Source: Bacteroidia bacterium
GTDB taxonomy: Bacteria; Bacteroidota; Bacteroidia; UKL13-3
Direction of reading: 5' to 3'
Assembly (NCBI GenBank): GCA_018058135.1
Contig: JAGPCK010000002.1
Coordinates: forward strand, 1-64,000
DNA length: 64,000 nt
The notes below the pieces were generated by a model that saw only the letters and a list, made by a program, of their open reading frames with translations, had not been told where the DNA came from and did not search any database. Positions 1 through 64,000 of this stretch are shown in pieces (the stretch's first letter is position 1; the number at the start of each line of letters is the position of its first letter). A program made the position numbers and the translations under genes.

Positions 1-131
1 GCATTTAAGCTGGAAACCAAGGGTGCGTGGTTGTTGAGTACTTCAAACTGGCCCAGTGAACCCGGTAGTTTTACCGAGGTAGCCTCGCCTGAAAAAAGTA
101 CTTTATCCGGTGTTAAAATATCTACTTGCAT
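1..131 (-). CDS. atpC: ATP synthase F1 epsilon subunit, partial
   Basis: Only the first 43 codons are in the window; the gene runs off the left edge. The start is ATG at 131, and the N-terminus begins MQVDILTPDKVLFSGEA, the typical beta-sandwich opening of F1 epsilon, followed by a GQFEVLNNHAPLVS block that matches the family's G-x-hGhLxxHxPLxT region. Epsilon is the rotor-shaft subunit that links gamma to the c-ring and can restrain ATP hydrolysis. It lies 85 nt downstream of atpD on the same strand, so the two are probably co-transcribed, as is usual when Bacteroidota keep atpDC apart from the rest of the ATP synthase genes. Confidence 0.93.
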   Translation of the reverse strand, partial: MQVDILTPDKVLFSGEATSVKLPGSLGQFEVLNNHAPLVSSLN

Positions 132-216
132 GGTTTTTAATTTAAAGACCGGAGATTGGCGAAAGTAAACTGACTTGCAATTTTACTTCTGATTAATCTT
201 CCGGCTATAATTTATA

Positions 217-1830
<1,614 letters not shown>

Positions 1831-1844
1831 TCAACATCCTAAAA

Positions 1845-2444
1845 ATGAAGCTGAAAACTGAGTTTTACATACGTACCGATGTGGTACAAATAGCCCGGGA
1901 ACTGCTTGGTAAAGTACTGGTTACAAGTATTGAGGGCCAACGGTGCGAGGCCATTATCACCGAAACAGAGGCTTATGCCGGAGTTACAGATAAGGCCAGT
2001 CATGCTTACGGAGGGCGTTTAACTACCCGCACCCGACCCATGTATCTGCGGGGCGGACATACTTATGTGTACCTCTGCTATGGAATACACCATTTATTCA
2101 ATGTGGTAACCAATATAGAAGGAGTGCCTGATGCAGTATTAATCAGAGGTGTAGAACCTATTAAAGGGATACCGCTGATGATGAAAAGGCGGGGACACCA
2201 AGAACTGAAACCTGCCCTCACTCAGGGACCGGGAGCTCTGTCTGTAGCCATGGGCATTCAAACCATTCATAGCGGCTTACAACTAACAAACAAAACTATT
2301 TGGATTAATGATGCAGCGCAAACCATCGCAGAGCAAGACATCATAGCCTCACCCAGAGTTGGGGTAGCCTATGCCGCAGAGGATGCGTTGAGACCATACA
2401 GATTCAGAATAAAAGGAAACAAGTGGGTAAGTAAACCGAAATGA
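1845..2444 (+). CDS. 3-methyladenine DNA glycosylase (AAG/MPG family)
   Basis: Base-excision repair glycosylase of the AAG/MPG fold that removes alkylated purines; 199 residues, normal for bacterial members. Visible family features are the N-terminal ARELLGKVL block, the ITETEAYAG segment carrying the catalytic glutamate, the KASHAYGG and YLCYGIHHLFNVVT stretches that line the flipped-base pocket, and a late LTQGPGALSVAMGI motif. It is divergent from atpD across a 119-nt intergenic region. The ATG at 1845 is the first good start and gives an N-terminus aligned with the family. It stands alone, with no linked alkylation-response genes. Confidence 0.95.
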   Translation: MKLKTEFYIRTDVVQIARELLGKVLVTSIEGQRCEAIITETEAYAGVTDKASHAYGGRLTTRTRPMYLRGGHTYVYLCYGIHHLFNVVTNIEGVPDAVLIRGVEPIKGIPLMMKRRGHQELKPALTQGPGALSVAMGIQTIHSGLQLTNKTIWINDAAQTIAEQDIIASPRVGVAYAAEDALRPYRFRIKGNKWVSKPK

Positions 2445-2525
2445 GAATAGATAACTAACAGGAATAATGCTTTGCGTTTTTAAATCAAGAAGTTAAACAT
2501 ATTATGATTCCAATAATTAGACATG

Positions 2526-2533
2526 TAACTTTG
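2526..2533 (+). promoter_or_regulatory. Bacteroidota -7 box upstream of the histidine kinase
   Basis: TAACTTTG matches TAnnTTTG exactly and lies 16 nt before the ATG at 2550. The -33 region is weak (TATG at about the right spacing). Confidence 0.6.
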
Positions 2534-2549
2534 CACCCTTTTACATAAA

Positions 2550-3995
2550 ATGACAGACAAAATATGCTTACCTATGTTATACGAAAGAAATCTTACGGAT
2601 ATAATTTTTCTTGTCAATACAGATTTTGCATTAACGGGTTATTTTGCTGAAAACAAATCGTTTCTTTTCACCCCGCCTGAAACATTTTTAGGTAAAAAAA
2701 TAATTGACATTTTCTCCGGAAATGAAGCAGCCTTATTCACTTCTAAACTTAGTGAAGTGATTAACAGCAATAAATCAGTGTATGCAGAATATGATTTAAC
2801 TATTGCCGGAGAATTACGGCATTACAGAGCAGAATTTAAACCAGCAACAGAATCTGCCAACGATGAAATAAGCGAGATTGTCGTTTTGATTAAGGACATA
2901 ACTGAATTTCAGAAAAAAGAAAAACTCTTTATTCAAACAAAAGAACGATTTAAGTCCATATTTGACAACTCTTTTTCAGGAATCGCACTTACAGATATGG
3001 AAGGCTGCCTATTAGAATACAATGAGGCATTTTGTGATTTGTTAGAAGAAGCTGAGGAAAACCTCCGTACTAAAAACTTCAAGGCATACACACATCCTGA
3101 AGATATCGAAAATGAATCTAAACAATTTGAAGAACTGGCTAAAAGCAAGACCAATCATTACAGATTAACCAAAAGGTGTATTACCGCAAATAAAAAAACA
3201 CGTTGGATAGATGCTTCAGTATCGATAATATTTGATAACCTCAATCAACCTCAGAATTTATTATTGATTTTCAACGACATTTCAACTCCAGTTCAAACAA
3301 AAAATGAGTTAGAACAATCAAATCGAGCAAAAGATAAATTATTGTCCATTATTGGTCATGACCTCAGAAGTCCGATGGGATCAATTACGGGGCTGATTGA
3401 CTTGCTAAAAATAAGTGACAAAAATGAGCAGGAAGAAATAATAAAAATGATTGAACTTTCAGCAAAAAGGGCAATGACTTTACTTGAAGATTTGCTTTGC
3501 TGGGGAAAAACTCAGGACGGAATGTTAAGCATGATTTCTGTTCCATCAGATATTAATACAATCCTTCAGGAATCAATTGACTTCATTAAAAATAATGCTC
3601 AGGCAAAGTCCATCAACATTCATTTTAATGCAGAAGAAAATATAACAGTTAATCTTGACCGCAATATGATGTTGACTGCAATACGCAATGTGCTTTCGAA
3701 TGCTGTTAAGTTTACCCCATTAGGAGGAAATGTTTATTGCACAACAAAAATTCTTGCTGATGAATGTGTAATAGAAATAAAAGACACCGGAATAGGAATG
3801 GATAATGAGATAAAGAAAACATTGTTTCAGGTAAGTTCAAACAAAAGCAGAACGGGTACTGCAAACGAACAAGGCAGCGGATTAGGCTTACTTATTTGTA
3901 AAGAGTTTGTGCACAAGCACAATGGTAGAATTGAAGTAGAAAGCGAAAAAGACAAAGGAAGTACCTTTCGTATCATCCTGCCATTAATAGGCTAG
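2550..3995 (+). CDS. PAS-domain sensor histidine kinase (orphan, apparently soluble)
   Basis: A 481-residue histidine kinase with no signal peptide or membrane helix, so probably cytoplasmic. Two PAS-like domains lie at about residues 10-125 and 130-255; the second contains an FDNSFSGIALTD opening and a C-terminal strand ending in IFNDIST. Next comes a HisKA dimerisation domain with the phosphoacceptor His at residue 270 in SIIGHDLRSPMGSI, then a HATPase domain with N box (NVLSNAVKFTP), G1 box (DTGIGMD) and G2 box (GSGLGLLICKEF). No response regulator is adjacent, so the partner is unknown. Its 3' end overlaps the convergent thioesterase gene by 4 nt. By eye it is more A+T-rich than its neighbours. 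Confidence 0.93.
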   Translation: MTDKICLPMLYERNLTDIIFLVNTDFALTGYFAENKSFLFTPPETFLGKKIIDIFSGNEAALFTSKLSEVINSNKSVYAEYDLTIAGELRHYRAEFKPATESANDEISEIVVLIKDITEFQKKEKLFIQTKERFKSIFDNSFSGIALTDMEGCLLEYNEAFCDLLEEAEENLRTKNFKAYTHPEDIENESKQFEELAKSKTNHYRLTKRCITANKKTRWIDASVSIIFDNLNQPQNLLLIFNDISTPVQTKNELEQSNRAKDKLLSIIGHDLRSPMGSITGLIDLLKISDKNEQEEIIKMIELSAKRAMTLLEDLLCWGKTQDGMLSMISVPSDINTILQESIDFIKNNAQAKSINIHFNAEENITVNLDRNMMLTAIRNVLSNAVKFTPLGGNVYCTTKILADECVIEIKDTGIGMDNEIKKTLFQVSSNKSRTGTANEQGSGLGLLICKEFVHKHNGRIEVESEKDKGSTFRIILPLIG

Positions 3996-4519
3996 GAACT
4001 CAAATCAGGCATAAATAAAGCCTTAAGTTCTGTTGCGTCATCCGGTTTCATTTTACCAGCTAAAATAAGGCGCAATTGCCTTCTTCGCAATGCTCCGTCA
4101 AAACGCTTTTTCTCCTCCTCTGTTTCAGGTATAAGTTCGGGCACCTTGGCTGGCGAGCCGTTTCTGTCAAGTGCAACAAACGTATAATAAGCCTCATTGC
4201 TCTTAAACTTTTCTCCGGTTGGAATACTTTCTGCGATAACAGAAATATGTATTTCCATACTGGTATTAAAAGCACGGGTTACTTTTGCTTCCAGTGTTAC
4301 TACATCACCCAGCTTAATACTTTTACCAAAAGACACACTATCTACCGATGCGGTAACTACTATTTTACCTGTATGCTTTTGTCCTGAAATGGCCGCTACA
4401 ATATCCATCCAATGCAGTAAACGCCCTCCCATCAAATTGTTCAGGGTGTTGGTATCGTTGGGTAAAACCAACTCGTTCATAATGGTATAGGATTGTGACG
4501 GTGTTTTTGAATTGCTCAT
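3992..4519 (-). CDS. Acyl-CoA thioesterase, hotdog fold (YciA/BFIT type)
   Basis: A 175-residue single-hotdog acyl-CoA thioesterase that would hydrolyse acyl-CoA to free fatty acid and CoA in the cytoplasm. The family core is clear: NTLNNLMGGRLLHWMDIVAA, in which the N..GG.LL.WMD segment forms the active-site helix, then VVTASVDSVSF and the second strand set LGDVVTLEAKVTRAFNTSM. A charged C-terminal tail (about residues 130-175) extends beyond the hotdog. It lies 42 nt downstream of tilS on the same strand but has its own perfect -7 box, so it can be transcribed alone. Substrate chain length cannot be read from the sequence. Confidence 0.9.
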   Translation of the reverse strand: MSNSKTPSQSYTIMNELVLPNDTNTLNNLMGGRLLHWMDIVAAISGQKHTGKIVVTASVDSVSFGKSIKLGDVVTLEAKVTRAFNTSMEIHISVIAESIPTGEKFKSNEAYYTFVALDRNGSPAKVPELIPETEEEKKRFDGALRRRQLRLILAGKMKPDDATELKALFMPDLSS

Positions 4520-4527
4520 ATTGACCG

Positions 4528-4554
4528 CAAAGGTAGGGAAAGAAGTCTTACAAA
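4528..4554 (-). promoter_or_regulatory. Promoter of the acyl-CoA thioesterase gene
   Basis: On the minus strand TTTG (4551-4554) is followed after 15 nt by TACCTTTG (4528-4535), a perfect TAnnTTTG box. The box ends 8 nt from the ATG at 4519, so the mRNA would have almost no leader. The 15-nt spacer is shorter than the usual ~19 nt. Confidence 0.55.
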
Positions 4555-4561
4555 GTAAAAA

Positions 4562-5893
4562 TCACTCAACCGGGGTCCAGTTCATTTGAATAACACGTTT
4601 GGTCTTTTTGGTAATCTTGTAGCGGTTATCAATGCGCCAACCGGCAATCCAGATAATTTCCCCGTCTGATTCCATTACCCACACCCGTTCCTTATCCGCT
4701 ATGCTCAGTTTCAAATCGGTGAGAAAATCGCTTACTTTTTTCCAGCCCTTCATGCCCAGCGGCTTAAACTTATCTCCGGGCTGCCATTGACGAACAACCA
4801 GCGGAAACTTCACTAAATCACTATCCAGCAAAGCTGTTCCGGGGTTCACAAAAAGGTTGTCAGGCTTTGGAATATGATTAATGGTAATAGTGAATTCAGG
4901 GGTAGTGAGTTCATCGTTTTTCGTTGTAATAAAAAATACTCCGCTTTTATCAGATGCTGCAAATCGGGAAATAATCAGCTCTTCCCTATCCTTAATCAAC
5001 CGGTGTGTATGCGAAAAAAACAATTTACCAGATTGCTCCTGCAATGCCTTATAAACTTGTGTTATAGTAGCTGATGAAAAACCGAAAGGCTGCAACAATT
5101 CAAACAACAAAACCTGTGAAGCTTTGTGTTTGAGTAAAGGCTTCAACGGAATTTTAACAGAACGGGAGGTAGACAGCAGGTGTTTTTTAGCCCACTTCTC
5201 AACTTCCGACTCCAACCATCCGTTGAGTTGCTGCACTACCATAGAGGTTTGTACAAAATGTTGTTCAAATGCCGGGTTTATCTTTTCCAACACGGGCAAT
5301 ACTTCTTTGCGCAATAAATTACGGCTGTATTTATCAGAGGTATTGGAACTATCTTCCCGAAACACAATTTTATACTGTCTGGCATAATCCACAATCTCCT
5401 TTCGTGTTATTTCCAACAAAGGACGAATAATCAAGTGGTTTTCAGGCAACATGCCCTGCAAGCCTCTGATACCTGTACCTCTAAGCATTTGCAGCAGCAT
5501 GGTTTCAGCCTGGTCTGTAGCATGGTGTGCCGTTGCTACGGCTGAATAGCCATATTCTGTTACCAATTTCCGGAACCACTCATAACGCAGTTCACGCGCA
5601 GCTTCCTGTATGCCTATCTTATGCTCCTCAGCATACTGACGGGTATTGATGCGGGCTAAGTGAAAACCAATGTTCTTAAGCTGGCAATACTCCTTTACCA
5701 ATTGTTCATCTCCGTCACTCTCCTCTCCCCTCAATAAAAAATTGCAGTGCGCCACCGCCACGTCCACTCCTATTTGCTGCATTAGGTCAAGCAGCACCAT
5801 AGAATCAACACCACCGCTCACAGCCACCAACAATGTACCTTTTGATGGCAAAAGTTGATGCTTTTCAATAAATGCTTTAACCCGCTGGTGCAT
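4562..5893 (-). CDS. tilS: tRNA(Ile)-lysidine synthetase
   Basis: A 443-residue TilS, the ATP-dependent enzyme that adds lysine to C34 of the AUA-reading tRNA-Ile so that it decodes AUA instead of AUG; normally essential. The N-type PP-loop VAVSGGVDSMVLLDL is at residues 24-38, ATAHHATDQAETMLLQMLRG follows as the second conserved nucleotide-binding block, and RPLLEITRKEI is typical of the family. The C-terminal ~180 residues form the tRNA-binding region, with WQPGDKFKPLGMKGWKKVSD as the recognisable TilS C-terminal motif. It is head-to-head with the OstA-like gene and upstream of the thioesterase. Confidence 0.96.
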   Translation of the reverse strand: MHQRVKAFIEKHQLLPSKGTLLVAVSGGVDSMVLLDLMQQIGVDVAVAHCNFLLRGEESDGDEQLVKEYCQLKNIGFHLARINTRQYAEEHKIGIQEAARELRYEWFRKLVTEYGYSAVATAHHATDQAETMLLQMLRGTGIRGLQGMLPENHLIIRPLLEITRKEIVDYARQYKIVFREDSSNTSDKYSRNLLRKEVLPVLEKINPAFEQHFVQTSMVVQQLNGWLESEVEKWAKKHLLSTSRSVKIPLKPLLKHKASQVLLFELLQPFGFSSATITQVYKALQEQSGKLFFSHTHRLIKDREELIISRFAASDKSGVFFITTKNDELTTPEFTITINHIPKPDNLFVNPGTALLDSDLVKFPLVVRQWQPGDKFKPLGMKGWKKVSDFLTDLKLSIADKERVWVMESDGEIIWIAGWRIDNRYKITKKTKRVIQMNWTPVE

Positions 5894-5947
5894 GTTGGTA
5901 TGTTTTATGCTGATTGTTTTGCCTTTATTTGCAGTAAACTTTACTAC

Positions 5948-7459
5948 TTGAGGCGCACAAAATTACTTCTTTTACTCATACTCCTGATACCCGTTGCCAA
6001 TATTGCTTTCGGACAAAAAAAAGGCAACAAAAAAATCCGTGTGCAAATTGTGAACTCCAATACGTTTGAATTTGACAAAAGCAGGGGAGAAAAAGTAAAA
6101 CGTCTGATAGGTGATGTACAGTTTAAACAAGACGACATTCTGCTGTTTTGTGACAGTGCCTATTTTTACGATGAAGAAAACCTGGTTGAAGCTTATAGCA
6201 GAGTGCGCATTACCAGATCTGACGGCTTTGTACTGTCAGGAGATTTCTTACGCTATGAAGGGGATATAAAACGGGCCCGAATGATTGGTAACGTGCACAT
6301 GACCGATCCCTCCATGGAACTCACTACAACTGAAATGGACTTTGACTTGGATAATAACATCGGGTATTATACCAACGGAGCTACCATTCTGAACAATCAG
6401 AATAAACTCACCAGCCGTTTTGGTTACTTTTATACCAAAACCAATCAGGTGTACTTCAAAAAAGATGTATTGCTTGTGAACCCTGAATACACCATTGATT
6501 GCGATACTTTGTTGTACAACACCGTTTCTAAAACTGCCTGGTTTTTGGGACCCACCAACATTAAAAGTGACGATAATACCATTTATTGTGAGAATGGTTG
6601 GTATGATACACAACGTGAATTATCGCAATTCAGCAGAAATGCGGTACTCACCAGCAAAGAAAATATTGTAATGGCCGATAGTCTCACGTATAACCGCAAA
6701 ACAGGTCTCGGGCGCGGGTTTCGTAACCTCAGGGTAATTGATACTGCCGAAAAGCTAACCATTCGCGGTAATTATGGTGAAATTAACCGACTGAAAAAAA
6801 CCACGTATATCACACAAAAACCCGTGGCTAAAAAACTGATGGGCAATGATTCTATTTATCTATTGGCCGATACGCTTTATTATTTGCAGGCTACAGACTC
6901 CAATCGTGTATTAAAAGCATATTACAACTCGCGTATTCTTAAAAAAGACCTGCAGGCTGTGAGTGATTCCATTGTGTACTCCCTGCGTGATTCTGTAATC
7001 ACACTTTTTAATCAACCGGTCATGTGGTCGGAAGAAAAGCAGATTACAGCTGATACCATTCGCCTCTTCATTCATAAAAATCAACTTGATTCCATGCTGA
7101 TGCAGGGCAATGCTTTTATAGCGACCAAAGAAAATGACAAACATTTTAATCAGATTAAAGGGCGCAACATGAAAGGGCTTTTCAGCAACCAGCAACTTCA
7201 AAGAGTAATTGTTATCGGCAATGGGGAAAGCATCTATTACGCCAAAGACAGCAGTGGTTATATAGGAATGAACCGCATCAGCTGCAGCCATATGCTCATC
7301 AGATTAGATTCAAATCAACTTCAAAAAATCACTTTCTATGAAAAACCAGCAGGAAGTATTTTCCCTGTAGATAACCTTCCTGAACCGGAAACACGTATCA
7401 AAGGGTTCAAATGGTTGGGACATCGCAGGCCTAAACAAGTAATGAAAGAACTATTTTAG
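5948..7459 (+). CDS. OstA/LptA-like envelope protein
   Basis: A protein of the Bacteroidota OstA-like family, related to the LptA/LptD periplasmic beta-jellyroll that carries lipopolysaccharide to the outer membrane. I place the start at TTG 5948, giving MRRTKLLLLLILLIPVANIAFG, a clean signal peptide, and a 503-residue product. ATG at 5900 or 5855 would add 16 or 31 residues that spoil the signal peptide, and 5855 would overlap tilS. The mature part repeats the OstA pattern of short strands, for example VKRLIGDVQFKQDDILLFCD and LSGDFLRYEGDIKRARMIGN. A TAAACTTTAC sequence just before 5948 resembles a -7 box. LPS transport is inferred from the family only. Confidence 0.85.
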   Translation: MRRTKLLLLLILLIPVANIAFGQKKGNKKIRVQIVNSNTFEFDKSRGEKVKRLIGDVQFKQDDILLFCDSAYFYDEENLVEAYSRVRITRSDGFVLSGDFLRYEGDIKRARMIGNVHMTDPSMELTTTEMDFDLDNNIGYYTNGATILNNQNKLTSRFGYFYTKTNQVYFKKDVLLVNPEYTIDCDTLLYNTVSKTAWFLGPTNIKSDDNTIYCENGWYDTQRELSQFSRNAVLTSKENIVMADSLTYNRKTGLGRGFRNLRVIDTAEKLTIRGNYGEINRLKKTTYITQKPVAKKLMGNDSIYLLADTLYYLQATDSNRVLKAYYNSRILKKDLQAVSDSIVYSLRDSVITLFNQPVMWSEEKQITADTIRLFIHKNQLDSMLMQGNAFIATKENDKHFNQIKGRNMKGLFSNQQLQRVIVIGNGESIYYAKDSSGYIGMNRISCSHMLIRLDSNQLQKITFYEKPAGSIFPVDNLPEPETRIKGFKWLGHRRPKQVMKELF

Positions 7460-7662
7460 AATCAGCTTCGCATCTCTTCTCATTCCTTCTGCTTTCCTTC
7501 TTGTAAAGTAACCCTTCTTTAGCATTTCAACCATAGATTGTTGCTGCTGCTAAATTTCTGCAAACTATGGTCTACGAAATTCCGATGACGTAGATGTTTT
7601 CTGTGTTTCCATAATAGGGCGACACTTTGTGTCATCTTTTTTCATTATTGGACACACTCAAT

Positions 7663-7697
7663 AAAAAAGCCCGACCAAATTGGTCGGGCTTTTTTAT
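7663..7697. terminator. Bidirectional intrinsic terminator between two convergent genes
   Basis: A nearly perfect hairpin (arms AAGCCCGACCAA and TTGGTCGGGCTT with a one-base centre) has an A-tract on the left and a T-tract on the right. It can therefore end transcription from the OstA-like gene (plus) and the surface-protein gene at 7718 (minus). The rest of 7460-7717 shows nothing I can name. Confidence 0.9.
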
Positions 7698-7717
7698 GTT
7701 AAAGAGTGAACTATGAA

Positions 7718-10700
7718 CTACTTCACTCGTATAATTTGTTTGCTGGCGGTTTCACCATTCAAAGTTAATTGAACCATGTAATTTCCTGCACTAAGGTTGA
7801 ACTCTTCTGCTATAAAGCTGATTTCATAACCTCCTGCATTTTGTTTACCGTTAAACAAAACAGCAACTTCTCTTCCGTACATATCAAAAACTTTCACTTC
7901 CAGATTTCCACCTTTAACTAAAGAGTAGTTAATGGTTGCAGTGGAAGTAAATGGATTTGGATATACATCGAAATTAAATGTTTGAGCTGTTATTGCCTTT
8001 GAAGATACACTGAAAGCTACTGGTTGTGTTGTAGTGTTCATACAACCGTTGTTATCTGTAACAGTCAGTTTAGCATTAAACGGACCATTTGAAAGATAAG
8101 TGTAAACAGGCGCTAATTGATTGCTTCCGTTTCCATCACCAAAATCCCAATCGTATGTAAAGAATGAAGTACTGCCGGGAGTAAATGTTACTTGACGAGA
8201 ATTAAATACAGTACTTTTAGAGTACGAATATGCTGCATTTGGCAAAGCATTTACAACAACATTTGCACTGGTAGAATCAGCGCAACCGTTAGCTGCTAAC
8301 ACACCTAAATGTATAGTATACGAACCGGCTGAGGTGTAAGTTTTTGATGGGTTCATGCTCGTTGATGTAGTTGCATCTCCAAATGACCAACCATAAGAAA
8401 GTGAGCCAGGTCCTGTAGTAGTGTTGTTTATCTGAACAGCAGTTCCTATACACGCTGATGCTGGAACTGCAAAACCTACTACTGGGCTTTCTTTAACTGT
8501 TAAAACAAACGTTTCAATATCTGAACAAAGTCCTGACACTGCTTTAAGACGCACAGTATATGTACCTGGTTGGAACATTTTGGTTATTGAAGTAGCATTA
8601 TTCTGAACGAAGCTGTTAGTTCCTAAATCCCATTCTGAGGTAAATGAACCACCAAATGTGCTTGTGTTAGTGAAGACAATATCATCGCCTGAACAATTTC
8701 CTACAGAAGTGAATGTAGCTTTTGGAGTTGCTGAAACAGTCACTTGTTTTGTAACAGTATCTGAGCAACCAAAATCAGAGTAGGTAATTAATTTAACGGA
8801 GTAGGTATTTGCGGTAGCGTAAGTATGTTGAGTAGAAAACTCATTGGAGTTGTTTCCATCTCCAAAACTCCAGTTGGCTCCCATTGTACCGAAATCAATT
8901 GTTGAATTGTTGGTTAAACCTACACTTGACCCTTCACAAGCATTACCGGCAGTGAAATCAGCAACAGGAATAGGGAATACAGTTGAGTTACTTGTGAATG
9001 TATTGGAACAACCGAATGCTGTAGTTGCTTTAAGTGTAACATTGTATACACCAATATTGTTGTACATCCATTTTGGGTTTTGAAGAGTTGATAGACCGCT
9101 GTCACCAAAATTCCACAAATACGATATAGCCAAAACAGGTCCTTGAAGAGTAGTTTTGTTGATGAAACTTGTTGAATCACCTTCACATTTATTCACTACA
9201 GAGAAAGAAGGAGTTGGGAAGTATCCTACATCTATTGATTTAGTTATAGTAGTTGAATAACCTAAATTAGATGTTACTCTAAGAGTAATTGTATAGCTAC
9301 CACCCACACTGTATGTATATGAAGGATTTTTAACATTGGAGGTATCCAATGTAGAATTAGGGTCACCAAAATTCCAGCTGTAAGCCAATGTGCCTCTTAC
9401 AATGCTGCTAGTGTCCGTAAAGTTAACTGCTGCACCTGCGCAACCAATATTGCTGGAGAATCCCGGAATCGGTTCAGGAGCCACGTAATAGTATCTGTTA
9501 ATAATTGTATCACAACCATTTGCCATATTACGAGCAGTAATTGAAACAATAAACGTACTGTCAATTTCTGAAGCTGCAGTAGTTACATCTATTCTACCGT
9601 TTGTTGATGCAGTAGGCGGTGTGAAAGAAGATGTCCCTGCTGCAAAACCATAGGGAGTAAGCACACTAGTTGAAGTTATGGTCCACAAAGTTCCATAGTC
9701 AGCATTAGTAAGACCTGCGGGAGCTGTAATATCATATTGAAGTTGAGATCCTGCTTTTGCATTATCAGGGTCAGATACAATTCCTGAAAGGTAATTTCCC
9801 TGATAGGTTGTGCCTTTTGCAAATGACACTCCCTGAAGCAATGGATTGATAGTAGCTGTAACTGCTGTTCTGCTGCTGGAGCAGCCACCACCAAAATATA
9901 AGGTTCCATTCCAAGTTCTTGGGGTAAATGTTCCACCAAATGTCCCTGAAATACCGTCACCGGCATTAATAGTTACTTTTCCATTCGTATATGTATTAGC
10001 TGCAGTAGTATAAGAAATTGTTCCGGAAGAAGTTACATACATTCCATAAGTTTGATTGGCATTCATGGAAAGTTTGTTGTTACCTGTTAATACAATTCTG
10101 TTTTCACCGGCTACTGCATTACTAATAGTTGTAGTTTGTAATAAAGTCCAATTAGCCGCAATAAGTTGATTACCAACATATGTACCGTTCCTGTAATAAA
10201 CAGAAACAGTTATAGAGCCTGTTGATTGGGATATAAACGCTAAGCTATCTAAACGCATAGCTTGATTTGGAATAACATCAAACATGGCACCATTCTGTCC
10301 ATTTCCTGCAGCATAGGTAGTTCTTAGACTGTCTGCAATACCACCCCGTCTTGCTTCTACATAAAATGTAGAAGTATTATTTAAATATGGAGTATTGAAG
10401 TTTGCACCTACACCTAATTGAGTTGTTGATGATGGAGCTGAGAACCAATACAAAGAATCCTGAGCTGAACCTGAAACTGCTGAAAGAGCAACTGAACCTG
10501 CACCGCAACGGCTACCATTAGTAGGTGTAGGGGCAGTTGGAGATCCGCTAACAGCAACAGAATAATTTATTGTGTCATTTGCTCTGTTTACATCAGCACC
10601 CAGATTGGTGTATGCTTTTACGTTTAAAGTACCCCCAGCTAATGTGTTATAAGTTGCAGTGAAAATTACTGTATCTGATGCATTGGAAGCCAGGCTTCGA

Positions 10701-11464
10701 GTAAGTGTTGTGTTGAGTGTTGCAGAACCGAATGAACCGCTAACTAAAGCTATTACAGGAATATTCGAAATTGCAGAAGGGCTATTATTTCTAACCCTAA
10801 CTACAACATTTTCAGATGCCGCTCCACAAACTGCAGCAGGTGATAAAACTGCTGTAGCCTGCACATCGGTTACAGGGGTATAAAGTTGAACGTTGTCTAC
10901 TATCCAGTAATATGACCAATCACCTACAAAACGAAAACGAACCTTTACACCTGTTCTATTGGAGGCAAAAGTTGAAACATCAATATCCTGACTAGCATTG
11001 GTGGAGGTAAATGAACTATAAGTATAAACTGAATTCCAGCTTGTACCATTAAAGACTTCAACATTTATATTATCTGTTGCCAGGTAATTTCCAAAATAGA
11101 ACTGATCCCATTTTAACTTCACTACCGCATGTCCTGTAGTATTAACAGCCGGGGATTCGAGTGCTACATTTTCTGCACCGCCCCCTGATGAATAATTGTC
11201 AGAATCAAAAATAGCAAATGGAGCTGATATTGGAGTTGTAGCTCCACGACCACCTGGATTATTAAATCTCCACTGATCGAAACCTGCATTTCCAGTGATA
11301 ATGTTGTTGCTCCATCCGGAAGGAGGAGTTGAACCTGAACCGGTTGAAAAGTTCTCATTAATGTGAAAAACCTGAGCATAGCTTGATTGGATGCCAAACA
11401 CCACACACACAGCCAATGCCATAAATTTTATCACATGTTTTCTTTTTGTAGAAAATATATTCAT
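7718..11464 (-). CDS. T9SS type A sorted surface protein: MAM/jelly-roll head, six PKD stalk
   Basis: A 1248-residue secreted protein. A signal peptide covers residues 1-30 (cleavage after SSYAQ). The head contains a MAM/choice-of-anchor-like jelly roll (about 32-200), a CARDB-like adhesion domain (about 200-300), an Ig-like segment (about 305-375) and a beta-rich region to about 535. Then comes the shared module (starting near LLQGVSFAKGTTYQG), six PKD domains with WNFGD-type motifs, and a type A sorting domain beginning FDVYPNPF in the last ~85 residues. The stalk recurs in three further genes in this window. T9SS would export it and attach it to the cell surface; a binding role for the head is inferred. 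No catalytic motif is visible. Confidence 0.9.
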   Translation of the reverse strand: MNIFSTKRKHVIKFMALAVCVVFGIQSSYAQVFHINENFSTGSGSTPPSGWSNNIITGNAGFDQWRFNNPGGRGATTPISAPFAIFDSDNYSSGGGAENVALESPAVNTTGHAVVKLKWDQFYFGNYLATDNINVEVFNGTSWNSVYTYSSFTSTNASQDIDVSTFASNRTGVKVRFRFVGDWSYYWIVDNVQLYTPVTDVQATAVLSPAAVCGAASENVVVRVRNNSPSAISNIPVIALVSGSFGSATLNTTLTRSLASNASDTVIFTATYNTLAGGTLNVKAYTNLGADVNRANDTINYSVAVSGSPTAPTPTNGSRCGAGSVALSAVSGSAQDSLYWFSAPSSTTQLGVGANFNTPYLNNTSTFYVEARRGGIADSLRTTYAAGNGQNGAMFDVIPNQAMRLDSLAFISQSTGSITVSVYYRNGTYVGNQLIAANWTLLQTTTISNAVAGENRIVLTGNNKLSMNANQTYGMYVTSSGTISYTTAANTYTNGKVTINAGDGISGTFGGTFTPRTWNGTLYFGGGCSSSRTAVTATINPLLQGVSFAKGTTYQGNYLSGIVSDPDNAKAGSQLQYDITAPAGLTNADYGTLWTITSTSVLTPYGFAAGTSSFTPPTASTNGRIDVTTAASEIDSTFIVSITARNMANGCDTIINRYYYVAPEPIPGFSSNIGCAGAAVNFTDTSSIVRGTLAYSWNFGDPNSTLDTSNVKNPSYTYSVGGSYTITLRVTSNLGYSTTITKSIDVGYFPTPSFSVVNKCEGDSTSFINKTTLQGPVLAISYLWNFGDSGLSTLQNPKWMYNNIGVYNVTLKATTAFGCSNTFTSNSTVFPIPVADFTAGNACEGSSVGLTNNSTIDFGTMGANWSFGDGNNSNEFSTQHTYATANTYSVKLITYSDFGCSDTVTKQVTVSATPKATFTSVGNCSGDDIVFTNTSTFGGSFTSEWDLGTNSFVQNNATSITKMFQPGTYTVRLKAVSGLCSDIETFVLTVKESPVVGFAVPASACIGTAVQINNTTTGPGSLSYGWSFGDATTSTSMNPSKTYTSAGSYTIHLGVLAANGCADSTSANVVVNALPNAAYSYSKSTVFNSRQVTFTPGSTSFFTYDWDFGDGNGSNQLAPVYTYLSNGPFNAKLTVTDNNGCMNTTTQPVAFSVSSKAITAQTFNFDVYPNPFTSTATINYSLVKGGNLEVKVFDMYGREVAVLFNGKQNAGGYEISFIAEEFNLSAGNYMVQLTLNGETASKQIIRVK

Positions 11465-11483
11465 ATGGTAATTATTTAAAACC

Positions 11484-11491
11484 CAAAAATA
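11484..11491 (-). promoter_or_regulatory. Bacteroidota -7 box upstream of the 7718 surface-protein gene
   Basis: On the minus strand this is TATTTTTG, a perfect TAnnTTTG, 19 nt before the ATG at 11464. The remaining divergent region (11492-11662) should hold the HiPIP gene's promoter: TTAAACTTTGC at 11631-11641 is a near match with one extra base. Confidence 0.5.
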
Positions 11492-11662
11492 AATAATTCA
11501 TTCATAAAATTACTGATAAAATATAAGAATATTTTTCCCCTTTTAAATATTGCCTAAACAAAGGGTATAAACATATTTATTTGGAATGTATTTAAATTAC
11601 TTTTTGTGATTGCGGGTTGAATTTATCGCGTTAAACTTTGCACCATTAAATCCGATACAAAA

Positions 11663-12082
11663 ATGAAAAAAATAGACAGAAAAGATTTTTTAAGAAATGC
11701 ATTGGCCTTAGCTGGTGTAACTTTGGTAGGATCAAGTATTTTAAGTGCCTGCGGAGGTGAACAACCAGCGCAAAACACAACAACTGCTCCTGCTGAAAAC
11801 GCACCAGCTGAAGCAACTCCAGCCGAAACAGCACCGGCCACCGAAACAGCCCCAGCTACAGTTGATTGTACCGACTTATCAGGACTCAGCGATGCCGATA
11901 AAAAAGGAAGAGAAAATTTATCCTATGTTGACAAAAGCACAGAGGCTGAAAAAAATTGCAGTAATTGTCGTTTCTGGCAGCCTAATGCCACCGACCCGAA
12001 TGCATGTGGCGGATGCCAGTTGATGAAAGGTCCTATTAATCCTCAGGGGTATTGCAAATCTTGGTTCAAGAAAGACGCTTAG
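11663..12082 (+). CDS. High-potential iron-sulfur protein, lipid-anchored
   Basis: A 139-residue HiPIP, a small [4Fe-4S] electron carrier that works outside the cytoplasm. The N-terminus has a Tat-like patch (DRKDFLR, with RK in place of RR), a hydrophobic helix and a lipobox ending at Cys30 (LSAC). A Pro/Ala/Thr-rich linker (about 35-66) precedes the HiPIP domain. The cluster ligands are best assigned to Cys99, Cys102, Cys118 and Cys131, with the usual GYCKSW ending; Cys69 and Cys115 are additional. Tat export fits a protein that folds around its cluster before export, and the lipobox predicts membrane tethering. Its redox partners are not in the window. Confidence 0.9.
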   Translation: MKKIDRKDFLRNALALAGVTLVGSSILSACGGEQPAQNTTTAPAENAPAEATPAETAPATETAPATVDCTDLSGLSDADKKGRENLSYVDKSTEAEKNCSNCRFWQPNATDPNACGGCQLMKGPINPQGYCKSWFKKDA

Positions 12083-12098
12083 TCAATTGATTCATACA

Positions 12099-12137
12099 CA
12101 GAAAAGGCCGAAGTAAAATTCGGCCTTTTCTGTTTTT
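12099..12137 (+). terminator. Intrinsic terminator after the HiPIP gene
   Basis: Perfect 14-bp arms (CAGAAAAGGCCGAA and its complement) around GTAAAA, followed by a short T-run, 16 nt after the stop codon. It lies between convergent genes and may also serve the minus-strand gene ending at 12157. Confidence 0.9.
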
Positions 12138-12156
12138 ATAGATGACCTATTGGAAA

Positions 12157-12699
12157 TCAAAAGTGTTTTGGAGTCAAAATTTCAGCATAAATAAAGCCCT
12201 TACGCAGCTCTTCAACAGAAACATCAATCGGCTCTGCATGGTACTCATCCAAACTAAGTGGTGCATGAACGGAAGACAGGGAGCGCAGAACGCCAATCTC
12301 TTCCAGATTTTTTGCCTTGTGTTTCTGTAAAGCTATCTGCTCAATATTAACTTGTTTCTGCTGAGCGATTACTTCTTCATCTCTGTCCCTCAATTTTCGG
12401 TTACGAATAACTTCTTCATCGTAATCCCTCACCGGTTTGCTGGTGTTCTCGTATGACCACGTTTCAGCAAGTGGCTTTGGCGTTTCAAAAGTAAAAGGAT
12501 CAGATGAGGGACGTAATGGTGGTTTTAGTTTTGCTTCTTCACCTGTAAGTTTACGTAAGGTTTCTTCCCAGTCAAAATCGGTTTCTTCTTCTTCAACTTC
12601 AGGTTGTGTTTGTCCCGTTGGATTTTTATCCTTTTTTTTGCTGCGGCTGTAAAGGTAAATAATAGCCGCAACGATATATAAAATGGTTTTGATTTCCAT
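12157..12699 (-). CDS. Hypothetical membrane-anchored charged protein
   Basis: A 180-residue protein of unknown function. The preferred ATG at 12699 gives MEIKTILYIVAAIIYLYSRS, a single N-terminal membrane helix followed by a basic patch (KKKDK). The rest is hydrophilic and rich in Glu, Asp, Lys and Arg, with an acidic stretch (VEEEETDFDWEETLRKL) and a helical, Arg-rich middle. No catalytic motif or recognised domain is visible. This start is supported by a perfect -7 box only 12 nt upstream; the in-frame extension to 12738 would run through that box. It is divergent from folK. It may be a small inner-membrane scaffold, but nothing in the sequence proves that. Confidence 0.75.
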   Translation of the reverse strand: MEIKTILYIVAAIIYLYSRSKKKDKNPTGQTQPEVEEEETDFDWEETLRKLTGEEAKLKPPLRPSSDPFTFETPKPLAETWSYENTSKPVRDYDEEVIRNRKLRDRDEEVIAQQKQVNIEQIALQKHKAKNLEEIGVLRSLSSVHAPLSLDEYHAEPIDVSVEELRKGFIYAEILTPKHF

Positions 12700-12710
12700 A
12701 CGGTACAGTT

Positions 12711-12718
12711 CAAAGATA
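12711..12718 (-). promoter_or_regulatory. Bacteroidota -7 box for the 12157-12699 gene
   Basis: On the minus strand this reads TATCTTTG, a perfect TAnnTTTG, 11 nt before the ATG at 12699. It occupies most of the 26-nt gap to folK, so any folK promoter must lie inside the neighbouring gene. Confidence 0.55.
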
Positions 12719-12725
12719 AAATAAA

Positions 12726-13211
12726 GTGGACACAGCACAAGTATTTATTCTAACAGGCAGCAATTTGGGCGACAGGGCAAAACAATTACAAACTGCAGCT
12801 ACCTTACTTTCTCAACAACTGGGTAATCCTGTAAAACAATCAGCTACTTACGAAACTGCAGCCTGGGGTAATGAAAATCAACCTTCATTTCTAAATCAGG
12901 TACTTCAGTTTGAAACATCCCTAAGCGGCAGTGAATTACTCAACATTATTTTAACTACTGAACAACAAATGGGAAGAGTGCGCACGCAAAAGTGGGCTGA
13001 GCGTTCCATTGATATTGATATTTTACTTGCAGGAAATAAAATAATCAATGAGCCTGATTTACAAGTACCCCACCCTTTTTTGCATAAAAGAAGATTTACT
13101 CTGGTCCCTTTAAATGAAATTGCTCCGGATATGATTCACCCTCTGCTAAAAAAATCTATCAATAATTTATTATTGGAATGTACGGATGATTTAGAGGTTA
13201 AGGCATGGTAA
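12726..13211 (+). CDS. folK: 2-amino-4-hydroxy-6-hydroxymethyldihydropteridine pyrophosphokinase
   Basis: HPPK of folate synthesis, which transfers pyrophosphate from ATP to 6-hydroxymethyl-dihydropterin. The 161 residues match the family length. The N-terminal LTGSNLGDRAKQL, the middle PSFLNQVLQFET with MGRVRTQKWAERSIDIDILL (the Mg/ATP-binding DIDIL motif), and VPHPFLHKRRFTLVPLNEIAP are the diagnostic blocks. The start is GTG at 12726; no ATG before the conserved LTGSNLG block is available. It overlaps the next gene by 7 nt (13205-13211), so the two are translationally linked. dhps (folP) is not nearby. Confidence 0.95.
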   Translation: MDTAQVFILTGSNLGDRAKQLQTAATLLSQQLGNPVKQSATYETAAWGNENQPSFLNQVLQFETSLSGSELLNIILTTEQQMGRVRTQKWAERSIDIDILLAGNKIINEPDLQVPHPFLHKRRFTLVPLNEIAPDMIHPLLKKSINNLLLECTDDLEVKAW

Positions 13212-13849
13212 ACTACCGTTATATAGCTATTGAAGGGAATATAGGTGCGGGCAAAACCACCTTGGCTAATATTCTGAGTCGCGAGTTAAGCAGCAAACTA
13301 ATTATGGAAGAGTTTGAGGAAAACTCGTTTTTACCCAAGTTTTATGAAGATGCTGAACGTTATGCCTTCCCTCTGGAAATGAGTTTTCTGGCATCTCGTT
13401 TTAATCAGCTTAAAAAACACCTCTTTGAACAAGACTTATTTAACAACACGATCGTATCTGATTATATTTTTTACAAGTGCTTAATCTTTTCCAAAAATAA
13501 TCTGAAAGAAGACGAATACGATTTATACCTGAAACTTTTTGAAATTATCAACCTGCAAATTCCTCAGCCTGATTTGCTCATATACCTGCACACTCCTCTT
13601 TCCAAATTAAAAAAACAAATTCAATTACGTGGCCGTACTTACGAGCAAAACATACAGGATGATTACCTGCTTAACATACAGGAAGGCTATTGGGATTACC
13701 TTAATAAAAACAGCCAGCAACGAATTTTGGTTATTGACAACAGTTCAATGGATATGCTCAACAGCATGGAGCAGTTTGAAAGGGTCCATAAACTGCTGTA
13801 CCTGCCTTTCGAGCCGGGGATAACACGTGTAGATTTACAAAACCTGTAA
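13205..13849 (+). CDS. Deoxynucleoside kinase (dNK family)
   Basis: A 214-residue kinase of the dNK/dGK-dAK family that phosphorylates deoxynucleosides for dNTP salvage. Visible parts are the P-loop IEGNIGAGKTT (residues 9-19), the EEFEENSFLPKFYED segment with the conserved acidic residues that act in catalysis, the FLASRFNQLK helix, the SDYIFYK (DRS-like) region, and the lid LRGRTYEQNI with its arginines. Specificity (dA, dG or broad) cannot be read confidently. It overlaps folK by 7 nt and the WbqC-like gene by 1 nt (13849), so the three probably form one transcript. Confidence 0.92.
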   Translation: MVNYRYIAIEGNIGAGKTTLANILSRELSSKLIMEEFEENSFLPKFYEDAERYAFPLEMSFLASRFNQLKKHLFEQDLFNNTIVSDYIFYKCLIFSKNNLKEDEYDLYLKLFEIINLQIPQPDLLIYLHTPLSKLKKQIQLRGRTYEQNIQDDYLLNIQEGYWDYLNKNSQQRILVIDNSSMDMLNSMEQFERVHKLLYLPFEPGITRVDLQNL

Positions 13850-14487
13850 TGAGCACGAATTCTACTCCAGCAATTTTCCCTTTACATTTGGGGGGCAACA
13901 TCAGTTGGTGGGTGTATGCACTTGCTGAACAAAACATACAACTTGATGTGCAGGAATATTTTGTGAAGCAAAGCTATCACAACCGCATGCACATCTTATC
14001 GGCCAACGGTCTTTTAGCTTTAACTGCGCCTACCAGCGGAGGCAATTTTCATCGCCCGTTGCATGAAATAAAATTAAACTACTCACATAACCTTATGTTC
14101 AAAAATCGTATGGCATTACAATCGGCTTACGGCTCTTCGCCTTTCTATGAACATTACGATTATTTGTTAGAACCTGTTTTGTTTAATGAGTATGTTTTTT
14201 TACATGAATTATCCTTTGCGCTTATTCAATGGTTAAACAAACAACTTAAATTATCTATTGAGGTGAGTAAAACAGAAAGCTACATTCCCCATACCGATAT
14301 AGGGGATTACCGCAAAATATTTGATGCCAAAAAAAGATCTGAACACCTTATTTTATTAAGCCGTTACCCGCAAACTTTCGAACACAGATACGGCTTTGTA
14401 CCCGAATTAAGTATATTAGATTTGTTGTTTAATTTGGGGCCCGCTTCAACTGATTACCTGCAAAAGCATGTTGACTTAATGACTTAA
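13849..14487 (+). CDS. WbqC-like family protein
   Basis: A 212-residue member of the WbqC-like family, whose biochemical function is not firmly established although the name comes from an O-antigen cluster. Family features are the N-terminal [20 protein letters not shown], the [20 protein letters not shown] block (equivalent to RN.I....G...LTVPI), the [20 protein letters not shown] block with the FYEHY continuation, and the C-terminal [18 protein letters not shown]-like motif. It shares one base with the kinase stop and overlaps the convergent accA by 4 nt at its 3' end. No signal peptide is present. Confidence 0.85.
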
Positions 14488-15461
14488 TGCATCGTTGACT
14501 CGTTGCCTTCTTCAATATAAACTCCCATCGAAGCAAATTTTTCAATCCGCTCTTCAATCAATTTGTCTACCGGCTTTTTCTTTAAATCAGAGAGCAAGGT
14601 TAATAATTCCGATTTTAATGTGGCATACATAACGGCAGGGTCATAATGAGCACCACCCAAAGGCTCTTTAATTACTCCGTCAATCAATTTATTTTTGAGC
14701 ATATCCCCCGCAGTAAGTTTCAACGCCTCGGCTGCTTTTTCTTTGTAGTCCCAGCTGCGCCATAAAATGGAAGAACAGGACTCGGGTGATATAACCGAGT
14801 ACCAGGTATTCTCCAACATCAACACCTTATCACCAATACCTATGCCCAATGCCCCGCCAGAAGCTCCCTCGCCTATCACCACACAAATTACAGGCACTTT
14901 AAGTACGCTCATCTCCAAGAGATTTTTAGCTATGGCCTCCCCTTGCCCGCGTTCTTCAGCCTCTAAACCTGGCGAAGCTCCCGGGGTATCAATAAGCGTA
15001 ACTACAGGAATATTAAATTTTTCAGCCAGTTTCATCAGACGCAAGGCTTTTCGGTAACCCTCCGGATTAGCCATACCAAAATTACGCAACTGTCTTTGTT
15101 TAGTATTACGACCCTTTTGCTGACCAATTATCATTACCGTTTGTCCGTCTATTTGGCCCAAACCACCTATCATGGCCTTGTCGTCTTTTACATTGCGGTC
15201 TCCGTGCATCTCGATAAAACCATCACACATGTTCTCTATATAATCCAACGTATATGGCCTTTCAGGGTGACGGGAAATCTGAACCCTTTGCCAACCGTTC
15301 AGGTTGAAGTATATGTCTTTCTTGGTTTGGAGCATATTAGCTTCCAACTCCTTGATTTTATCGGTCATGTCAACTTTGCCTTTTTCATGCACTTTGCGCA
15401 TATCGGCAAGTTGCTCCTCCAATTCGGCAATGGGTTTTTCAAAATCAAAAAATGTGCTCAT
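14484..15461 (-). CDS. accA: Acetyl-CoA carboxylase carboxyltransferase subunit alpha
   Basis: The alpha half of the carboxyltransferase that moves the carboxyl group from biotin to acetyl-CoA, making malonyl-CoA for fatty-acid synthesis. At 325 residues it is full length. It begins with the usual [12 protein letters not shown] helix; the crotonase-type core contains [35 protein letters not shown] (the oxyanion region) and [18 protein letters not shown], and ends with a helical C-terminus. It is convergent with the WbqC-like gene. accB, accC and accD are not in the window, as is common when accA is unlinked. Confidence 0.97.
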
Positions 15462-15591
15462 GTATATGCGATTAAAAGCCGTGCAATTTACACATAGAAA
15501 CCAAAAAACCTTGTGAAATCGGCACTGTTCATGGCTCCACTCAACTCTTTAAAATTGACAATGTGCATTTTACATTTTTTTACATTCCCTG

Positions 15592-15622
15592 TTTGCATCA
15601 TTTAAGAAAGCCTGTATATTTG
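15592..15622 (+). promoter_or_regulatory. Consensus Bacteroidota promoter of tRNA-Asp
   Basis: TTTG (15592-15595), a 19-nt spacer, then TATATTTG (15615-15622). Both elements and the spacing fit the Bacteroidota sigma-A consensus, 13 nt before the mature tRNA 5' end. This is the best promoter in the window. Confidence 0.85.
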
Positions 15623-15635
15623 CACTCCCTAAAAC

Positions 15636-15712
15636 GGTGCGGTAGTTCAGCTGGTTAGAATACGTGCCTGTCACGCACGGGGTCGCGGGTTCGAGTCCCG
15701 TCCGCACCGCCA
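15636..15712 (+). tRNA. tRNA-Asp (anticodon GTC), CCA encoded
   Basis: The acceptor arms GGTGCGG and CCGCACC pair fully, with G as discriminator and an encoded CCA at 15710-15712. The D-arm has GTTCAGCTGGTTAGAAT, the anticodon stem is CGTGC/GCACG around the loop CTGTCAC (anticodon GTC), and the T-arm is GCGGG TTCGAGT CCCGT. All family positions are normal, so it should be functional. Confidence 0.98.
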
Positions 15713-15720
15713 GAGGATTT

Positions 15721-15757
15721 AAACCCTTCAAATTTAACTATTTGGAGGGTTTTTTGT
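15721..15757 (+). terminator. Intrinsic terminator after tRNA-Asp
   Basis: Arms AACCCTTCAAAT and ATTTGGAGGGTT around TTAACT, with one T-G pair, followed by a run of T. It starts 9 nt after the CCA end. Confidence 0.85.
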
Positions 15758-15922
15758 TTTTTGTCGGTTTCAAAAGATCTATTCTGCTCTGTATTCGTTT
15801 CCACCACCTTAGTTCGTGGTAGCTGAAATACCTTATGAAAATTCCGCTTCTTGGAAGGTTTCATGGAAGAAGGGAGGATGAATTCCCTCCCTCACCATTT
15901 TTTTCTTTACTGTTTTTACTGT

Positions 15923-15943
15923 TGTCAGTTGCAACAACTGACA
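15923..15943. repeat. Perfect 9-bp inverted repeat in the 15713-16012 intergenic region
   Basis: TGTCAGTTG and CAACTGACA flank CAA. There is no T-run, so it is not a terminator by itself; it could be an operator, an mRNA processing hairpin or a relic. Apart from this and the two terminators at 15721 and 15958, I see nothing in the 300-nt gap. Confidence 0.6.
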
Positions 15944-15957
15944 GGGGGATATTAAAC

Positions 15958-15992
15958 AAAACGGCCCGCTCTCTTTCGAGGCGGGCCGTTAA
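15958..15992 (-). terminator. Intrinsic terminator after the giant surface-protein gene
   Basis: A GC-rich hairpin (AACGGCCCGC paired with GCGGGCCGTT, loop of about ten bases) lies 21 nt beyond the stop at 16013. On the minus strand it is followed by TTTGTTTAAT. Confidence 0.88.
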
Positions 15993-16012
15993 GCTATTTG
16001 AACTAACAGGGA

Positions 16013-19000
16013 TTATTTCACCTGTACAATTTGTTTAGTTTGAACTTCACCGTTCAGGCTCAGTCTTACAAAGTAAGTTCCGGCTGCCAAGTTGTATTGT
16101 GCTGCTGAGAAACTCAGTTCATAAGAACCTTCGTTCTGCGCTGCATTCGCCAATACGGCAATCTCTTTGCCGGTCATGTCAAACAATTTCACTTCTACGT
16201 TTCCACCTTTAACCAGATTGTAAGCAATAGTAGCTTGGTTACGGAAAGGATTAGGATATACATCGAAGCTGAATGATTTAGACATTACCTGACCTGCACT
16301 TACATTGAAGCTTACTGTTTGAGGTGCTGAGGTGTTTACACATCCATTAGCGTCAGTAACGTTCAACGTAACCTGGAATGGTCCGTTAGAAAGGTAACTG
16401 TATACCGGAGCCAGTTGGTTGCTGTTATTACCGTCACCAAAGTTCCACAGGTAAGTGCTGTAGGTGTTGTTGCTAGGTGTAAAACTCATTTGGCGCTGAT
16501 TTACCAAAGGTGTTTGAACTGCAGTAAATGATGCTGTAGGATTAGGATTAACTGTTACAGCCATTTTTACTGAATCAGAACAACTGCCACTGTTTACTTT
16601 CAACCATACATCAAATGTACCTGCACCTGGGAAGGTATAAGATGGGTCCTTAACCGCAGAAGTTCCCGTGCTGCCAAACATCCAGCTGTATGAAGGTGTA
16701 CCGGAACCGTTTGACGAAGTATTGTTGAAACTTGTAGCGTTACCTTGACAAACTGTGCTGTTCACCATAAACGATGCTTCAGGAGCTTCGGCAATGGTTA
16801 TTTGCATTTGTTTGCTATCAGAACATGAACCGTTGGTTGCATTTAAAACTACGGTGTAGTTACCATCTTCATACATGTGTTTTAATGTAGATGCATTTGA
16901 CGAAGAATTTGAATTGTCACCAAAGTTCCATGTGTAAGTTAAAGCAGGGCCACCATTTGCAGATGAACTGTTGCTGAATACTGTGCTGTCATTGTCACAG
17001 AAAGAAGCAGTAGCAAAATCTGCTGTTGGCTTAGCAACTACAGTTACTGATTTAGAGACAGAGTCTCTGCATCCGTATTCAGTATATACACGAAGTTTAA
17101 CAGTGTATGTGGTAGCTGTAGTGTATTTTTTGGTTGGGTTAGCATCTGTTGATGTTGTACCGTCTCCGAACAACCACTCATTTCCAATATTACCATAAGT
17201 AACTGTTGATCCGTTAGTGAATGATGTGTTATCACCCAAGCAAGCATTAGCTGAAGTAAATGCTGCAGTAGGGCGAGGGAATACAGTTACATTTTTGAAT
17301 ATTGATTTGTTACAACCACCGGCAGTTGAAGCATTCAATTGCACATTGTATACACCAATCGTAGCATATAGCTTAGACGGGCTTACAGCGTTAGAGGTAG
17401 CACCACCATCTGCAAAGTTCCAGGTATAGGTCAACGGCACCTGAGGGCCACCGATTGTAGTTGTATTGGTAAAGAAGATAGAATCTCCGGTACAAGCAGC
17501 TGTTGCAGTAAAGTTAGGCTGAGGCTCATAAGAAATCTCAATCTGTTTCACTGTGGTTGTACTGTAACCTAAATCAGATGTTGCTTTCAGAGTAACGGTG
17601 AACACACCGGGCCTGCTGAAGGTATACGAAGGTTTATAATCTGTAGAAGTGTTGTTGCTGGTAGTATCTCCGAAGTTCCACTCGTATGACATACCTCCTC
17701 TTAAAATAGAAGATGTATTGTTAATAGTGAGTGCGTAACCTAAACAATTTCCTACCGTGTCAAAATCAGGCTCAGGTAAAGGAGCCACATATACATGTCT
17801 TTGGAAATCAGAAACACACTCCTGAGCACCGGAAAGGCTCTTGATATTAAAGGTTAACACATACATGCTGTCTGTATACATTTGATCTGGTGAGAACCAA
17901 AGGCTGCCTGAAGAAGATGCAGATGCCATAACAGTAGCTGTATCTGTTGCACCCGGAGCAGTTCCGTTTACAGTTTTGAAGCTGAAGTTTTCTACGGTCC
18001 AAGTGCTGCCGAAACCGGCATTGGTGTATCCTGTAGGAGGAACAATCTGGAAGGTAACAGTGTCCTCTGCTTTCAAGTGGTCAAAATCAGATAAAGAACC
18101 TGCGCGCATAGTGCCCTGGAAAGGTGCTCCCTGAGTGATTCCTGATCCTACGCAAAGAGGTGTCCATTCAATGCATCCCAAATCAGGAGCTGATGGTTTA
18201 CGAGCTAAGCCGTTTTTATCCATAGACACCATCTGATAAAGGTTAGATGACGGTGCACCTAAGTTATTAAGTGAAGGATTGGTAGGAGTATAATCCCATG
18301 CAGCTGTGAATATCGGATCAATGCTAACACTGCTGTTATCACCTCCGGTTGCTGTTCTCCATGCTGCCATAGTAGCTTGGTTTCCACCTCTGAATCCGAA
18401 GTAGTTGGTTGAACCGGTACCGTTTACATAGATATTGTTGTTATCACTGGCCATGTAATAAGGGTTACTTGCCTGATAAATACCATAACGGGTTCCACCT
18501 GAGCGGGTGATGTGAATGATGTTATTTTTGAAATCTAACGGATACGATGCACTGGTAGAACCGGTAGAGTAAATACCATAGATAGTACTGGTATTATTGG
18601 TGTTGGATGCATCTGCATCAAATACTATGGTGTTGTGAGTAATAGAGGCATAGTAAGTTGATGAGGCATAGATACCAAACATTTGTCCGTTGCAATATGA
18701 ACTATGTATCAAGTTATTGCTGATTACAGCCGGTAATGCTGGAGTTCCATCATTATTCGTGAAAATACCATAAAATGTATTTGTGGTAGTAGGGGCACCT
18801 CCAAACGGATTAGTAATAGTGTTTCCGTCAATTATTCTGCCGTAGCCTCCTGTAGTGTATATACCATAGAAAGTTGTAGCTGCTGTACGGTTGGGTTTGC
18901 TAATGGTATTACCTCTAATAATCATATTAGGTGAGTAATAGTAACCATATATACCATACTGATAGAAGTTCTCAACTCTGTTGTTGAGAATACTTACATT

Positions 19001-22000
19001 CATGTTCTCAGAGGTATTGAAACTGCCGTAATTACTGATACCAAAATAAGCTCCACCTGTTGCAGAACCTTTGATGTAGTTATTTTGAACAATGGTATTG
19101 TTGGAGTGATTTCCTGTAGTACTGTAGTTGGTTGAGCTGCCACTAAAAACAATACCCATTAAAGCAGTACTCAATGATGTACCGCCACTTAAGTCAACTG
19201 TGCAATTCTCAACTATGTTGTTGTTAGCTGCATTGTTTATTAAGAAGCCCCATCCGTAGTTGGTACTGGTTGTTTTCACAGTCATGTTACGGAAACGGAT
19301 ATTGTCTGCACCGTTCAGATGAACAATCGCATAAGAGGTGATCGGAGTTGTTGTGAATGCCTCTGTAATTAATACATTATCTGCATTACCTGAACCACCA
19401 TCAAACGTAACCGTGTTGGTTGCAGTTGCACCTAATATTTGAGGAATAACTACACGACCCGGATATGTTCCGTTTGAAACAGTAAATGTTACCGGACCAC
19501 AAATACCGAAAGTATTCATAGCATTAATTGCCGCAGTAAAGTTGGTAAAGTTGGTTAAACCTGAACCTCCCGGGTTAATGGTGTATGCGCCCGACATACC
19601 TGTGTTCACAATAACTGCTGACGTGGTAGCTGTTTGTGAAGATGTAGAGCAAGTAACTGCACAACGATAGTACATTGGTGAGGTAATAGGAGGCGTTGTG
19701 TAGCTAAAGTTGGTTGCTCCTGTAATATTTGAGTAAGATGTGCCATTAGTTGATTCTTGCCACTGGAAAGTTAATCCTGACACAAAATCAAACTGAGCTG
19801 TAAGTACTACTGTAGATCCATTACAAACCGGTGAACCGCCATTGTTGATAGTAACACCAAATACTGTCGGTGTGCCGGAACAAGCTGGTCCCCACTCGTA
19901 AGCACCCGGATCTGGCATAGTTGGGTGACGTGGATTTCCGTTAATATCTAAAGTTACACTTGTTGCACCACCAACATTATTTGCTGAGGTATTGGTTGGG
20001 GTAAGATTACCTGTAGCAGCATTGGTAAATGTAGGGTTTAATGCTACTGAGTTTACGTCCATACCCGGCTGTCCGCTTTTCCATAGAGCCAATGTAGCAT
20101 AAGTACCTGTTCCCAGTGTAGTATATGCTGTAGGACGATAACCGTAGTAATAGCCCATAGAAGCATTGGTTGCAGACAAGTTGATAATATTATTATCAGA
20201 ATTAAAATAGTAATACTGAAGGTACATGGCATACTTTGTTCCTGTACCTCCTCGTGTAATACTGATAATATTATTTTTAATAATTGCAGGAGTAGCTGCA
20301 ACGTTGGCCCAATAGAAATAAATACCATACGAAGTAGAGGTAGATGTTGAAGTAGTATGATCCATAGAGATGGAGTTGTGAGCTATCAACATGTTTTGCT
20401 CGTACTGAACGTAAATCGGGTAAAGTGAACCATTACTGTTCAAGTTGTACAACTTATTGTTTATAGCTTTAACCGGACCTGAACCTCCTGAGTTGTTGTA
20501 AAGATATAACCCATAGAATGTACTGGTTGTTGTTGGTGATCCTGTAAACGGATCGTGAATACTGTTATTTTCATAAACAGCATAATCATCATACCAAGCG
20601 TATATACCGTAAGTTGTAGTAGCTGAAGTTCTGTTTGGCCTGCTGATATCATTTCCTGAAATCAAAGTGCTATTTGCATAGTAGGTGTAGATACCATAAT
20701 TATAAAAATCCTGAATGTTATTGCCTATAATCTTGTTGTTCAACGTACCGGCTGTACCATTACTACTAGGATAAATACTTATTCCGTAATATGCACCACC
20801 GGTTGCTGAACCTTTTATCAGATTGCCGCGGAAGATATTGTTACTACCGTGATTACCTGAAGAAGTGTAACTGAATTGTGAACCACTCATAACAATTCCC
20901 ATATTGGATGTGGTAATGGTTGTAAGACCTCCCATATCGATAATACAAGAATCAATAATATTATTATCAGCTTGATTTCTTACCAATACACCAAAATAAC
21001 CTGATGTTTGACCAACATATGATTTTAGAGTCATGTTTTTAAAGGTGATAAAATCTGCTCCGTTTAAATCAACATGACCATAACCGTTTGAACTGGTTGG
21101 GAACTGCAGAATACGAGTAGCTGCGTTTCCTGTTCCTCCATTAAAGGTAATAGTATTCGCAGCGGATGCACCTGACACAGGAGTTAAGATAACCTGCTCA
21201 TTGTAGGTACCAGCTGCTACGTTAAAGGTTACTGCACTACAAACACCGCGCTGTTGCAACGCAGTAACTGCTGTAGCAAAGTTGATGAAGTTAGTAGAGC
21301 CGGAACCTAGTGGATCAATAGTGTATGCCCCTGCTAAACCCGCCTGAACGGTAGGCATTACCATGGTATCATTAAAGTTACAAGCATCACTTGAACCGTT
21401 GGGTGAAGTGGTGTAAGTACTAAACGAAACAGGTGAAGCAGGGAAATTGTATGTACCAATGTTTACAGTTGTTTCAGCACCCGGAGCCAAACTTCCTGTC
21501 CAAGAGAAAGGAGTTTGACCTGTTCCGCCAATTACCCAGTTAATGGTAGCAGAGGTTAAAGTAGCTGTACCAAAGTTTTTCAACTTTACAGAAACAGTTT
21601 GTGAACCGGCACAATAGATTCCACCTGGATTAACAAGTGAACTGATACCAGCATCATTTGCACCCCCGGCATTAAATTCAAAAGCTCCGGGATCAGGAAC
21701 TGTACCACGGGTAGCACCTGTGATATCTGTTGTAATTCCTGTTATTGCAACTCCCCTGTTGTTTACTGCACAAGAGGTTGGCGTTACGTTTGAAACAATG
21801 TTTACAAACTGAGGGTTAACAGAGAAACTATTTTGATCAAATGCATTCGAATTTGAAGCTCTCCAAGCACCTATAGTATTGTAATTTGTACCATTCTGAT
21901 AAACGGCTACATTGGTTCCAACTGTAGCATTTACATTCAACAGGTTATAATCAGATACCATTCTGAATGCATCCTGAAAATAGAGTCCATATCTTAATGC

Positions 22001-23962
22001 ACCTGATGAAGAACCGTCTCTGGTTACAGAAATAATATTGTTTCTGATATTCTTCACATAAGAAGGGTCATTAATGGCCATGTAAACATAAATACCATAA
22101 TCAGGGTTAGTGTTGGTTTTTGCTGTTGCATTATCCAATGATATGGTGTTAAAGTAAATAGGCATTGAAATAGGAGAAGCATAATTGTAGTAATCATAAA
22201 TACCATAATTGCTTCCCATACCATTTACATTGTATATAGCATTGTTTCTGATAACGTTTCCAGTATAGTAGTTGTACTGAGAGTATATACCAAAGAATGA
22301 ATTGGTTGTGGTAGTAGAGCCACCGAAAGGATTGTGAATTTTATTCCCTTCAATCACCAGATTTTGGTTGTACCACTGAGTGCTGATACCATACACTGTA
22401 GTACTCGAAATTCTGTTCGGGCGTGTAATGGTGTTTCCACTTATGAGCAGGTTATTGGTATAATACTGAATGTAAATACCCGACTCAAAGAAATCGGAAA
22501 TAGTATTGTTTATAAATTGATTGCCGCTGGTATTAGTACCTGAGGTATTTCCGTAGAGGTTAATTCCTCTGTAAGGACCACCGTTGGCATTACCAATAAT
22601 CTGACATCCTCTGATGAGGTTGTTATTTCCATTACTACCTGAAGCTGTTGTAGAAGTAGGTGAATTACTAAAGTTAATACCTGCTGAAAAGTTGGAGTTG
22701 GTACTGGTAACAGATCCCAAATCAATGACACAACTGTCAATGATGTTGTTGTCTGCTGAAGTATTAAACAACACTCCGTATCCATAGTTAGAACTTGTAG
22801 AAGCAATGGTTATATTCTTGAAACGAACATAATCTGCTCCATTAAGTCTTACTACAGCATAATTAGTAGGAGATCCTGGGAAATCAAACTTGAGCACACG
22901 GGTAGATGCATTTCCTGCACCACCGTTAAAAGTAATTGTATTGGTAGCAGAAGCACCGGTAATTGGTGGAATTACAATCTGCTCATTAAATGTTCCTTTT
23001 GCAACGGTTATATTTACTGGTCCGGTAATGCCACCGCAACTTAGCGCCTGCACAGCATCAGAAAAATTGTTAAAGTTTGTTCCTGAAGTTGCTTGAGATG
23101 AATCCACGGTGTAGTTACCACTCATGGTGTTACAAATCAGAATAGTTCTGCTCAATGTGTCGTTGTTCAGATTTGCATCAGAGGGTGCAGAGGCAAATGC
23201 TTTGAAAGGAAACACACCTGTAGAAGAAATATTTAACTGAGTGGTTATGGCAGTTGTAGTGCCAGCCCCGGCAGCTAAGGAGCCTGAGAAGGTTTGTGTT
23301 ACAGGTGTGCCATTGTTAAAACGATAACCCAGTGATGCTGAAGTAATGGTGGTAGCACCAACATTGAACCATCTGATTGAAATATTATTGTTACCAACAG
23401 CAAAAGTCGCAGGTGATGTAAGAACATATGCTAAAGCATCTGTTCCACTAGTTGCTCTTACTACAAAAAGGTAATCTTCGTATTCTCCGTAATTTGTAGC
23501 ACATGGACCGGGAGGAGTTCCCATACCACCAAACTCTGAGCCTATACGCATTCTGTATACTCCCGGTGATACTGTGGGTACAGTAAATGAGCCGGTTTGT
23601 GTTGTACCGGGGTTATATACTGTATTGGTCCACATGTATTCTGAACCAAAGGTTGTGTTAAAAGTACCATCATTGTTCCAGTCAATGTAAATGGCTACCC
23701 TGGTAGAATTACTTGGGCCAAGTGTTACTGATACGTTTTGAGTTGCACCTGCAGTATTCGATGCTGATAAATTGGTGAAATCAAAATAGGTAGGTGGTGT
23801 ACCGGGCGTGGTAGTCGTATTATTAATGGTACCAATGGTAACATTTGTAATACCGATACCATAGTTCGCCACATTGGCTACCGTGGGCGTACAGTACGTT
23901 TGAGCATACCCTACCGAACAAATAGCCAGGTAGAGCAAAATTAAGTAAAGCGACTTTCTCAT
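16013..23962 (-). CDS. Giant T9SS surface protein: GEVED, three beta-helix modules, six PKD stalk
   Basis: 2649 residues, the largest product here. A signal peptide covers 1-20 (ending VGYAQ). A GEVED-type domain follows (about 22-170; IDWNNDGTF, GEYEDYLF), then a CARDB-like region. Three long right-handed beta-helix modules start near residues 280, 874 and 1455; each opens with a related line (for example MSGNYTVDSSQ, LAGAYTIDPLGSGSTNF, MSGAYTINPGGSGLTNF) and carries many N-N-I-I/G-I-Y coils. The shared pre-PKD module starts near 1945, followed by six PKD domains and a type A sorting domain (FDVYPNPFRNQATIAYN). It lies 38 nt after the preceding paralogue, so the two are probably co-transcribed. 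The beta-helices suggest carbohydrate binding; no catalytic site is evident. Confidence 0.92.
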   Translation of the reverse strand: MRKSLYLILLYLAICSVGYAQTYCTPTVANVANYGIGITNVTIGTINNTTTTPGTPPTYFDFTNLSASNTAGATQNVSVTLGPSNSTRVAIYIDWNNDGTFNTTFGSEYMWTNTVYNPGTTQTGSFTVPTVSPGVYRMRIGSEFGGMGTPPGPCATNYGEYEDYLFVVRATSGTDALAYVLTSPATFAVGNNNISIRWFNVGATTITSASLGYRFNNGTPVTQTFSGSLAAGAGTTTAITTQLNISSTGVFPFKAFASAPSDANLNNDTLSRTILICNTMSGNYTVDSSQATSGTNFNNFSDAVQALSCGGITGPVNITVAKGTFNEQIVIPPITGASATNTITFNGGAGNASTRVLKFDFPGSPTNYAVVRLNGADYVRFKNITIASTSSNYGYGVLFNTSADNNIIDSCVIDLGSVTSTNSNFSAGINFSNSPTSTTASGSNGNNNLIRGCQIIGNANGGPYRGINLYGNTSGTNTSGNQFINNTISDFFESGIYIQYYTNNLLISGNTITRPNRISSTTVYGISTQWYNQNLVIEGNKIHNPFGGSTTTTNSFFGIYSQYNYYTGNVIRNNAIYNVNGMGSNYGIYDYYNYASPISMPIYFNTISLDNATAKTNTNPDYGIYVYMAINDPSYVKNIRNNIISVTRDGSSSGALRYGLYFQDAFRMVSDYNLLNVNATVGTNVAVYQNGTNYNTIGAWRASNSNAFDQNSFSVNPQFVNIVSNVTPTSCAVNNRGVAITGITTDITGATRGTVPDPGAFEFNAGGANDAGISSLVNPGGIYCAGSQTVSVKLKNFGTATLTSATINWVIGGTGQTPFSWTGSLAPGAETTVNIGTYNFPASPVSFSTYTTSPNGSSDACNFNDTMVMPTVQAGLAGAYTIDPLGSGSTNFINFATAVTALQQRGVCSAVTFNVAAGTYNEQVILTPVSGASAANTITFNGGTGNAATRILQFPTSSNGYGHVDLNGADFITFKNMTLKSYVGQTSGYFGVLVRNQADNNIIDSCIIDMGGLTTITTSNMGIVMSGSQFSYTSSGNHGSNNIFRGNLIKGSATGGAYYGISIYPSSNGTAGTLNNKIIGNNIQDFYNYGIYTYYANSTLISGNDISRPNRTSATTTYGIYAWYDDYAVYENNSIHDPFTGSPTTTSTFYGLYLYNNSGGSGPVKAINNKLYNLNSNGSLYPIYVQYEQNMLIAHNSISMDHTTSTSTSTSYGIYFYWANVAATPAIIKNNIISITRGGTGTKYAMYLQYYYFNSDNNIINLSATNASMGYYYGYRPTAYTTLGTGTYATLALWKSGQPGMDVNSVALNPTFTNAATGNLTPTNTSANNVGGATSVTLDINGNPRHPTMPDPGAYEWGPACSGTPTVFGVTINNGGSPVCNGSTVVLTAQFDFVSGLTFQWQESTNGTSYSNITGATNFSYTTPPITSPMYYRCAVTCSTSSQTATTSAVIVNTGMSGAYTINPGGSGLTNFTNFTAAINAMNTFGICGPVTFTVSNGTYPGRVVIPQILGATATNTVTFDGGSGNADNVLITEAFTTTPITSYAIVHLNGADNIRFRNMTVKTTSTNYGWGFLINNAANNNIVENCTVDLSGGTSLSTALMGIVFSGSSTNYSTTGNHSNNTIVQNNYIKGSATGGAYFGISNYGSFNTSENMNVSILNNRVENFYQYGIYGYYYSPNMIIRGNTISKPNRTAATTFYGIYTTGGYGRIIDGNTITNPFGGAPTTTNTFYGIFTNNDGTPALPAVISNNLIHSSYCNGQMFGIYASSTYYASITHNTIVFDADASNTNNTSTIYGIYSTGSTSASYPLDFKNNIIHITRSGGTRYGIYQASNPYYMASDNNNIYVNGTGSTNYFGFRGGNQATMAAWRTATGGDNSSVSIDPIFTAAWDYTPTNPSLNNLGAPSSNLYQMVSMDKNGLARKPSAPDLGCIEWTPLCVGSGITQGAPFQGTMRAGSLSDFDHLKAEDTVTFQIVPPTGYTNAGFGSTWTVENFSFKTVNGTAPGATDTATVMASASSSGSLWFSPDQMYTDSMYVLTFNIKSLSGAQECVSDFQRHVYVAPLPEPDFDTVGNCLGYALTINNTSSILRGGMSYEWNFGDTTSNNTSTDYKPSYTFSRPGVFTVTLKATSDLGYSTTTVKQIEISYEPQPNFTATAACTGDSIFFTNTTTIGGPQVPLTYTWNFADGGATSNAVSPSKLYATIGVYNVQLNASTAGGCNKSIFKNVTVFPRPTAAFTSANACLGDNTSFTNGSTVTYGNIGNEWLFGDGTTSTDANPTKKYTTATTYTVKLRVYTEYGCRDSVSKSVTVVAKPTADFATASFCDNDSTVFSNSSSANGGPALTYTWNFGDNSNSSSNASTLKHMYEDGNYTVVLNATNGSCSDSKQMQITIAEAPEASFMVNSTVCQGNATSFNNTSSNGSGTPSYSWMFGSTGTSAVKDPSYTFPGAGTFDVWLKVNSGSCSDSVKMAVTVNPNPTASFTAVQTPLVNQRQMSFTPSNNTYSTYLWNFGDGNNSNQLAPVYSYLSNGPFQVTLNVTDANGCVNTSAPQTVSFNVSAGQVMSKSFSFDVYPNPFRNQATIAYNLVKGGNVEVKLFDMTGKEIAVLANAAQNEGSYELSFSAAQYNLAAGTYFVRLSLNGEVQTKQIVQVK

Positions 23963-24000
23963 AAAATGAAGGGTTGTTGGTTTATGTTATGATTATATAT

Positions 24001-27000
24001 TTATTTTTTCAATACGATTGATTTCACTTCTCTGTTGCTGTTGGTAGTAAGCACAATGAAGTAAATACCGGAAGTCATTGCTGAAGTTGAATTCAGTTCA
24101 AACTGATGCTCACCTGCATTAAAGTTACCTGATGCAATGGTACTTACTTTGCGTCCCAATTGATCTATCAGGTCAATATTAACAGAGTTGTTTTCAGCTA
24201 ATACTACTTTTACAACAGCTTTGTCAGAGAATGGATTAGGATATGCCTCGAAACCTGATTTTGAAGCCAGCGTATTTCCATCAGATACGTTGAAGAATAC
24301 GGTTTGGTCTACACCTTTTCCGATACATCCTGCATTGCTTACTGCTGATAATTTTACAGTAAACGGTCCGTTACTTAAGTAACTGTATACAGGAGCAATT
24401 TGTGTAAAGGTTGTTCCATCGCCCATATCCCAAAGGTAGCCCATCAGGTTGGAATCAGCCGGAGTGCATTTAATTTCTCTGATTGCTTTGTTTGTATAAG
24501 CAACAGTAAACGCTGCATTTGGTAAAGCATTTACTACTATGTTCTTAGAAATCATATCCGCACAACCTGCACTGCTGGTAGCTGTTAATGAAACCGGGAA
24601 AGAACCTGCTGCGGCAAAAGTGTGTTTAGGATTCTCCAATGTAGAAGTACCTGCACCAAAGTTCCAGCTGTAACCTAAAGTTCCTGATCCTATAGTAGAA
24701 AGATTGTTGAACTGCAATTCAGTACCTGCACAGGCTCCTGACAAAGTGCCGAAATCAGCAGACGGTTTTTGTGTTACTGCAACAGTTATTGTTTTCTCGT
24801 CACTGCAATTATTTATTGAAGTTGATTTTAATTTAACTGTATACACACCTGTGGTTCCGTATGTGTGTCTGAACGAAGGAGCATTGCTGCCTGAAGTATT
24901 ACCATCACCAAAGTTCCACTCTGTTGAAGCGATTGTTGATCCAGAAATAGTAGATGTATTGGTAAACTTAACTGAATCACCTAAACAGGTGTTGCTGAAA
25001 GTAAAATCAGAAACAGGTTTAACCGATACAACAACATTTTTTCTGATAGAGTCAACACATCCGAATTCGGAAGTAGCAATCATTTTTACAGAGTAAGTTC
25101 CTGTTGCATCATAAGTATGGGTTGGTGATTTCTGCGTTTCATCAGTTCCGTCACCAAACTCCCACTCATAACCAACTAAACCGTAAGCAATAGTGCTGCT
25201 ATTATTAAACTGTGTGTTTAAACCTGAACAAGGTGGGCCACTGGTAAAGTCAGCATCAGGTAACGGGAACACATTCACTTCTTTAGTGATGCTACGCTCA
25301 CAACCCACACTGGTGGTTGCCTTGAGTGTTACATTATAATTCCCGAAAGTTGGATACTGCGTAGACGCATTGGTTTGTGTACTTGTTGAACTATTGCCCA
25401 TTGTCCATAAATAAGTCATAGGGAATTGAGTTCCTTGTAATGTTGACTTATTGGTAAATTGTGAGGTGCCGCCTAAACAAACATTAGTGAAACTAAAGTT
25501 AGGGTCAGGGCGATAGTATACTGTAACTTGTTTGGTAATGGTCTTTTTATAACCGTAACCTGAAGTAACATCTAAAGTAACGGTATATGTGCCGGGGCCT
25601 GAATAGGTATATTTAGGATTTTGATCAATTGATGTGGCATTAGTAGTATCTCCAAAATTCCACAAATAGTACATTTGACCACTACGAATGCTTGAGCTAT
25701 CTGTAAAATTCACGTCTTGTCCGTCACAGGCCAATGATGCACCAAAATTAGGAACAGGTTTAGGAGCCACATATAAGTAACGCTCCAAAGTAGAATCACA
25801 ACCTGTAGACATATTGTATAAGGTGATGTTTAGTTTAAAGGTACTATCAGCATACAAAGCAGAAGGAACAAAACGTAAAGTACCATCATTTGAAACAGAA
25901 GGAACCATTGTTAACGTATCCCCTGTTGCAGGTGGATTACCATATATTGTATTGAAAGAAAGTGCGCTGATGGTCCATGCTGAACCAAAATTAGCATTAT
26001 TAAATGCAGTTGGCGGTACAAGTTTATAGATAACTGTATCCAACTCTCCTACCACATCAGGACTTAATGATGTTCCGATATTGCTCGTTCCTTGGAAAAT
26101 TGTACCGGGCAATAAATCTGCACCTGTTGGGCGTGGATTCATGTTGATGGTAATAGGCAAACGTGAACTAACACAAGCCTTTCTGTAATAAAACTTAATG
26201 TCAATTTGGTAGGTTTGACCCAGGTTTCCGGAGAAAACACTTCCATTATTTATATATGTGTTAGAAATTGTGATATCGCCATTGGTAATAGATGAAGCAG
26301 GATTGTGCATATAAGCTGTACCTGACTCTATAAATACATATACTCCCATAACTTGACCGGCAGGTACTATAAAATTACCGGCAGGTATTTTATTTTCTCC
26401 AAAACCGGGTAACGAATAATTTTTAAGGTCTGCGGCTAATATCCATGATGTTGGAGAAGATTGAAAACCGGTTAAACTACCTAATTTGTAATAAACCTTA
26501 AAATTAGATGCCGTAAAGCCAGTTGTATTAAAGAAACTAAGACTATCAATAATCAAACTGCTATTTCCTGCTGTAACATCAACCATGTATCCGAAGCCTG
26601 AGCCCCCGTAATATGTATTAGATTGAGCAAAGCCAAAATTTTGAGAAGCCGTAAATCTGGCTTTTGCAGCATAAAAAGTTGTAGATGGAGCAACCAATAA
26701 GCCACTTGATAATGTATCATTTATTGCCAACACTCCGCCTCCGGTAGCTGAATTATACCACAGGGTTGAAGTATTTGCCACATTTGTTGTAGATATATTA
26801 ATAGGAGCGCTTCCGCAAACGTTCACCGGATTCTGAGTGAATACTGCATTTCCCGGTGTACTCAGAAAATTAATTGAAGTTAAATTGGTATCGTTCCAAC
26901 GGGCTGTGTCAGATACTATATATGAATAGGATTTGAAATTTACATTTCCGATAGTAGCTGAAGTGTTGATGTAACCCATGATAGCTGTATCACTTCCACC

Positions 27001-27762
27001 GGCAGGAATAGAACGAGAGAAAACCGGACGGTTAAAGGTTGTGGTCATGGCGCCTGTAATATCAGTGGTAATGGAAAAACCTGTCATGGAGTTATTGCCA
27101 TAGTTCTGTATTCTCACTGTTACCGGTGTTGATGTTTCTCCGCAAGAGTTGGCAGGAGAAAGAAGAGCTGTAATACCAACGTTATTTGGTGCTGTTAGCA
27201 TATCAAATCCGAAATCAGACCACTGTGTATCGATATTTCCGGTTGTTGCTGTTTGGCCTGATGCATAAAGCCTTTTACCGGCAAGGGTAGTTGTGTTCAT
27301 AACCATTCCTGTGCCTGTAACTGTTGTATTGGATATTTCAACAACAATGGATTGAGAAGGATTATAAGCAAAACCGTTTTGAAGCGTAATAGCTACCCAA
27401 CCGTTTGCTGTGTGAGACAAAGTAATATTACCTTGATACACCAATGTTCCGTTTGGATAGGTGGTATTGGTAAACGTGGTAGCAGTAGTTTGTGAAAGCC
27501 TCACAATAAGATTCGTAATAGTAGTTGTACCTGTTGCAGTAGGGCGCAAATAAATCTTATTGATTGTGCCACCTTGCAGCGTTCCGGTTAATTCACCCGG
27601 TGCATATATGTAGGCACCTTTGTAATTGTTCCATCCGCTACCTAAGGGAATGGAGTTACCATTCACACCTGTTTGCCTCCTTAGCATAGGTGTTTGAGCA
27701 AATACAGTTACACTTAATGCAGTAAGTGTAAACAATAACATTAACGAGTAAATTTTTTTCAT
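24001..27762 (-). CDS. T9SS type A surface protein with six PKD stalk
   Basis: 1253 residues from ATG 27762, which gives the signal peptide MKKIYSLMLLFTLTALSVTV ending FAQ; the ORF could start 21 residues earlier but that extension weakens the signal. The head has a beta-rich N-terminal region (about 25-200), a CARDB-like domain (about 200-310), an Ig-like segment (about 315-385) and a further beta domain. The shared module begins near LLPGTIFQGTSN (about 547), followed by six PKD domains and a sorting domain starting FEAYPNPFSDKAVVK. It sits between two paralogues on the same strand. Role: exported cell-surface or adhesion protein, by family inference; its ligand is unknown. Confidence 0.9.
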   Translation of the reverse strand: MKKIYSLMLLFTLTALSVTVFAQTPMLRRQTGVNGNSIPLGSGWNNYKGAYIYAPGELTGTLQGGTINKIYLRPTATGTTTITNLIVRLSQTTATTFTNTTYPNGTLVYQGNITLSHTANGWVAITLQNGFAYNPSQSIVVEISNTTVTGTGMVMNTTTLAGKRLYASGQTATTGNIDTQWSDFGFDMLTAPNNVGITALLSPANSCGETSTPVTVRIQNYGNNSMTGFSITTDITGAMTTTFNRPVFSRSIPAGGSDTAIMGYINTSATIGNVNFKSYSYIVSDTARWNDTNLTSINFLSTPGNAVFTQNPVNVCGSAPINISTTNVANTSTLWYNSATGGGVLAINDTLSSGLLVAPSTTFYAAKARFTASQNFGFAQSNTYYGGSGFGYMVDVTAGNSSLIIDSLSFFNTTGFTASNFKVYYKLGSLTGFQSSPTSWILAADLKNYSLPGFGENKIPAGNFIVPAGQVMGVYVFIESGTAYMHNPASSITNGDITISNTYINNGSVFSGNLGQTYQIDIKFYYRKACVSSRLPITINMNPRPTGADLLPGTIFQGTSNIGTSLSPDVVGELDTVIYKLVPPTAFNNANFGSAWTISALSFNTIYGNPPATGDTLTMVPSVSNDGTLRFVPSALYADSTFKLNITLYNMSTGCDSTLERYLYVAPKPVPNFGASLACDGQDVNFTDSSSIRSGQMYYLWNFGDTTNATSIDQNPKYTYSGPGTYTVTLDVTSGYGYKKTITKQVTVYYRPDPNFSFTNVCLGGTSQFTNKSTLQGTQFPMTYLWTMGNSSTSTQTNASTQYPTFGNYNVTLKATTSVGCERSITKEVNVFPLPDADFTSGPPCSGLNTQFNNSSTIAYGLVGYEWEFGDGTDETQKSPTHTYDATGTYSVKMIATSEFGCVDSIRKNVVVSVKPVSDFTFSNTCLGDSVKFTNTSTISGSTIASTEWNFGDGNTSGSNAPSFRHTYGTTGVYTVKLKSTSINNCSDEKTITVAVTQKPSADFGTLSGACAGTELQFNNLSTIGSGTLGYSWNFGAGTSTLENPKHTFAAAGSFPVSLTATSSAGCADMISKNIVVNALPNAAFTVAYTNKAIREIKCTPADSNLMGYLWDMGDGTTFTQIAPVYSYLSNGPFTVKLSAVSNAGCIGKGVDQTVFFNVSDGNTLASKSGFEAYPNPFSDKAVVKVVLAENNSVNIDLIDQLGRKVSTIASGNFNAGEHQFELNSTSAMTSGIYFIVLTTNSNREVKSIVLKK

Positions 27763-27970
27763 ATAAACGGCTTTAAATTTTAACAATTGAATAAACACTG
27801 CTTCACATAAAAGCAACATTTTCACTTCTCGAATTTATACGAAAAAATTACATATCGATGAATAGAATATAAAAAAAAAAGTTAGAGCGAATCGATTGAA
27901 ACCATACTGCTGAATATCAATAAGTTAATTTCAATATTAGTGTAGCGCTTAATAGACAGCCTATGTGCGT

Positions 27971-28004
27971 AAAAAAAGCGACACCCTTGAGGGTGTCGCT
28001 TTAA
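27971..28004 (-). terminator. Intrinsic terminator after the 28026 surface-protein gene
   Basis: Twelve-base arms AAAGCGACACCC/GGGTGTCGCTTT around TTGA, 23 nt past the stop. On the minus strand it runs into a T-tract. It separates this gene from the paralogue starting at 27762, so that one needs its own promoter in 27763-27970, where I see no perfect -7 box. Confidence 0.88.
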
Positions 28005-28025
28005 ATATAAACCAACTAGAACTTC

Positions 28026-31000
28026 CTACTTTAAAATAACAAAGGACCCTGAGTAAAATCCTGCTGAAGTAAATACTTTAACATGATACAAACCGTTGGC
28101 AAATGAACCAGTGTTAATTTCAAAAGAACCTGAGGCATTCATTCCATTAATTGCCACCTGTTGTTTCTGACCAAGTGAATTGTAAATCTCCATCTTCATT
28201 CCTGCATCAGGTAAAACACCACTTATGGTAATCTGATGTGTTGCGGGGCTCGGATAAATCATTAATCCGGAGAGTGCCTTTTCTTCTACTGAAACATTAA
28301 ACATTATTTGCTGAGTGCTATTGTTTACACAGCCGTTTACATCTGTAACAGCAAGTTGAACAACAAAAGGACCATTGCTTGTAAAACTATGTACCGGACT
28401 AATCTGGTTGTATGTATTGCCATCGCCCATGTCCCACGCATAGGTGTCAAAGGTATTTAACGATGGAGTAAACGATACTTGTCTTTGATCAGTTGGTGAG
28501 TTTTTCACAAATGTGAAGGCGGCATTGGGCAGATTATTAACTACAATGTTTTTAATCAATGTATCTGTACAACCCGACTCGTGTGCTGTTACCAATTTAA
28601 CTGCATAGGTACCGGAGGCAGCAAATGACTTCTCAGGCATCTCATCTGTAGAAGACGTGTTGTCGCCAAAGTTCCAGTAATATTGCTTAGCACTTGATGA
28701 ATTGTTCGTTAAACCAATATCACCATTTACGCATCCCTGAGTTTTAATGCCGAACACTGACTGAGGTACTGACTTCACAGTAATATTTTTGGATAATACA
28801 GACGTACAATATGCCGTAGATGTGTTCAACTGAATAGTATAAGTTCCGGGTAAGTCATACAGATGAGAGAATGACGAGCTGTTGTTGGTTGTTGTATCTC
28901 CGTCACCTAAATTCCAGTAGGAATCAAAACCGGTTGAACCACCGGCCAACAAAGAGGTGTTAGTAATAACGGCATTTTTACCATTACACACATCTGCAAC
29001 TGTAAATGCAGGCATTGGAACCGCATGTACCACTACTTGTTTGATAACAGAATCCACACAACCAAAATCTGAAATGGCTCTTAACTTTACATTGTATGTA
29101 CCTGCAGTAGCAAACGAATATTTTGGATTTTTATCGTTGGAAATAATTCCGCTACCAAGTTGCCACTCTTGTCCAACAGAGCCAAAAGAGATTGATGAGG
29201 TATTCGTGAATAAAATATCCTGACCAGCGCAAGCATTGTTTACATTAAAGGCAGCTACCGGATAAGGGAACACCGTTACCTGACGTGTGAATGTTGAAGA
29301 ACAACCTATGCTTGATGTAGCTTTAAGTGTTGCTGTGTAAACACCTGCTGCTGCATAAAGTCTTGAAGGGTTGATTTGTGTGCTGGAGGTGCCGTCACCA
29401 AAGTTCCATTCATAACTTAATGTAACACTACCGGGAATGGTGGTACCGTTAGTAAACTGAACTGCTGATTTATCGCAAGTATTGTCTGATGTAAAAATCA
29501 CACTTGGATTATGTCCTACTTCAACTGTAGATGTTTTCTGTGAAGTGTATCCTAAATCAGATGTAACGGTTAATGTAACGGTATATACTCCTGGGCCTGA
29601 ATAGGTGTACTCGGGATTCTGAACAACGGAGGTATCTGCATTGCCTACATCACCAAAATTCCAGAAAAAGCTTAGTGAACCTGAACTTATTGCACTGGTA
29701 TCTTCGAAGGAGATTGGGAATCCGTCACATGCCAATGTTGATTCAAATCCCGGTACAGGAACAGGTGCAATAAATACAAATCGGCTTATATTGGTTTTAC
29801 AACCTGTAGCAATAAACTCTGTAAATAAGTTAACTTCAAAAATAGAATCTGTTTCTGATGCAGTAGGTTTTAAAACCAGCCTTGCTGAATTACTTCCTGA
29901 AGGAGGCAGTAAATAAAACACACCCATAGAAGTGCCAGAAAGTGTTTTAACCGAAGTTAAAGACGCAACCTGCCAGTCAGTTCCATATTGTGCATCTGTA
30001 TATCCTGTAGGTGCACTGAAATTGTATACAATACTATCACCTGATTTCACGTGATCGGGAGAGGCGAATATACCTGCACCATGTGTACCCTGACTTGTAA
30101 CTGCTTTAGAAAACACACTTCCCAGTGGCAGGGGGTGAATGGTGAATGATTGTGTAAGCGTGTCGTTCACGTGATTGGGATCATTAACGTAATCGGTATA
30201 TGCACTTAGGGTGAAATTACTGCCGGTGGTAAAGTTGTAGGTACCGGGCATATAAAGTGTATCTGTTGTTCCGGCCAGCAAAGTGCGGTTTAAAGTAGCT
30301 GATAAATTTTGCACAATACCTCCGGTGAGGTTACATACCACTACAGCTCCCGTAATATTTTGTGTTGCCGAGTTGTTCTTAATTCGTAAAATGATTCTGC
30401 TGCTCTGTTCTCCGCAGGAATTAGTCACCGGTGAAACAATGGCATCTACATTTAAGTCAACAATAGCATCTACATAAGTTATTTCAAGGTAGGGTCGGTT
30501 AGCCGATGAGGCAGCATTCCATCCGTAGTGATACATAAACGATGTTGAACCTGAAACATAGTTCAAACCCATAGCTGTCCAACCTTGCGCTATGCGATTC
30601 TTAACATCTGTGTTGGCCGCACTACCTAAAATAGCATTGCGCCAACCAAAGCTGGTGCCTCCAAAAGGATAGTTACTGATGTAAGCATCGTTAGCTGCTA
30701 TTTCACTTGAAATTGTACCGGCTGCAGCGGCTACCGGGTCTACAGAGTTCATGTCATTAACACGCGTATCTTTTGTTCCTGTTGTAGTGTAGTGATACGA
30801 ATACAAGCGGGTTTGATTTATGGTAGCTGCCAACGGAATAGAGCTGATGTTAAATTTAGCCCAACCCACATTCAATGCTGTGGTTATTCTCAGAAAGCCA
30901 TTAGTTTTTGATGTGGCTGATGTTTGATACCCTGTCCAGAAATTGACACTGCTGGGGTAATAATTGGCTGTAGGATCAACCACTACAGGAAATATTCTTG

Positions 31001-31826
31001 CAGCATCTTTCAGCCAAGATATAGGAATATGTGTTTCCACCAAATACCTGTGTTGAGCCAACTGTTTGATATGATAAAAACCATACACTGCAGATTGTCC
31101 GTCTTCAGGTAAAACAAGCTTACCCGCTTCATGTATCAAAGGGCGTTCATAATTCACTAATACTTCTCCTGATGAAAGGACAATTTCCAACTCCTCTCCT
31201 TTTTGTTTCAGGTAAGCACCTGCAGGCAACTCAATTTCCTCAGAAAAAACCAGTGTGGTTGCTTTTTCAGAGGAAGTTTTTAGAAAAGAAGATTGTTCAA
31301 TTACCCAATCCATCTTTTTTCTGGAGGGGCTTAGTGTATAATTCAATTTAATACCGGCATTATCCCGGTAGGAAATCACATTTTCTGCTACTTCAGGTTT
31401 GATAAAATTAAACGGATGTGAATTTTCCTGATCAGAAAAACGCCATCCTGAGTTAAGCATCTCCTTAATTGCTCCTGATGAGGTGGTGGTAACTTGTCCA
31501 CCCTCGTTAATGGCATGAGGGAAAAAGGATTTTACCGTATTTGCTGTATTGCTGAACCCTTTAGCAGCAGGCGATATGCGTGTATCAATATCCAACCACT
31601 GTCCCTGCTCATTTTTGTAATGAATAAGCCCTGCTTGCGTGAACATGGATACAGAACCGTCAGCGTTTCTGAAATGCTTTGAATTGGCATCGCGCCTAGA
31701 GATTATTTCGTTTTGGTAATCTGAATAGGGCAATGAGCTAAAAGATTGCTGAGCAGAAACAGAGGAAGATAAAAGCGCAGCAACATAAAATACTACACAA
31801 CGTAATGTATTTGTATACTTGTTCAT
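28026..31826 (-). CDS. T9SS type A surface protein: DNRLRE-like head, six PKD stalk
   Basis: 1266 residues. A signal peptide covers 1-25 (ending SVSAQ). The N-terminal ~290 residues resemble the beta-rich region that precedes DNRLRE/disaggregatase-like domains in wall-associated proteins (GQWLDIDTRI, WVIEQSSFL). A DNRLRE-like domain then runs to about 450 (GFLRITTALNVGWAKFNIS, RPYLEITYV), followed by a CARDB-like domain (about 455-560). The shared module, six PKD domains and a type A sorting domain (MIYPSPATHQITISG) complete it. The sorting domain differs more from the consensus than in the paralogues (YPSP instead of YPNP). It is expected to be exported by T9SS and displayed on the surface. 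Confidence 0.88.
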   Translation of the reverse strand: MNKYTNTLRCVVFYVAALLSSSVSAQQSFSSLPYSDYQNEIISRRDANSKHFRNADGSVSMFTQAGLIHYKNEQGQWLDIDTRISPAAKGFSNTANTVKSFFPHAINEGGQVTTTSSGAIKEMLNSGWRFSDQENSHPFNFIKPEVAENVISYRDNAGIKLNYTLSPSRKKMDWVIEQSSFLKTSSEKATTLVFSEEIELPAGAYLKQKGEELEIVLSSGEVLVNYERPLIHEAGKLVLPEDGQSAVYGFYHIKQLAQHRYLVETHIPISWLKDAARIFPVVVDPTANYYPSSVNFWTGYQTSATSKTNGFLRITTALNVGWAKFNISSIPLAATINQTRLYSYHYTTTGTKDTRVNDMNSVDPVAAAAGTISSEIAANDAYISNYPFGGTSFGWRNAILGSAANTDVKNRIAQGWTAMGLNYVSGSTSFMYHYGWNAASSANRPYLEITYVDAIVDLNVDAIVSPVTNSCGEQSSRIILRIKNNSATQNITGAVVVCNLTGGIVQNLSATLNRTLLAGTTDTLYMPGTYNFTTGSNFTLSAYTDYVNDPNHVNDTLTQSFTIHPLPLGSVFSKAVTSQGTHGAGIFASPDHVKSGDSIVYNFSAPTGYTDAQYGTDWQVASLTSVKTLSGTSMGVFYLLPPSGSNSARLVLKPTASETDSIFEVNLFTEFIATGCKTNISRFVFIAPVPVPGFESTLACDGFPISFEDTSAISSGSLSFFWNFGDVGNADTSVVQNPEYTYSGPGVYTVTLTVTSDLGYTSQKTSTVEVGHNPSVIFTSDNTCDKSAVQFTNGTTIPGSVTLSYEWNFGDGTSSTQINPSRLYAAAGVYTATLKATSSIGCSSTFTRQVTVFPYPVAAFNVNNACAGQDILFTNTSSISFGSVGQEWQLGSGIISNDKNPKYSFATAGTYNVKLRAISDFGCVDSVIKQVVVHAVPMPAFTVADVCNGKNAVITNTSLLAGGSTGFDSYWNLGDGDTTTNNSSSFSHLYDLPGTYTIQLNTSTAYCTSVLSKNITVKSVPQSVFGIKTQGCVNGDIGLTNNSSSAKQYYWNFGDNTSSTDEMPEKSFAASGTYAVKLVTAHESGCTDTLIKNIVVNNLPNAAFTFVKNSPTDQRQVSFTPSLNTFDTYAWDMGDGNTYNQISPVHSFTSNGPFVVQLAVTDVNGCVNNSTQQIMFNVSVEEKALSGLMIYPSPATHQITISGVLPDAGMKMEIYNSLGQKQQVAINGMNASGSFEINTGSFANGLYHVKVFTSAGFYSGSFVILK

Positions 31827-31885
31827 ATAATAAAAAATAAATAATTTAAAGGATATGCAGCAGAAAGAAGTGGCCGTTATGTTTA

Positions 31886-32368
31886 CTAATTTCTCAAACT
31901 TGAAATAAGAACAAACACGGAGATTTTAAATGGTGAAAATATAAATTGTCTCAGGTATTCTGTAGTTCCTTCCAGAACAAACTTTCTGACAAATGTGTTA
32001 AATGAAAGAACGCTGAAAGGTATTAATGGTGCGAAAATTTTTCTGGATAGGATTGCCTTCCTGTTACGTTTAATGATTCTGCTCTTATGAAAATCTTCAT
32101 GATAACACTCTCTTTCGTAAGCTACTTTCGTAGTAAATTCAAAGCCACTGAATACTTTTCTTATTGCTGCTTCCCCCGGTGTTATTCCGGTATTCAGCAT
32201 TCTGCTTTTTTCAAATGAACTTACTTTCTCCAACAGAACACTTGACGAACTATTGTAAATGGACTTTACATTCAAGTGTCGCCACCGCAGGTTTTCCTGA
32301 CCTGCCTGAACCTTGCTCAGATTAAAAAACAAAGTTGCGAATACGATATAAAGAGTAATCCTGTTCAT
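31886..32368 (-). CDS. Hypothetical secreted protein
   Basis: 160 residues, not recognised. A signal peptide is likely (MNRITLYIVFATLFFNLSKV, ending VQAG). The mature part is basic, rich in Arg/Lys and Phe, with no cysteine framework or catalytic motif beyond one CYHEDFHKSR stretch, and it ends in hydrophobic segments (LIPFSVLSFNTF and SPFKISVFVLISSLRN). The C-terminus looks like low-complexity or read-through sequence, so this may be a decayed or fast-evolving gene. It lies 59 nt upstream of the 28026 surface-protein gene on the same strand and 83 nt downstream of the AsmA-like gene. Confidence 0.5.
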   Translation of the reverse strand: MNRITLYIVFATLFFNLSKVQAGQENLRWRHLNVKSIYNSSSSVLLEKVSSFEKSRMLNTGITPGEAAIRKVFSGFEFTTKVAYERECYHEDFHKSRIIKRNRKAILSRKIFAPLIPFSVLSFNTFVRKFVLEGTTEYLRQFIFSPFKISVFVLISSLRN

Positions 32369-32451
32369 GCTAAACCAATACGAAGTTAACCATTAGACAG
32401 CAAATGGCCAAAAAACGTTGCAACGGCTTTGTATTATACCTGTTTTAATTT

Positions 32452-35121
32452 CTAAAACAGGCCTTTCAGTTTCTTTTTAGCTTCCTCTTGCGCCTTCTTC
32501 TTAGCGGCCTCCTCTGCCTCTTTTTTCTTGCGTTCAGCCTCACGTTTTAATTTGTCTGCCTCCGCTTTGGCCTTGGCTTCGGCTTCTAATTTGGCTTTAT
32601 CAGCTTCGGCTATAACCTGCTGTTTTGCTTTTTCGGCCTCCGCTTTAGCTTTATTCTCCAGTTCTTCTTTTTTCTTAAGTGCTTCTTCTTTCAACGCATC
32701 TTTAGCGGTATTGGCTAAATCCTTCATGCTTGTTTTAATCGTTGGATTAATTACGGTTCCTCCCATCAGAATATCAATATCAATCACCTCTTTTACAGCT
32801 AAATTTACACCTTGTTTATTCACTTTTGAAGTAAGGTTACCGATGACTTCATTGGCTGCACCGCCAAGCTCTGACTTAGGGAACTTAGCTGCAATTTTAT
32901 AATCAATAGTCTGGTCAAAGCCGGATGAACCGAGTACATTCATGTTAATGTTACCCGCTTTCACATTAAACGGCTGCACGCTCACTCTTCCGTCTTTTAC
33001 CACAAAATTAAGTTTCACATTTGTTACACCAAGTTTCTTGTATTGAGGCATCTTCAACACATCGGCTACTTTAACCAATGGTTTGTAATCGTTCACTTCT
33101 GCTTTAGGTATATCCAACATTCCCGCTGCATTGATGCTGTTCATCACCGGTGACATATCATGGTTTAGTATTGCTTTCATACTAAATTTAGAAGAGAAAT
33201 TCCCCTGTGTACTGGCAGCCACAGGTGCCATTGTTTTCACCGATTCAAACGCATTTACCATCTTTTGAATATCCATATTGCGAACATCCATGTCCATATC
33301 AATAGCTGGTTTTTTAATATTCACGCTGCTGTAGGAACCATTCATGGCAACCGAACCGTTAAACAGGTTCATGAACAAATTCTGCATCAGTAATTTTTTA
33401 TCTACCACTTTACAAGTTCCTTTAACATTATTGAGTTCCAGATTATCATAAAGTAATTTGTTGATGGTGGTATTGAGGGTAAAATCAATGTTACCAGGAA
33501 TATCAAAGGCTGTAAGAGGAACAGTATCCGTCTCCGGCTGTGCTGGCGTTGTTTCTTCTGCTAAAAACTGATTGGCATCAATAAGCGTGGAATTAAGGTT
33601 AAAGGTGCCTTTAATGGTTTCGTCTTTAAGTACGTACCCGAACAAATTATCAATACTGCCGTTTGCTTTGATATCCGTTTTTCCTATTTTGGAATCAAAG
33701 GCTGTAAGGCTTACATTACGTGGATTAAATGTAAGTGTAGCGGTTAGCAATTCAAATGCATCGGGCAAATCTTTTGATGCAAAAACAAACTTGTTGGCAG
33801 ATATGACACCTGACGCGTTGAATTGCTCGTACAAGCCTTTTTCAATAGCTGACATACGTCCGTCTGCTGCAAAGTTGGCGTTGATAATGCCGGATAGTTT
33901 CATCCCCTCTTCCAAAGGAATAAATTTCACTACATTGTTTAAATCAACTCTACCCTTCAATGCTGTTTTGAGGTACGGGTCACTTTCAGGATATTTCACT
34001 AAGAGTGTTGCATCAAAAGGTTCTTTATCTAACTCTAAGTGAAATTTGGAGAGGTCAACTACCGTGTGATCCATCACACCATCGGGATTATTTATATTCA
34101 ATTTTACCTGAACATTGTTCACTCCTGCGGGCAAATCAGGATAACGGAACATACCATTTTCCACCAGCAGGTTAATGGCAAATGCGGGCATTGATTTTTC
34201 GTTGTATTTACCTTTCACCATTCCATCCAATGCCAACTTACCTTCTGTTTTAACTTTATCAAAATCTTTCGCATATACAGCCGGAACCATAGACAAAATA
34301 TTCCTGAAATCGGTTTTTGCTGCTTTGAAGGTGATGTCTATATCTATGTCCTCTTTTGGCATAGCCAGCCAACCGTTAAAGCCCAGTATCAATTCATTCA
34401 GCTTAATCTCATTTTCTTTAAACGTAAACTTAAAATTGGGCATGTCCATATCTAAATCTGCCTTCACCTCTGCTTTTACCTGATGAAAATATTTTACACC
34501 TCCGAATACCAGATTAAATGCCTCTGCTGAGGTAGTGGTGCGCAATTCAAAAAGATCTTGTGTGAAATCGCCTTTACCTTCATGAGTGAGGTTTTTAATG
34601 GCAGTGTACAGACCCATGCTTTGGTCGTCATAAATAAGGTTGGCCTCGCGTATGGCATATTCTTTCAATGCAATGTTGAATGCCGAAGCAGCCGTATCTG
34701 TCTTTTCCTCTGCACCTGAAGAGGCTTTGGCAATATCATAATTTGCCTTACCTTCTTTGGTAACAATAACATGAATATCGGGGCGGTGAAGTAATAAACG
34801 TTTAATTTTAATTTGCTCCCCGCTAATAACCGACATCACATCAACTGTGGCAGAGAACTCCTCCATGGCCAGCAAAGTGTCTCCTTCAAAAGGTGCATTG
34901 TTGGCTACCACTAATTTATTGATGCGAATACTAAGGTTGGGGAAATTACGAATGAGACTCAAATCAATATCATTGTCAAAATTTACCTTAGCATTAAGGT
35001 TGTTGTTGGCCTCAGTTTTTATTGTTTGTACTATTTTGTCTTTAAACAAAAAAGGAACAAGCATAAGCACCAGCAATAAACCTGCAAGTGAAATTCCAGT
35101 TATCTTGAGTATTTTTTTCAT
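32452..35121 (-). CDS. AsmA-family protein with a TolA-like charged tail
   Basis: 889 residues. One N-terminal membrane helix (about 8-27) anchors a long periplasmic part of the AsmA/TAM/VPS13-like repeating beta-groove type, with typical lines DIDLSLIRNFPNLSIRINKL, GEQIKIKRLLLHRPDIHVIV and LDIPKAEVNDYKPLVKVADV. The family is linked to phospholipid or outer-membrane biogenesis. The last ~85 residues (about 805-889) are almost entirely Ala, Lys and Glu, a predicted single long helix or coiled coil like the TolA stalk, which is unusual for AsmA. It has its own promoter and is divergent in regulation from sppA, whose terminator lies just upstream. Confidence 0.88.
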   Translation of the reverse strand: MKKILKITGISLAGLLLVLMLVPFLFKDKIVQTIKTEANNNLNAKVNFDNDIDLSLIRNFPNLSIRINKLVVANNAPFEGDTLLAMEEFSATVDVMSVISGEQIKIKRLLLHRPDIHVIVTKEGKANYDIAKASSGAEEKTDTAASAFNIALKEYAIREANLIYDDQSMGLYTAIKNLTHEGKGDFTQDLFELRTTTSAEAFNLVFGGVKYFHQVKAEVKADLDMDMPNFKFTFKENEIKLNELILGFNGWLAMPKEDIDIDITFKAAKTDFRNILSMVPAVYAKDFDKVKTEGKLALDGMVKGKYNEKSMPAFAINLLVENGMFRYPDLPAGVNNVQVKLNINNPDGVMDHTVVDLSKFHLELDKEPFDATLLVKYPESDPYLKTALKGRVDLNNVVKFIPLEEGMKLSGIINANFAADGRMSAIEKGLYEQFNASGVISANKFVFASKDLPDAFELLTATLTFNPRNVSLTAFDSKIGKTDIKANGSIDNLFGYVLKDETIKGTFNLNSTLIDANQFLAEETTPAQPETDTVPLTAFDIPGNIDFTLNTTINKLLYDNLELNNVKGTCKVVDKKLLMQNLFMNLFNGSVAMNGSYSSVNIKKPAIDMDMDVRNMDIQKMVNAFESVKTMAPVAASTQGNFSSKFSMKAILNHDMSPVMNSINAAGMLDIPKAEVNDYKPLVKVADVLKMPQYKKLGVTNVKLNFVVKDGRVSVQPFNVKAGNINMNVLGSSGFDQTIDYKIAAKFPKSELGGAANEVIGNLTSKVNKQGVNLAVKEVIDIDILMGGTVINPTIKTSMKDLANTAKDALKEEALKKKEELENKAKAEAEKAKQQVIAEADKAKLEAEAKAKAEADKLKREAERKKKEAEEAAKKKAQEEAKKKLKGLF

Positions 35122-35128
35122 ATGTGAA

Positions 35129-35136
35129 CAAAAATA
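35129..35136 (-). promoter_or_regulatory. Bacteroidota -7 box of the AsmA-like gene, abutting the sppA terminator
   Basis: TATTTTTG on the minus strand, a perfect TAnnTTTG, 7 nt before ATG 35121. It directly follows the terminator hairpin at 35137-35165, so the same bases serve as the terminator's T-rich tail and as the next promoter's -7 box. Confidence 0.55.
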
Positions 35137-35165
35137 AAGGCTGCGGGCAATAAACCCGCAGCCTT
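35137..35165 (-). terminator. Intrinsic terminator after sppA
   Basis: Eleven-base arms AAGGCTGCGGG and CCCGCAGCCTT around CAATAAA, 27 nt past the sppA stop, with a TTATTTTTG tail on the minus strand. Confidence 0.85.
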
Positions 35166-35191
35166 CGTCTAATTAATTCTTTTACTGTAAA

Positions 35192-36961
35192 TTATCTGAT
35201 AGTCACTTCAAAAGGCATGCGGGTTTGTATTCCCCGGCAGTTGAGTGCTTTTTGCATCTGTTTATAGTAAATGTAGTTTTCCTTCATTTCTTCTTTTAAC
35301 AGATTTTCTTTCACACCACCAAAGCTCTTAATCAGGTTCTGAATAGGGTCTTCCTGCTCAGGTAATCCCATAATACGGTATTCTTTTAAGCCGGCCTTTT
35401 TAGCTGCAATGTCAATGGCTGTTTCCACGCCACCCAACACATCTACCAAACCAATCTTCTGAGCATCCACACCTGACCATACACGGCCTTGAGCGATGGC
35501 ATCAACGGCCTCGTAACTCATGTGTCTTCCGCCTGCTACTTTAGTTACAAAATCAACATAAATGCGGTCAATGGCCTTTTGTACAATGGCTTCTTCATCT
35601 GAATTAAGCGGACGGTCAATGCGACCTAAATCAGAGTATTTACCAAACTTAACCCCGTCAAAGTGCAGACCCAGTTTATCGTTCATCAGTTTTTGTGCAT
35701 TAAGCATTACGCCTATTACACCTATGGAACCTGTAATGGTATTGGGTTGTGCTACGATAGTATCAGCAGCCAGTGCAATGTAGTAACCTCCTGATGCAGC
35801 CACGTTGCCCATAGACACAATCACAGGTTTTTCTTTCTTGGTCAATACCACTTCTCTCCAAATAACATCACTGGCCAAAGCGCTTCCTCCGGGCGAGTTA
35901 ATGCGTAACACCACCGCCTTCACATTCTTATCTTCACGTGCCTTTTTAAGTGCTGCGGCAAACTTATCTGAACCAATGGTTTCGTCATCTCCTTGTCCGC
36001 TTATAATATCTCCAACTGCATAGATTACGGCAATTTTTTCTTTTGCTTTTTCTGATTTTGGAACCGCAGTTACATATGAACCCAGGTTAATAAACTTTAT
36101 TTTTTCATCGTCTTTAACACCTATTCGTTTACGCAACTCACCCATTACCTCATCGCGGTACATCAGGCCATCTACCATGCCCAACTGTTTGGCATCTTTA
36201 GGCTCCTGAATTTTGAGATTTTCTGCCATATCGTAAACTTCAGCAATACTTTTTTTGCGTGCTTTAGCAATCTGCTCCATAAAATGTTTGTACATGGCAC
36301 CCACAAACTCTTCTACCTGTTTACGATTTTCATCGCTCATTTTGTCTTCTACAAAAGTTTCTCCGGCACTTTTAAATTTACCGTGCTTGATTACCTGTGC
36401 CTGTATGCCCATTTTCTCCAAGGCTGATTTCATGTAAAGTGAAGTGGAAGAAAATCCGTTAAACAGCATATCTCCTGAAGGGTTGAGGTAAATTTTATCA
36501 GCAACCGAGGCCAGATAATACGAGCCCTGTGTGTAAATTTCACCGTAGGCCACAATAAATTTCTTACTCTTTTTAAAATCAATCAGTGCGTTGCGTATTT
36601 CTTCCGCATTTGCCATTCCGCTTTGTACCAATGATAGATCAAGAAATATCCCTTTGATTTTATCATCCTTTTTGGCGTGATGAATGGATTTGAGAATATC
36701 ATTTAATCCGATAGCAGGATTGCCGTCTTCATTGTTGTTCCCGAAGTTGATATTCTCAAAAGGGTTTTTAGATGTACGTTCCTGTACAGGGTGATTGAGC
36801 GTTATGCGCAAAATGGAATTATCTTTTACATCTACCTCTTTTTTATCTTCCATGGAGCCGGCTATGCCCGCTATAATGGCAATAAACAAAACCACCAGCA
36901 GGAAAATGGATAATCCAAACCCCAGCATGGAAGCGAACATGAACTTAAAAAACTGTTTCAT
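35192..36961 (-). CDS. sppA: Signal peptide peptidase SppA, 67K type
   Basis: 589 residues, the long form with two tandem ClpP/crotonase-like domains. An N-terminal membrane helix (about 8-32) anchors it with the active site outside the cytoplasm. The general-base Lys lies in VIKHGKFKSAGE in the first domain and the nucleophilic Ser in SMGNVAASGGYYIALAADTI in the second, matching the split Lys/Ser dyad of the 67K family. It degrades signal peptides released by leader peptidases. It starts only 10 nt after the stop of the upstream T9SS endonuclease gene, so they probably share a transcript. Confidence 0.95.
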   Translation of the reverse strand: MKQFFKFMFASMLGFGLSIFLLVVLFIAIIAGIAGSMEDKKEVDVKDNSILRITLNHPVQERTSKNPFENINFGNNNEDGNPAIGLNDILKSIHHAKKDDKIKGIFLDLSLVQSGMANAEEIRNALIDFKKSKKFIVAYGEIYTQGSYYLASVADKIYLNPSGDMLFNGFSSTSLYMKSALEKMGIQAQVIKHGKFKSAGETFVEDKMSDENRKQVEEFVGAMYKHFMEQIAKARKKSIAEVYDMAENLKIQEPKDAKQLGMVDGLMYRDEVMGELRKRIGVKDDEKIKFINLGSYVTAVPKSEKAKEKIAVIYAVGDIISGQGDDETIGSDKFAAALKKAREDKNVKAVVLRINSPGGSALASDVIWREVVLTKKEKPVIVSMGNVAASGGYYIALAADTIVAQPNTITGSIGVIGVMLNAQKLMNDKLGLHFDGVKFGKYSDLGRIDRPLNSDEEAIVQKAIDRIYVDFVTKVAGGRHMSYEAVDAIAQGRVWSGVDAQKIGLVDVLGGVETAIDIAAKKAGLKEYRIMGLPEQEDPIQNLIKSFGGVKENLLKEEMKENYIYYKQMQKALNCRGIQTRMPFEVTIR

Positions 36962-36971
36962 AACGATGAAT

Positions 36972-38642
36972 TTATTGAACGATGATGATTTTACTGAAAA
37001 AGTAGCCCCCGTTTGAAGTAGCTACACGCACAAAGTAACAACCTACGGCCATTTGCGGCAAACTTAATACGACCATTGGCTCATTATTTCCCACGAACGT
37101 AAACTGTTGCCCGATTGTATTTGTCAGCTCAACACTTGAAATTTTATTCCCTGCAGGAAGCTCAATGTTAAGCAGGTCAGCGGTAGGATTAGGGTATACA
37201 TGCAAAGGCATGGAGAACTGCTCTTTAACTGACAGTGTAGAATAGTGTAAATCTATAGGAATTTGAACAAGCGGTTGAAGGGGGTCATTGGTGCTGAACT
37301 CCAATGTATCCCTCAAAATACCGAAGTTGGGTTGTATTTTCTTCAATCGAATCAAAGAAGTTTGCCCGGCTGAAACTGTTGTTGGGAAAGTGTCTACCTG
37401 CATATTGTTACCACGCAGTTTCACATTGCTGATGGTTATGTCAGTATTGCCTGAGGCGAGCAAACTAAGCTCCAGCATAATCGTATCCACAGCAAACATT
37501 TCGTCTATTTTCATCAAATTGAATTTGCTCCGTGAGATGGTGAGACTGCGCTTGGGTATAGCTTGGGAGGTGGTGTGTAAACTGGTGATACGCTCCAAAA
37601 ATTCCGGATGGTCTACAAAAGGATTTCTGTTTTTTTGGTAGGTAAAAATATCGTCATTACGTTTTCTATCAATGGAATCGGGGACGTATTGTAATGCCCA
37701 TTGCCTTAAAACATTTTCTTGCTGCGCAGTTAAAAAATTACCTTGATTACCGTGCCTCACCACAAAATACAACATGGCGCGTGCTGTGCTGCCTTTTTGC
37801 TCATTGCGTGGTTCGTATAAGTTATTGCTGCCCAATTTTGAAGGAGAGTTAATATTTTCATTCTGATAGGGAGTAGAGGCAGTTCCAAATGGGTAACTAC
37901 CTCTACTTGCATTAGCTTGCTCATCAGTAATAAACAAATGATGTAAATCAGATTTCATTGGTTCATCACTATTAAATTTACTTTGTGGCCAAGTATGTTC
38001 AGTATTAAGATTGTAAGTACTGAAAGCGTCACTTTTAGATGAATATCCGGAAACCATCCTACCAGTGTAAACACATTGTGTATTATTGGAGCTTCCGCCT
38101 CTTCCGTTCACTTTCCAATTGTCAATTTCCATGAACATTTTATCACGTGCTGAGTTGTAACCTAAGGTAACATACCCTTGTGTTATACGAGTAGCTAAAG
38201 CTTGCTTCAATGCTTCTTCACTTAGATTTTGCGTTGACGAATAGTACGTATCTGCGTAAACACCTGTGCCTGTGAGCGTGATAGGATAATCAATGAGGTT
38301 TATTCTGCCATTCAATGTTTCTTCTGCAACCACCACAAGATGCGCGGTATGCTTAATATTGTGGCGGGGAGAAAAGTACACCCATATACTTTTGGGAGAG
38401 ACGTTGTTAACTTGAAAGGATGTATCACCCTTAAAAGTGAATGATGTGCCATAAAGATTAATGTCCTTTATATTTATGTACTTCACATTACTGGTCGCTG
38501 AGAAAATAACTTCCACACTATCCTTTTTACCTGTGGTAACATTACCAAACTGAACATTAGAAAACACCAATCGATTGCTTTGTGCATAAATGCCTAGCAA
38601 GAAAACAGATAAAAACGAAGTAAGAAAAATACGCTTTGCCAT
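36972..38642 (-). CDS. T9SS-exported endonuclease I (EndA/NucM-like)
   Basis: 556 residues from ATG 38642, which gives the signal peptide MAKRIFLTSFLSVFLLGIYA; the ORF could begin 9 residues earlier. Two ASH/abnormal-spindle-like beta domains flank the nuclease (about 22-120 and 390-470). The nuclease domain (about 125-330) has the His-metal motif NTEHTWPQSKF and the following SDLHHLFITDEQANASRGSYPFG (first 20: SDLHHLFITDEQANASRGSY), as in EndA/NucM. The type A sorting domain starts at LHVYPNPTADLLNIELPAG. It would degrade extracellular DNA for nutrients or in biofilm. A perfect -7 box lies 7 nt before the start. Confidence 0.93.
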   Translation of the reverse strand: MAKRIFLTSFLSVFLLGIYAQSNRLVFSNVQFGNVTTGKKDSVEVIFSATSNVKYINIKDINLYGTSFTFKGDTSFQVNNVSPKSIWVYFSPRHNIKHTAHLVVVAEETLNGRINLIDYPITLTGTGVYADTYYSSTQNLSEEALKQALATRITQGYVTLGYNSARDKMFMEIDNWKVNGRGGSSNNTQCVYTGRMVSGYSSKSDAFSTYNLNTEHTWPQSKFNSDEPMKSDLHHLFITDEQANASRGSYPFGTASTPYQNENINSPSKLGSNNLYEPRNEQKGSTARAMLYFVVRHGNQGNFLTAQQENVLRQWALQYVPDSIDRKRNDDIFTYQKNRNPFVDHPEFLERITSLHTTSQAIPKRSLTISRSKFNLMKIDEMFAVDTIMLELSLLASGNTDITISNVKLRGNNMQVDTFPTTVSAGQTSLIRLKKIQPNFGILRDTLEFSTNDPLQPLVQIPIDLHYSTLSVKEQFSMPLHVYPNPTADLLNIELPAGNKISSVELTNTIGQQFTFVGNNEPMVVLSLPQMAVGCYFVRVATSNGGYFFSKIIIVQ

Positions 38643-38648
38643 ACCTTG

Positions 38649-38656
38649 CAAAGGTA
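38649..38656 (-). promoter_or_regulatory. Bacteroidota -7 box of the endonuclease I gene
   Basis: TACCTTTG on the minus strand, perfect, ending 6 nt from ATG 38642; the transcript would be nearly leaderless. Its position also supports this start over the one at 38669. Confidence 0.55.
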
Positions 38657-38673
38657 ATGGTATACTCAATATT

Positions 38674-40722
38674 CTAACGCATTAAAATAACCGTACCGCG
38701 CTCGGCTTTATTGAGTTGATCAGACCGCGCACTGCCTGTATATTCCAGCACCCAGGCATAAACACCTTCAGGTGCTGATTGACCCTTAAATGTGCCGTCC
38801 CAACCTTTGGTTATGTCATCGGTAAAAAACACCCGTTGCCCCCAACTGTTGAAAACAGATAGTTTAAATAGAACAGGCAGACAACCCTCAGCCCTGAACA
38901 CATCATTCAGTCCGTTTTTATCCGGTGAAAATGCAGAGGGCACAAATACAGTACACTCACATGTGGCTATTTCAATGGAGTCTTCGTCTATACCACATTC
39001 ATTCTTTACCTGCACAAAATATTGTCCCGGTTGCTCAACTGTAAAAAAAGTATCCGCAGAATTATTCTGCCAGTTAAACACTGAACTGCCAAACTGCGGC
39101 AACGACAGAATTATTTCATCCGGCTCGCAGATGAAGGTATCCTTGCCTAAATCCACCGTGGGAGCTTGTTTAAAATTGACCTTAATGGTATCACTGTCAA
39201 AACAATTTCCGTCAAATGTGCTTACCCAATAAACTCCGGTTTCAGCAACAGTTAAAGCAGGTGCTTGGGTACCGTTGCTCCACAAATACGATACGTAAGA
39301 AGAGTCAAAGGCATATAAATTGAGCGCCACTTTTGCACAGATGATGGTATCTGCCGGAAGCACTGTCTTTTTGTGCGGATGATATTGCAATTCTTTTTCT
39401 ACACTATCCAACACACCATCCACATACAAATAGAGTTTTACTTTATACTTACCCGTGGCAGAGTACTGATATTTGACTGTTTTACTTTGCAAGATGAGCG
39501 GATTGCCCTCGCCAAAGTTCCATACTGCTGAATCGAATGCGGGAGTCGTAATTATAAACAAGGTACTATCGCCTTCGCAGGTGTTTTCGAACCTGAAATT
39601 AGGTACATATTCAAAGTGAAAATTATTGGGCAGGCCCAGATAGCAGGACTTACCTTTCAAATCTACAGAGCGTTCTTCGATTAGGCAATTAGGGTACAGT
39701 GCTGCGGGAAAAGCAATGGCTGATAAATAATCGCCCGCCCGCCCGATGTACAACTTTCCATCAGGCCCCAACTGTAAAGAGGTATTTCCTTCCGCTTGTG
39801 AGAAGGGTATTTCAATGGCGTTTTCCAATAATTTTTCAGCCGTATTTCCCTGCAAAAAAACCTGATGCACCTTTTTATACAATGTTGCTGATAGATACAA
39901 AATGCGTGAATCAGGGGAGAATTCCACGCTGTATGCATTGGCAAATTTTACCGAATCCTGCAAAGTAATCGCATTACTTACCTTGCCTGTTGCAGCATCA
40001 AAATCATACAGCTCAAATGCATTTTCTCCCAAAATAGCGGCAGCCATTTTTTTCCCATCGGGACTTATTTTAATTCCACCAACTGCATTGGCTGCATTCC
40101 AGGTAACGGTATGGCTGATGCCCACATCGCTTGTAACAGAAGCATCCCTGTGTACACCATTAGAATCAATCAAAAAACTGTGGTAACGGTTGTTACCCGC
40201 CCCGTGCGCTACCAGCCAAAAATCACGCCCATTGGCATGTTGTGTTGCCGTTAGTTTTTCAGCGACAGGAGTAAACATCTCCACATTCTTATCCAGTATC
40301 AATCCTGAATGGCCCGAAAAGTCCATTTGAATGTGTGTATAACACAGTCCCTTCTCAGCAAAGTTGGCATCGGCAGTAAAAATGAACCATTGGTTGGCAT
40401 GTTTTGGATAGGGGACAATAAGCGCTACTTGCGTGGTTGAAGGATTTCCCCACAACCCATTGCCACCCGGCACCACCTGATGTAAGGCATTGTAAACCGT
40501 AATGCCATCAGTATAAAACAACAGGTTACCATTACGGTCTGATATTCCGGCACAACCCTCACTGGCAATAATTTTACTATCAGTAATGGAGTACGCAGAG
40601 TCTTTAGTAAACCTAACGCCTGCCCCACCGCCAAAGTACCAGTGGCTGTATTGCGGTTGAGCAACAGCAGAAGTAAAAAGTACAGAAAATAAAAGAAACA
40701 AAATTGTTTTGAAGAGTTTCAT
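38674..40722 (-). CDS. T9SS type B sorted protein, beta-propeller-like, gliding-type C-terminus
   Basis: 682 residues. Signal peptide 1-21 (ending SAVAQ). An N-terminal propeller-like region (about 25-345) has repeated short blades (GNLLFYTDGITVYN, FWLVAHGAGNNRYHSFLI, GKLYIGRAG). A PKD-like domain (about 370-450, WNFGEGN) and two Ig-like repeats follow (LYLWSNG-type and DLGKDTFICEP). The C-terminal ~90 residues are the type B (gliding motility-associated, CHU_C) sorting domain: FVPSAFSPDKNGLNDVF and FNSWGQRVFFTDD with GWDGTFKGQSAPEGVYAW. It overlaps the upstream paralogue by 4 nt (ATGA), so both are translated from one mRNA. Function unknown. Confidence 0.92.
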   Translation of the reverse strand: MKLFKTILFLLFSVLFTSAVAQPQYSHWYFGGGAGVRFTKDSAYSITDSKIIASEGCAGISDRNGNLLFYTDGITVYNALHQVVPGGNGLWGNPSTTQVALIVPYPKHANQWFIFTADANFAEKGLCYTHIQMDFSGHSGLILDKNVEMFTPVAEKLTATQHANGRDFWLVAHGAGNNRYHSFLIDSNGVHRDASVTSDVGISHTVTWNAANAVGGIKISPDGKKMAAAILGENAFELYDFDAATGKVSNAITLQDSVKFANAYSVEFSPDSRILYLSATLYKKVHQVFLQGNTAEKLLENAIEIPFSQAEGNTSLQLGPDGKLYIGRAGDYLSAIAFPAALYPNCLIEERSVDLKGKSCYLGLPNNFHFEYVPNFRFENTCEGDSTLFIITTPAFDSAVWNFGEGNPLILQSKTVKYQYSATGKYKVKLYLYVDGVLDSVEKELQYHPHKKTVLPADTIICAKVALNLYAFDSSYVSYLWSNGTQAPALTVAETGVYWVSTFDGNCFDSDTIKVNFKQAPTVDLGKDTFICEPDEIILSLPQFGSSVFNWQNNSADTFFTVEQPGQYFVQVKNECGIDEDSIEIATCECTVFVPSAFSPDKNGLNDVFRAEGCLPVLFKLSVFNSWGQRVFFTDDITKGWDGTFKGQSAPEGVYAWVLEYTGSARSDQLNKAERGTVILMR

Positions 40723-43385
40723 CGAAGTATGGTAACTGTACCTTGTGTTATTTTATTCGCTTTTCCTGAAATTTTGTTGCCTGAATATTCAATTACCCAT
40801 GCAAAGGTATTATCTCCTGCAAATTTACCATTAAAGTCGCCTCTCCATTCCTGATTAAAATCGTCTGTCTCAAAAAGCAACTCTCCCCATCTGGAATATA
40901 TCTTTAAATTGTAATAAGTCGGTGCACAACCTACGGGTTTAAAGCCGTCATTCAGATTATCTTTATTCGGACTGAAAGCGGTTGGTACATAAAAAATACA
41001 TTCGCAATCTTCTACTAAAACTGTATCCTTAAGTTCACCACATTGATTGCTAATGGTGACATAATATTTACCCGGAGTATTAATTTGTATTCTACTAGTA
41101 AGTTCCCCTGTGCTCCAAACGTATTTCGCAAAATCATCAGACTTGCTGTTCAATTCAAGCAAAGAAAATCCACAAACAAAAGTATCCTCCGGCAACACAT
41201 CGTTAGGAGTTGACAATACATAGACTCTAACACTGTCTTTAAGTAAACATGCATACTTCCAATATTGAAAGGGGAAAACACCTGATAATTTAAAGTATCT
41301 TGATGTTGTTGTGTCACTATCATACCATATAGCTTTATCGACATGAGGACGAATATCAATTAGAACACTATCTCCAGTACATACTAAATATTGCTCCTGA
41401 ATAAGAGTCTCAGTTGAATATGTTGATATTCTAATACTATCAACCTGATAACACAATATATCTTTAACCGACACACTGTATAATCCATCCTTTTTTACGA
41501 TATACAGACTATCTTTACTACCATCTTGCCAGACTATGTCTTTGTAGCCGCTTTTTCTCAAATCGAATATTATTGAATCTCCTTTGCAAATGTACTTATC
41601 CTGCCCAAGTTGTATGTAAGGACGAGGGTAAAATGTCACTTTTACAGTATCATAAACAGGGCAATCAAAACCTACTTTAGAAACTTTAACCCAATAAGTA
41701 TTCGACTGCTTAGCCTCAAATGTTCTTTGTGTTGAACCGTTTTGCCAAACGAATGTAGCATTAATTAAACCCGGATCTAATAAATAAGCATCACCTTCAC
41801 ATCTTATAGTATCTCGTCCTAGATTTACAACAAACGGCTGCTCAATTTTAGTTACTAATATAGTATCATAGTTATAACAATAACCATCAAACACGCGAAT
41901 CCATTGCTGGCCAAAACTGTAAAACTTGGGTGAAAAACTTGTACTACCTGTACTCCAAAGAAATTGATTTTGGTTTGATGATACAGCACTTAATGTGTAA
42001 GAATTAAAACAAACCGATGTATCATTACCCAAATAAACAAAAGGTGGTTGCCTTATTTCTACATTTTTTATAAGAATTAAACTATCTAGTCCGAAATAAA
42101 ATTTAACTTTAACAGAATATATTTTGTCGATTTTATAGAGATGTTTGATATTATTTACGTCTTTTGATTGCACAGTAACTGAATTAGAATCGCCAAAGTC
42201 AATGTGAGCAGAGTCTGATTCCCCAAACAGAAGTAGAAATAAAGTAGTATCTTTATAACAAGTGGAAGAAAATGTAAAATCTGATGCTCTATGCTTGACA
42301 AAATTTGGCAGCCCTCTTTCTACTCTATTTACTGAATTGAAAACAACCCCTGTATCAGCATATTTGCAAAAAGGGAACTCCTTGTCCGGTTCATTAATAA
42401 CAGACAATCTCTTTGTAAACAAACGAGCAATGTATACTTTCATATCAGGCCCAGTTTGCATTGCAGCGTGAGCTGCACTGCTTATGACTTTTACTGACGC
42501 ATTAATTTGAGTAATGTCATTATACGATACATTAATTTGAAAAAGTCTAGATCCTGATACATATAGGTATTTACTTCCAGGAGAGAAACACGTGTAGTAA
42601 TTATCATCAAAAGTTGCTGATATAGGTAATTGAATCACTCTTGGATTTGTAAGCTGCCCGGTTTGATTATTGAAATCAAAGAGCTCAACTTTATCAGAAC
42701 TGCCATAGACCATAGCTACCAATTTCCCGTTTGAAGAAAAATCGGCTCCCCCCATAAAATTACCTGTATTGTTAGAAGATATAACCCCAGTGCTAACGAC
42801 ATACACAGAGGTATCTATGCCACTCTGTTTTAGCTCATAGGTTCTAATTTTATTCGACCCGCTTTCATGTGCCAGAATCCAATACCCTGAACCATCAGCA
42901 TTAGGGCAAGCAATCAATTTTTCATCGCATCTTGAAAAAACAAATTTATTCCAAGAAACGACTGCACCTAAGCCTGAGAGAAAGCTCAAATCAACAATAG
43001 AATACCTTAAACCCTGACTGAGACTACCGTTAGGAGTTGTAAAAACATAATATCTTTTTGCTGAGCCAGGGTCTGGAAGAATGAGGGAGGACTGTGTACT
43101 TGAGTTTCCACCAAAAAGACCACCCCCATTGCTCATTATTTGATGACTTTTATTCCAAATATTCTCACCATTCGTATAGAAAAGTAAGTTCCCAGCACTA
43201 TCACTAACCGCGGCACACCCCTCCTTTGCTACCATTGCCCCATCATATATAGGCATTGGAATACCTGATTTGAAACTTAAACCCAAGTTATTGCCAAAGT
43301 ACCAAACTTTCCTCTCCTCAAAAGACTGAGAAAGAACATTAAAAGAGATTATATGCAAAAACAAAATGGTGCAAAAACATTTCAC
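40719..43385 (-). CDS. T9SS type B sorted protein, longer tandem paralogue
   Basis: 888 residues, start GTG at 43385 (the overlapping ATG at 43387 runs into TGA at once). Signal peptide 1-20 (ending FNVLSQ). The layout matches the next gene: propeller-like N-terminus (WYFGNNLGLSFKSG, GNLLFYTNGENIWNKSHQIM), a PKD-like segment, then about five Ig-like repeats of the type VYLGNDTSVCFNSYTLSAVS and FLWSTGSTS, and a type B sorting domain (FYVPTAFSPNKDNLNDGFKP and YSRWGELLFETDDFN). By eye it is more A+T-rich than its partner. It is divergent from purB over 72 nt. Confidence 0.92.
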   Translation of the reverse strand: MKCFCTILFLHIISFNVLSQSFEERKVWYFGNNLGLSFKSGIPMPIYDGAMVAKEGCAAVSDSAGNLLFYTNGENIWNKSHQIMSNGGGLFGGNSSTQSSLILPDPGSAKRYYVFTTPNGSLSQGLRYSIVDLSFLSGLGAVVSWNKFVFSRCDEKLIACPNADGSGYWILAHESGSNKIRTYELKQSGIDTSVYVVSTGVISSNNTGNFMGGADFSSNGKLVAMVYGSSDKVELFDFNNQTGQLTNPRVIQLPISATFDDNYYTCFSPGSKYLYVSGSRLFQINVSYNDITQINASVKVISSAAHAAMQTGPDMKVYIARLFTKRLSVINEPDKEFPFCKYADTGVVFNSVNRVERGLPNFVKHRASDFTFSSTCYKDTTLFLLLFGESDSAHIDFGDSNSVTVQSKDVNNIKHLYKIDKIYSVKVKFYFGLDSLILIKNVEIRQPPFVYLGNDTSVCFNSYTLSAVSSNQNQFLWSTGSTSFSPKFYSFGQQWIRVFDGYCYNYDTILVTKIEQPFVVNLGRDTIRCEGDAYLLDPGLINATFVWQNGSTQRTFEAKQSNTYWVKVSKVGFDCPVYDTVKVTFYPRPYIQLGQDKYICKGDSIIFDLRKSGYKDIVWQDGSKDSLYIVKKDGLYSVSVKDILCYQVDSIRISTYSTETLIQEQYLVCTGDSVLIDIRPHVDKAIWYDSDTTTSRYFKLSGVFPFQYWKYACLLKDSVRVYVLSTPNDVLPEDTFVCGFSLLELNSKSDDFAKYVWSTGELTSRIQINTPGKYYVTISNQCGELKDTVLVEDCECIFYVPTAFSPNKDNLNDGFKPVGCAPTYYNLKIYSRWGELLFETDDFNQEWRGDFNGKFAGDNTFAWVIEYSGNKISGKANKITQGTVTILR

Positions 43386-43431
43386 ATTTGCAAGATATGA
43401 AGTAGTAAGATAAATTGAACCTTAAATCAAC

Positions 43432-43439
43432 TAATTTTG
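43432..43439 (+). promoter_or_regulatory. Bacteroidota -7 box of purB
   Basis: TAATTTTG, perfect match, 18 nt before ATG 43458. No TTTG at the usual -33 spacing. Confidence 0.5.
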
Positions 43440-43457
43440 CGCAAAATATCCGAACCC

Positions 43458-44804
43458 ATGCAACTCACTCCACTCTCCGCTATATCCCCTGTTGACGGGC
43501 GCTACCGTAAGGTTACCGAAGCACTGGCTGCTTATTTTTCTGAATTTGCCCTTATTCGCTACCGCGTGGAGGTGGAAATAGAGTATTTTATTTCACTGGC
43601 TGAATTACCGGTGCCGCAACTGGCCGGAAAACTCACCGAGACAAACAAAAGTGCGTTACGTAATTTGTACCTGAACTTTACCGAAGCAGATGCACAACGC
43701 ATTAAGGATACCGAGAAAGTAACCAACCATGATGTGAAAGCGGTGGAGTATTTTATTAAAGAAGAACTCGACAAAATCGGATTAAGTGAGCTGAAAGAGT
43801 TTGTACACTTCGGACTTACTTCCCAAGACATCAACAACACGGCCATTCCGTTGTCCATTAAACGGGCAATTAACGAACACTACATTCCGCAGTTGAACAG
43901 CATTATTGACTTGCTGCTGCAGTATGCCAACGACTGGAAAAACATTCCGCTACTGGCCCGCACACACGGACAACCGGCCTCTCCTACGCGTTTGGGTAAA
44001 GAAGTTTATGTATTTGCTGAGCGTTTGAACATCCAGAAAAATCAATTGGTTCAAATTCCATTCTCGGCTAAGTTTGGCGGTGCCACCGGGAATTTTAATG
44101 CACATCACGTGGCCTATCCCGCAAACAACTGGCAACAATTCGGTAATCAGTTTGTGAATGAAGTATTGGGATTGAGCCGCTCGCAAACCACTACACAAAT
44201 TGAGCATTATGATAATCTTGCGGCTTTGTTCGATTGCCTCAAACGCATCAACACCATTCAGATTGATTTGTGCCGCGATATGTGGACCTACATTTCCATG
44301 GATTACTTCAAGCAAAAGGTCAATAAAAACGAAGTGGGCTCATCGGCCATGCCGCATAAAGTTAATCCCATTGATTTTGAAAATGCAGAAGGTAACTTCG
44401 GTATAGCTAATGCTATTTTCGAGCACCTCTCGGCCAAGCTGCCCATTTCGCGCCTGCAACGTGATCTAACCGACTCTACCGTATTACGTAATGTAGGAGT
44501 TCCGTTGGCACACACAGCCATCTCTTTTGCTTCTTTGCTGAAAGGCTTAAATAAGTTATTGCTCAATGAAGCCAAAATTAAAGAAGATTTGGAAAACAAC
44601 TGGGCCGTAGTAGCAGAGGCCATTCAAACTGTTTTGCGCAGAGAAAATTATCCGCAGCCTTATGAAGCACTTAAAGCACTTACCCGCGGTGCAGATAAAA
44701 TTGACGGTGCTTTAATCGCTACGTTTATTGATTCGCTGCAAGTAAGTGATGCGGTGAAAACAGAGTTGCGTGCCATTACACCTTACAACTACACGGGCGT
44801 TTAA
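43458..44804 (+). CDS. purB: Adenylosuccinate lyase
   Basis: 448 residues from ATG 43458; the ORF also has a TTG at 43437, but that codon is part of the -7 box. PurB cleaves SAICAR and adenylosuccinate in purine synthesis. The N-terminus LSAISPVDGRYRKVTEALAA is typical of the E. coli-like PurB branch. The fumarase-superfamily signature GSSAMPHKVNPIDFENAEGN is present, as are the HFGLTSQDINNTA and LARTHGQPASPTRLGKE blocks with the catalytic histidines. It is convergent with the MFS gene; the stop codons are only 4 nt apart and I see no terminator there. Confidence 0.97.
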   Translation: MQLTPLSAISPVDGRYRKVTEALAAYFSEFALIRYRVEVEIEYFISLAELPVPQLAGKLTETNKSALRNLYLNFTEADAQRIKDTEKVTNHDVKAVEYFIKEELDKIGLSELKEFVHFGLTSQDINNTAIPLSIKRAINEHYIPQLNSIIDLLLQYANDWKNIPLLARTHGQPASPTRLGKEVYVFAERLNIQKNQLVQIPFSAKFGGATGNFNAHHVAYPANNWQQFGNQFVNEVLGLSRSQTTTQIEHYDNLAALFDCLKRINTIQIDLCRDMWTYISMDYFKQKVNKNEVGSSAMPHKVNPIDFENAEGNFGIANAIFEHLSAKLPISRLQRDLTDSTVLRNVGVPLAHTAISFASLLKGLNKLLLNEAKIKEDLENNWAVVAEAIQTVLRRENYPQPYEALKALTRGADKIDGALIATFIDSLQVSDAVKTELRAITPYNYTGV

Positions 44805-44808
44805 CTGT

Positions 44809-46056
44809 TCAGCCTTCCACAACTAGTGTTTCAGGCCTTACTGTTTGTTCGCTACCTTCTTTAATTTTAAGTCTGCGTGCCAGAAAAATACAGAGCATGG
44901 TCAACGCAACAGAAATATAGCCTACATAATTATATCCGTTTAATGTACCGTCAGGCGCTTTGGTTACTATTAAACCTGCCACGTACGAAGCTACACCTGC
45001 CATCATTTGCTGCATAGCTGAACTGAAACTCATAAAGCTGCCACGTGTAGCAGGCTTTACTGCTCCGCTCACCATGGCCTGAGCAGGTATAAACCGCCCG
45101 CCTGAGAAAATGAAAAACAAGGAAGTAACAAACAAGGCAGCTACCAACGGTATTTTGGGCATGTGTGTTATACCAATTGCAGGTATCCAGCAAAGCACAA
45201 CAAACAGGGTAAACATTTTCAGTTTTCCGTATTTATCTGACCACTTTCCTATCAAGGGTGAAGTAAAAATGGTAAATGCTCCTCCTATCAGGTAAATATA
45301 CGTGAGGTCTCCGTCAGTAAATCCTACGTTGGCTACCATGTAAGGGCTGATGAACGGCACAATACAAAAATGGCCCAACATCAATGCCATCATCAGTAAC
45401 AATGCTTTTACCTGTTCTTTATCGGTAACAATATTTGTGATAATATTCCACGGTTCAGGTCGTGCTTCTTTACTGAGAATATGTTCATTTACATTGGGAA
45501 CAAACTTCCATATAAAGTAAAATATTACACACCCAACTAACCCCAGGAAAAGAAAGGGCGCATGCCAATCGCTCAGGTTGGCAATAAACAACCCGAAAGG
45601 TACACCAAAAACAGAGGCAACTGAAAACCCTGAAGTAAGCACGCCCATGGCTGTACCTCTGCGTTCCATCGGAATCAAATCGGCAATAATGGACATTACG
45701 GAAGCGCCCAGAATTCCTCCAAACATACCGGTGAAAATACGTGCAGCTACTAATTGCTCATAGCCTTGTGCCAAGCCGCAGGCAAAAGTGCCCAACACAA
45801 AACCCACGAAAAAAAACTGGAGTGCATTTTTGCGGTCAAAACGATCAATAAAAAAAGTAGCTAATAAACCCGAGGTGCCCGCACTGAAAGTGTAAGAAGA
45901 GACCAGCAACCCAAACTGTTGCGGTGTGATTTGAAACAAGCGCATCAACTGTGGTCCCAACGGCATCATAATCATAAAATCCATGATGTTGGTGAAGTTG
46001 ATTGCAGCCAGGGTAAAAAGCAGAAAGCGTTCGTTTTTGAGCATAAAAGGCTGCAA
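44809..46056 (-). CDS. MFS transporter (DHA1-like)
   Basis: 415 residues with twelve predicted membrane helices. The A-like motif between helices 2 and 3 reads FFIDRFDRKNALQFFFVGF (FxxDRxDRKxxL), and helix 4-5 contains FTGMFGGILGASVMSIIADL and MERRGTAMGVLTSGFSVASVFG, the motif C-type region of drug:H+ antiporters. Substrate unknown. It follows the AarF-like gene by 11 nt and is probably the third gene of a TetR-AarF-MFS operon, which suggests that the upstream TetR-like protein controls its expression. A second Met at residue 5 is an equally good start. Confidence 0.9.
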   Translation of the reverse strand: MQPFMLKNERFLLFTLAAINFTNIMDFMIMMPLGPQLMRLFQITPQQFGLLVSSYTFSAGTSGLLATFFIDRFDRKNALQFFFVGFVLGTFACGLAQGYEQLVAARIFTGMFGGILGASVMSIIADLIPMERRGTAMGVLTSGFSVASVFGVPFGLFIANLSDWHAPFLFLGLVGCVIFYFIWKFVPNVNEHILSKEARPEPWNIITNIVTDKEQVKALLLMMALMLGHFCIVPFISPYMVANVGFTDGDLTYIYLIGGAFTIFTSPLIGKWSDKYGKLKMFTLFVVLCWIPAIGITHMPKIPLVAALFVTSLFFIFSGGRFIPAQAMVSGAVKPATRGSFMSFSSAMQQMMAGVASYVAGLIVTKAPDGTLNGYNYVGYISVALTMLCIFLARRLKIKEGSEQTVRPETLVVEG

Positions 46057-46067
46057 ATAACGATTTC

Positions 46068-47429
46068 TTAGAGTGAAGAATCAAGTTTTAGTTCAGGATT
46101 CAATGCATGAAACTGTAAAATGTTATTTCTCCAGCTCCCGATGCCTGTATTTATTTCTGCTTTCAAATCATTTAATATCTGGTACAGGCCAAAGAAGGTT
46201 CTGTTGATGTACAAGGTGTGCTGTGAACCTCGCCCCTGTTTGCTGTTTTTAAATTCACTAAGGCTGCTTATTTCTTCTCCCAACCGATGTATTTCGGTAA
46301 TAAAAGCAGCATCGCTAAAATCAAATGTAGCTGTTTGAAAAGGTCGCGAAGTGAGGCGTGACATACGCATAAAAAAGTCCAGAAAAAGCTGTTTATCCTG
46401 CGCACTGTCTTGGTCATAAATTACCTCCAGCGATTTGGATATTTGCTCTACCAAAGTTGCATTGCGCTGTACTTCCGGGAGGGTAAGTGCAAAATACGTG
46501 TAATAAATATCTTCAGGAATTTCCTTTACACAACCAAAATCAATAATGCCCAATGTACCGTCTTCTTCCATCAGAAAATTACCGGGATGAGGGTCGGCAT
46601 GAACTGCTTTTAAGTGATGAATCTGCAAATCATAAAAATCCCACATGGCTTGCCCTATGCGATTTCTCACCTCCTGCGAGGGATTGGTTTTCAGAAACTC
46701 ATTCAGATGTAAGCCGGGCATCCAATCCATGGTGAGTACTTTTTTACCTGAATACTCCGGGTAATACACAGGAAAACGGGTAAACGGAATAGAAGAACAT
46801 ACTTGGGAAATATGTAACGAACGTTGCAGTTCCAACTCATAGTCCGTTTCTTCGAGCAGTTTTGATTCCACCTCGCGAATGTACTTATCCATCTCCCGCT
46901 CGCTCATGCCCACCATTCGCAGTGCAATAGGTTTTACCAGTTTTAAATCACTTTTGATACTTTCTGCCACCCCCGGATACTGGATTTTTACCGCGAGTAC
47001 TTTTCCGTTTTTCTCAGCACGGTGTACCTGCCCTATAGAAGCCGCGTTAACAGAGTTCATCCTGAAGGCGTCAAACATTTCTGAAGGACTTTTGCTGAAC
47101 TCTTTTTGAAAAGTGCGCACAATCAATGGTCCTGATAAAGGCGGAGCCTGGTATTGTGCCATTTGAAATTTCTGCTGGTAGGCTTTGGGCAACAGGTTGC
47201 GGTCCATGCTCAGCATTTGTGCTACTTTGAGTGCACTACCCTTGAGTTCGCTCAACGTATCATATACATCGGCTGCATTGTTTTCGTGTAACTCTGTTTT
47301 GTCCATTTCAGGATGCACCGCTTTTTTAGCATAATGCTTCATGTAATTGCCGCCAATTTTGGCTCCCGTGGCAATAAATTTTACTGCCCGCTGCACTTTG
47401 CTGCTGGGTATGCTCTCCTGTTCTTTCAT
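46068..47429 (-). CDS. AarF/UbiB-family (ABC1) atypical kinase
   Basis: 453 residues with no membrane helices. The ABC1 kinase core has the A-rich loop NAASIGQVHRAEKNG, catalytic HADPHPGNFL and metal-binding IDFGCVKEI. The invariant KxGQ inhibitory motif reads KVAQ here (LKVAQMLSMD). The family acts on ubiquinone/menaquinone or other prenyl lipids as an ATPase or lipid-handling factor; no specific substrate can be named. The start codon ATG 47429 directly follows the TetR stop (TAAATG, no gap), and MFS follows by 11 nt. A second, quite different AarF paralogue lies 1.5 kb away. Confidence 0.93.
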   Translation of the reverse strand: MKEQESIPSSKVQRAVKFIATGAKIGGNYMKHYAKKAVHPEMDKTELHENNAADVYDTLSELKGSALKVAQMLSMDRNLLPKAYQQKFQMAQYQAPPLSGPLIVRTFQKEFSKSPSEMFDAFRMNSVNAASIGQVHRAEKNGKVLAVKIQYPGVAESIKSDLKLVKPIALRMVGMSEREMDKYIREVESKLLEETDYELELQRSLHISQVCSSIPFTRFPVYYPEYSGKKVLTMDWMPGLHLNEFLKTNPSQEVRNRIGQAMWDFYDLQIHHLKAVHADPHPGNFLMEEDGTLGIIDFGCVKEIPEDIYYTYFALTLPEVQRNATLVEQISKSLEVIYDQDSAQDKQLFLDFFMRMSRLTSRPFQTATFDFSDAAFITEIHRLGEEISSLSEFKNSKQGRGSQHTLYINRTFFGLYQILNDLKAEINTGIGSWRNNILQFHALNPELKLDSSL

Positions 47430-48059
47430 TTACATGGATTTGTTGTGGTACAAAAATTTAGCAAACTCCATAGCGGTATCGATGGCGCTGCGACTCATTA
47501 AATCAAAAGCGAGGTTCACTGATTTTTCAATGGCTTCATCGGTTTTCTCAAATCCTTTGCTGTTGTCGCGCAGCCAGAAATGCAGTATGAACAATACCTG
47601 TGCCCACAAAGATTCCCCGTACTTACCGGCAATATATTTGCGCTCGCTGATTTCATTTTTTTCTATCCCTTCCTGAACCAGTTGATTGGCATAGGCCACA
47701 AAAGCCGGGCGAACATCCGTCATAAAGGCCGGTGTAATGGCAGGGTGTTTATGGCTCTGTTGCAAAAACTGAATAAAGCTGCGGTGCTCTTTCAATTTTT
47801 CAATCCACGTGTAAAAAAAGGAGAGCAGTTTTTCACGCACAGAGTAAGTGGCATATACTTCCTGCTCCTGTGTCTTTTGTAGGGTACTGCTGAACAGCTC
47901 CAGCATAATTTCACTTTCTACGGCAGAAAAGCTGCTGAAATGTTCGTAAAACTCTCCCTCAGTAAGATTAACTGATTTGGCAAACTGATAAACCGACTTG
48001 GGGCGTTCATCGTGCTCCAACACATAATTGATGTAGGGTTGCAGAATTTTTGTGTTCAT
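47430..48059 (-). CDS. TetR-like transcriptional regulator
   Basis: 209 residues from ATG 48059; a TTG at 48116 would add 19 residues and overlap the divergent hydroxylase start. An N-terminal helix-turn-helix (SVYQFAKSVNLTEGEFYEHF, about 21-42) fits the TetR fold, with the recognition helix in EGEFYEHFSS. The C-terminal ~150 residues are helical and would bind a ligand. It begins a tight operon with an AarF kinase and an MFS transporter and is divergent from a CrtZ-like hydroxylase with a 56-nt gap, so it may regulate both directions. The HTH diverges enough from classic TetR that a family-level call is the limit. Confidence 0.8.
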   Translation of the reverse strand: MNTKILQPYINYVLEHDERPKSVYQFAKSVNLTEGEFYEHFSSFSAVESEIMLELFSSTLQKTQEQEVYATYSVREKLLSFFYTWIEKLKEHRSFIQFLQQSHKHPAITPAFMTDVRPAFVAYANQLVQEGIEKNEISERKYIAGKYGESLWAQVLFILHFWLRDNSKGFEKTDEAIEKSVNLAFDLMSRSAIDTAMEFAKFLYHNKSM

Positions 48060-48115
48060 GCAGATAAAAACAGTTTCACGTGCTGTTTGTTTCAAAGTTG
48101 TATTATTGTTTTTCA

Positions 48116-48559
48116 ATGTTTGTTAAAGCGCTCATTTTTCTGCTCACGTTTGCCGGCATGGAACTATTCTCGTGGCTGGTACATAAATACCTGTTCCACG
48201 GGCCACTCTGGTTCATTCACAAAACGCATCATGTACCTCAAAAAACTTTTTTCGAGTGGAACGATTTGTTCTCTCTGTCCTTTGCACTCACGGCCATGTG
48301 GCTGATGTGGCAAGGACAACCTGATTTAGATTACCGCTTCTGGATGGGCTGTGGCATTACGGCATACGGACTGGTTTATTTTATTATTCACGATGTGTTT
48401 GTTCACCAGCGCACACGCGCATTTAAGAGTAATAACCCCTATTTAATCCGGCTGCGTAAAGCACATAAAATTCACCATAAATCTTTACACAAAGCACCTT
48501 CCGAGTCATTCGGATTGTTGTGGACGGATAAAAAACATAAAAACAAACACCTGATATAG
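48116..48559 (+). CDS. Carotenoid (beta-carotene) hydroxylase, CrtZ-like
   Basis: 147 residues with about four membrane helices and the complete di-iron histidine set of the fatty acid hydroxylase/CrtZ superfamily: HKYLFH, HKTHH, HDVFVH and HKIHH. FVHQRTRA and LRKAHKIHH with ESFGLL are typical of beta-carotene 3-hydroxylases, so zeaxanthin-type products are likely. The start ATG 48116 is preferred to GTG 48080. No other carotenoid genes are nearby; it lies between the divergent TetR operon and the AarF/coiled-coil cassette. Confidence 0.92.
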   Translation: MFVKALIFLLTFAGMELFSWLVHKYLFHGPLWFIHKTHHVPQKTFFEWNDLFSLSFALTAMWLMWQGQPDLDYRFWMGCGITAYGLVYFIIHDVFVHQRTRAFKSNNPYLIRLRKAHKIHHKSLHKAPSESFGLLWTDKKHKNKHLI

Positions 48560-48581
48560 GTCATTTTTTAGTTCAGCTTAC

Positions 48582-48610
48582 CTTGTTACCTTTACCTCTC
48601 AAGTAACAAG
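48582..48610 (+). promoter_or_regulatory. Inverted repeat over the start region of the small helical gene
   Basis: CTTGTTAC (48582-48589) and GTAACAAG (48603-48610) are perfect 8-bp arms with a 13-nt loop. The left arm overlaps a near -7 box (TACCTTTA, 48587-48594) and the right arm ends 1 nt before ATG 48612. It could be a regulator's operator or an mRNA hairpin. Confidence 0.5.
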
Positions 48611-48611
48611 T

Positions 48612-48920
48612 ATGGATCAACGTATAACCAAATTACTTTACATGGCCGTAGGGTTGGCATCAACCAGCGAAAAAGTACGGGCTATGTTGCGCAAAATGGA
48701 TGTGGAAGGGCAGCTTACTGAAGAAGAAGGCAAACGTATTGTAGATGAGTTGCTGAACAGCGGTAAAGAGCAGGCCAACGAATTGAAAAATGAAGTGCGC
48801 GACAATCTACTCAGCCTGATGCGTGAAATGCAAACACCTACCATGAACGATGTAGAAAAACTCAACCAGCGTATTGCTGAACTCGAAGCCAGGCTGAAAG
48901 AGAAAGAAGGAAACGGATGA
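48612..48920 (+). CDS. Phasin-like small helical protein, AarF partner
   Basis: 102 residues, almost wholly helical. The N-terminal half (MDQRITKLLYMAVGLASTSE) is amphipathic; the middle (EEEGKRIVDELLNSGKEQAN) and the C-terminal VEKLNQRIAELEARLKEKEG form a clear coiled coil. The layout matches phasin-like/PhaI and the small coiled-coil partners often encoded beside AarF kinases. Its stop overlaps the kinase start by 4 nt (ATGA), so the pair is translationally coupled. A polyhydroxyalkanoate role is not supported here since no PHA synthase is visible; a scaffold for the kinase is more likely but inferred. Confidence 0.8.
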   Translation: MDQRITKLLYMAVGLASTSEKVRAMLRKMDVEGQLTEEEGKRIVDELLNSGKEQANELKNEVRDNLLSLMREMQTPTMNDVEKLNQRIAELEARLKEKEGNG

Positions 48921-50575
48921 AGCTGAAAAACCTTAAACGCTACCGCAAAGTACTGAGTGTACTTATCAAGCATGGGTTAGATGATTTACTTGCCCACTCG
49001 TCCATGCGCAACATGATTCCGAATTTTATGCTGCACAAGCGCTTGCAGGGAGAGATTAACAAAATCTCTTACTCACGTTATGAGCGGATACGCATGGCCT
49101 TGGAAGAACTGGGACCTACGTTTGTGAAGTTCGGGCAAATACTAAGCAACCGACCCGATTTATTACCCAAAGAACTGATTGATGAACTGGAAAAATTACA
49201 GGATGCTGTTCCCAGCTTCTCCTTTGCTGATTTAAAAGATATTGTGGAGGCTGATTTGGGAAAACCCATCAACACCATGTACGCCTCATTTGATGAGCAG
49301 CCACTAGCCTCTGCCTCTATTGCACAAGTACACCGTGCTACCTTATACACCGGTGAACAGGTGGTGGTAAAAGTACAACGACCCGATATAGCGGATGTTA
49401 TTGAAACCGACCTTGACATATTGAGCGAACTGGCCGAGATAGCCGAGCACAACTTTGACCAACTGGCACGATACGAACCTGTGGAACTGGTGAAATCGCT
49501 CAAAAAATCCATGACCCGCGAACTCAACTTTTTACTGGAAGCCAACAACATGAACCGCTTCACTAAAATGTTTGAGAACGAACCCGGTGTACATATACCT
49601 GTTATCTACACCTTCCTTAGCAGTCGCAGGGTAATTACCATGGAATACATTGACGGTATAAAAGTAAATAACCTTGCCCTGCTCAAACAACAAAATGTAA
49701 ACCTGCACGAGCTGGCTAAAAAGGGACTATACCTGTACTTCGAACAAATTTTCCGTCACGGATTTTTTCATGCCGACCCTCACCCCGGTAACGTACTGGT
49801 AGATAAACAAGGCCGGGTAGCACTCATTGACTTTGGTATGACAGGTACACTCAACCGTAACGACAAAAATGCCTTCCGCGATTTTATTGTAGCACTTACC
49901 AAAGGCGACCTGTCACTTTTGGTAGAAGCCATTGAGCACCTTACCAAAAACAAAAACATAGAGAACAAAGAAGAACTGATTTATGACATCAACATGCTGT
50001 TGGATGAATTTCCGCCCAGCACTATTGATGAACGCAACATGGCTGAGGTAGTAAACACCCTGCAACACATCATTTACAAACACCACCTCAGTTTTCCCAA
50101 TGACTTCTTCCTGCTGCTGCGCACGCTGGTGATATTGGATGGCGTGAGCCGCATATTGGAACCATCATTTAACACCCTTAAATACATCAGGCAAAACTCG
50201 CTTAACCTCATTCAGGAAAGCCTGAAACCAAAAGCCATACTTATGACGGTATTACACACCGCATTAGATGCCTGGGACTTTTTAAAAGTACTGCCGGGAG
50301 ATTTGAAAAAAATAATCGACCGCATCAAAGAGGGCAAAATAATTATTGAGGTAAAAGGCCTGCAACCTATGCTGCACATGCTTGATGTGGTAAGCAACCG
50401 GCTGGCCTCTGCCATTATACTGGCGGCTTTGATTATGGGTTCATCCCTCATTATACATTCACGCATTCCACCCTTGTGGAACAATATTCCCGTTATAGGG
50501 TTGGTAGGCATTATCGTCTCCGGAATATTTGGTTTGGTTATGCTGATCTCCATTTTCAGAAAAGGAAAATATTAA
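48917..50575 (+). CDS. AarF/UbiB-family (ABC1) kinase with C-terminal membrane helices
   Basis: 552 residues, the full-length UbiB-type form. Motifs are KFGQ (in FVKFGQILSNRPDLLP), the A-rich loop LASASIAQVHRA, ExD-like REL in TRELNFLLEANN, the catalytic block HADPHPGNVLV near residue 287, and IDFGMTG. Two C-terminal membrane helices (about 497-517 and 525-546) anchor it. UbiB proteins support synthesis or handling of quinones; menaquinone is the likely isoprenoid quinone in this phylum, so that is the inferred target. It is coupled to the upstream helical gene and followed by another helical gene 15 nt downstream. Confidence 0.95.
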   Translation: MKLKNLKRYRKVLSVLIKHGLDDLLAHSSMRNMIPNFMLHKRLQGEINKISYSRYERIRMALEELGPTFVKFGQILSNRPDLLPKELIDELEKLQDAVPSFSFADLKDIVEADLGKPINTMYASFDEQPLASASIAQVHRATLYTGEQVVVKVQRPDIADVIETDLDILSELAEIAEHNFDQLARYEPVELVKSLKKSMTRELNFLLEANNMNRFTKMFENEPGVHIPVIYTFLSSRRVITMEYIDGIKVNNLALLKQQNVNLHELAKKGLYLYFEQIFRHGFFHADPHPGNVLVDKQGRVALIDFGMTGTLNRNDKNAFRDFIVALTKGDLSLLVEAIEHLTKNKNIENKEELIYDINMLLDEFPPSTIDERNMAEVVNTLQHIIYKHHLSFPNDFFLLLRTLVILDGVSRILEPSFNTLKYIRQNSLNLIQESLKPKAILMTVLHTALDAWDFLKVLPGDLKKIIDRIKEGKIIIEVKGLQPMLHMLDVVSNRLASAIILAALIMGSSLIIHSRIPPLWNNIPVIGLVGIIVSGIFGLVMLISIFRKGKY

Positions 50576-50590
50576 TTTAATAACAAGCAT

Positions 50591-51211
50591 ATGAACACAA
50601 ATTTTGAAGAACAACTCAACCGCTGGATGCGGGATTGGAATACCAAACTTGAAAGAATTCGCCTGAATATTTCGTTGGGAAAACTGGATGCTACGGAAGC
50701 CTTTGAAGAACAAAAAGACCAATTACGTGATCATTTAGCTGAATGGAAAAGTAAAGCTGATGAAGTGATGGCAGCCACACAGGAAAATGCAGATGCCGTA
50801 AAAAAAGCATACGAAAACCTGATGCTGCAACTGAGTTTAGGCAAAGCTGAAGCCGTTGATACATTTGTTGAACAACGCCAAAAAATTGAACTGGCCTTGC
50901 AGGATGTTTACGAAAAAAGCAAACAGGCCTACGGAAAATCTGATGAACTTCGCGAAGCATTTAACAACAACGCACAGGCATTTAAAACGAATTTGGAGAT
51001 TGTACAACTGCAATATGCCTTGGGTAAAATGGAGGCACGTGATGAGGCGGAAAAAATAAATAAACTGTTGCACGAAAAAATGAATACTTTGCAACAGGAG
51101 TACAACGAAAATTACAAACAAGACGTTGATGCCTGGAGTGCATCGGTTCAGGGCAAGTATGAAAAGGTAAAGAAATGGATAAACGATCTAATGTCTGATA
51201 AAAATAGCTAA
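50591..51211 (+). CDS. Hypothetical coiled-coil protein, third gene of the AarF cassette
   Basis: 206 residues, not recognised. It is hydrophilic, with no signal peptide, and is predicted to be almost entirely helical with four similar stretches: RIRLNISLGKLDATEAFEEQ, LMLQLSLGKAEAVDTFVEQR, EIVQLQYALGKMEARDEAEK and the tail. Each carries the pattern h-Q-h-x-h-G-K-x-[ED]-A, which points to an internal ~70-residue repeat built as a helical bundle. It follows the UbiB-like gene by 15 nt, so it is probably in the same operon, like the upstream phasin-like gene. Confidence 0.8.
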   Translation: MNTNFEEQLNRWMRDWNTKLERIRLNISLGKLDATEAFEEQKDQLRDHLAEWKSKADEVMAATQENADAVKKAYENLMLQLSLGKAEAVDTFVEQRQKIELALQDVYEKSKQAYGKSDELREAFNNNAQAFKTNLEIVQLQYALGKMEARDEAEKINKLLHEKMNTLQQEYNENYKQDVDAWSASVQGKYEKVKKWINDLMSDKNS

Positions 51212-51223
51212 ACTACATTACTC

Positions 51224-52630
51224 ATGCACAATACCCGCTTGCTTCTATGTAACAAAATCTCATTAGCATTCTTGCTTGGAATGTTTTCTTCAATTGGTAA
51301 GGCACAAAACTGGGAATTATTCCCTTTAAATCAACTCAATTATTTTTCTTCATACTCAGATAGTAGAGTTACTTTCCTTGTTAGCGATAGCAGCATATCT
51401 AATACAAATCAGAAAATATCTTATTTCAATTTAAAATCAAAAGCATCAATATGTCCAAATGTTAATTTAAGAGAAAATACAAATACATTAAGTCACTTAG
51501 TTAGTTTCAAAGATTCAGCTGTATTCTATTTTAAAAATGCATCATATCCAATATTCTTTAATGATACTACTACACATTATTTTCAAGCATCACCACGTAT
51601 TCCAAAATCAAGTAGTAGATTTATAGAAGAAGCAGTTGATACGATTTTGGGATTTCCGGATAGTATCAGAAAATTTGAACTCAGTATTGATGGATTTACC
51701 AGCCAGGTCATTTGGAGTAAACGTTTCGGAGTAACTTCCTTTGTTAATCCGTCAATAGACCCTGGTACTGTAAAATCTCCTTTTACTTATACATTAATTG
51801 GTTTAGAATTAAACGGGCAAAACGTAGGATATAAACCTCAAAAAAGTAATTTATATTTTCCATATCAAAACGGGGATATTCTATTTTGGAAATCAACAAT
51901 ATCAAACTTTATGAATAGCCCAACAACCTATTCAACTAAATATATTCGTGATAGCATACTAGTAACATTTAAGATGCAGGATAGTATTGGTTATTTGTCA
52001 AACAGAAGTGTATATGAATTGGGGCAAACGACAACCTATCTTTTTAAACAAATGATTCCCGTACAGTTTGTTGAGCAACCCGCTGATGATGCTTGTATTG
52101 GGAGAAGATACATTGGTTCAAACTACACTAATTCTATTTGGATTGTTTCGCCATTAGTTCGTAACACCTCTTTAAATGATACTATTGAAACAAGAGAATT
52201 TATTACAGGCTTCAACAGCATTGATTTAAATACATGTATAACTTCTTCTACCCTTTCTCCTTATGCTGTTACTTTAAGAAGTGATATAGGGCTTTCAAGA
52301 ATTTCAGGAGGAACATATATAAGCTACAAGGACGAATTAATATCATGGCGAATAGGGAACAACCATTATGGCTCAGTGGAATTTCCTGTTGGCGTAGATG
52401 AAATAAACTACAACTCCATAACTTTATTTCCAAATCCTGCACATGAAACATTACGTTTTAAAGGCATGGATAATTTTAGCTACGACATTAAAAATACAGT
52501 TGGTAAAACTGTAGCAAGTGGATTTGCTGAGTACGACAACATTAATATTTCAGTATTACCTAATGGAGTTTACTTTATAAATATTATTTCAGACAAGACA
52601 TATCGCCCGATAAAATTTATTAAGAATTAG
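51224..52630 (+). CDS. Hypothetical secreted protein with T9SS type A sorting domain
   Basis: 468 residues. A signal peptide is likely at 1-26 (KISLAFLLGMFSSIGKAQ). The central ~360 residues are beta-rich and not recognised, with many Ser, Tyr and Asn. The C-terminal ~75 residues fit a type A sorting domain (ITLFPNPAHETLRFKG, then VLPNGVYFINIISD), so it should be exported by T9SS and attached to the surface. It is more A+T-rich by eye than its neighbours. The 12-nt gap to the upstream helical gene does not exclude shared transcription, but the function appears unrelated. Confidence 0.85.
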   Translation: MHNTRLLLCNKISLAFLLGMFSSIGKAQNWELFPLNQLNYFSSYSDSRVTFLVSDSSISNTNQKISYFNLKSKASICPNVNLRENTNTLSHLVSFKDSAVFYFKNASYPIFFNDTTTHYFQASPRIPKSSSRFIEEAVDTILGFPDSIRKFELSIDGFTSQVIWSKRFGVTSFVNPSIDPGTVKSPFTYTLIGLELNGQNVGYKPQKSNLYFPYQNGDILFWKSTISNFMNSPTTYSTKYIRDSILVTFKMQDSIGYLSNRSVYELGQTTTYLFKQMIPVQFVEQPADDACIGRRYIGSNYTNSIWIVSPLVRNTSLNDTIETREFITGFNSIDLNTCITSSTLSPYAVTLRSDIGLSRISGGTYISYKDELISWRIGNNHYGSVEFPVGVDEINYNSITLFPNPAHETLRFKGMDNFSYDIKNTVGKTVASGFAEYDNINISVLPNGVYFINIISDKTYRPIKFIKN

Positions 52631-52710
52631 CATTTTCTTATGTGTCATTTTTTCTTCACACAAAACAATACTATTGAACCATACTTTAACAATACATATC
52701 ACCGTAACAC

Positions 52711-53643
52711 ATGAATAAAATTGCTTTAGCCGTTCATGGCGGTGCGGGAACTATTCTGCGCAGCTTAATGAACCCCGAAAAAGAAAAACTATACCAACAA
52801 GGATTACAGGAAGCACTTACAGCAGGCTACGCTGTTCTTGAAAAAGGAGGCAGTAGTATAGATGCCGTTCAAGCAGCCGTAGTAAGTTTAGAAAATTACC
52901 CGCTGTTTAATGCCGGACGGGGAGCTGTTTACACCAACAAAGGCACACATGAAATGGATGCAAGCATTATGGATGGCAAAACACTGGAAGCAGGTGCGGT
53001 GAGCGGCATAAGTAATGTGCAAAATCCGGTGCAACTGGCCAGGCTGATTAAAGAAAAATCAGGACACGTATTTTTATGCGGTAAAGATGCTGAACAATTT
53101 GCGCAAATGGAAAATCTCCCCTTTCAGCCCAATGAGTATTTTCATACTGCCGAACGTTTTCAGCAATGGATTGAACTCAAGGACACAGAAAGCTATAAAC
53201 TGGATCACACCGATGGATCTGATCAAAAAAAGTTCAGTACCGTGGGTGCAGTGGCCATTGATGCACAAGGTAACCTGGCTGCAGCAACCTCCACCGGTGG
53301 CATGACCAACAAGCGGTTTGGTCGTATTGGCGATACACCCATCATAGGTGCCGGCACCTATGCCAACAACAAAACATGCGCCATCAGCTGTACCGGACAT
53401 GGGGAGTATTTTATCAGAGCCGTAGTAGCGTATGATGTAAGCTGCTTAATGGAATACAAAGGACTCAGTTTAAAAGAAGCCTGCGATTATGTAGTAAAAG
53501 ATAAACTGGTAAAAATGGGTGGTGAAGGTGGACTGATTGCAATTGACAAATACGGCAATATCGAACTGCCTTTTAACTCGGATGGTATGTACCGCGGTTG
53601 GATAAAAAATGGTCAAAGTGAAATACGTATTTACGAAGATTGA
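52711..53643 (+). CDS. iaaA: Isoaspartyl peptidase / L-asparaginase
   Basis: 310 residues of the plant-type (Ntn hydrolase) asparaginase family. It is made as a precursor that cleaves itself before Thr177 (FSTVGAVAIDAQG), giving alpha (1-176) and beta (177-310) chains, with Thr177 as nucleophile. The ALAVHGGAGT start, NAGRGAVYTN, MDASIMDGKTLEAGAVSG and AAATSTGGMTNKRFGRIGD blocks are diagnostic. Such enzymes hydrolyse beta-aspartyl dipeptides; next to cyanophycinase and cyanophycin synthetase, the likely substrate is beta-Asp-Arg. The residue before the cleavage Thr is Ser, not the usual Gly, a minor difference. Confidence 0.95.
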   Translation: MNKIALAVHGGAGTILRSLMNPEKEKLYQQGLQEALTAGYAVLEKGGSSIDAVQAAVVSLENYPLFNAGRGAVYTNKGTHEMDASIMDGKTLEAGAVSGISNVQNPVQLARLIKEKSGHVFLCGKDAEQFAQMENLPFQPNEYFHTAERFQQWIELKDTESYKLDHTDGSDQKKFSTVGAVAIDAQGNLAAATSTGGMTNKRFGRIGDTPIIGAGTYANNKTCAISCTGHGEYFIRAVVAYDVSCLMEYKGLSLKEACDYVVKDKLVKMGGEGGLIAIDKYGNIELPFNSDGMYRGWIKNGQSEIRIYED

Positions 53644-54003
53644 TAGTGCAAAACTGCCACTGATTGCACAGATAAACACAGATTAAATAAGATCTAATGA
53701 AAGACGTCTCATTAAACATTAAGAATTAAGCATTCAACATTAAGCGAAGCGCACAGGACTGCCACAGATTGCACTGATGAACACAGATTAAATAAAATTT
53801 AACGGAAGACGTTTCATTAAACATTAAGAATTAAGCATTCAAAATTAAGCGAAGCGCAAGACTGCCACTGATTGCACAGATTAGCACAAATTAATTCAGA
53901 AAGGTAGCTCCCTCATAAACACTTAAACACGTACACACATAAACACCCAAAAAATCCTTTCATTAAGAATTAAGAATTCAAAATTAAGAATTAAAGCGCA
54001 GCG
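53644..54003. repeat. Interspersed repeat array between iaaA and cphB
   Basis: No gene. It contains three imperfect copies (from about 53652, 53757 and 53863) of a two-part unit: ACTGCCACTGATTGCACAGA-type sequence with ACAGATTAAAT, then CATTAAACATTAAGAATTAA followed by AAGCGAAGCGC. The third copy changes to CTCATAAACACTTAAACACG in place of the middle part. Related units fill 54955-55790. They read as degraded interspersed repeats with mosaic structure, not as a CRISPR: lengths differ and no fixed spacer exists. Confidence 0.8.
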
Positions 54004-54879
54004 CTAATGCGTCATCACTTCTCCTACCCTTGGAAGAAATTTGCGTTCTTTGAGTAGGTATCCGTTGCCTCTTACTAAAATATTTACCCGAAGGTTTTCG
54101 AGGGCAATGGGTTCGCCTATGCTTACGTCTGTAATGTTGGTGTGTTTGATGTCTTTTCCGTCAACAATAACTACGGCACCGCTACCTACTACCTCCAGAT
54201 GATTTCCTTCGGTAATAATTACTCCGGTGTCCTCACCCAAGCCAATGCCCGTGCACTGCGGGTTGCTCGCTACTGCTTGCGCCAAACGATTAAAACGGCC
54301 GCGTTTATCAAAGTGTGAATCAATAATTACATTGCCTACAAATGCTAAGCCTGTAGTAATTTTTACTTCACCCTTTAAGTGTGCCAAGTCACTTTTACCC
54401 TGATAAATCATGGTGTTGCTCATGGCCATAGCACCTGCACTGGTACCCGCTATCACAAAATTTTCTTCGTGTATCAAACGCTCGTGCAGTATCTCGTAAA
54501 TTTCTGTTCCGCCAAAAATACTGGTTAAACGCAACTGATCTCCCCCACTAAACATTACGCCATCCGCAGCTTTTATGCGATCTACGTATTCCGGTTGCAT
54601 GGCATCTTCGCGGTTGCGAATGTCCATGATGCCTACGTTGGTACAACCTATTTTACCAAAAGCACTCAGGTAATTTTCGCCTACTTCAAGTGGAATAGAT
54701 GATGCGGTAGTTACCACCTCAATGCGTTTCTCTGTTCCGCCTGTTTCATTCACAATGCGTTTTAAGATACCCAGTTCAAAAAAATTGAGACGGTTGCGTT
54801 GTACAAAACCCTCCTCCAAATCTGTTCCTTTATCCTCCGCTCCGCCTATGGAGATGAGCTTTCCTTTTGGTATTTCCAA
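54004..54879 (-). CDS. cphB: Cyanophycinase
   Basis: 291 residues of the S51 serine peptidase family, which cuts multi-L-arginyl-poly-L-aspartate into beta-Asp-Arg dipeptides. The nucleophile Ser147 sits in GTSAGAMAMSNTMIY. DSHFDKRGRFNRLAQAV and GIGLGEDTGVIITEG are the other typical cyanophycinase blocks, and the N-terminus begins with KGKLISIGGAEDKG. No signal peptide, so it works on intracellular granules. Residue counts fit the family. It points toward iaaA and away from cphA, with repeat arrays on both sides and a perfect -7 box (54906-54913) upstream. Confidence 0.95.
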   Translation of the reverse strand: MEIPKGKLISIGGAEDKGTDLEEGFVQRNRLNFFELGILKRIVNETGGTEKRIEVVTTASSIPLEVGENYLSAFGKIGCTNVGIMDIRNREDAMQPEYVDRIKAADGVMFSGGDQLRLTSIFGGTEIYEILHERLIHEENFVIAGTSAGAMAMSNTMIYQGKSDLAHLKGEVKITTGLAFVGNVIIDSHFDKRGRFNRLAQAVASNPQCTGIGLGEDTGVIITEGNHLEVVGSGAVVIVDGKDIKHTNITDVSIGEPIALENLRVNILVRGNGYLLKERKFLPRVGEVMTH

Positions 54880-54905
54880 TGTGTGATGTTTATGTTAACA
54901 GGATG

Positions 54906-54913
54906 CAAAGATA
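54906..54913 (-). promoter_or_regulatory. Bacteroidota -7 box of cphB
   Basis: TATCTTTG on the minus strand, perfect, 26 nt before ATG 54879. Confidence 0.5.
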
Positions 54914-55412
54914 AAACCCTCCCCCACAACCCCAAGAGAATTAGTCCACAACGGTGGATAGTGTCAATTGCTGAATATCAACACACAACAGCAATCAACT
55001 TTCTTTTAAAGTGAAGAACAGACACAGATTAACACAGATTACACTGAATAAATCACAGTTATGCGGAAGACGTCACATTAAACATTAAGAATTCAAAATT
55101 CAACATTATTTCCTGCCGCTAATTACACAGATTTACGCAGATTAAATTTAAGCGAAGCGAAGAACAGACACTGATTAACACAGATTACACTGAATAAATC
55201 ACATTTCAGAAAGCCCTCATTAAACATTCAAAATTAAGAATTCAAAATTAAGTGAAGCGCAAGACTGCCACTGATTGCACAGATTACACAAATTAATAGG
55301 AGGTCTTATCTCTCCCCCATAAACACCTAAACACGTACACACATAAACACTCCCAAAAGCCCTCATTAAACATTAAGAATTAAAAATTCAACATTATTTC
55401 CTGCCACTGATT

Positions 55413-55434
55413 TAGCTTCGCTGAGCTTACGGTT
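55413..55434. repeat. Short nested insert within a repeat unit, copy 1
   Basis: TAGCTTCGCTGAGCTTACGG plus TT splits the usual CTGCCACTGATT/CACAGATT module. A related 20-nt insert lies at 55535-55554 in a different module. Confidence 0.5.
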
Positions 55435-55534
55435 CACAGATTAGCACAAATTAATTCAGAAAGGTAGTTCCCCCATAAACACCTAAACACGTAAACACTT
55501 AAACACACAGGTCCTTCATTAAACATTAAGAATT

Positions 55535-55554
55535 AGCTACGTTGAACTTCGTTT
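55535..55554. repeat. Short nested insert within a repeat unit, copy 2
   Basis: AGCTACGTTGAACTTCGTTT separates AAGAATT from CAAAATT, which are joined in other units. It matches copy 1 (55413-55434) at about three quarters of positions. Confidence 0.5.
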
Positions 55555-55818
55555 CAAAATTAAGCGAAGCGTCTCTGCCACTGATTACACTGATTAAATC
55601 ACAGTTATGCGGAAGACGTCACATTAAACATTAAGAATTAAGAATTCAAAATTAAGCGAAGCGCAAGACTGCCACTGATTGCACAGATTAACACAAATTA
55701 ATTCAGAAAGGTAGTTCCCTCATAAACACTTAAACACGTACACACATAAACACTCTAAAAAAGAATTACGCATTAAAAATTAAAAATTCTTGGCAGATAT
55801 TTTTCCTTACTGTATCTT

Positions 55819-55834
55819 GTACTTTCGGAAGTAC
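55819..55834. promoter_or_regulatory. Short palindrome upstream of cphA
   Basis: GTACTT and AAGTAC flank TCGG, 37 nt before ATG 55871, beside a weak -7-like TATCTTG. It might be an operator or part of the leader; evidence is thin. Confidence 0.3.
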
Positions 55835-55870
55835 GACACTTTCGCTTAAAAATAAATCAAACTTAAACAC

Positions 55871-58519
55871 ATGAAGATACTTGACATCAAAGTAATGCGC
55901 GGACCAAATTACTGGAGCATTCGCAGACACAAACTCATACAAATGCGCCTCGACCTGCAAGAAATGGAAGAGCGCCCTACCAATAAAATTGACGGTTTTG
56001 GCGAACGGTTGGAAAAAATGTTCCCTTCCATGTTCAGTCACCGCTGCAGTGAAGGTGTGGCCGGTGGTTTTTTTAAACGCGTAAAAGACGGCACCTGGAT
56101 GGGCCACGTGATTGAACACATTGCTTTGGAAATGCAAACCCTTGCAGGCATGAACTGCGGCTTCGGCCGTACACGCAGCACAGGCAAACACGGAGTATAC
56201 AACGTGGTGTTTGATTACATGGAAGAAAAAGCCGGTACCTATGCTGCTAAAGCTGCTGTGCGCGTGGCCGAGGCTTTGATTGCCGGTGAAGAATATGATT
56301 TAGCTGACGACATACAACAACTGCGTGAAATACGCGAAGACGAACGTTTGGGCCCCAGCACGGGCAGCATAGTGGATGAAGCCATTGCCCGCGGTATTCC
56401 CTACATCCGTTTAAACAAAAGCTCCTTGGTGCAATTGGGTTACGGGTTGAATCAAAAACGTATTCGTGCCACTATTGCCAGCACCACCGGGAGCATTGCG
56501 GTTGATATTGCCTGCGATAAGGAAGAAACCAAAAACTTACTGGAAGCCGCAGAAATACCTGTACCCAAAGGCCGCATTGTGTATACCGAAGAAGGACTGC
56601 AAGCCGCCATTGAAAGCGTTAAATATCCTTTAGTAACCAAACCCGTTGACGGCAATCATGGCAAAGGTGCCACCACCAACATCACCAACTGGGAAGATGC
56701 GGTGCGGGGTATGGAAGCTGCGAAAAAATACTCGCGCGGTGTAATTGTAGAGCGTTACATTGTAGGGCAAGACCACCGTGTGCTTGTAGTGAACTACAAG
56801 TTTGTGGCTGCTGCTATACGCAAGCCTGCTGCCGTAACCGGTGACGGCAAATTAACCATTCAACAACTGATTGATAAAACCAACGAGGACCCGCGCAGAG
56901 GTTACGGTCATGAAAAAACTTTAACCTCCATTAAGGTAGATGATTTTACCCTGGATATACTCGCTAAAAATAACCTTACACTCGACAGTGTGTTGCCCAA
57001 AGGCGAAGAACTGTTTTTAAAACCCACAGCCAACCTCTCTACCGGTGGAACTGCCACAGATGTGACCGACATGGTACACCCCGATAACATTTTTATGTGC
57101 GAGCGTATTGCCCGCATTATAGGATTGGATATTTGCGGCATTGATATTATGGCGCCCGATTTAACCGTACCCGTAAATGAAAACGGTGGAGCCATATTGG
57201 AAGTAAATGCTGCACCGGGTTTCCGTATGCACATTGACCCGGCTGAAGGTTTGCCCCGTAACGTGGCCGAGCCTGTTATTGATATGTTGTACCCTCCGGG
57301 AAGCAGTGCACGCATTCCCATTATTGCAGTAACTGGCACCAACGGTAAAACCACCACTACCCGACTGATGGCGCACATAATGAAAACCGTAGGTTTCAAA
57401 GTAGGCTTTACTACTACCGATGGTGTGTACATTCAAAACCGTTTGATGATGCGCGGAGATTGTACCGGCCCTGTGAGTGCGGAGTTTGTACTCAAAGATC
57501 CTACTGTTGATTTTGCCGTACTGGAATGTGCACGTGGCGGAATTTTACGCTCGGGTTTAGGTTTTCACAACTGCGATATGGCCATTGTAACCAACGTGGC
57601 CGAGGACCATTTGGGCCTGCAGGATATTGACACCATTGAGCAACTGGCGCGCGTTAAAGGTGTTGTGCCCGAAAGTGTGTTGCCCGGTGGATATGCCATA
57701 CTGAATGCCGATAACAAATGGACCGTTGCTATGGCCAAAGAATTAAAATGTAAAGTGGCCTGGTTCTCTATGGATGAAAAAAATCCTGTGATACAAAAGC
57801 ACATGAAAAAAGGCGGACTCGCGGCCATTTACGAGGACCACTACGTAACCATTTGCAAAGGCACCTGGAAAATACGCGTGGAGAAAGCTGCTAACATACC
57901 GCTTACTTTTGGTGGTCGTGCGGCCTACAACATTGCCAATGTATTGCCCACCGTGCTGGCTGCCTTTATACAAAACATACGCATTGAAGATTTGCGCATA
58001 GCCCTGCAAACCTTTATACCCGGCCCCGCACAAACACCGGGACGGATGAACATTTTCCGGTTCAGGCACTTTGAAGTGATGGTAGATTATGCTCACAACA
58101 GCGCGGGCTTTGAAGCCATTGCCGATTTGTTGAGTAAGGTAGATGCGAAACCTAAAATAGGCATTATTGCCGGTGTGGGCGACCGCAGAGACGAGGACAC
58201 TATTAACCTGGGCAAACTGGCCGCAAGTATGTTTGATGAAATTGTGGTGCGGCAAGACCGCAACCTGCGCGGCAAAACCGAAGATGAAATTGTGGCCTTG
58301 TTAACTAAAGGAATTGCCGAGGTAGATGCTACTAAAAAAGTAACGGTAATTAAGAAAGAAACCGAAGCCATTGACTACGCCATTAAACATGCAGTAAAAG
58401 GCAGCTTTATTACCATTTGCAGCGATGTGGTACCCGATGCCTTAGACCAGATTATGCGATTAAAAGAACAGGAAGATGAAGGGCTGGTGGAGTTTGGCGG
58501 AGGTGTGGCGAGTGCGTGA
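55871..58519 (+). CDS. cphA: Cyanophycin synthetase
   Basis: 882 residues, the standard CphA1 length. It polymerises aspartate and arginine into cyanophycin at the expense of ATP. Three parts are visible: an N-terminal domain (about 1-160; ILDIKVMRGPNYWSIRRHKL, MGHVIEHIALEMQTLAGM), an ATP-grasp domain (about 215-480; PLVTKPVDGNHGKGATTNIT, GGAILEVNAAPGFRMH) and a Mur-ligase-like domain (about 485-880) with P-loop GTNGKTTTTRLM near 489 and DYAHNSAGFEAI. The ATP-grasp adds Asp and the Mur part adds Arg. It is divergent from cphB with a repeat array between. No CphA2-like second copy is present. Confidence 0.98.
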   Translation: MKILDIKVMRGPNYWSIRRHKLIQMRLDLQEMEERPTNKIDGFGERLEKMFPSMFSHRCSEGVAGGFFKRVKDGTWMGHVIEHIALEMQTLAGMNCGFGRTRSTGKHGVYNVVFDYMEEKAGTYAAKAAVRVAEALIAGEEYDLADDIQQLREIREDERLGPSTGSIVDEAIARGIPYIRLNKSSLVQLGYGLNQKRIRATIASTTGSIAVDIACDKEETKNLLEAAEIPVPKGRIVYTEEGLQAAIESVKYPLVTKPVDGNHGKGATTNITNWEDAVRGMEAAKKYSRGVIVERYIVGQDHRVLVVNYKFVAAAIRKPAAVTGDGKLTIQQLIDKTNEDPRRGYGHEKTLTSIKVDDFTLDILAKNNLTLDSVLPKGEELFLKPTANLSTGGTATDVTDMVHPDNIFMCERIARIIGLDICGIDIMAPDLTVPVNENGGAILEVNAAPGFRMHIDPAEGLPRNVAEPVIDMLYPPGSSARIPIIAVTGTNGKTTTTRLMAHIMKTVGFKVGFTTTDGVYIQNRLMMRGDCTGPVSAEFVLKDPTVDFAVLECARGGILRSGLGFHNCDMAIVTNVAEDHLGLQDIDTIEQLARVKGVVPESVLPGGYAILNADNKWTVAMAKELKCKVAWFSMDEKNPVIQKHMKKGGLAAIYEDHYVTICKGTWKIRVEKAANIPLTFGGRAAYNIANVLPTVLAAFIQNIRIEDLRIALQTFIPGPAQTPGRMNIFRFRHFEVMVDYAHNSAGFEAIADLLSKVDAKPKIGIIAGVGDRRDEDTINLGKLAASMFDEIVVRQDRNLRGKTEDEIVALLTKGIAEVDATKKVTVIKKETEAIDYAIKHAVKGSFITICSDVVPDALDQIMRLKEQEDEGLVEFGGGVASA

Positions 58520-58640
58520 GGCTCTGAGTTGCAACATAGCGCAGCGGTCTAATGAATGGAGTGAATAAACTCAGGAGAGCAACTGAGAGGTTTCTGAATT
58601 GCAAACTTAGGTAAGCAATGAATAAACTAAGGAGAGCAGA
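58520..58640 (+). repeat. Degenerate REP-like repeats at the left edge of the accessory block
   Basis: Two broken copies of the RAYT-linked palindromic repeat. The first (58520-58581) has CTGAGTTGCAA, then GCGCAGCGGTCTAATGA and AATAAACTCAGGAGAGCA; the second (58590-58640) has CTGAATTGCAAACTTAG and AATAAACTAAGGAGAGCAGA. The copy at 63310-63393 has the same order of parts, so the elements are homologous. This lies directly after the cphA stop. Confidence 0.7.
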
Positions 58641-58648
58641 AGAACAAA

Positions 58649-60361
58649 ATGAAATTAACAATTAACAACTTCGGAATTAGAAATTACAAAAGCTTTGACG
58701 ACAATGGAGTTCATTTATATGATCTTTCCAAAATAAATATAGTTATTGGCAAAAATAACTCTGGAAAGTCAAACATACTGAAATTTCTTAGTGATCTTCA
58801 TAATTCAAACCGCACAAAAAACAAAAGAGAGTTTCCTTCTGAAATTAATACTCAGCATAAAAGAAATGGGAAAAATAGTATTATCAGACTTACATTAACG
58901 TCAGAGCAGCTCAAATTGCCTGACTTTAATTTAATAGTAAATTTCCAAGATCCTGTTTCTAAAAGAAAGTACATGAATCTTTTTGAATCCAAACATACTA
59001 TTGATTTTAATCTTGTAAATGACACTATAGATTCTTTAGGTCAAACCTTCAACAGCACAGTTCCCAATGAAGCCATATGCAAGGCTCAATCAAAATATAA
59101 TTTGAATGCAAGTAGAGAAAATATTATTCAATCAATTAAAGATGAAAAAGCAGTAGTTGTAAGAAACTACATATCCGAAATAGAATCAAAAATAATTTAC
59201 ATCCCTGATTACAGATTTGTAAAAGAGGGCCAAAAAATTCAACAATCTAATCTTGAGATTGATGGATCTAACATAATTTCCAAAATGTTTTCAATGCAGA
59301 ATCCAGAGCTTGGCTCAGAGAAAGAAAGAGAAAACTTTTTCAAGATACAAGAACTAACTAGAAATCTGCTAAACATCAAAAACCTTAGAATTGAAATACC
59401 TGCAAGCAAAAAAGAAATTATAATAAATTGCTTTGGGAATAGACTCCCTCTTGAGTCATATGGTACGGGGATTCATCAACTAATCCTGCTTTGTTGTGCA
59501 TTAACAATTCATAACAACAACATTGTATGTATTGAAGAACCAGAAATACATCTTCACCCAGAACTTCAACGAAAATTTATCAATTTCCTAAAAACTACTG
59601 AAAATGTTTATTTCATCTCAACTCACTCTAATGTGTTTATGGATTTTGATGAAAATGTTTCTATTTACCACGTTTCATATGATGGAGACAAATCAATTAT
59701 AGACCGCTGTGATACAAGCAAACAATCCTATGAAATACTAAATAATTTAGGCTATAAAACGAGTGATTTATTGCAAAGCAATGGCGTTATTTGGGTAGAG
59801 GGCCCTAGCGATAGACTATATTTAAAAAAATGGATTGAGTTTGAAGATCCAAAACTAATTGAAGGTATACATTATTCAATTATGTTTTACGGAGGGCGTT
59901 TGCTTTCCCATTTAAGTCTAAATGCCGAACTAGTAAATCAGGAACTCATTCCATTACTACGAATTAACAGAAACTCATTTGTATTAATGGACAAAGACCG
60001 GTTCAATAAAAAGGGAGAATTAAATGCAACCAAAATGCGTATAATTAAAGAAATTGGGGAAAACCGATGTTGGATTACAAAAGGAAAAGAGATTGAAAAT
60101 TACATCTCAGAAAACTTGTTAAAACAATGGTTAGAAAAGTACTCAACAAAACAGATTCAAAATATATCTTGGACACCTGAAACAACTATTGACGAGGTGC
60201 TCAGTAGAAAAAAAATGAAATTTAAGTACAGCTCTGACAAAGTAAAATACTCAAAAGAAATTTCGGCTCTTATAACTATAGAAAGTTTGAATCATTCTGA
60301 TCTAAAGAAAAACTTGAAAAATGTTGTTGATATTATAAATCAATGGAACTATAATAATTGA
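58649..60361 (+). CDS. OLD-family ATPase with TOPRIM nuclease domain
   Basis: 570 residues of the overcoming-lysogenisation-defect family. An ABC-type ATPase fills about 1-350: Walker A GKNNSGKS at 34-41, an ABC signature-like SYGTGIHQLI, Walker B IVCIEEPEIHLHPELQ, and a following H-loop ISTHSNVF. The C-terminal TOPRIM domain follows (about 375-500; VIWVEGPSDRLYLKKW, then FVLMDKDRFNKKG). OLD proteins are nucleases linked to phage defence or DNA metabolism. No Gabija-type helicase partner is next to it. It is more A+T-rich than cphA and is flanked by REP-like repeats, so recent acquisition is plausible. Confidence 0.93.
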   Translation: MKLTINNFGIRNYKSFDDNGVHLYDLSKINIVIGKNNSGKSNILKFLSDLHNSNRTKNKREFPSEINTQHKRNGKNSIIRLTLTSEQLKLPDFNLIVNFQDPVSKRKYMNLFESKHTIDFNLVNDTIDSLGQTFNSTVPNEAICKAQSKYNLNASRENIIQSIKDEKAVVVRNYISEIESKIIYIPDYRFVKEGQKIQQSNLEIDGSNIISKMFSMQNPELGSEKERENFFKIQELTRNLLNIKNLRIEIPASKKEIIINCFGNRLPLESYGTGIHQLILLCCALTIHNNNIVCIEEPEIHLHPELQRKFINFLKTTENVYFISTHSNVFMDFDENVSIYHVSYDGDKSIIDRCDTSKQSYEILNNLGYKTSDLLQSNGVIWVEGPSDRLYLKKWIEFEDPKLIEGIHYSIMFYGGRLLSHLSLNAELVNQELIPLLRINRNSFVLMDKDRFNKKGELNATKMRIIKEIGENRCWITKGKEIENYISENLLKQWLEKYSTKQIQNISWTPETTIDEVLSRKKMKFKYSSDKVKYSKEISALITIESLNHSDLKKNLKNVVDIINQWNYNN

Positions 60362-60378
60362 AATTGGGTTCCCCTGCT

Positions 60379-60410
60379 GGCACTCCGCTATCCTGAGTTT
60401 GCAACTAAGA
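60379..60410 (+). repeat. Partial REP-like repeat
   Basis: CTCCGCTATCCTGAGTTTGC followed by AACTAAGAAGAG: the left arm matches the repeats at 62545 and 62665, the right arm is degraded. It lies between the OLD gene and the two-TM gene. Confidence 0.6.
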
Positions 60411-60417
60411 AGAGATA

Positions 60418-60897
60418 ATGAAGAATATAATAATTAACTATTCGCCACTTAACTTTTACAAAAGTTTATTATGGAAGTTTACAAAATTTTTAACTGTTTT
60501 TATTATAGCTTGGATGATTCTTTATCTGTTATCAAACGAATCTAAAAGAAAATTCATGGGTGAAAATTTTTTTATTATTGGCGCTATCTTTTTTATAGTA
60601 ATAGCAGTTACATTATTACAAACGTTGTTTAACAGAGTTTATATTTATAGTGTAATACAAAATGGTGGGCAACTAACTATTAGGTGGCAAGAGTTGAAAT
60701 TATTTAAAGAAATAACTTTACCCATTGAGAATATTTCCGTGCAATTAATGCCTTCTGGCAAAAACACTCCTTATTTGAAAGTCAAACTAAAAGATGGTGA
60801 TTCAATAACAACATTAAATCAAACTTACTATCCCGGTTGGGATAGAAATACAATGGAATGTTTTATACAAAAAATAAACCTAATTTCCTCTGAATAA
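60418..60897 (+). CDS. Hypothetical two-TM membrane protein
   Basis: 159 residues, not recognised. Two membrane helices (about 21-39 and 51-70) lie in the N-terminal half, and the C-terminal ~85 residues form a beta-rich cytoplasmic part (GGQLTIRWQELKLFKEITLP, then YLKVKLKDGDSITTLNQTYY) that resembles a bacterial PH-like domain. It follows the OLD gene by 56 nt with a repeat in the gap, so a shared operon is possible but not shown. No catalytic motif is present. A+T-rich like its neighbour. Confidence 0.7.
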   Translation: MKNIIINYSPLNFYKSLLWKFTKFLTVFIIAWMILYLLSNESKRKFMGENFFIIGAIFFIVIAVTLLQTLFNRVYIYSVIQNGGQLTIRWQELKLFKEITLPIENISVQLMPSGKNTPYLKVKLKDGDSITTLNQTYYPGWDRNTMECFIQKINLISSE

Positions 60898-60900
60898 GCC

Positions 60901-60927
60901 ACACTGGCGCGCGTTTGTAACGCGTGT
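60901..60927. repeat. Second-type palindrome, GTTTGTAAC core
   Basis: CGCGTT and AACGCG flank TGT (60910-60924), with wobble extension on both sides. Its centre GTTTGTAAC is very like GTTTGCAAC in the RAYT-linked repeats. The rest of 60898-61051 shows nothing I can identify. Confidence 0.6.
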
Positions 60928-61057
60928 CTCGAAAATCCTTAACTTAGCATATACTTCTAGGCTTCTATTCTATTTAGCTTGCAGCTACAAGCAGAGAAAG
61001 AGTTAGAAACACTTGCAAATTAGTAGGTAATTTATAACTTGCAATCAAAGAGTGTGT

Positions 61058-62527
61058 ATGCATACAAACAAAAAACGTTTCCATTACTTGCCGGTACTGG
61101 TTGTGCTGGTTCTAATGCTGAGTACTTATCCTATAAAAGCACAAACAATAAAACGCTGGACAGGAGGTAAAGAAGAAATCAGTGCGAAGCAAATGTCCGT
61201 AGAACAGAGGCTGAGTATATTTAATGAATACTTGTGGCTTTCACCTGATTTAAATAGTGTTTCACTGAACATCACCAACAATGAAGCAACATATATGTGG
61301 AAGGGTAATCTTTGTTCCTTTTCACTAAAAAAAGATGGTGAAATGACTTTTCGCAGCAAAGATCAAGAGATCACTTCACCCCGAATTAGATCCAATAAAA
61401 ATTTGTACTACAGCAAGCAGGCACTCCGTTATAAACCCGAAGTAAAGCATCGCTGGGTGTCACAACTTCATTATGAATCTAGGCCTGTGGTGGTTTATAA
61501 AACCCGTACTGTTTACAAAAGCCAATATGACAATTATTCGAAAAGAAGCAAATCTGTGCCTGTTACAGAACACTACTCTACTATTGAATATCGAAAATCT
61601 TTTCGAACAGAATGGAAATGGAAATCTTATACCAACTATGTACTCGATATACCTGAGTACAATTATTATAGCTTTAAAACACAGGACAGCACAGTGTTAT
61701 ACGTGTATGAAATAGAAGAAGGCTCATCAAAAAAATACTACCTACAACACGTATCATACTTACTTGGTAAGGATAATGATGGCATCTATTATGTAATCAC
61801 CGATTCAGACCATAATGGATATTTTTTTGATGATAAAGACCAAATTTTGTTCAACTCATGGAATCCTTTTCGTGAAGACACCAAATATAAACGTGTACGC
61901 TTTTTTAGCGAGAATAACTGGTATACTCTTGACCATTTGAAAAACGATTACATGCTAAAAGTGTATAGTGACAGCAACAAAGTATTACATCTTGAATATG
62001 CCAATAGTATGTATGCAGACATTGATAAAAAAGGAAAGGTTTTGTTTACTAATATTCCAGAAGATGCTACATTAACTGTAAATGGGAAAATATACAAAGT
62101 GAGTAAAGCTGAAAAGCAGTTCAACTGCGAGTATGGGTTATTTAAAGTGAATATAAGCAAAGCTGGAAACCTCGATTTTGAAACAACCTATCTTTTAAAT
62201 GACAGCTTGTTGAGGCAAACAATTAATTATACTGAAATGCCCGAAGCCATAGATGCTAAAATACTGAACATTTTTGCTGATGACTACATGGTGACCATCA
62301 GTAGCAAAAATGGCTATTCTCATTCCTGCTTTAACACTAACTCGTTTAAATTACCTATTGGTGAAAACACCATTTCTATAAGTACCGGAGGATTCACTCT
62401 TGTACAACAGGTAGAGACCAAAGTAGGTGATAAGTTGGAAATAGATTTTGAGTCGGAGTTGCAAAAACTACAAAGCCCGATTAATAAAGAACAAAATATA
62501 AATGAGAGTGAACCTGAAAAGAAATAA
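61058..62527 (+). CDS. Hypothetical secreted protein, beta-rich
   Basis: 489 residues from ATG 61058 (a GTG six bases earlier is possible). A signal peptide precedes residue ~30 (LPVLVVLVLMLSTYPIKAQ). The mature protein is rich in Tyr, Lys, Ser and Asp, with a Tyr/Arg/Lys-rich stretch (about 115-190; VVVYKTRTVYKSQYDNYSKR) and many short strands. No T9SS sorting domain and no recognised fold is visible; the C-terminus ends in a charged tail. It lies between the two-TM gene and the RAYT duplication. Unknown function. Confidence 0.75.
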   Translation: MHTNKKRFHYLPVLVVLVLMLSTYPIKAQTIKRWTGGKEEISAKQMSVEQRLSIFNEYLWLSPDLNSVSLNITNNEATYMWKGNLCSFSLKKDGEMTFRSKDQEITSPRIRSNKNLYYSKQALRYKPEVKHRWVSQLHYESRPVVVYKTRTVYKSQYDNYSKRSKSVPVTEHYSTIEYRKSFRTEWKWKSYTNYVLDIPEYNYYSFKTQDSTVLYVYEIEEGSSKKYYLQHVSYLLGKDNDGIYYVITDSDHNGYFFDDKDQILFNSWNPFREDTKYKRVRFFSENNWYTLDHLKNDYMLKVYSDSNKVLHLEYANSMYADIDKKGKVLFTNIPEDATLTVNGKIYKVSKAEKQFNCEYGLFKVNISKAGNLDFETTYLLNDSLLRQTINYTEMPEAIDAKILNIFADDYMVTISSKNGYSHSCFNTNSFKLPIGENTISISTGGFTLVQQVETKVGDKLEIDFESELQKLQSPINKEQNINESEPEKK

Positions 62528-62544
62528 TTAGATCTCTCAGCTAT

Positions 62545-62563
62545 CCTGAGTTTGCAACTCAGG
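62545..62563. repeat. REP-like palindrome, copy in the first tandem unit
   Basis: CCTGAGTT and AACTCAGG, 8-bp arms around TGC. Identical to 62665-62683. Confidence 0.85.
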
Positions 62564-62614
62564 ATTCTTCCATGTTACTTTCCATAAATTCCTTTTTCTT
62601 ATAGTTTTGCGTTA

Positions 62615-62707
62615 ATGAGCAAAGAAGACGGTTACAAAATAAGAAACAAGGAAGGCTCCGCTATCCTGAGTTTGCAACTCAGGATTCTTCCATGTTGCTT
62701 TCCGTAA
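62615..62707 (+). pseudogene. Truncated N-terminal copy of the RAYT gene
   Basis: The first tandem copy encodes the same first 14 residues as the intact transposase (MSKEDGYKIRNKEG) and then reads into the second repeat copy and stops at 62705. It is a by-product of the duplication; it has its own -7 box (62602-62609) but could make only a 30-residue peptide. Confidence 0.8.
62665..62683. repeat. REP-like palindrome directly upstream of the RAYT promoter
   Basis: CCTGAGTT-TGC-AACTCAGG, the canonical form of the repeat family around this gene. It is the likely substrate type of the adjacent enzyme, by analogy with REP/RAYT pairs. Confidence 0.85.
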
Positions 62708-62721
62708 ATTCCATTTTCTTA

Positions 62722-62729
62722 TAGTTTTG
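62722..62729 (+). promoter_or_regulatory. Bacteroidota -7 box of the RAYT gene
   Basis: TAGTTTTG, perfect TAnnTTTG, ending 5 nt before ATG 62735, so the transcript would be nearly leaderless. The first tandem copy has the same box at 62602-62609. Confidence 0.6.
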
Positions 62730-62734
62730 CAAAA

Positions 62735-63289
62735 ATGAGCAAAGAAGACGGCTACAAAATAAGAAACAAGGAAGGCATTCATTTTATAACATTTGCCGTT
62801 GTGGGTTGGGTTGATGTATTCTCCAGAAAAGAATACGTAGATATATTACTTAACAGCATACAGTATTGCCAACAACAAAAAGGATTGATAGTACATGCTT
62901 GGTGTGTTATGACCAATCATGTTCATCTGGTAGTTTCAGCCAAACAAAATAATACAAGTGATGTACTGCGAGACTTTAAAAAGTTCACCAGCAAACAAAT
63001 CATTCAGGCTATAACAAATAATCCGCAGGAGAGCAGAAAAGAATGGATGCTGAATATTTTCAGGGAAAATGGTGAAAACAATTCACGTAACAGTGAGTTT
63101 CAGTTCTGGCAACAAAACAATCAACCCAAAGAACTATTCAGTAATGAGTTTACCATGCAAAAACTTGACTATATACACAGCAATCCGGTTACAGCAGGTA
63201 TTGTTGAATATCCTGAACACTACCTGTACAGCAGCGCGAAAGATTACAGAGGAGAACCGGGTTTGATAGCGGTAGAGTTATTAGACTGA
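62735..63289 (+). CDS. REP-associated tyrosine transposase (RAYT, HUH/Y1 family)
   Basis: 184 residues of the IS200-like Y1 transposase fold. The HUH motif is TNHVHLVV (His62, His64), preceded by VHAWCVM; the late YIHSNPVTAGIVEYPEHYLY block is the RAYT signature and holds the candidate catalytic tyrosine. There is no tnpB, and no IS ends adjoin it. Palindromic repeats surround it (62545, 62665, 63312), as expected for a RAYT with its REP elements. It would nick and move single-stranded repeat DNA. The start ATG 62735 is fixed by the preceding -7 box and by the duplicated copy. Confidence 0.92.
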   Translation: MSKEDGYKIRNKEGIHFITFAVVGWVDVFSRKEYVDILLNSIQYCQQQKGLIVHAWCVMTNHVHLVVSAKQNNTSDVLRDFKKFTSKQIIQAITNNPQESRKEWMLNIFRENGENNSRNSEFQFWQQNNQPKELFSNEFTMQKLDYIHSNPVTAGIVEYPEHYLYSSAKDYRGEPGLIAVELLD

Positions 63290-63309
63290 GGTGAATTTTG
63301 AGTTCGTAG

Positions 63310-63393
63310 GGCTCCTGAGTTGCAAACTCAGGAGAGCAGAGGCAACTTAGCGAAGCGGTCTCATGAGCAAAGCGAATAAACTCAAGAGAGCAG
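63310..63393 (+). repeat. REP-like element at the right edge of the accessory block
   Basis: It begins with a perfect 10-bp stem (CTCCTGAGTT-GCA-AACTCAGGAG, 63312-63334), then AACTTAGCGAAGCGGTCTCA and GCGAATAAACTCAAGAGAGC. The same order of parts occurs at 58520-58581 after cphA. The rest of 63290-63408 holds nothing else. Confidence 0.8.
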
Positions 63394-63408
63394 ATTTATG
63401 TAAAACAC

Positions 63409-63453
63409 ATTTTCTACTGAGCCGGCAGGGCGCTCACCGGTTCAGCAGAAAAT
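63409..63453 (-). terminator. Likely terminator after the carbonic anhydrase gene
   Basis: Seventeen-base arms (ATTTTCTACTGAGCCGG and CCGGTTCAGCAGAAAAT; one mismatch, one wobble) around 11 nt, 27 nt past the stop at 63480. On the minus strand T-rich sequence follows. Confidence 0.7.
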
Positions 63454-63479
63454 CAATGTATGGGCAGCATATTGCTGCG

Positions 63480-64000
63480 TTATTCAGAAGAGATAATGAT
63501 TCTTCTGTTTAATGGTTGGATAGGCCTGAAGTTATTGTGACTTTTACTGGCAAACTCTTCGAGAATACCACTGTCGGCTGTGATATGCGATTTAAGCAGA
63601 TAAAATTGGACTATTTCATTACACCCCGGGGTAGTAAGTGAACCTGAATAAGTATAATATTTTGACGTACTGGTGCCCACATCTTCCGGCAAAAGAGCTG
63701 ATAAGTTAAACAACGTGTCCTTAGCTTCACCATCACTGCTTTTCTTTGACCACACGGCAAAGGCGTTTCTTAAAAAGCCGGAGGTATGCGTGATTTTATT
63801 CAATGAATCAACCATTACACTTACCACAGCCAATTTGCTTGTTTTGGTATCTAAGTGTACCATATGAATTTCCATAGGGTAAAAAACACCATTTACTGAG
63901 TGTTCGCTATGGGTGTGCACATGGGCCGCAATAAAATAATACGTTGTGCCATTTATGCTGATGCTGTTATTAATGTTGGTATCTCCTATAAGCGATAAGC
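63480..64000 (-). CDS. Alpha-type carbonic anhydrase, 5' end outside the window
   Basis: About 173 C-terminal residues of an alpha-carbonic anhydrase; the start is beyond 64000. The Zn-ligand region reads FIAAHVHTHSEHSVNG (the HxH pair) and MEIHMVHLDTK (third His); YSGSLTTPGCNEIVQFYLL is the family's GSLTTPP-like block with GC in place of the usual second Pro, and NFRPIQPLNRR closes the fold. Such enzymes interconvert CO2 and bicarbonate and are usually exported; a signal peptide would be in the missing part. The gene is followed by a likely terminator. Confidence 0.93.
   Translation of the reverse strand, partial: LSLIGDTNINNSISINGTTYYFIAAHVHTHSEHSVNGVFYPMEIHMVHLDTKTSKLAVVSVMVDSLNKITHTSGFLRNAFAVWSKKSSDGEAKDTLFNLSALLPEDVGTSTSKYYTYSGSLTTPGCNEIVQFYLLKSHITADSGILEEFASKSHNNFRPIQPLNRRIIISSE

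What the first reader, a model, noticed from the sequence alone, without database searches (positions are those of the whole stretch)
62541..62776. Exact 120-bp tandem duplication of a RAYT promoter plus first 14 codons
The period is exactly 120 bp with seven differences over 116 positions, and the copied unit runs from the palindrome through the -7 box into codon 14. A transposase that acts on the palindrome may have produced this by single-strand nicking and re-copying at its own gene. The leftover gives a second promoter and a 30-residue peptide with the transposase N-terminus, which might dimerise with or inhibit the enzyme.
Basis: partly seen in the sequence, partly recalled or inferred. 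Interest (0 to 1): 0.55.

Follow-up and report, generated by a model that had tools for sequence, protein, structure and literature searches.

The report
Self-repeating ends of a REP-transposase gene
A 120-base piece holding the DNA hairpin, promoter-like stretch and first 14 codons of a hairpin-cutting enzyme gene is repeated in tandem, and relatives of this gene often carry such repeats of their own ends, starting beside the hairpin, which hints that the enzyme itself may make them.

Summary
The tandem duplication is real: 62536-62655 and 62656-62775, period 120, 8 differences. The gene is a REP-associated tyrosine transposase (RAYT; NCBIfam NF047646, best fold match 4ER8), probably Bacteroidota group 5 / subclass 2.6. 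The unit starts at the outer side of the REP hairpin and ends at codon 14. It is not a one-off: 13 of 114 RAYT loci carry a tandem copy crossing their own gene's start or stop, against 0 of 441 and 0 of 429 control gene ends. In one single-contig relative, two RAYT elements listed as 100% identical differ in their right end: six 81-bp units (last codons plus REP) versus one plus a partial; a third copy has five left-end units. For that element the REP-side boundary is constant and the inner one varies. Best reading: REP-anchored amplification of RAYT element ends, probably by the enzyme cutting beside its REP; the promoter and codons are passengers. The catalytic step is inferred, and a test of cut-site chemistry was not significant. 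The inhibitor-peptide idea is not supported: upstream peptides are unconserved and the 14 codons encode a low-confidence coil.

The parts
62536..62655 (+). Tandem unit, copy 1: REP flank, REP hairpin, leader with -7-like box, ATG and first 14 codons
62656..62775 (+). Tandem unit, copy 2: same parts, joined to the complete RAYT gene (one extra shared C at 62776)
62543..62565 (+). REP hairpin of copy 1 (10-bp stem, 3-nt loop, preceded by GCT)
   Evidence: ssDNA fold -8.7 kcal/mol, z -4.65
62663..62685 (+). REP hairpin of copy 2
   Evidence: z -5.71
62602..62609 (+). -7-like box TAGTTTTG, copy 1 (no TTG upstream at the matching place)
   Evidence: Bacteroidota promoter consensus recalled
62722..62729 (+). 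-7-like box TAGTTTTG, copy 2 (TTG at 62695-62697)
   Evidence: Bacteroidota promoter consensus recalled
62615..62707 (+). 30-codon ORF, RAYT residues 1-14 then unrelated; probable by-product
62735..63289 (+). RAYT (REP-associated tyrosine transposase), 184 aa, NHVH / WQ / YIHSNP
63312..63334 (-). Right-end REP hairpin, inverted relative to the left one
   Evidence: z -3.82
63374..63394 (-). Degenerate outer half-REP beyond the right-end hairpin, like the outer modules of relatives
   Evidence: (family D3); interpretation

Best explanation
This is a REP-anchored tandem amplification of the left end of a RAYT element. Shown: the unit begins just outside the REP hairpin on its GCT side and runs inward past leader and start codon to an arbitrary-looking point in the gene; RAYT loci in Bacteroidota do the same at either end, repeatedly and in different copy numbers. 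Inferred: the RAYT cuts single-stranded DNA on the 5' side of the REP, giving a fixed outer end; the inner end is set loosely by a second cut or by a short match of 0-4 bases; the strand is joined or recopied next to the same REP, leaving a tandem unit that can expand further. The promoter-like box, ATG and 14 codons are passengers, and the 30-aa ORF is a by-product.
For: Gene-end-crossing tandem copies in 13 of 114 RAYT loci (5' end 6 of 111, 3' end 9 of 107; index included) against 0 of 441 and 0 of 429 control gene ends. REP-side boundary 0-16 nt outside a hairpin's 5' foot in 17 of 43 locus-sides against 6.3 by shifting. Single-contig genome G023: two copies listed as 100% identical at unrelated loci with six 81-bp right-end units versus one plus a 64-bp partial; a third copy (92%) with five 87-bp left-end units; right-end pieces all end at query base 714 (716 where the query itself runs on into the next unit) while inner ends lie at 576, 607, 633 and 655. 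Near-identical relatives with different unit numbers: L023 two left units, L022 and L028 one (92-94% DNA identity); L084 three extra left units, L082 and L089 none (about 91% protein identity). In the window's own genome 3 of 5 full-length RAYTs carry such a duplication: window, C43 and C125/C66, where two contigs overlap by exactly 127 bp inside the repeat. Fold match to 4ER8, a RAYT bound to its REP. Published in vitro cutting of TnpA-REP enzymes next to REP at C|T and C|A (PMC8266576, passages).
Against: No catalysis was observed. The inner breakpoint can be given a 3' C in only 14 of 43 cases, 9.8 expected, P=0.083. The C-rich outer motif was spotted in the same data; only 10 of 57 hairpins of loci without duplications fit it. 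26 of 43 locus-sides have no boundary within 16 nt of a perfect hairpin, and 12 of the 43 had no such hairpin in range; for the index locus BLAST drifts leftward to 22 nt and only the gap-free alignment gives 7 nt. Rows are not phylogenetically independent. 101 of 114 RAYT loci lack a gene-crossing unit. Tandem REP arrays are also known where slippage or recombination would be an adequate cause.
Confidence: 0.6

Rival explanations
1. Hairpin-stimulated replication slippage or microhomology template switching, with no part for the transposase; the REP is only an obstacle, and unequal recombination then expands the arrays.
For: Short matches (0-4 nt) at several junctions; arrays of 99% alike units; REPIN clusters with flanks in tandem are known (PMC3116915, passages).
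Against: The REP-side edge clusters on the 5' guide side of the hairpin at both gene ends and, in G023, stays constant while the inner edge varies; plain slippage does not predict that polarity.
Confidence: 0.25
2. Nested insertion: a complete element inserted into codon 14 of an older copy, whose right part was then lost.
For: Elements of this family appear mobile, and the two window copies differ by 7%.
Against: No RAYT remnant follows the right end (L001 not among the loci with more than one hit); cannot give six near-identical units.
Confidence: 0.08
3. The duplicated leader is selected: a second promoter or a short N-terminal peptide regulates the RAYT.
For: Period is a multiple of three and the ATG is intact here; some other loci keep an upstream ATG.
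Against: Peptides differ beyond the copied codons, 5-79 aa or absent; right-end units are at least as common and carry no start codon; residues 1-15 lie outside the fold.
Confidence: 0.04
4. Assembly artefact of a metagenome bin (two strain variants laid in a row).
For: The genome is a 127-contig, 84% complete assembly; reads not available.
Against: Parallels in named isolate genomes (for example L084, L099) and in a single-contig genome.
Confidence: 0.03

Closest known systems
Tandem REPIN clusters next to RAYT genes in Pseudomonas fluorescens SBW25 (PMC3116915, passages read)
   Same: REP units reiterated head to tail together with flanking sequence, some beside RAYT genes; a second, unknown mechanism was inferred there
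   Different: Here the unit contains the ends of the RAYT gene itself (start or stop codon), in Bacteroidota; the passages read do not mention that
[quoted passage not shown]
   Same: REP plus variable flank, tandem
   Different: GTAG-tagged REPs of other groups; no boundary analysis or RAYT gene fragments in the passages read
TnpA-Y1 subclass 2.6 / RAYT group 5 of Bacteroidetes, flanked by atypical hairpins without GTAG (PMC6006769, passages read)
   Same: NH[LIV]H, WQ, YIH motif, length about 180 aa, atypical REP on both sides
   Different: YIHSNP instead of YIH[QN]NP; end duplications not mentioned in the passages read
E. coli, S. maltophilia and Marinomonas REPtrons (PMC8266576, passages read)
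   Same: Enzyme that cuts ssDNA beside REP at C|T or C|A and rejoins it
   Different: GTAG guide there, GCT-type here; [quoted passage not shown]
REPIN / MITE derivatives of RAYT elements (concept partly recalled)
   Same: Two ends without the gene
   Different: G002, of the window's genus, carries two mini-elements that keep the REP, leader and about 15 first codons plus the right REP

Membership tests
RAYT / TnpA-REP (REP-associated tyrosine transposase) | Family profile above curated cut-off | tested here: met
   NF047646 102.3 bits, cut-off 80; Y1_Tnp PF01797 31.3 bits, cut-off 23
RAYT / TnpA-REP (REP-associated tyrosine transposase) | HUH pair, W and catalytic Y conserved | tested here: met
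   H62, H64, W125, Y146 invariant in 55 sequences
RAYT / TnpA-REP (REP-associated tyrosine transposase) | Fold of TnpA-REP | tested here: met
   AlphaFold2 pLDDT 94.1; best PDB match 4ER8, E 6.5e-8
RAYT / TnpA-REP (REP-associated tyrosine transposase) | Gene flanked by inverted palindromes that also occur elsewhere in the genome | tested here: met
   three sites at the gene, others on C1, C43, C50, C111 and at 60391
RAYT / TnpA-REP (REP-associated tyrosine transposase) | Cuts and rejoins its cognate REP | not testable with these tools
   Needs purified enzyme
TnpA-Y1 subclass 2.6 (RAYT group 5) | Bacteroidota host, NH[LIV]H, WQ, YIH[QN]NP | tested here: inconclusive
   NHVH, WQ, but YIHSNP; nearly all named relatives are Bacteroidota; no subclass profile was available
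TnpA-Y1 subclass 2.6 (RAYT group 5) | REP without GT[AG]G tetranucleotide | tested here: met
   GCTA or GCTC stands 5' of the hairpin
Tandem REPIN cluster | REP doublets (REPINs) with flanks in tandem next to a RAYT | tested here: not met
   Each unit holds one REP, not an inverted doublet

The most novel reading that the evidence does not exclude
Bacteroidota RAYTs carry out one-ended events: they cut at a fixed place on the 5' side of their REP and copy or move that end, with a variable stretch of their own gene, back beside the REP. The arrays and the mini-elements that keep first codons would then be natural intermediates in the birth of REP and REPIN repeats, and these RAYT elements are themselves mobile.
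Probability: 0.3. Interest if true: 0.7.

Novelty: new variant of a known kind. Interest (0 to 1): 0.48.

Why it matters
How REP repeats spread is described as poorly understood (PMC8266576, abstract seen). RAYT loci whose ends are copied one to six times from a REP-side boundary give a natural record of events at the enzyme's own substrate, and elements listed as 100% identical with different unit numbers make the process testable. They also suggest that this RAYT group moves as a whole element, against the stated view for other groups.

Tried and rejected
Nested insertion was considered: no RAYT remnant was found to the right of the element. A fixed inner breakpoint near codon 14 was considered: inner ends range from upstream of the ATG to about codon 41, so no single codon is favoured; the spread was only inspected. 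Cut-site chemistry (3' C at the inner breakpoint) was tested and was not significant, although single loci fit it (window, L099, L114, L173). A strict outer motif CC(0-2)GCY explains only 12 of 43 boundaries, 3.4 expected. A sigma-70 scan found nothing on the + strand near the gene. Plasmid records gave one weak match, viral contigs two distant relatives, the sequence search of solved structures only a chance hit. No closer allele of the index element was found.

Not claimed: that this has never been described. Literature searches were (one search failed); of six papers passages were read (PMC6006769, PMC2817692, PMC3686654, PMC8266576, PMC3733652, PMC3116915), the rest only as listings.

Full report
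Observation. The window holds a tandem duplication in perfect register, 62536-62655 / 62656-62775, period 120, eight differences. Each copy comprises 7 nt, a 23-nt palindrome (10-bp stem, 3-nt loop, ssDNA fold z -4.65 and -5.71), a leader with a TAGTTTTG box and the ATG with 14 codons. Copy 2 continues into a 184-aa gene. The palindrome returns inverted after the gene (63313-63333), so the gene lies between inverted ends that match over 29 nt. The left edge of the duplicated unit coincides with the outer edge of that 29-nt match.

The gene. It is a RAYT: NF047646 at 102.3 bits over a cut-off of 80, weak Y1_Tnp, H62, H64, W125 and Y146 invariant among 55 aligned sequences, and a confident model (pLDDT 94.1) whose best solved match is 4ER8, a RAYT bound to a REP hairpin. 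The motif set resembles TnpA-Y1 subclass 2.6 / RAYT group 5, a Bacteroidetes group with atypical REPs lacking GTAG (PMC6006769, passages), though YIHSNP differs from the listed YIH[QN]NP. The REP here is preceded by GCTA or GCTC.

Recurrence. Eighty related loci came from the genome collection and 97 whole genomes were searched, 52 with a match. Among 114 RAYT loci (L001-L005, L022-L130), a looser scan finds a direct repeat of at least 40 bp within 800 bp of the gene in 70. With strict criteria (50 bp, 80%, period up to 450, crossing a gene end with more than 9 nt inside the gene) 13 of 114 qualify, index included: 6 of 111 testable 5' ends, 9 of 107 testable 3' ends. The same scan on other ORFs of 100 codons or more in 41 stretches gives 0 of 441 and 0 of 429; ORFs within 400 bp of a RAYT match were dropped. 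In those stretches 8 of 44 RAYT ORFs qualify, partly the same loci, one (L153) with a doubtful start. Fisher P values are 5.9e-5 and 3.8e-7, without correction for relatedness.

The same genome. Of five full-length RAYT matches in the window's genome three show the pattern: the window (left end), C43 (right end, 145 bp, 96.6%) and C125, whose end overlaps the start of contig C66 by exactly 127 bp inside a right-end repeat of period about 237 (93%) with C-terminal codons. That these contigs adjoin is my inference; it also suggests that short-read assemblies undercount such repeats.

Unit number varies between near-identical elements. L023 has two left units where L022 and L028 (92-94% DNA identity) have one; L084 (Epilithonimonas) has four REP-leader units, three of them extra, where L082 and L089 (about 91% protein identity) have one intact hairpin. 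In G023, one contig of 3.24 Mb, two copies at unrelated loci are listed as 100% identical over 714-716 bases. One ends in six 81-bp units of last codons, stop and REP (TRF 99% matches); the other in one such unit plus a 64-bp partial. A third copy (92%) has five 87-bp left-end units that stop before the start codon. Right-end pieces in that genome end at query base 714, or 716 where the query itself runs on into the next unit, while inner ends are 576, 607, 633 and 655; the 576 and 607 pieces lie away from any full copy and could be remnants. G002, of the window's genus, has two element copies (90%) and two mini-elements made of REP, leader, about 15 codons and the right REP.

Boundaries. In 43 locus-sides with a repeat (at least 50 bp, 80%), the REP-side edge lies 0-16 nt outside the 5' foot of a hairpin of at least 7 bp in 17, against 6.3 when shifted (no simulation of 20,000 reached it). 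A C-rich motif before GCT fits 12 of 43 against 3.4, but it was noticed in the same data and fits only 10 of 57 hairpins in loci without repeats. Among 80 paired hairpins CCC occurs within 14 nt on the 5' side in 21 and on the 3' side in 6, GCT at the 5' foot in 39 and the 3' foot in 17. In the window the shared C allows the outer cut to be read as C|T and the inner one as C|A, the two dinucleotides cut by a Marinomonas TnpA-REP (PMC8266576, passages); some other loci fit, but over 43 rows a 3' C is possible in 14 against 9.8 expected, P=0.083. This part remains a lead.

Mechanism. Shown: units that begin beside a REP, with a REP-linked outer edge and a variable inner edge, at both ends of RAYT genes, in changing numbers. 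Inferred: the RAYT supplies the break. The rival without the enzyme, hairpin-stimulated slippage, cannot be excluded by sequence. The peptide idea is disfavoured: upstream ORFs are 5-79 aa or lack a start and share nothing beyond the copied codons, and the first 15 residues form a coil before the first strand. Copy 1 also lacks the TTG that copy 2 has upstream of the -7-like box; promoter assignment rests on a recalled consensus.

What is known. Tandem REPIN clusters with flanks beside RAYTs (PMC3116915) and REP clusters with variable flanks (PMC3733652) are published; the passages read do not describe RAYT gene ends inside the repeated unit. Hence a new variant of a known kind.

Noticed in passing
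58560-60411: A gene for an AAA_15/AAA_21 ATPase (58649-60361) lies between degenerate REP-like sequences (58594-58610 on -, 60391-60411 on +), as if REPs flank a non-RAYT gene.
   Followed up: no
53648-53894: Tandem array of a 105-bp unit, 2.4 copies, 86% matches, not examined further.
   Followed up: no
L171, L172 (G023:C1:1662296-1663011 and 556345-557058): Two RAYT elements listed as 100% identical at unrelated loci of one single-contig genome, suggesting whole-element mobility.
   Followed up: partly
L203, L204 (G002:C78:38410-38600, C19:14581-14739): Mini-elements with left REP, leader, about 15 RAYT codons and right REP but no gene body.
   Followed up: partly
L005 and L006 (G000:C125 and C66): Contigs share an exact 127-bp end inside a right-end RAYT repeat, so the repeat probably broke the assembly.
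   Followed up: yes
63480-63998: Eukaryotic-type carbonic anhydrase gene on the - strand next to the RAYT element, open at the window end.
   Followed up: no
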